Below are positions 1 to 14,552 of a stretch of DNA of 14,552 nt, piece after piece. Each line of letters opens with the position of its first letter. Position 1 is the first letter of the stretch. Source of the stretch: an uncultured Ruminococcus sp. (GTDB lineage: Bacteria; Bacillota; Clostridia; Oscillospirales; Ruminococcaceae); assembly GCA_946183385.1 (NCBI GenBank), contig CAMHBN010000017.1, positions 1 through 14,552 on the forward strand, in the 5' to 3' direction. The notes beneath the pieces were generated by a model. The model worked only from the letters and a program-made list of their open reading frames with translations, made no database searches and had not been told where the DNA came from. Both the position numbers and the translations under genes were made by a program.

Positions 1-93
1 CACATGGACAACAACCTCAGAGTCTACCTCGACCCGCCGGTCAGATACAAGCAGATAGGAGTGGATGAAAATGAGCAGACGTCAAAGAGCTAA
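1..93 (+). CDS. C-terminal end of an unidentified protein (5' truncated)
   Basis: Frame 1 is open from the window edge to a TAA at 91-93, giving the last 30 residues of a protein that begins outside the window. The visible tail is polar (ends ...ENEQTSKS) and carries no motif I recognise, so no function is offered. It is treated as coding because the next gene has its own ribosome binding site inside it and overlaps it by 23 bases, the usual arrangement of two co-translated genes, and because terminators follow shortly after. The alternative is that frame 1 is open by chance over this short stretch. Confidence 0.5.
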   Translation, partial: HMDNNLRVYLDPPVRYKQIGVDENEQTSKS

Positions 94-244
94 TAAGGAT
101 GCGTCCACCACAAAGAAGGAAATAGCCGTGATAGCGGCTTCCGCACTGATACCCGTGGTGGGAACGGTGATAGCGCCTGTCCTCATGGCCAAGAAAGTGA
201 TCCCGATAGTATTGGAAAAGAGGAAGGGCGGTTCGTCCGAATAA
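71..244 (+). CDS. Small single-pass membrane protein, 57 aa, unknown function
   Basis: This short gene starts at ATG 71 with an AGGAG at 57-61, nine bases upstream; an in-frame ATG at 65 is possible but too close to that site. The product has a basic N-terminus (MSRRQRANKD), a hydrophobic stretch at about residues 18-42 (IAVIAASALIPVVGTVIAPV...), and a basic tail with a KRKGG motif. That pattern suggests one membrane-spanning helix or a membrane-associated amphipathic peptide. It overlaps the upstream reading frame by 23 bases, and a strong terminator begins 7 bases after the stop, so it is the last gene of a plus-strand operon. I do not recognise the family. Small hydrophobic cationic peptides include toxins, leaderless bacteriocins and membrane-complex subunits, but nothing here separates these. 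Confidence 0.6.
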   Translation: MSRRQRANKDASTTKKEIAVIAASALIPVVGTVIAPVLMAKKVIPIVLEKRKGGSSE

Positions 245-250
245 AAAACG

Positions 251-280
251 GCGGTGCTTCGTTATGAAGCACCGCTTTTT
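251..280 (+). terminator. Rho-independent terminator after the small membrane protein
   Basis: A perfect 10-bp stem (GCGGTGCTTC at 251-260 with GAAGCACCGC at 266-275), loop GTTAT, is followed by five T. A run of A lies just before the stem, so it could also act on transcripts arriving from the minus strand. Confidence 0.92.
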
Positions 281-293
281 GCGTTGTCCCAAC

Positions 294-325
294 AAAAAGG
301 CTATCGGTCACCCGATAGCCTTTTT
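294..325 (-). terminator. Bidirectional-looking terminator of the PEP carboxykinase gene
   Basis: A 9-bp stem (GGCTATCGG 299-307 with CCGATAGCC 312-320) has AAAAA on its left (294-298) and TTTTT on its right (321-325). Read on the minus strand it lies just beyond the pckG stop codon and ends in a U-tract; read on the plus strand it backs up the terminator at 251-280. Confidence 0.9.
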
Positions 326-332
326 CATTTAC

Positions 333-2150
333 TTACTTATTAAGATTTGCCTCGATAACGTCGAGCTCATCGTAGAGAGCCTGCGGGATATTGCCGCCCT
401 TAGCCTTGATGTCCTCGTCGTAGTATCTTCTCATCTCGGCGATCTCCTTCTTCCACTCGTCCTTGTCAACTGTGAGGAGAGCCTGAAGAGCTGTAGGAGT
501 AACCTCGTCCTCGATACCCTTGAGGTTGATATCCTCGGGCTTGGGGAGGTAGCCGATAGGAGTCTCAACAGCGTCGACCTCGCCGTCAACGCGCTTGATG
601 ATCCAGTCGAGAACACGCATATTCTCGCCGTAGCCGGGCCAGAGGAAGTTGCCCTCGTCGTCGGTCCTGAACCAGTTTACGTTGAATATCTTGGGAGCCT
701 TGCTGCCGAGTCTTGCGCCCATTTCGAGCCAGTGAGCCCAGTAGTCGCCAACATTGTAGCCGATGAAGGGCTTCATAGCCATAGGATCGTGACGGAGCAC
801 GCCTACTGCACCTGTAGCAGCTGCTGTAGTCTCGGAGGAAACAGCAGAGCCGATGTATGTACCGTGAGTCCAGTCGAACGACTGATATACGAGGGGAGCA
901 GTTGTAGCGCGGCGTCCGCCGAAGATGATAGCGGATACGGGCACGCCCTCGGGGTTGTTGAACTCAGGCGAGATGCAGGGGCAGTTCTTAGCGGGAGCTG
1001 TGAATCTCGAGTTGGGGTGAGCGAGCTTCTTGCCCTCGGCTACCCAAGCCTCACCGTCGCACTTGATACCTGTCCACTCTGTTGCATCCTTGGGCGGATT
1101 CTCGTTGAGCTTCTCCCACCAAACGGTGTTGTCGGAGTTGTCGAGAGCAACGTTTGTGAAGATAGCGCCTTCCTTAGTGCAGGCAAGAGCGTTGTAGTTG
1201 GACTTGGCATTAGTTCCGGGAGCAACGCCGAAGAAGCCGTTCTCGGGGTTGATGGCGTAGAGTCTGCCGTCCTTGCCGGGCTTCATCCAGGCGATATCGT
1301 CACCGACAGTGAATACCTCATAGCCGTCCTTCTTGTATCCCTCGGGCGGAATGAGCATAGCGAGGTTTGTCTTGCCGCAAGCCGACGGGAAAGCAGCAGT
1401 GATGTACTTGATCTCGCCGTTGGGCTTCTTAACGCCGAGGATGAGCATGTGCTCAGCCATCCAAGCCTCGTTCTTGCCCTGGAAGGAAGCGATACGGAGA
1501 GCAAAGCACTTCTTGCCGAGGAGAACGTTTCCGCCGTAAGCGGAGTTGATGGACCAGATAGTATTCTCCTCAGGGAACTGAACGATGTATCTCTTTTCGG
1601 GATCAACGTCAGCCTTTGAGTGGAGACCTCTTACAAAATCGTCGGAGGTATCGCCGAGGTTCTTGAAAGCCTGAGCGCCCATACGTGTCATGATGTTCAT
1701 ATTGAGAACAACGTAGATGGAGTCGGTGACCTCAACGCCTACTTTAGCGAGAGGAGAGCCGATGGGTCCCATGGAGTAGGGGATAACGTACATTGTTCTG
1801 CCCTTCATAACGCCGTCGTACATAGGTGTGAGCATAGCCTTCATCTCGTCGGGAGCCATCCAGTTGTTTGTAGGACCTGCGCCCTTCTTCTCCTTCGAGC
1901 AGATGAAAGTTCTGTCCTCAACACGGGCAACGTCGTTAGCGCGTGTTCTGTGGTAGAGGCAGTTGGGGTACTTCTCGGGGTTGAGCTTGTACATTTTGTC
2001 CCAGCTGTCATCGGGGAGAGAAGTTACCTCTTCGATGAGGGAGTCGATCTGCTCCTTGGAGCCGTCGATCCATACTACCTTGTCGGGCTTGCAGAGAGCG
2101 ACCATCTCGTCTACCCATTTTAATACATTGGGGTTCTTTGTCAGTGACAT
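333..2150 (-). CDS. pckG: Phosphoenolpyruvate carboxykinase, GTP type (EC 4.1.1.32)
   Basis: This cytoplasmic enzyme interconverts oxaloacetate and PEP plus CO2 using GTP/GDP. The 605-aa product has the family's usual length and order of motifs: an Arg/substrate region around residues 117-129 (GRTMYVIPYSMGP), YGGN at 205-208, the P-loop FPSACGKTN at 254-262 with the reactive cysteine (C258) typical of the GTP class, the metal-binding VGDDIAWMK at 282-290, FGGRR at 410-414, and a nucleotide-pocket region near FNVNWFR at 489-495. The SACGKT P-loop separates it from the ATP-type enzyme. ATG 2148-2150 has an AGGAGG (2160-2165) nine bases upstream. It is monocistronic, with its own consensus promoter and terminator. 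In succinate-forming ruminococci this enzyme family is thought to run mainly towards carboxylation; that direction is an inference here. Confidence 0.97.
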   Translation of the reverse strand: MSLTKNPNVLKWVDEMVALCKPDKVVWIDGSKEQIDSLIEEVTSLPDDSWDKMYKLNPEKYPNCLYHRTRANDVARVEDRTFICSKEKKGAGPTNNWMAPDEMKAMLTPMYDGVMKGRTMYVIPYSMGPIGSPLAKVGVEVTDSIYVVLNMNIMTRMGAQAFKNLGDTSDDFVRGLHSKADVDPEKRYIVQFPEENTIWSINSAYGGNVLLGKKCFALRIASFQGKNEAWMAEHMLILGVKKPNGEIKYITAAFPSACGKTNLAMLIPPEGYKKDGYEVFTVGDDIAWMKPGKDGRLYAINPENGFFGVAPGTNAKSNYNALACTKEGAIFTNVALDNSDNTVWWEKLNENPPKDATEWTGIKCDGEAWVAEGKKLAHPNSRFTAPAKNCPCISPEFNNPEGVPVSAIIFGGRRATTAPLVYQSFDWTHGTYIGSAVSSETTAAATGAVGVLRHDPMAMKPFIGYNVGDYWAHWLEMGARLGSKAPKIFNVNWFRTDDEGNFLWPGYGENMRVLDWIIKRVDGEVDAVETPIGYLPKPEDINLKGIEDEVTPTALQALLTVDKDEWKKEIAEMRRYYDEDIKAKGGNIPQALYDELDVIEANLNK

Positions 2151-2240
2151 TGATATATACCTCCTAAAAGATTATCATTTCAGTGCGGCGGATAAAGCCG
2201 CGCAGGGAAACCGTAAAAAACCGATTTACCCTCATTTACT

Positions 2241-2269
2241 ATTATATACATTTTCTGTCAAACTGTCAA
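2241..2269 (-). promoter_or_regulatory. Consensus sigma-A promoter of pckG
   Basis: On the minus strand TTGACA (2264-2269) and TATAAT (2241-2246) are separated by exactly 17 bp: both hexamers are perfect. Transcription should start near 2234, leaving a leader of about 84 nt. The leader can form a hairpin (stem 2183-2189 with 2197-2203) before the ribosome binding site. Such a promoter predicts strong constitutive expression unless repressed. Confidence 0.85.
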
Positions 2270-2442
2270 TAGCGGCGAATGATATTTTTCTGACATAGTG
2301 ATATATATAATATTTCCCCGAAAAACGTCGGTGCCTGCGGAGACCGCGACAGGCAACTGTAGTATATGCACAACAGTTTCAACATATCGTTGTATAAAAG
2401 GTAGAAAAATATTTAAAAAGGCTGTTAATTTACTATTCATTG

Positions 2443-2470
2443 TTGAAAAATCTGATTTTTGTGGTATAAT
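2443..2470 (+). promoter_or_regulatory. Extended -10 promoter of the cytidylate-kinase-like gene
   Basis: TATAAT at 2465-2470 is preceded by TGG (2462-2464), making an extended -10, with TTGAAA at 2443-2448 sixteen bases upstream. The start would be near 2477, about 38 nt before the ATG at 2515. The 364-bp gap between pckG and this gene otherwise holds only the two divergent promoters and small inverted repeats, for example AACTGT/ACAGTT around 2355-2378. Confidence 0.75.
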
Positions 2471-2514
2471 TATACTATGTTATACTGAATATGGACAGAA
2501 CGGAGGTCATTTTA

Positions 2515-3153
2515 ATGAAGAAAACGATCATCACTATCGAACGCCAGTACGGCAGCGGCGGAAGTACCATCGGCAAGCTCGCTGCGGAAAAGCTCGGCGT
2601 CAACTACTACAACAGACAAATACTCGAAATGACTGCCCAGAAATGCGGCATTTCCGCAGAATACCTCGAATCTGCGGAGGAGAGCGTGCCTACCAGCTTC
2701 CTGTATTCTCTCCTGCTCTCGGCTAACCCCGGACGCACTATGGAGGAGAATCTGCCGCTCTCGGACAAGGTCTTCCTTATGGAGAGCCGTATCATCAGCG
2801 AGATAGCCGAGCGCGAGAACGGCTTTGTGCTCGTCGGACGCTGCGGAAGCTACATCCTCGAGGATAAGGGCTGTTTCAGCGTTTATATTTACGCTCCGCA
2901 CGAGGCGAGGATAAACCGCGCGGTGAACAGCTACGGCGTCGCTCAGAACAAGGCGGAGAATACGCTGAAAAAGATAGATAAGCGCCGCGAGACGTTCTTC
3001 AACGTAAATACGGGCAGAAACTGGCAGGACAAGGACCAGTATTCCCTCTGCCTCAACAGCGCCGAGCTCGGGGACGAGCTGTGCGCGGAGCTCATCGTAA
3101 AGGCTTATAACGAGTATAACGTCCGTTTCCGCAGCGAGGCGGGCATAAAGTGA
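2515..3153 (+). CDS. Cytidylate kinase-like family protein (P-loop nucleotide kinase fold)
   Basis: The 212-aa product begins MKKTIITIERQYGSGGSTIG: a beta strand followed by a P-loop of the form GSGG-x-x-IGK (residues 13-21), as in the cytidylate-kinase-like family (Pfam PF13189), which is widespread in Clostridia. Further family features are NYYNRQIL (30-37), FVLVGRCGSYIL (104-115), KKIDKRRETFFN (152-163) and TGRNWQDKDQYSLCLNS (166-182). Substrate specificity of this family is largely unestablished, and it is distinct from the essential Cmk, so a nucleoside-monophosphate kinase role is inference. The start is set at 2515 rather than the in-frame ATG at 2491 because GGAGG (2502-2506) lies eight bases before 2515 and inside the longer version. 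Nothing follows on the same strand; a large palindrome begins 9 bp after the stop. Confidence 0.85.
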   Translation: MKKTIITIERQYGSGGSTIGKLAAEKLGVNYYNRQILEMTAQKCGISAEYLESAEESVPTSFLYSLLLSANPGRTMEENLPLSDKVFLMESRIISEIAERENGFVLVGRCGSYILEDKGCFSVYIYAPHEARINRAVNSYGVAQNKAENTLKKIDKRRETFFNVNTGRNWQDKDQYSLCLNSAELGDELCAELIVKAYNEYNVRFRSEAGIK

Positions 3154-3161
3154 CAAAAAGA

Positions 3162-3290
3162 GCCTCTCCGCAACTGCGATACTTATACAGAAGTAATACG
3201 AGGACTTATTGAGGGAAACCCTTTTGAAAAAGGGTTCTCCCAGTAGGTTCACATATTGCTGCTATATAGGCATCACAGTAGCGGAGAGGC
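3162..3290. repeat. 129-bp imperfect palindrome between convergent genes
   Basis: The gap between two convergent genes is one long inverted repeat centred on about 3226. Outer arms GCCTCTCCGC (3162-3171) and GCGGAGAGGC (3281-3290) are flanked by AAAAA (3155-3159) and TTTTT (3291-3295). The next stretches of about 40 bases on each side also match as reverse complements with about a dozen differences, nearly all transitions. The apex is GGGAAACCC(T)4 against (A)4GGGTTCTCCC. Either transcript should fold into one hairpin about 60 bp long ending in U, so it probably terminates both neighbours. Its size and decay pattern look like a MITE-like or mobile palindromic element rather than an ordinary terminator. 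The right T-tract overlaps the stop codon of the minus-strand gene. Confidence 0.85.
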
Positions 3291-3293
3291 TTT

Positions 3294-3773
3294 TTATGCC
3301 ATTATGATGTCCTCGAATTTGCCGCGTATCGCTCTGACGAGCTCTGTGGGCGAGAGACGTATCTGTGTGCCGATCCGTCCGCCGCTGATGTAGAAGAGCT
3401 CCATAGTCTCGGCGGTATTATGCACCACGGTCATGAACTGCTTCTTCATGCCGATGGGAGTACAGCCTCCGCGGACGTAGCCGGTCACTGCTGTTATATC
3501 CTTGACGTGCAGCAGCTCCACCGACTTCTCACCCACGCTCTTGGCGGCTTTTTTGAGGTCGAGCTCCTCGGCTACGGGCAGCAGGAAGCAGTAATAGCTC
3601 CCCGACTTGCCATGCGCAACAAGGGTCTTGAAGGTCTGCTCGGCGGGCTGACCGAGAGCCTCCGCGGTATGTATGCCGTCGATGAACTCCTCGCACTCGT
3701 AGGTCTGCACGGTGTAGGCTATTTTGCTCTTGTCGAGGAAGCGCATCGCGTTAGTTTTCAGTTCCTTGGGCAT
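3294..3773 (-). CDS. ybaK: Cys-tRNA(Pro) deacylase, YbaK/EbsC family
   Basis: The 159-aa product is full length for the YbaK branch of aminoacyl-tRNA editing proteins, which hydrolyse Cys mis-attached to tRNA(Pro) (and Cys-tRNA(Cys)) in the cytoplasm. Visible family features are the TFKTLV motif with the conserved lysine (K49), the GGCTPIG substrate loop (102-108), and SGGRIGTQI (130-138). ATG 3771-3773 is chosen because a GGAG lies ten bases upstream inside the preceding gene. The two genes overlap by 23 bp in different frames, so translation is probably coupled, although I see no functional link to the lipoprotein. The stop codon falls inside the T-tract of the downstream palindrome. Confidence 0.93.
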   Translation of the reverse strand: MPKELKTNAMRFLDKSKIAYTVQTYECEEFIDGIHTAEALGQPAEQTFKTLVAHGKSGSYYCFLLPVAEELDLKKAAKSVGEKSVELLHVKDITAVTGYVRGGCTPIGMKKQFMTVVHNTAETMELFYISGGRIGTQIRLSPTELVRAIRGKFEDIIMA

Positions 3774-4842
3774 TCTTCATATTCTCCATTATCTTGTTGT
3801 ACTCCTCCTCGCCGAGCACTTCCTTGTACACGTCGGGCATGAGGGTTATCTCTTCGTCGAGGATTATCGGGTAGGGGTGATTCCCCAGCATATCCGTCTT
3901 GTAGTTATTGTCAAGTATGAAGTTCTTGACCTCCTGCTGAGTGAGCGGAGGAGTTGCCTCGTCGCCGAACTTTATATCCTCGTACAGCCATTCCATCGTC
4001 AGAATGTCGTCTATATTGTAGATCCTGTAAACATAGCAAAGACCTGTTTCGGCGTCGAGCTCCCAGTAGTATTTCCTGTAGAAGCTTGCGTTGTCCTTAT
4101 TCGTCTCAAGAGTGAGGCAGATTATCTTTTTTTCGCCGCTCTCCTTCACATCGACTATCGTGCAGTCGTCGAAAACCGTGATGTTGCGCTTGCAGGCGCT
4201 CTCCTGAAAGACATCGTACAAAAGCTGAACGGGCACTACGTTGTAGCAGTAGGCGGCGAAGTGGTCGTAGGCGGCGCAGGATTTCCTCGGCTCGTCCAGC
4301 GGCGACCACGTCTTTGCCTCGCGGTCGAATGCTGCATAGCTTCCCTCGCCCTCGATGAAGTAGATGCTCTTCTCGAAGTCGAACTCCTCCTTCACGACCT
4401 CTCCGTCCTCGTTGACGCTCTTGCCGAAGTACCAGCCCGCCTGCAAATCGTCGTCTATGGCAAACTCATACCTTGTCGTGAGATAGGTGTCCGTATCGCC
4501 GTACTTCTCGGTCAGCACGCACACGCCCGACCTCCTCCGCGAATCGGGGCAGAGCTCGTTTACGTCGAGGGCGAGCACGTCGTCTATCTTGATGTCGAAT
4601 TTCTTGGGCTTGGTGGTCGTGGTCACGGTCGTGGTGACCCTGGCAGTTGTCACGGGCTTAGCCGTGGTAGCCCATGCGGGCTCGGTAGTCATTGGCGCGT
4701 AGGTGACGGGCGGGTCGGGTTTGATAATGCTCTCCTGTTCCTGAGGCTCGGAGCCGCACGCACACAGCGCCATCGCTGCCACCGCGGAAAGGGTTAATAC
4801 TGCATATCTTGCTTTGATGTTGATGCTGAATCTCTTGGACAT
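3751..4842 (-). CDS. Predicted lipoprotein with Thr/Pro-rich linker, unknown function
   Basis: The 363-aa product has a basic N-terminus, a hydrophobic core (about 12-26) and a lipobox-like LCAC ending at C29, so it is probably exported and lipid-anchored on the outer face of the membrane. Residues from about 42 to 80 form a Thr/Pro-rich spacer (TTARVTTTVTTTTKPKK), a style shared with linkers of ruminococcal surface proteins. The rest (about 80-363) is an acidic globular domain rich in aromatic residues, with motifs such as ETGLCYVYRIYN that recall domains measuring or binding extracellular ligands, but I recognise no named family. ATG 4840-4842 has AGGAGG at 4848-4853. It is followed by ybaK with a 23-bp overlap. 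I could not place a convincing promoter upstream, where the repeat mosaic begins. Confidence 0.85.
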   Translation of the reverse strand: MSKRFSINIKARYAVLTLSAVAAMALCACGSEPQEQESIIKPDPPVTYAPMTTEPAWATTAKPVTTARVTTTVTTTTKPKKFDIKIDDVLALDVNELCPDSRRRSGVCVLTEKYGDTDTYLTTRYEFAIDDDLQAGWYFGKSVNEDGEVVKEEFDFEKSIYFIEGEGSYAAFDREAKTWSPLDEPRKSCAAYDHFAAYCYNVVPVQLLYDVFQESACKRNITVFDDCTIVDVKESGEKKIICLTLETNKDNASFYRKYYWELDAETGLCYVYRIYNIDDILTMEWLYEDIKFGDEATPPLTQQEVKNFILDNNYKTDMLGNHPYPIILDEEITLMPDVYKEVLGEEEYNKIMENMKNAQGTEN

Positions 4843-4881
4843 ATTTACCTCCTTTGTGGGACGTCGGTCATATTCGTAATT

Positions 4882-4898
4882 TTTAATTCGGAATTAAA
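4882..4898. repeat. AT-rich 17-bp perfect palindrome at the edge of a repeat mosaic
   Basis: TTTAATTC-G-GAATTAAA is a perfect palindrome lying against the arm at 4899. Its core AATTCGGAATT recurs at 7677-7687, beside the stop codon of the decarboxylase gene, and ATTCGTAATT accompanies both sites. It is probably part of a dispersed intergenic repeat rather than an operator. Confidence 0.55.
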
Positions 4899-4979
4899 TG
4901 TAGGGGCGCACATTTAAGCAGTGCCCCAAATCTTTGATTTGGCTGGCAATGCTATATGCAACTATGTTGCAGTGCGCCC
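4899..4979. repeat. Interrupted copy of the TGTAGGGGCGCAC palindrome
   Basis: Left arm TGTAGGGGCGCAC (4899-4911) is identical to the arm at 13018-13030. Its partner GTGCGCCC lies at 4972-4979, about 60 bp away instead of 3. The intervening sequence holds its own hairpin (CCAAATC/GATTTGG, 4926-4942), suggesting insertion into the loop or a longer variant of the same element. Confidence 0.6.
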
Positions 4980-5002
4980 GTCGGGTTTATTCGCATATTT
5001 GC

Positions 5003-5029
5003 GGAACGCCGAGGGCGGCGTTCCCTACA
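5003..5029. repeat. Degenerate copy of the GACGCCGCCCTCGGCGTC palindrome
   Basis: GGAACGCCG (5003-5011), loop AGGG, CGGCGTTCC (5016-5024) and then CTACAA form a hairpin. It matches, on the opposite strand, the unit at 13069-13100, including its four-base loop and flanking TGTAGGG, with substitutions and loss of the outer pairs on one side. It lies about 60 bp beyond the queH stop and could help end that transcript, though no T-tract follows. Confidence 0.65.
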
Positions 5030-5066
5030 ATATTATCGACCGCGAAAGCAAACTTGCGATTCGTAC

Positions 5067-5119
5067 AGAGTAAGCGAGTTTACGAGCGTCAGCGCGAATC
5101 GCCCGCGGGGGCTCCCCGC
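5067..5119 (-). repeat. 53-bp dispersed repeat, copy A (overlaps the 3' end of queH)
   Basis: Read on the minus strand from 5119 down, this matches 12821-12873 at 48 of 53 positions without gaps. It opens with a perfect small hairpin (GCGGGG-AGC-CCCCGC) followed by the palindrome GCGATTCGC. The first 28 bases are identical in both copies and all differences fall in the second half. Here the identical half is translated as the last nine residues of QueH. Confidence 0.9.
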
Positions 5120-5715
5120 CGCGAATAGACGCACCCGCAGTAATTCTGCCGATAGAGCCCGTACTGCCGCGACAGCTCTATCGAGTGCTTGTAGCCGTCG
5201 TGCTTCTTGAAGTCGGAGTACAGATACGCCACGCCGCACTCCTCCGCTATCGCGCCGCCGCACTCATTGATGAACGCGCAGTCCTTATGCGGACTTATCG
5301 TCAGCGTGGTCGTGAAGTAGCCGCAACCGAGCTCCCGTGCCTTTTCGCCTGTTCTGCGCAGGCGGTAGGCTATACAGCGCTGACAGCGCTCGCCGCGCTC
5401 GGGCAGGTCTTCGAGTCCCTTTGCCAGCTCGTAGAACGGCGCGGGGTCGTAGTCCTCGTCTATCACCGCGACATCGAGCCCAAGCTCCGATATCAGCCGT
5501 TTCAGCTCGCTCTTGCGGTAGAGGTACTCCTCCTCGGGAGCGATATTCGGGTTGCAGAAGTATACCGTTATCTCGAAGTGCCCGTACAGATACAGCAGGG
5601 TATGGCTGCTGCACGGAGCACAGCACGCATGGAGCATAAGCCGCGGCTTTTCGCCATTTTTCTCCAGCTCCGCGAGCTTGTCGTCGAGCATTTTTCCGTA
5701 GTTCGGCTTCTGCAT
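5089..5715 (-). CDS. queH: Epoxyqueuosine reductase QueH
   Basis: QueH catalyses the last step of queuosine synthesis, reducing epoxyqueuosine in tRNA to queuosine with an iron-sulfur cluster, and is the non-orthologous replacement of QueG. The 208-aa product has the family signature: adjacent cysteines in LHACCAPCSS (C31, C32, C35), YFCNPNI (52-58), the CQRC pair (C111, C114), TTTLTISPHKD (135-145), DFKKHDGYKHSIELS (168-182) and YRQNYCGCVYS (188-198). A GAGGA seven bases before ATG 5713-5715 sits in the end of ricT, only three bases separate the genes, and co-translation is likely. The final residues, RGAPAGDSR, are encoded by the 53-bp repeat, which also supplies the TGA; the conserved part of the family ends just before this, so the enzyme should be active with an acquired tail. 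Confidence 0.96.
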   Translation of the reverse strand: MQKPNYGKMLDDKLAELEKNGEKPRLMLHACCAPCSSHTLLYLYGHFEITVYFCNPNIAPEEEYLYRKSELKRLISELGLDVAVIDEDYDPAPFYELAKGLEDLPERGERCQRCIAYRLRRTGEKARELGCGYFTTTLTISPHKDCAFINECGGAIAEECGVAYLYSDFKKHDGYKHSIELSRQYGLYRQNYCGCVYSRRGAPAGDSR

Positions 5716-5718
5716 GGC

Positions 5719-6582
5719 TTATTCCTCGAGATTTTTCAGAGCCTTAAGCTCCTCCTTGCTGAGCTTGACCTCAACGTCCTTGAGGAGCTTCACCTCGCTC
5801 CTGTCGAGAGTTACGGGCATTTCCGACTTCTCGGTCTTTATCCTGAGCTTGCCCGTGATGAGGTTGGCGTCCTCGACTCTGCCCTTGTCTCCGTCGGGAG
5901 TAACAACGATAGCGCCTACCTTCGGCGTTATCTTCAGCAGCGAGTCATAAGCAGCCTGCTCGTTTTTGAGGCAGCACATCAGTCTGCCGCAGGTGCCAGA
6001 TATCTTCGTCGGGTTCAGCGAGAGTCCCTGCTCCTTTGCCATTTTTATGGACACGGGGTTGAAGTCGCCCATGTGCGCCTTGCAGCAGAATTCCCTGCCG
6101 CAGATGCCCAGTCCGCCGAGTATCTTCGCCTCGTCGCGGACGCCTATCTGGCGCAGCTCTATACGTGTGCGGAACACCGCCGCGAGGTCCTTTACGAGCT
6201 CGCGGAAGTCAACGCGGTTCTCGGCTGTGAAATAGAACAGCATCTTGTTGTTGTCGAAGGTGCACTCTACGTCAACGAGGCTCATTTTCAGCTTGCGGAG
6301 AGCTATCTTCTCCTCGCATATACGGAAAGCGTCCTTCTCGCGCTGCTTGTTCTTCTCGACGGTTCTGAGGTCGTTCGCGTCTGCGAGCCTGATTATCGGC
6401 TTCAGCGGCGAATTTATCGCGTTGTCGTCTATCTGCCTGTTGGCGATGACTACCTCTCCGCACTCGACGCCCCTCACGGTCTCGACTATTGCGCGGTCGC
6501 CCACATTTGCCTTGATATCGCCGGGCGAGAAGTAATACACCTTCCCGACGCTCTTGAAGCGGATACCCACTATCTCTTTCAT
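5719..6582 (-). CDS. ricT: RicT / YaaT, PSP1-domain protein of the Y-complex (RNase Y specificity)
   Basis: The 287-aa product is a full-length member of the PSP1 family. In Bacillus, RicT joins RicA and RicF in an iron-sulfur complex that directs RNase Y to particular mRNAs and influences sporulation, competence and biofilm formation. The PSP1 region (about 60-150) includes ENRVDFRELVKDLA (121-134). The cysteine clusters CGREFCC (C161, C166, C167) and TCGRLMCC (C198, C203, C204) are the proposed Fe-S ligands, and all are present. The start ATG has AAGGAG seven bases upstream. It lies between holB and queH on one strand with short gaps, and the holB-ricT order matches Bacillus holB-yaaT. RicA and RicF are not in the window. 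The pairing with queH is less familiar to me. Confidence 0.95.
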   Translation of the reverse strand: MKEIVGIRFKSVGKVYYFSPGDIKANVGDRAIVETVRGVECGEVVIANRQIDDNAINSPLKPIIRLADANDLRTVEKNKQREKDAFRICEEKIALRKLKMSLVDVECTFDNNKMLFYFTAENRVDFRELVKDLAAVFRTRIELRQIGVRDEAKILGGLGICGREFCCKAHMGDFNPVSIKMAKEQGLSLNPTKISGTCGRLMCCLKNEQAAYDSLLKITPKVGAIVVTPDGDKGRVEDANLITGKLRIKTEKSEMPVTLDRSEVKLLKDVEVKLSKEELKALKNLEE

Positions 6583-6605
6583 AAAAAGCTCCTTGCCCGT
6601 CCGTT

Positions 6606-7589
6606 TCAGCGGACTATTTCTATCATCTCCGCGCTCAGAGCCGCAAGCACGAGCGGCGGATTAACATTTGCCTCCATAGCTCCCCACGCCTTTTCGATAC
6701 TCCTGTGGATATGCACAGCCTGATAAGCCGTGACCATTCCCGCAAGCTTTTCTGCTCCCTCGCGGTAGCAGCCTATCATATCGGCGTCGGGTCTGCGGTT
6801 GAGGACGGCACAGTCGCGCACGAGCTTGTCCGTCATGGAAAGCACCTCGCGGATATCGTTTCTGCTGCTGCCCAGTGAGAACAGTGCCAGATTCAGACCG
6901 TACTCGTCCTTACCTATTATACTATCGGCGAGCCTTTTTGTCAAATCGACGCGTTTACGGAGCTCGGGGTCAACGATGTAGTCGGTGCACATACCGATAT
7001 TCCCGTGAAAGCACTTCACCGCCGCCCTGACCTCACTGCTTGAATGACCGCTCTCAATGAGCGACTGCTCGGCTTCCTCCTCGGTGCAGGGAGAGACTCC
7101 GAAGCACACACAGCGCGAGATTATGGTCGGCAGGAACTCGTACTTCGACTCCGCCGTGAATATGAAGTAGGCGTGGTCGGGGGGCTCCTCGATGAGCTTG
7201 AGGAGCATATTCTGTGTTACGACGCTCATTTTGCGGCAGTCGCGGAAGATATAGACCTTGCGCCCTGTCGCGTTGTTCGGCATCACAGCCGCGTCCCTTA
7301 TCACAGAGCGCGCTATCTTGACGGTATAGCCCTCGAGCTTGCCCTCGGTCGGGACGTATATCACGTCGGGGTGCGACATTGTGCTCACGTTCCTGCACGC
7401 CGCGCACTTACCGCAGGGCTCGCCGCCGACGGGAGCCTCGCACATCAGCTGTGCCGCATAGTGGTCAGCCATGAGCTTTCTGCCGCTGCCCTTTTCACCG
7501 TAAAATATCAGCGAGTGAGCGGTGCGCCCGCTCTCGCGCATACCCACCAGTGTGGCGAGCAGCTGTTTGTTTCCGTATATCTTTTTCAT
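6606..7589 (-). CDS. holB: DNA polymerase III delta' subunit (clamp loader)
   Basis: HolB is part of the clamp-loader complex that places the sliding clamp on DNA. With the start at 7589 the product has 327 aa. It shows an AAA+ fold with a degenerate Walker A (GEKGSGRK, 31-38, RK-L in place of GK-T/S), four zinc-ligand cysteines (C50, C59, C62, C65), NMLLKLIEEPP (127-137) and the SRC arginine-finger motif (158-160), followed by a helical C-terminal collar domain. An in-frame ATG nine codons upstream (7616) is rejected as the start: a good promoter places the transcription start at about that ATG, no ribosome site precedes it, and AGGGTGA (7595-7601) stands properly before 7589. It lies 23 bp upstream of ricT, the classical Firmicutes order. 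Confidence 0.93.
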   Translation of the reverse strand: MKKIYGNKQLLATLVGMRESGRTAHSLIFYGEKGSGRKLMADHYAAQLMCEAPVGGEPCGKCAACRNVSTMSHPDVIYVPTEGKLEGYTVKIARSVIRDAAVMPNNATGRKVYIFRDCRKMSVVTQNMLLKLIEEPPDHAYFIFTAESKYEFLPTIISRCVCFGVSPCTEEEAEQSLIESGHSSSEVRAAVKCFHGNIGMCTDYIVDPELRKRVDLTKRLADSIIGKDEYGLNLALFSLGSSRNDIREVLSMTDKLVRDCAVLNRRPDADMIGCYREGAEKLAGMVTAYQAVHIHRSIEKAWGAMEANVNPPLVLAALSAEMIEIVR

Positions 7590-7621
7590 AAGCTTCACCC
7601 TATCAAGTTCAGTCATTTACC

Positions 7622-7650
7622 AGTATATCACATCGGAGCGGAAATAGCAA
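7622..7650 (-). promoter_or_regulatory. Promoter of the holB-ricT-queH operon
   Basis: On the minus strand TTGCTA (7645-7650), a 17-bp spacer and TATACT (7622-7627) form the promoter, with a TG one base before the -10 (extended -10). The predicted start near 7615 gives a leader of about 26 nt to the ATG at 7589 and separates this operon from the decarboxylase gene upstream. Confidence 0.7.
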
Positions 7651-7692
7651 GATGCAAGCCGCACAGCGGATTTTTAAATTCGGAATTACGAA

Positions 7693-9015
7693 TTATATTA
7701 CCACATTCACCGTCTCAATGCCGTACCGCTTAAAAATGTCAATGCAGTCTCGGTCTATGACCTCGCCGCTTGCCGCTATCGGCACTGCGGGCGGACACGG
7801 CACCTTCACAGCCGCGCAGATACGTCCCTCAGCCGCTTCGACGGGTATTTCCTCGCTCGGCGAGAAAGCCGCCCCGCGTATGCTCATTGCACATCTCGGG
7901 AGCGCGAGGTCTATGAAGTCCCTGCGAGGCTCGTATCTCCTCGCCGCCGCGAGCGCTCTGCCGAGCGCCGCCGTCAGCCTTTCGTAGTCCGCGGGCGTGT
8001 TCATCGGCGACATCAGCAGTATCACGAGCGAGCTGTCCGCGTACTCGCATTCAACTCCTCCGCGGCGCAGGAGCTCCGCGAGCTCATTGCCGTCATAGCC
8101 GCTCTCCGCCGCCTTCACCGTGATGTGGAGCGGGTCGCCCTCCGCGAATATCAGCCTGTCAGAGAACGTGCGGCGGAGCTTGTCAGCCTCCGCAATATTC
8201 AGCTTCAAGTCGCCGCGTATCCGCTCTGCTATATACGGGCGGCAGAGGTCGAGCGACGCCATTATCAGGTAGGACGGGCTCGTGGACGCGAACAGGCTCA
8301 TGCACTGCCTCAGCACGTCTGCGTACCTCTCCGACGAAGTGTGCAGCATTGCCGCGCCCGTCAGTGCGGGGAGCATCTTATGCGCGGAATCGCAGCAGAT
8401 ATCCGCCCCGAGCGCTATCGGGTGGTGGCTGACGGGCAGGAAGTGCAGGTGCGCTCCGTGGGCGTTGTCCACGAGGAGGGGAGCTCCGTATCTGCGGCAG
8501 ACCGCCGCTATGCCCTGTATATCAGCCATTCTGCCCGTGTAGTCGGGGGAGGTGAGGTACACGCAGGCGTTCGGTATCGCCGCAAGCCTTGCCTCTATGT
8601 CGGCGGGAGCTGCCGTTCCCGAGAGTATGCCGTCGGTGTAGTCGGGCATTACCCATTCCACGTCGAGGTCGAGCAGAGCCGCCGCATTCAGGAACGCGCG
8701 GTGCACGTTGCGGACGGCGACCACCGTCCTGCCCTCCCGAGCCATAGCGGCGAGCATAGCCTGTATGCACAGGGTAGAGCCGCCCGCCGAGTAGAACGTA
8801 TCGGCGGTGTTGTACAGCTCCGCCATGCCGCGCTCGCTCTCACGTATTATGCCGCTTGCCTCGAAAAGGCTGTCCGCGCCGCATATCTCGGTGATGTCGA
8901 GGGCGGTACTCAGCCCGCCGGGGAATATCTCCCTGCCCTTATGACCGGGCATATAGCAGCGCAGGGTGTCCGACGCGGCGTTATTTTTCAGAAAATCGTA
9001 TATAGGTGTATCCAT
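7693..9015 (-). CDS. Orn/Lys/Arg decarboxylase family PLP enzyme (YaaO/SpeA-like)
   Basis: The 440-aa product belongs to the fold-type I PLP decarboxylases acting on basic amino acids. Visible motifs are the N-terminal YMPGHKG (21-27), GGST for phosphate binding (78-81), a histidine that stacks on PLP (VHRAF, H105), LVDNAHGAH (181-189) with the PLP-pyridine aspartate D183, and SAHK with the Schiff-base lysine K213. The length and short C-terminal domain resemble Bacillus YaaO and SpeA rather than the long inducible LdcI/AdiA enzymes. Substrate (arginine, lysine or ornithine) cannot be decided by eye. A GAGG lies six bases before ATG 9013-9015. It precedes holB as yaaO does in Bacillus, but tmk, yaaQ and yaaR are absent here. 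No clear promoter was found in the 110 bp upstream. Confidence 0.9.
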   Translation of the reverse strand: MDTPIYDFLKNNAASDTLRCYMPGHKGREIFPGGLSTALDITEICGADSLFEASGIIRESERGMAELYNTADTFYSAGGSTLCIQAMLAAMAREGRTVVAVRNVHRAFLNAAALLDLDVEWVMPDYTDGILSGTAAPADIEARLAAIPNACVYLTSPDYTGRMADIQGIAAVCRRYGAPLLVDNAHGAHLHFLPVSHHPIALGADICCDSAHKMLPALTGAAMLHTSSERYADVLRQCMSLFASTSPSYLIMASLDLCRPYIAERIRGDLKLNIAEADKLRRTFSDRLIFAEGDPLHITVKAAESGYDGNELAELLRRGGVECEYADSSLVILLMSPMNTPADYERLTAALGRALAAARRYEPRRDFIDLALPRCAMSIRGAAFSPSEEIPVEAAEGRICAAVKVPCPPAVPIAASGEVIDRDCIDIFKRYGIETVNVVI

Positions 9016-9125
9016 TTTTTACCTCGATCAAATAAAATTTTATGTGGTCGTCAGGTTGTGGGCGTTTGTGATATAATCAGCAATTGCGAACGCCTTAACC
9101 GCAATAATCTTAGTTCTCCATTACC

Positions 9126-9419
9126 TCACAAATAGTATCGGAGTATCCTCACGAGCCTGAGCCTTGCCCTTGCCCGCGCTCCGCTGACAGCCTGCGGGCT
9201 CACTCCGAGGAGCTCGGCTATCTCCGTGGTATCCTTATCCTTGAAATAGTATAGCACAATTATCTCCTTTTGTCTCGGAGTAAGCTCATTATTTATAACT
9301 TTTAACAGTATTCTTCTCAGCCGTGCACGGTCGTCGCCGCCGCTGCTGCAGAGTATACCGCGTATTTCCTTGTCGGCTTCGCCTGTAAATGTATCGCTGT
9401 AGCTTTCACGTCTTGGCAC
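9126..9419 (-). CDS. Small sigma-70 region-4 type regulator, 97 aa
   Basis: The second half (about residues 46-93) is a sigma-70 region-4 domain: LTPRQKEIIVLYYFKDKDTT followed by a helix-turn-helix (EIAELLGVSPQAVSGARARA, 66-85) that in sigma factors contacts the -35 element. The first 45 residues are charged and show no region 2, so the protein cannot act as a complete sigma factor alone. Proteins of this shape occur in phage and conjugative-element control, for example the ArpU/DUF1492 group. The start is GTG at 9417-9419, with AGGAGG (9430-9435) ten bases upstream inside the preceding gene. The two genes overlap by 14 bp and should be translationally coupled under the LexA-box promoter. Target promoters are unknown. 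Confidence 0.85.
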   Translation of the reverse strand: MPRRESYSDTFTGEADKEIRGILCSSGGDDRARLRRILLKVINNELTPRQKEIIVLYYFKDKDTTEIAELLGVSPQAVSGARARARLRLVRILRYYL

Positions 9420-9639
9420 TCTGCTCCCGCCTCCTTGCGTAACCTCTCAGAGCGAAGAGCACCTCCTGCATCTGACCGTACTCGCAATACAGCAGCTTTA
9501 TCCTTCTGTCGAGGTCGAGCTCCTTTATCATGCAGATATCGCCCCGCTGCTCCAGAGAGCTCCTTTGCAGCGTCAGCTCGCCGATACGAGCCTTCACGAG
9601 CTCACAGCTTTCCACATAGCCGTTTATCATACTATCCAT
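9406..9639 (-). CDS. Small coiled-coil protein, 77 aa, partner of the sigma-4 regulator
   Basis: The product is almost entirely helix-forming and charged, with heptad-like hydrophobic spacing in two stretches (about 10-30, ELVKARIGELTLQRSSLEQR, and about 38-68, IKELDLDRRIKLLYCEYGQM...), separated by a turn near GDIC (34-37). This predicts a helical hairpin or dimeric coiled coil. ArpU/DUF1492-type regulators often carry such an N-terminal helical part joined to a C-terminal helix-turn-helix, so this gene and the next may be a split version; that is inference. ATG 9637-9639 has AGGAGG (9649-9654) nine bases upstream. It is the first gene behind the SOS-type promoter. No catalytic or metal-binding motif is visible. 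Confidence 0.8.
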   Translation of the reverse strand: MDSMINGYVESCELVKARIGELTLQRSSLEQRGDICMIKELDLDRRIKLLYCEYGQMQEVLFALRGYARRREQSAKT

Positions 9640-9725
9640 ATATCATAGCCTCCTGTCTCTCAGGGAGATTTTATGACCCGCTGCTCTGCCCGACGGGGGA
9701 GGGAGAGAGCGTTCGGCAGCTTTAA

Positions 9726-9737
9726 GAACATTTGTTC
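9726..9737. promoter_or_regulatory. LexA (SOS) box 2, just downstream of the start
   Basis: GAAC-ATTT-GTTC, within the palindrome AGAACATTTGTTCT, is a second exact match to the operator pattern. Its centre is 34 bp from that of box 1, about three helical turns, so two repressor dimers could sit on the same face of the DNA. Confidence 0.82.
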
Positions 9738-9753
9738 TTTTCCTTGTAAGCTT

Positions 9754-9782
9754 ATTATAGAACATCCGTTCTGAAAAGTCAA
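9754..9782 (-). promoter_or_regulatory. SOS-type promoter of the coiled-coil/sigma-4 operon
   Basis: On the minus strand TTGACT (9777-9782) and a perfect TATAAT (9754-9759) are exactly 17 bp apart. One LexA-like box fills the downstream part of the spacer, abutting the -10, and another lies about 15 bp after the predicted start (near 9747). The leader to the first ATG is about 108 nt. Strong hexamers plus two operators suggest tight repression with high induced output. Confidence 0.85.
9760..9771. promoter_or_regulatory. LexA (SOS) box 1, between -35 and -10
   Basis: GAAC-ATCC-GTTC, within AGAACATCCGTTCT, fits the Firmicutes LexA/DinR operator pattern GAAC-N4-GTTC exactly in both half-sites. 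It abuts the -10 hexamer of the sigma-4 operon promoter, so bound repressor would block RNA polymerase. Confidence 0.82.
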
Positions 9783-9815
9783 GAGCCTGCCGATATATTT
9801 CATTCTTTTAACAGC

Positions 9816-9843
9816 CCGACAGGTACGGCATGAGCACTATAAT
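9816..9843 (+). promoter_or_regulatory. Possible second, distal promoter for the xyloglucanase gene
   Basis: CCGACA (9816-9821), a 16-bp spacer and a perfect TATAAT (9838-9843) stand about 200 bp upstream of the GH74 start. The -35 is weak (4 of 6), so this is tentative. A transcript from here would read through the candidate operator and the proximal promoter. Confidence 0.35.
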
Positions 9844-9878
9844 CTTATGCATATATAAAATAGTATTCAAGTTCATAG

Positions 9879-9900
9879 AATCGTTACGATTTATTCGTAA
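9879..9900. promoter_or_regulatory. Candidate operator upstream of the xyloglucanase promoter
   Basis: Two overlapping perfect palindromes share one arm: AATCGT-T-ACGATT (9879-9891) and TTACGA-TTTAT-TCGTAA (9884-9900). They end 18 bp before the -35 of the proximal GH74 promoter, a usual position for an activator or a repressor that loops. No regulator gene for it is visible in the window. Confidence 0.45.
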
Positions 9901-9918
9901 AAATCTCCAAAAATTCCA

Positions 9919-9947
9919 TTGACAAACAGGGCGAATGATGATAATAT
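9919..9947 (+). promoter_or_regulatory. Proximal promoter of the GH74-dockerin gene
   Basis: A perfect TTGACA (9919-9924) is followed after 17 bp by TAATAT (9942-9947, 4 of 6); GATAAT two bases earlier is an alternative -10. The start would be near 9954, giving a leader of about 90 nt. Confidence 0.65.
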
Positions 9948-9970
9948 ATACTTGCAGGAAAACATGAGAG

Positions 9971-10021
9971 ACTTATAACATTAAGTTAATAAGTTTTACG
10001 ACTCGTATAGGCAAACGGGTC
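9971..10021 (+). other. Structured 5' leader of the GH74-dockerin mRNA (two hairpins)
   Basis: Hairpin 1 is AT-rich (ACTTATAAC 9971-9979 with GTTAATAAGT 9985-9994, one bulge). Hairpin 2 pairs GACTCGT (10000-10006) with ACGGGTC (10015-10021, one G-U pair) around an eight-base loop ATAGGCAA. The ribosome binding site GGAGGG (10033-10038) follows. I could not match this to a known riboswitch class. Confidence 0.5.
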
Positions 10022-10045
10022 AGAATCCAAATGGAGGGAAATTTT

Positions 10046-12820
10046 ATGCATTTATTCAAAAAAACTCTTGCAGGCGTCTGTGCTTTAGGCATCACAGCTG
10101 CCTGCGCGGCTCAGACGAGCCTCTCGGACGGCACGGAAAAGGCTTACGCCGCCACCAAGGACATCTCCGACACAATGGAATGGGACACGCTCAGAATAGG
10201 CGGAGCGGGCTTCGTTTCGGGCATTGTTACGGGTAAGGAGGAGATGTACCTCCGTACCGACGTAGGCGGTGCCTACAGATACGACTACGACCAGAGCAGA
10301 TGGGTGCAGCTCTTCGGCTTCATCAGCGAGGACGACAGAGGTCTCCTCAGCTGCAAGGGCATCGCTATCGACCCGACCGACGATATGACAGCTTACTTCC
10401 TCTGCGGCTGTGCTTACTTCTCGGACGCAAAGACCGTCATCTACAAGACCACCGACGGCGGCAAGACCTTCACGGGCGTTGACGTCACAGACCAGATACA
10501 GGTGCACGGAAACGGCGACGGTCGTGAGTGCATCGAGCCCATAGCTGTTGACCCCGATAACCCCGACACCATCTATGCGGGCGGCGATGTCACGGGCGGA
10601 AAATCCGCTCTCATCAAGTCCACCGACGGCGGCAAGACGTGGAAGCCCGTTGAGGGCTATGACGAGCTCGGGCTGTTCTCGGGCGAGCTCAAGTACCCCT
10701 CGTGGACTGACCATAAGGTAAGAGGCACCGAGCCCGCTAAGCTCTACAACGAGCAGAACGGTATCGGCTGTGTATACATCGAGGGCGGCAAGGTATATGT
10801 CGGCACCTCTGTAACAGGACAGGCAAATATACACGTTGCAAGCGTCAAGGACGACAAGTTCGAGCCCATCAAGGCTCTCCCCAATGACAATTACCCGCTC
10901 TCCATAACGAGCGACCACAACGGCAACCTCTTCTTCACATATATTGCAGGTCTTGCCTTCATGGGCGGCAAGGGCGGCGCGTATAAGTACAATATCGCGT
11001 CGGGCAAGGCGGAAAAGCTCTCCGTTGCCGACAACGCTATCGGTATGATAGAGGTCGATAAGAACGACCCCGACAAGATGTTCGCACGTACCTGCGGCGT
11101 ATGGTCGGCTCAGTGGTGCGGCGACGAGTGGGTGCAGGACGACCCCGCAACTCCCGAAAATGAGGGCACTATCGCGTGGGGCGACTACTTCTACCGCTCG
11201 GCTGACGGCGGCAAGACTTGGGAGAATATCACTCCCGGTGAGGGTCCCACAGACTACTCGACAGGCACGGGCGTAAAGAAGTTCAAGTCCCTGCCGCTTG
11301 ATACGAACGGCTATGACTGGATATACGGCAAGGCTTGCCACTGGGGAAGCGGTATCCTCATCGACCCGCGTGACCCCGAGGGCGACCGTATCCTCCTCAC
11401 ATCGGGCAACGGCGTCTTCGCCTGCGACAATGCGTGGGACGAAACAGGCATACAGTTCTACTTCCAGCCCGACGGCGTCGAGGAGTGCGTAAGCCTCGAC
11501 TTCTTCAGCACGGCTGACGGTCTCGACCTCTCGGCTATCGGCGACTACGACGGCTTCATCCATGAGAACGTTGACTCCATCCCTCAGCAGTATAACCCCA
11601 ATATGGGCTCGACCTCCGCTATCACGGTCTGCCCGCAGAATACCGACGTCTGGGCAAGAACGGCAGAGGGCGACGGCAACAACACGGGCAGCGCGTTCTA
11701 CACGCTCGACCGCGGCAAGACGTGGAAGGCTTTCACTCCCGCGTGCAGAGGCGGCAAGCTCTCGATAACCGAGCTCTCCAAGGGCAAGTACAGAGTTATA
11801 AATACAAGCTCCAAGGGCGGCGCTTCCTACTCCGACGACTGGGGCGCCACATGGAAGGTATGCGATGGCATAAAGGCTACAAAGGGCGTTTACTCGCTCG
11901 TTGACCCCGAAGACCCCAAGATGGTATATGCGGTAGGCGCTCAGTACAACGAGTACTGGTCGTCTGATATATCCAAGAAGGAGCCTACCTACGACGAGTC
12001 GCACTACTCCTACTTCGTCAGCGAGGACTACGGCGCTACCTTCACAGAGACACGTATCTGCCCCTATAACTGGGAGCTGACATGGAAGTTCGAGTGTACG
12101 GGCGACCCCGCTTACCTCGGCAATGGCACTATCGCTTTCGCAGGAGCTAATCAGGGCGTATTCCTCATCTCCGACAAGGGCAAGACGGTCGAGCACCTCG
12201 AAAACGTATCCTACGCCAAGTGTATCGGCTACGGCGCTCCCGAGAAGGCAGGCGGTCTGAACACGCTGTTCATCTTCGGCAAGCCCGAGAAGGACGACCC
12301 CGAGGGAATCTACCGCTCGACTGACGGCGGCAAGACATGGGTGTGCATCAATACCGACCACCTCTACGGCGGTACGGGCAACGGCAACTACCTCGTGGGC
12401 GATATGGACGAGTTCGGCAAGGTGTATATGTCCACAGTAGGCTGCGGTATCGTTTACGGACAGCTCGCGGGAACTCCCCACGTCACAACGACTAAGGCTT
12501 CAACAACAAAGACCACGACGACAAAGACCACAGCTACTCAGGCTGTATCTACCACGGGTACCGTACAGACGGGCTCATATAATAATCTCCCTGATGTTAC
12601 CCTCCTCGGCGACGCCAACCTCGACGAAAAGGTAACTGTTGCGGACGCGGTGGCTATACTCCAGTCCATCGCCCTCAAGGACAAGTACGCGCTCAAGCCT
12701 CAGGGAGCGGCTAACGCTGACTGCTGCGACCCGGGTGACGGTATCACAGCCAAGGACGCGCTCGCGATACAGAAGCTCGACGCACACGAGATAGACGCAC
12801 TGCCTGAGACAACCAAGTAA
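10046..12820 (+). CDS. Secreted GH74 xyloglucanase with type-I dockerin
   Basis: The 924-aa product is a cellulosomal endo-xyloglucanase candidate. Residues 1-35 form a signal peptide (KK, hydrophobic core 8-22, likely cleavage after AYA at 33-35). The GH74 part (about 45-810) is the family's two seven-bladed propellers: RTDVGGAYRYD (70-80) contains the proposed catalytic base D72, and SAIGDYDGF (496-504) the proposed acid D500. Asp-box motifs of the STDGGKTW type recur about eight times (near 135, 192, 385, 553, 596, 659, 708 and 758). A Thr-rich linker (about 813-845) leads to a dockerin (about 852-915): loop 1 is DANLDEKVTVAD (856-867), loop 2 the extended DCCDPGDGITAKD (892-904). The dockerin would dock the enzyme on a scaffoldin cohesin outside the cell. 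The start is 10046 because GGAGGG lies seven bases before it. A repeat begins directly after the TAA. Confidence 0.96.
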   Translation: MHLFKKTLAGVCALGITAACAAQTSLSDGTEKAYAATKDISDTMEWDTLRIGGAGFVSGIVTGKEEMYLRTDVGGAYRYDYDQSRWVQLFGFISEDDRGLLSCKGIAIDPTDDMTAYFLCGCAYFSDAKTVIYKTTDGGKTFTGVDVTDQIQVHGNGDGRECIEPIAVDPDNPDTIYAGGDVTGGKSALIKSTDGGKTWKPVEGYDELGLFSGELKYPSWTDHKVRGTEPAKLYNEQNGIGCVYIEGGKVYVGTSVTGQANIHVASVKDDKFEPIKALPNDNYPLSITSDHNGNLFFTYIAGLAFMGGKGGAYKYNIASGKAEKLSVADNAIGMIEVDKNDPDKMFARTCGVWSAQWCGDEWVQDDPATPENEGTIAWGDYFYRSADGGKTWENITPGEGPTDYSTGTGVKKFKSLPLDTNGYDWIYGKACHWGSGILIDPRDPEGDRILLTSGNGVFACDNAWDETGIQFYFQPDGVEECVSLDFFSTADGLDLSAIGDYDGFIHENVDSIPQQYNPNMGSTSAITVCPQNTDVWARTAEGDGNNTGSAFYTLDRGKTWKAFTPACRGGKLSITELSKGKYRVINTSSKGGASYSDDWGATWKVCDGIKATKGVYSLVDPEDPKMVYAVGAQYNEYWSSDISKKEPTYDESHYSYFVSEDYGATFTETRICPYNWELTWKFECTGDPAYLGNGTIAFAGANQGVFLISDKGKTVEHLENVSYAKCIGYGAPEKAGGLNTLFIFGKPEKDDPEGIYRSTDGGKTWVCINTDHLYGGTGNGNYLVGDMDEFGKVYMSTVGCGIVYGQLAGTPHVTTTKASTTKTTTTKTTATQAVSTTGTVQTGSYNNLPDVTLLGDANLDEKVTVADAVAILQSIALKDKYALKPQGAANADCCDPGDGITAKDALAIQKLDAHEIDALPETTK

Positions 12821-12873
12821 GCGGGGAGCCCCCGCGGGCGATTCGCGCGGACGCTCGCAAGCTTGCTCACTCT
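12821..12873 (+). repeat. 53-bp dispersed repeat, copy B (directly after the GH74 stop)
   Basis: This unit starts at the base after the TAA and matches copy A (5119 down to 5067) at 48 of 53 positions on the opposite strand. It carries the hairpin GCGGGG-AGC-CCCCGC, the palindrome GCGATTCGC, and in this copy also the perfect palindrome GCAAGCTTGC. No open reading frame uses it here. Confidence 0.9.
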
Positions 12874-12925
12874 CCTAAAAGCGGCGGGCTGCTTCCGCGG
12901 ACGTTACCAATACGAATAACAAATA

Positions 12926-12953
12926 AGAAGAGCACCCTTCGGGGTGCTCTTCT
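12926..12953 (+). terminator. Terminator of the GH74-dockerin gene
   Basis: A perfect 12-bp stem (AGAAGAGCACCC 12926-12937 with GGGTGCTCTTCT 12942-12953) closes on a stable TTCG tetraloop. The tail GTTCTAA is only partly T-rich, but the stem is strong. It lies about 105 bp after the stop, beyond the inserted repeat. Confidence 0.82.
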
Positions 12954-12962
12954 GTTCTAAGC

Positions 12963-12990
12963 ATTGGATATTGGATGTTGGACGTTGGCT
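12963..12990. repeat. Tandem 7-bp repeat, four units
   Basis: Four consecutive seven-base units, ATTGGAT, ATTGGAT, GTTGGAC and GTTGGCT, run without gaps, followed by the near-repeat AAAGTGAT/AAAGTGAA (about 12995-13010). No function is evident; it is part of the repeat mosaic between GH74 and uvrC. Confidence 0.75.
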
Positions 12991-13017
12991 ACAGTAAAGT
13001 GATAAAGTGAAATTGAA

Positions 13018-13046
13018 TGTAGGGGCGCACAGTGTGCGCCCCTACA
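13018..13046. repeat. TGTAGGGGCGCAC palindrome, intact copy
   Basis: Perfect 13-bp arms (13018-13030 and 13034-13046) surround a three-base loop AGT. One arm is found unchanged at 4899-4911. The GTAGGGGCG...CGCCCCTAC form belongs to a style of intergenic palindromic repeat common in gut Clostridia. Confidence 0.88.
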
Positions 13047-13068
13047 GAACGTTGATTGAACGTATTTC

Positions 13069-13100
13069 TGTAGGGGACGCCGCCCTCGGCGTCCCCTACA
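13069..13100. repeat. TGTAGGGGACGCCG palindrome, intact copy abutting uvrC
   Basis: Perfect 14-bp arms (13069-13082 and 13087-13100) surround loop CCCT. The outer six bases TGTAGG are the same as in the neighbouring palindrome. The right arm ends at the base next to the uvrC stop codon, so on the minus strand the uvrC transcript would enter this hairpin at once. There is no T-tract. The 22 bp between the two palindromes hold GAACGT twice. Confidence 0.88.
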
Positions 13101-14552
13101 TTACATAGTCTGAATAATATCCCACAGCTCACGGGCTGTGTCAAGGCTTATGCCCGCGGTCGCGGCGAGCTCCTCGGGAGTCGCTTTCAGCAGGTTCGCC
13201 TTCGTCTTGTAGCGTATCATTATCTTCGCGGCTTTCTTCTCGCCCACGCCCTTGACCGTGAGAAGCTCCGAGCTGTAGGTCTTTTTCTTGTGCTTTTGGT
13301 GCATGAAGCTCACGGAATAGCGGTGCACCTCGTCCTGTATGCGCGTCACGAGGTCAAATACCGCCCTCAGCTCGTTTATCTGTATCTCACGCCCGCCCTC
13401 GGCTATGGCACGGGTGCGGTGCTTGTCGTCCTTGACCATTCCGAACAGCGGTATATCGAGCCCGAGCTCCCGCAGAAGCGGCTCTACAGCGTGCACGTGA
13501 CCCGTGCCTCCGTCAAGGAGAATGAGGTCGGGCTTGCGGCTGAAATACTCGTCGCCGTCCTGATTTACAAGGTGGGTCAGGCGGCGTTTCAGAACCTCCC
13601 GCATACTGCCGTAGTCGTTCTGGTACTCCTGCTCCTTGATGTTGAAGCGCTTGTACGCCTTTTTGAGCGGTCTGCCGTCCTCGAAGACGACCATTCCCGC
13701 GACCATTGATTCCGACGACAGGTTCGAGATATCATACGCCTCGATATAGCGCGGCGGACGCTCCAGCCCGAGACTTTTCGCAAGCTGCTCCAGCGCGATG
13801 ACCTCCTTGCCCGTGCGGTCGTTTCTCAGCGCGGCATACTCCGCGGAATTGCTCTTGGCGAGCCTCATCAGCTCGGGGAGCCTTCCCCTCTGCGGCTGGT
13901 GGAGCTTCACGTTCCTGCCCGCCTGCTTTGTGAGCATTTCCTCTATGAGAGCGCCGTCCTCGGGGATGTGGTCAACGGTGACTGTCTTCGGGACATCGCT
14001 CCGCCCGTGGTAGAACTGCGCAAGGAAGAGGCTGAGGATATCCTCGCCGTCCCCGGGCTTGTCAAACTCGAATACAGCCTTGTCGTATAGCCTGTTCTCG
14101 CGGTACATCAGCACCGAGACGAATATGCCGTCGTGAGCCTCTGCAATGCCTATCACGTCTGTGGAGTCCACGCCGCTGTTGATTATCTTCTGCTTCTCGG
14201 CGGCTTTTCTGACGGCAGCTATCCTGTCACGGAGCATCGCCGCCTTCTCGAAGTCGAGAGCCTCTGCCGCTTCGTTCATCTCAGTCTCCATACGCTCGAC
14301 GGACTGGGCGCTCCCCGACTTGATGAACTCCACCGCCTCGTCAACTGCGGCGCGGTAGGTGTCCTTGTCTATCTTGCCGCGGCACACGCCCATACAGAGC
14401 TTGATATGGTAGTTGAGGCAGGGGCGCTCCCTGCCGAAATCCTGCGGGAATTTACGCCTGCACGTCGGCAGCATAAACACGCGGTTAGCCTCGTTGACGG
14501 CTTCCTTCGTGACCGAGCCGCTCGTATACGGTCCGAGGTAGGTCCCGCCCGC
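13101..14552 (-). CDS. uvrC: Excinuclease ABC subunit C (N-terminus outside the window)
   Basis: UvrC makes the two incisions in nucleotide excision repair with UvrA and UvrB. The frame stays open to the window edge, so 483 residues are visible and roughly 120-140 are missing; the apparent GTG start at 14480 is internal, since the upstream codons read GGTYLGPYTSGSVTKEAVNE, the end of the GIY-YIG nuclease domain. In visible numbering there follow the cysteine-bearing TCRRKFPQDFGRERPCLNYH region (30-49), a UVR domain that binds UvrB (about 82-121), the RNase H-like 5' nuclease with EAYDISN (D274), LLDGGTGH (D347) and DEVHRYS (H410) as its catalytic set, and a C-terminal double helix-hairpin-helix (TVKGVGEKKA and the following repeat, about 432-480). 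Its 3' end abuts a palindromic repeat. Confidence 0.97.
   Translation of the reverse strand, partial: AGGTYLGPYTSGSVTKEAVNEANRVFMLPTCRRKFPQDFGRERPCLNYHIKLCMGVCRGKIDKDTYRAAVDEAVEFIKSGSAQSVERMETEMNEAAEALDFEKAAMLRDRIAAVRKAAEKQKIINSGVDSTDVIGIAEAHDGIFVSVLMYRENRLYDKAVFEFDKPGDGEDILSLFLAQFYHGRSDVPKTVTVDHIPEDGALIEEMLTKQAGRNVKLHQPQRGRLPELMRLAKSNSAEYAALRNDRTGKEVIALEQLAKSLGLERPPRYIEAYDISNLSSESMVAGMVVFEDGRPLKKAYKRFNIKEQEYQNDYGSMREVLKRRLTHLVNQDGDEYFSRKPDLILLDGGTGHVHAVEPLLRELGLDIPLFGMVKDDKHRTRAIAEGGREIQINELRAVFDLVTRIQDEVHRYSVSFMHQKHKKKTYSSELLTVKGVGEKKAAKIMIRYKTKANLLKATPEELAATAGISLDTARELWDIIQTM

Follow-up and report, generated by a model that had tools for sequence, protein, structure and literature searches.

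The window, the whole stretch of 14,552 nucleotides analysed here, is contig C17 of a Ruminococcus genome of 2,115,161 bases in 334 contigs that is 75% complete. Its minus strand carries a near-consensus promoter, TTGACT-17-TATAAT (9782-9754; 11 of 12 matches), the spacer of which holds a LexA-type operator (GAACATCCGTTC; minus strand GAACGGATGTTC; 9760-9771) abutting the TATAAT on its 5' side. A second LexA-type operator (GAACATTTGTTC; minus strand GAACAAATGTTC; 9726-9737) lies just past the transcription start inferred from the -10 box, at about +10 to +21 and 34 bp start-to-start from the first. The inferred 5' leader of about 108 nt (9640-9747, minus strand) contains a CAAGGAA tract after the promoter and ahead of operator 2. 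It is followed on the same strand by a gene for a 77-aa protein (9406-9639, ATG start) and, overlapping it by 14 nt, a gene for a 97-aa sigma-70 region 4 protein (9126-9419, GTG start). The two exact boxes, the near-consensus promoter and the overlapping gene pair had been claimed in an earlier note on this DNA, and all are found where it placed them. The operators are the only exact GAAC-N4-GTTC sequences in the window; four other sites have one mismatch, and the resulting six boxes with at most one mismatch compare with a shuffle mean of 5.14 and are reached in 96 of 200 shuffles. An Rfam scan of the window gave no match at the gathering threshold. A leader peptide was considered and rejected, the ORF of the window's own leader being absent from most of the relatives' leaders compared.

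The 97-aa protein matches Pfam Sigma70_r4_2 at 5.3e-13 and UPF0122 at 29.4 bits, above the Pfam cut-off of 22.7, and it covers only the region 4 part of the sigma models in Pfam and NCBIfam. Sigma region 2 finds no Pfam or NCBIfam match in this protein or in its 77-aa partner, of which 16 members were scanned. A region 4 domain without region 2 could touch promoters and the polymerase flap and could not replace a sigma factor. The 97-aa protein therefore cannot be a sigma factor alone, and an accessory role, as activator or competitor, is most likely. Redirection of RNA polymerase, put forward in the earlier note, would be a conjectural role for a protein of this kind. The nearest folds of its AlphaFold model (pLDDT 82) include region 4 of SigF and E. 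coli sigmaE on -35 DNA (TM 0.89 by target), with Foldseek E-values all above 0.001; by sequence, its nearest solved relatives are the sigma factors 6pfj and 6pfv (WhiG) at E 3e-6.

The 77-aa protein belongs to no known family and is predicted to form a helical hairpin, with helices at residues 2-32 and 37-76 of an AlphaFold model of mean pLDDT 92, a prediction that agrees with its earlier labelling as a coiled coil. Pfam assigns it to none of its families above cut-off; any one Pfam or NCBIfam family is matched by at most two of the 16 members and never at an E-value better than 0.002, and the fold matches of the model all fall short of E 0.001. The best PDB profile match is the coiled-coil chain Striatin-3 (E 8.8e-4). 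Homologues occur in Ruminococcus and other Oscillospiraceae/Clostridiales. Kinship with DUF1492, ArpU and RinA, which are coiled-coil proteins, was also considered and finds no support in Pfam or NCBIfam. A PADLOC search for defence systems returned no match for either small protein. The 14-nt overlap of the two genes is kept in 52 of 74 loci (one hairpin gene, that of L042, is clipped in this count), which suggests translational coupling.

When 100 genomes of the genus were searched with the 97-aa protein, 98 matched at E <= 1e-3, some of them weakly; the counts below refer to 90 loci at E <= 3e-19, and the other, weaker matches are left out, among them G046 (1.3e-17), where the pair stands with two exact boxes. 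The locus belongs to the core of the genus. In one genome, 95% complete, the 97-aa protein finds at best fragments with internal stop codons (G005:C151).

Downstream of the pair in the window, and in the same orientation on the minus strand, lie a gene of the Orn/Lys/Arg decarboxylase family (7693-9015), which we take to be YaaO-like and which is probably co-transcribed with the pair, holB for the DNA polymerase III delta' subunit (6606-7616), a PSP1-domain gene (5719-6582), presumably ricT/yaaT-like, and queH (5089-5715). Upstream, a gene for a 929-aa BNR-repeat protein (10031-12820) diverges on the opposite strand, and beyond it uvrC (13101-14552) runs off the window end. The BNR-repeat protein has an apparent dockerin-like C-terminus by eye, and similar genes stand upstream in 18 of the 90 loci. 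A gap of 110 nt, in which no terminator-like site is listed, separates the 97-aa gene of the window from the decarboxylase gene; in relatives with the decarboxylase directly downstream this gap is mostly 8-15 nt. Either uvrC or the decarboxylase gene starts at most 30 nt past the stop codon of the 97-aa gene in 70 of the 90 loci; with up to 120 nt allowed the number rises to 78 (68 decarboxylase, 10 uvrC). The first reference gene downstream is uvrC in 12 of the 90 loci and holB in one, and five loci gave no such gene, in a count that uses only a few reference proteins and in which 30 of the 90 loci reach just about 1.5 kb beyond the match. The pair probably heads an operon and would be co-transcribed with the decarboxylase gene, holB and the ricT-like gene; queH may belong to it as well. 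The locus had previously been described as a two-gene module with targets elsewhere, a description that gives way to one of a core genus locus standing mostly directly before uvrC or the YaaO-like gene, with holB and ricT after. Given this position, part of the SOS-induced set probably lies directly downstream.

The boxes are conserved together with the promoter. In the 86 loci with at least 400 bp of upstream sequence (L091 of genome G086 and three others are excluded as short), an exact box occurs within 450 bp in 66 and two or more in 29, against a mean of 0.44 and a maximum of 4 loci of 86 in mononucleotide shuffles, which here and in the non-genus counts below preserve base composition only. 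The earlier note had proposed that damage control would be contradicted if close homologues had no boxes ahead of them; the 66 loci with an exact box show the opposite. The promoter pattern TTGAC-N17..19-TATAAT/TACAAT is present within 450 bp in 80 of the 86 loci, and in 65 a box with at most one mismatch starts inside the promoter. The order TTGAC, box, TATAAT, box recurs in most of the 90 loci; box pairs 20-45 bp apart, each with at most one mismatch and at least one of them exact, are found in 63 of the 90, and in 53 the distance is 33-37 bp. The CAAGGAA tract follows the -10 box within 40 nt in 48 of the 82 loci with a promoter match; in the leaders of relatives it is often accompanied by a TCTCCCTAA stretch ahead of the ribosome-binding site. 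A single exact box means little, because the window's own genome has 14 such sites (against 72 for the reversed pattern, taken as control), and they lie mostly inside ORFs: this is the case for 8 of the 12 outside the window. None of these 12 sites precedes a recognised repair gene, as judged by eye.

Presence of the box goes together with presence of lexA. The own genome encodes a LexA over the TIGR00498 cut-off (177.5 bits), as do 91 of the 100 genus genomes when the same family cut-off is applied. Where the genome has lexA over the cut-off, 65 of 78 loci carry an exact box, versus one of eight where it does not (Fisher p 9.9e-5, uncorrected for kinship), and a box with at most one mismatch is present in 71 of 78 versus two of eight. 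Sorting the genomes more strictly, by a full-length and high-scoring lexA, gives 64 of 74 versus 2 of 12 for the exact box (p 2.7e-6, again with kinship uncorrected) and 70 of 74 versus 3 of 12 with one mismatch allowed. The stricter sorting also sets aside G042, G053, G084 and G093, which have a lower-scoring full-length lexA over the cut-off, and G069, the lexA match of which is cut at a contig end. Of the 78 loci with lexA over the cut-off, 13 have no exact box and seven not even one with a single mismatch.

Of the 12 genomes placed by the stricter sorting among those without a full-length, high-scoring lexA, eight (G013, G017, G042, G063, G065, G074, G084 and G093) have a CTACAAT-ended promoter with other letters at the box, and in six of them GTTGA takes the position of the left arm; G086 has the CTACAAT form too, in a shorter upstream sequence. 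Three of the eight (G042, G084 and G093) carry the lower-scoring lexA-family protein over the cut-off. The changed operator often reads GTTGA, then TTCTAC and GTAGAA (L035, L086, L087, L091, L092, L097, L098, L100 and L103). In genomes without a canonical lexA the operator looks altered as if a different repressor had taken over. The other four of the 12 depart from this picture: G008, although 99% complete, gives no lexA match and yet carries three exact boxes, G069 retains an exact box, and G019 and G068 have neither an exact box nor the altered form. The genomes that lack the box and have hardly any lexA or none may represent one lineage, and because they largely share one altered promoter, the association between box and lexA could rest on few evolutionary events. 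This group, with little or no lexA and a promoter that has been kept, makes operator replacement directly testable.

The distribution of the box over other genes was surveyed in 30 genus genomes, the own genome and others at least 95% complete. No exact box occurs within 500 bp of recA in 29 loci, four of which have one-mismatch sites, or within 500 bp of lexA in 25 correctly oriented canonical loci, five of which have such sites (L216, L221 and L223 are omitted as misoriented, L237 and L238 as non-canonical). The regulon is unusual in this respect. As recA stands close behind another gene, presumably prmC, and as, by eye, the lexA of the own genome runs into a murC-like gene with an overlap, distant promoters are possible for both. 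Of 30 loci with Y-family polymerase genes, 12 show an exact box within 300 bp and 18 a box with at most one mismatch, and uvrB has no exact box within 300 bp in 30 loci and a degenerate GAAN-N4-GTTC site within 140 bp in 10 of them; the counts within 300 bp are rough, the start sites having been assigned by a simple rule. These polymerase boxes and degenerate uvrB sites indicate that LexA probably also reaches repair genes directly, and they weaken a version of the two-tier SOS response, also considered, that has no direct repair targets. At uvrB, for example in L289, L299, L308, L310 and L311, the promoter is of the extended -10 type and has no good -35 box, and a GAAA-N4-GTTC site directly precedes it, just ahead of the -35 region. 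A role of this site as an activator site for the pair is less favoured, as the site is missing in G063, a genome without full-length lexA, and present in G008, which has the boxes and no lexA match; a weak LexA site would be the simpler reading.

A scan of GTDB for the composite pattern TTGAC-N6-GAAC-N4-GTTC-TATAAT gave at least 117 stretches, 80 of which were examined as loci. Among the matches listed, these 80 loci have a Y-family polymerase gene within 1.5 kb in 16 cases, lexA in one and recA in one, the pair module in eight (seven by the 97-aa profile and one by the 77-aa profile only), and none of these gene classes assigned in 54. The 18 loci of 80 with Y-family polymerase, lexA or recA among the matches listed show that the pattern marks known SOS genes. 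In six loci on contigs of Lachnospiraceae and other Clostridia (L314, L334, L338, L349, L365 and L387), a LexA-type promoter is followed by a sigma-factor-like gene and then an apparent DUF262-type gene, as seen by eye; Pfam finds sigma regions 2 and 3 in the sigma-like gene of L349 and only a weak helix-turn-helix in that of L334.

Control of the pair by LexA within the SOS response is very likely in view of the conserved boxes and their association with lexA. This part of the earlier interpretation is well supported: the operators are conserved within a conserved promoter, the own genome has a lexA, box and lexA occur together, and the same promoter and box pattern also precedes genes of Y-family polymerases as well as one lexA and one recA.

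Relatives of the pair are not confined to the genus. In the same family the 97-aa profile matches 34 of 197 genomes at E <= 1e-12, three of them genus members, and 27 of the 31 matching non-genus genomes yielded loci; with L108 dropped for its short upstream sequence, 14 of 26 non-genus region 4 loci have an exact box within 600 bp, against a shuffle mean of 0.14. At the order level the 77-aa profile matches 13 of 394 genomes, two of them in the genus, in a search that is weak for so short a protein; an exact box lies within 300 bp in 6 of 11 non-genus loci, with a shuffle mean of 0.045. Outside the genus the neighbours vary, and what recurs is the box with the small pair; the decarboxylase gene is found downstream of the pair or divergent from it. 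A regulator with a WYL domain, a class that includes the DNA-damage regulator PafBC, stands beside the pair in L115, L122, L132 and L241-L243 (by Pfam for L242, by eye for the rest). Near the pair or a look-alike there is an XRE repressor in L119, L125, L129, L131, L133, L244 and L251 and an IrrE-like peptidase in L117, L125, L131 and L251 (by Pfam for L125, by eye for the rest); such genes are arranged as in another type of switch that senses damage. The weakly matching small protein of L251 is near a terminase-like gene and has no region 4 gene directly beside it, by eye.

Seven genus genomes contain second region 4 proteins with 35-41% identity, eight in all (G027, G038 twice, G050, G055, G081, G087 and G089). 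Five of them stand beside a holin or endolysin gene (L431 and L435-L438) and three among tail-type genes only (L432-L434); Pfam was applied to the clusters of L431 and L435, where it finds Phage_holin_4_1 in both, Prophage_tail and GH25 in L431 and M23 in L435, and the remaining clusters were judged by eye. A protein identical to the second copy of G081 is encoded on an IMG/VR contig among tail and holin genes; a second query had no match there. The similarity between a prophage copy and the window protein, 40% over 98 residues, includes the N-terminal motif. A tblastn search with the 77-aa protein of the window reveals no hairpin gene next to the prophage copies. The window's own pair has no relative in the phage records searched and the region 4 profile A2 no match in IMG/VR, so the pair does not look like a phage gene. 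The own genome, as far as its 75% completeness goes, has one region 4 copy only. As the earlier note had observed, no structural phage genes adjoin the pair: none of the eight window proteins scanned belongs to a phage structural family. Its suggestion of a link to a mobile element gains indirect support, in that second copies in related genomes adjoin prophage-type genes.

Taken together, we consider it moderately probable that the two proteins are LexA-silenced, damage-induced operon leaders that act together as a region 4-type transcription regulator. LexA bound to the two operators, in the promoter spacer and just past the start, would silence a strong sigma-A-type promoter, and DNA damage, through self-cleavage of LexA, would allow the operon to be transcribed. 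The transcript would run from the 77-aa hairpin and the 97-aa region 4 protein to the YaaO-like decarboxylase, holB and ricT, and in some relatives uvrC would come first after the pair. The region 4 domain would contact a -35-like DNA element, the RNA polymerase flap or both, with the hairpin as its partner. A regulator function is plausible because the 97-aa protein has a Pfam region 4 match, region 4 of sigma factors is among the folds nearest to its model, and the overlap of the two genes is conserved. A more specific proposal, which we advance tentatively and with considerable doubt, is that the region 4 protein and an obligate helical-hairpin partner constitute an undescribed two-protein regulator that shares its origin with the prophage-borne region 4 protein and now forms a core second tier of the SOS response in Ruminococcus and its relatives; LexA would release the pair, and the pair would read further promoters, substituting for or reinforcing the recognition of the -35 element.

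The small proteins might instead act only locally, for example as autoregulators, in a repair and replication SOS operon the pay-off of which is uvrC, the decarboxylase, holB and ricT. The 70 loci of 90 with uvrC or the decarboxylase gene within 30 nt, the 12 of 90 in which uvrC is the first reference gene downstream, and the predicted LexA-controlled operon from uvrB to uvrC in the accessible part of a report on C. acetobutylicum (PMC3828012) all favour such a role. However, other genera keep the pair and the box with changed neighbours, the decarboxylase gene being divergent or not found nearby, which is not expected if the pair only tuned this operon, and even within the genus no reference gene was found downstream in five of the 90 loci. 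We therefore regard a purely local role as unlikely. Damage control itself could be illusory if the boxes were there by chance or were bound by something else, as the 14 exact sites of the own genome, with 8 of the 12 outside the window inside ORFs, might suggest; two boxes at near-fixed spacing and in a fixed promoter position, conserved and associated with lexA, make this very improbable.

Two further alternatives were considered. The core pair might be a phage-related regulator that responds to DNA damage by switching on the lysis or late promoters of prophages resident in the genome, since eight second copies stand beside prophage-type genes, five of them by a holin or endolysin gene, an IMG/VR contig carries the G081 protein in identical form with tail and holin genes around it, and the likeness to the window protein extends to the N-terminal motif (40% over 98 residues). 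We find this quite unlikely, as tblastn detects no hairpin gene beside the prophage copies, the own genome, 75% complete, has a single copy, and neither the window pair in the phage records nor profile A2 in IMG/VR finds a relative. The hairpin might also bind region 4 in the manner of an anti-sigma factor, so that, under damage, the pair would lower housekeeping transcription or restrain division. Sigma factors are bound by RsiG, FlgM and AsiA, the gene for the small, all-helical hairpin overlaps that of the region 4 protein, and the 97-aa protein has WhiG in complex with RsiG (6pfj, 6pfv) among its closest matches in both sequence and fold. Against this, the hairpin has no fold match as good as E 0.001, and the c-di-GMP motif carried by RsiG is not seen in it by eye; we hold such a module to be distinctly improbable.

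The locus would be a conserved and apparently undescribed SOS operon, headed by an unusual gene pair. It places an uncharacterised transcription-type factor under an apparent DNA-damage switch in a major gut and rumen genus. Should the pair be a second-tier regulator, the response to damage would extend beyond the LexA boxes, and that part of it would escape any search restricted to LexA sites.

Our search of the literature found no described LexA regulon for Ruminococcus. The SOS meta-regulon of the gut, in the accessible part of its description, comprises nine known and three new SOS COGs (HsdS, MraZ and CodV), and this part lists no region 4 protein or hairpin partner among the SOS COGs; for the gut sites the study employed LexA of B. 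subtilis (PMC3998124). For C. acetobutylicum, the predicted LexA-controlled operon extends beyond uvrC, according to the portion of the report at hand (PMC3828012). The locus resembles the LexA-controlled SOS promoters of Firmicutes in the operators within the promoter region, the presence of lexA and the sharing of the box with Y-family polymerase genes (12 of 30 genus loci), and it differs in that recA and lexA of Ruminococcus are without the exact box. Like YlxM/p13 (UPF0122) and phage region 4-type regulators, the 97-aa protein is small and has a region 4-like helix-turn-helix. Its score of 30.1 bits is below the cut-off of 80 bits of NCBIfam NF045758 for YlxM, and unlike YlxM it has an N-terminal motif of its own, an overlapping hairpin gene and LexA-type operators. 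SigO-RsoA of B. subtilis is a two-subunit sigma factor, and the Ruminococcus pair is similar in consisting of two small proteins from adjacent genes, one with region 4, but its 77-aa partner has no match to sigma region 2. Bacteriocin sigma factors of the C. perfringens UviA type are LexA-linked; the likeness is that of an SOS-linked factor related to sigma factors, whereas the Ruminococcus protein has region 4 only and belongs to a core locus of its genus.
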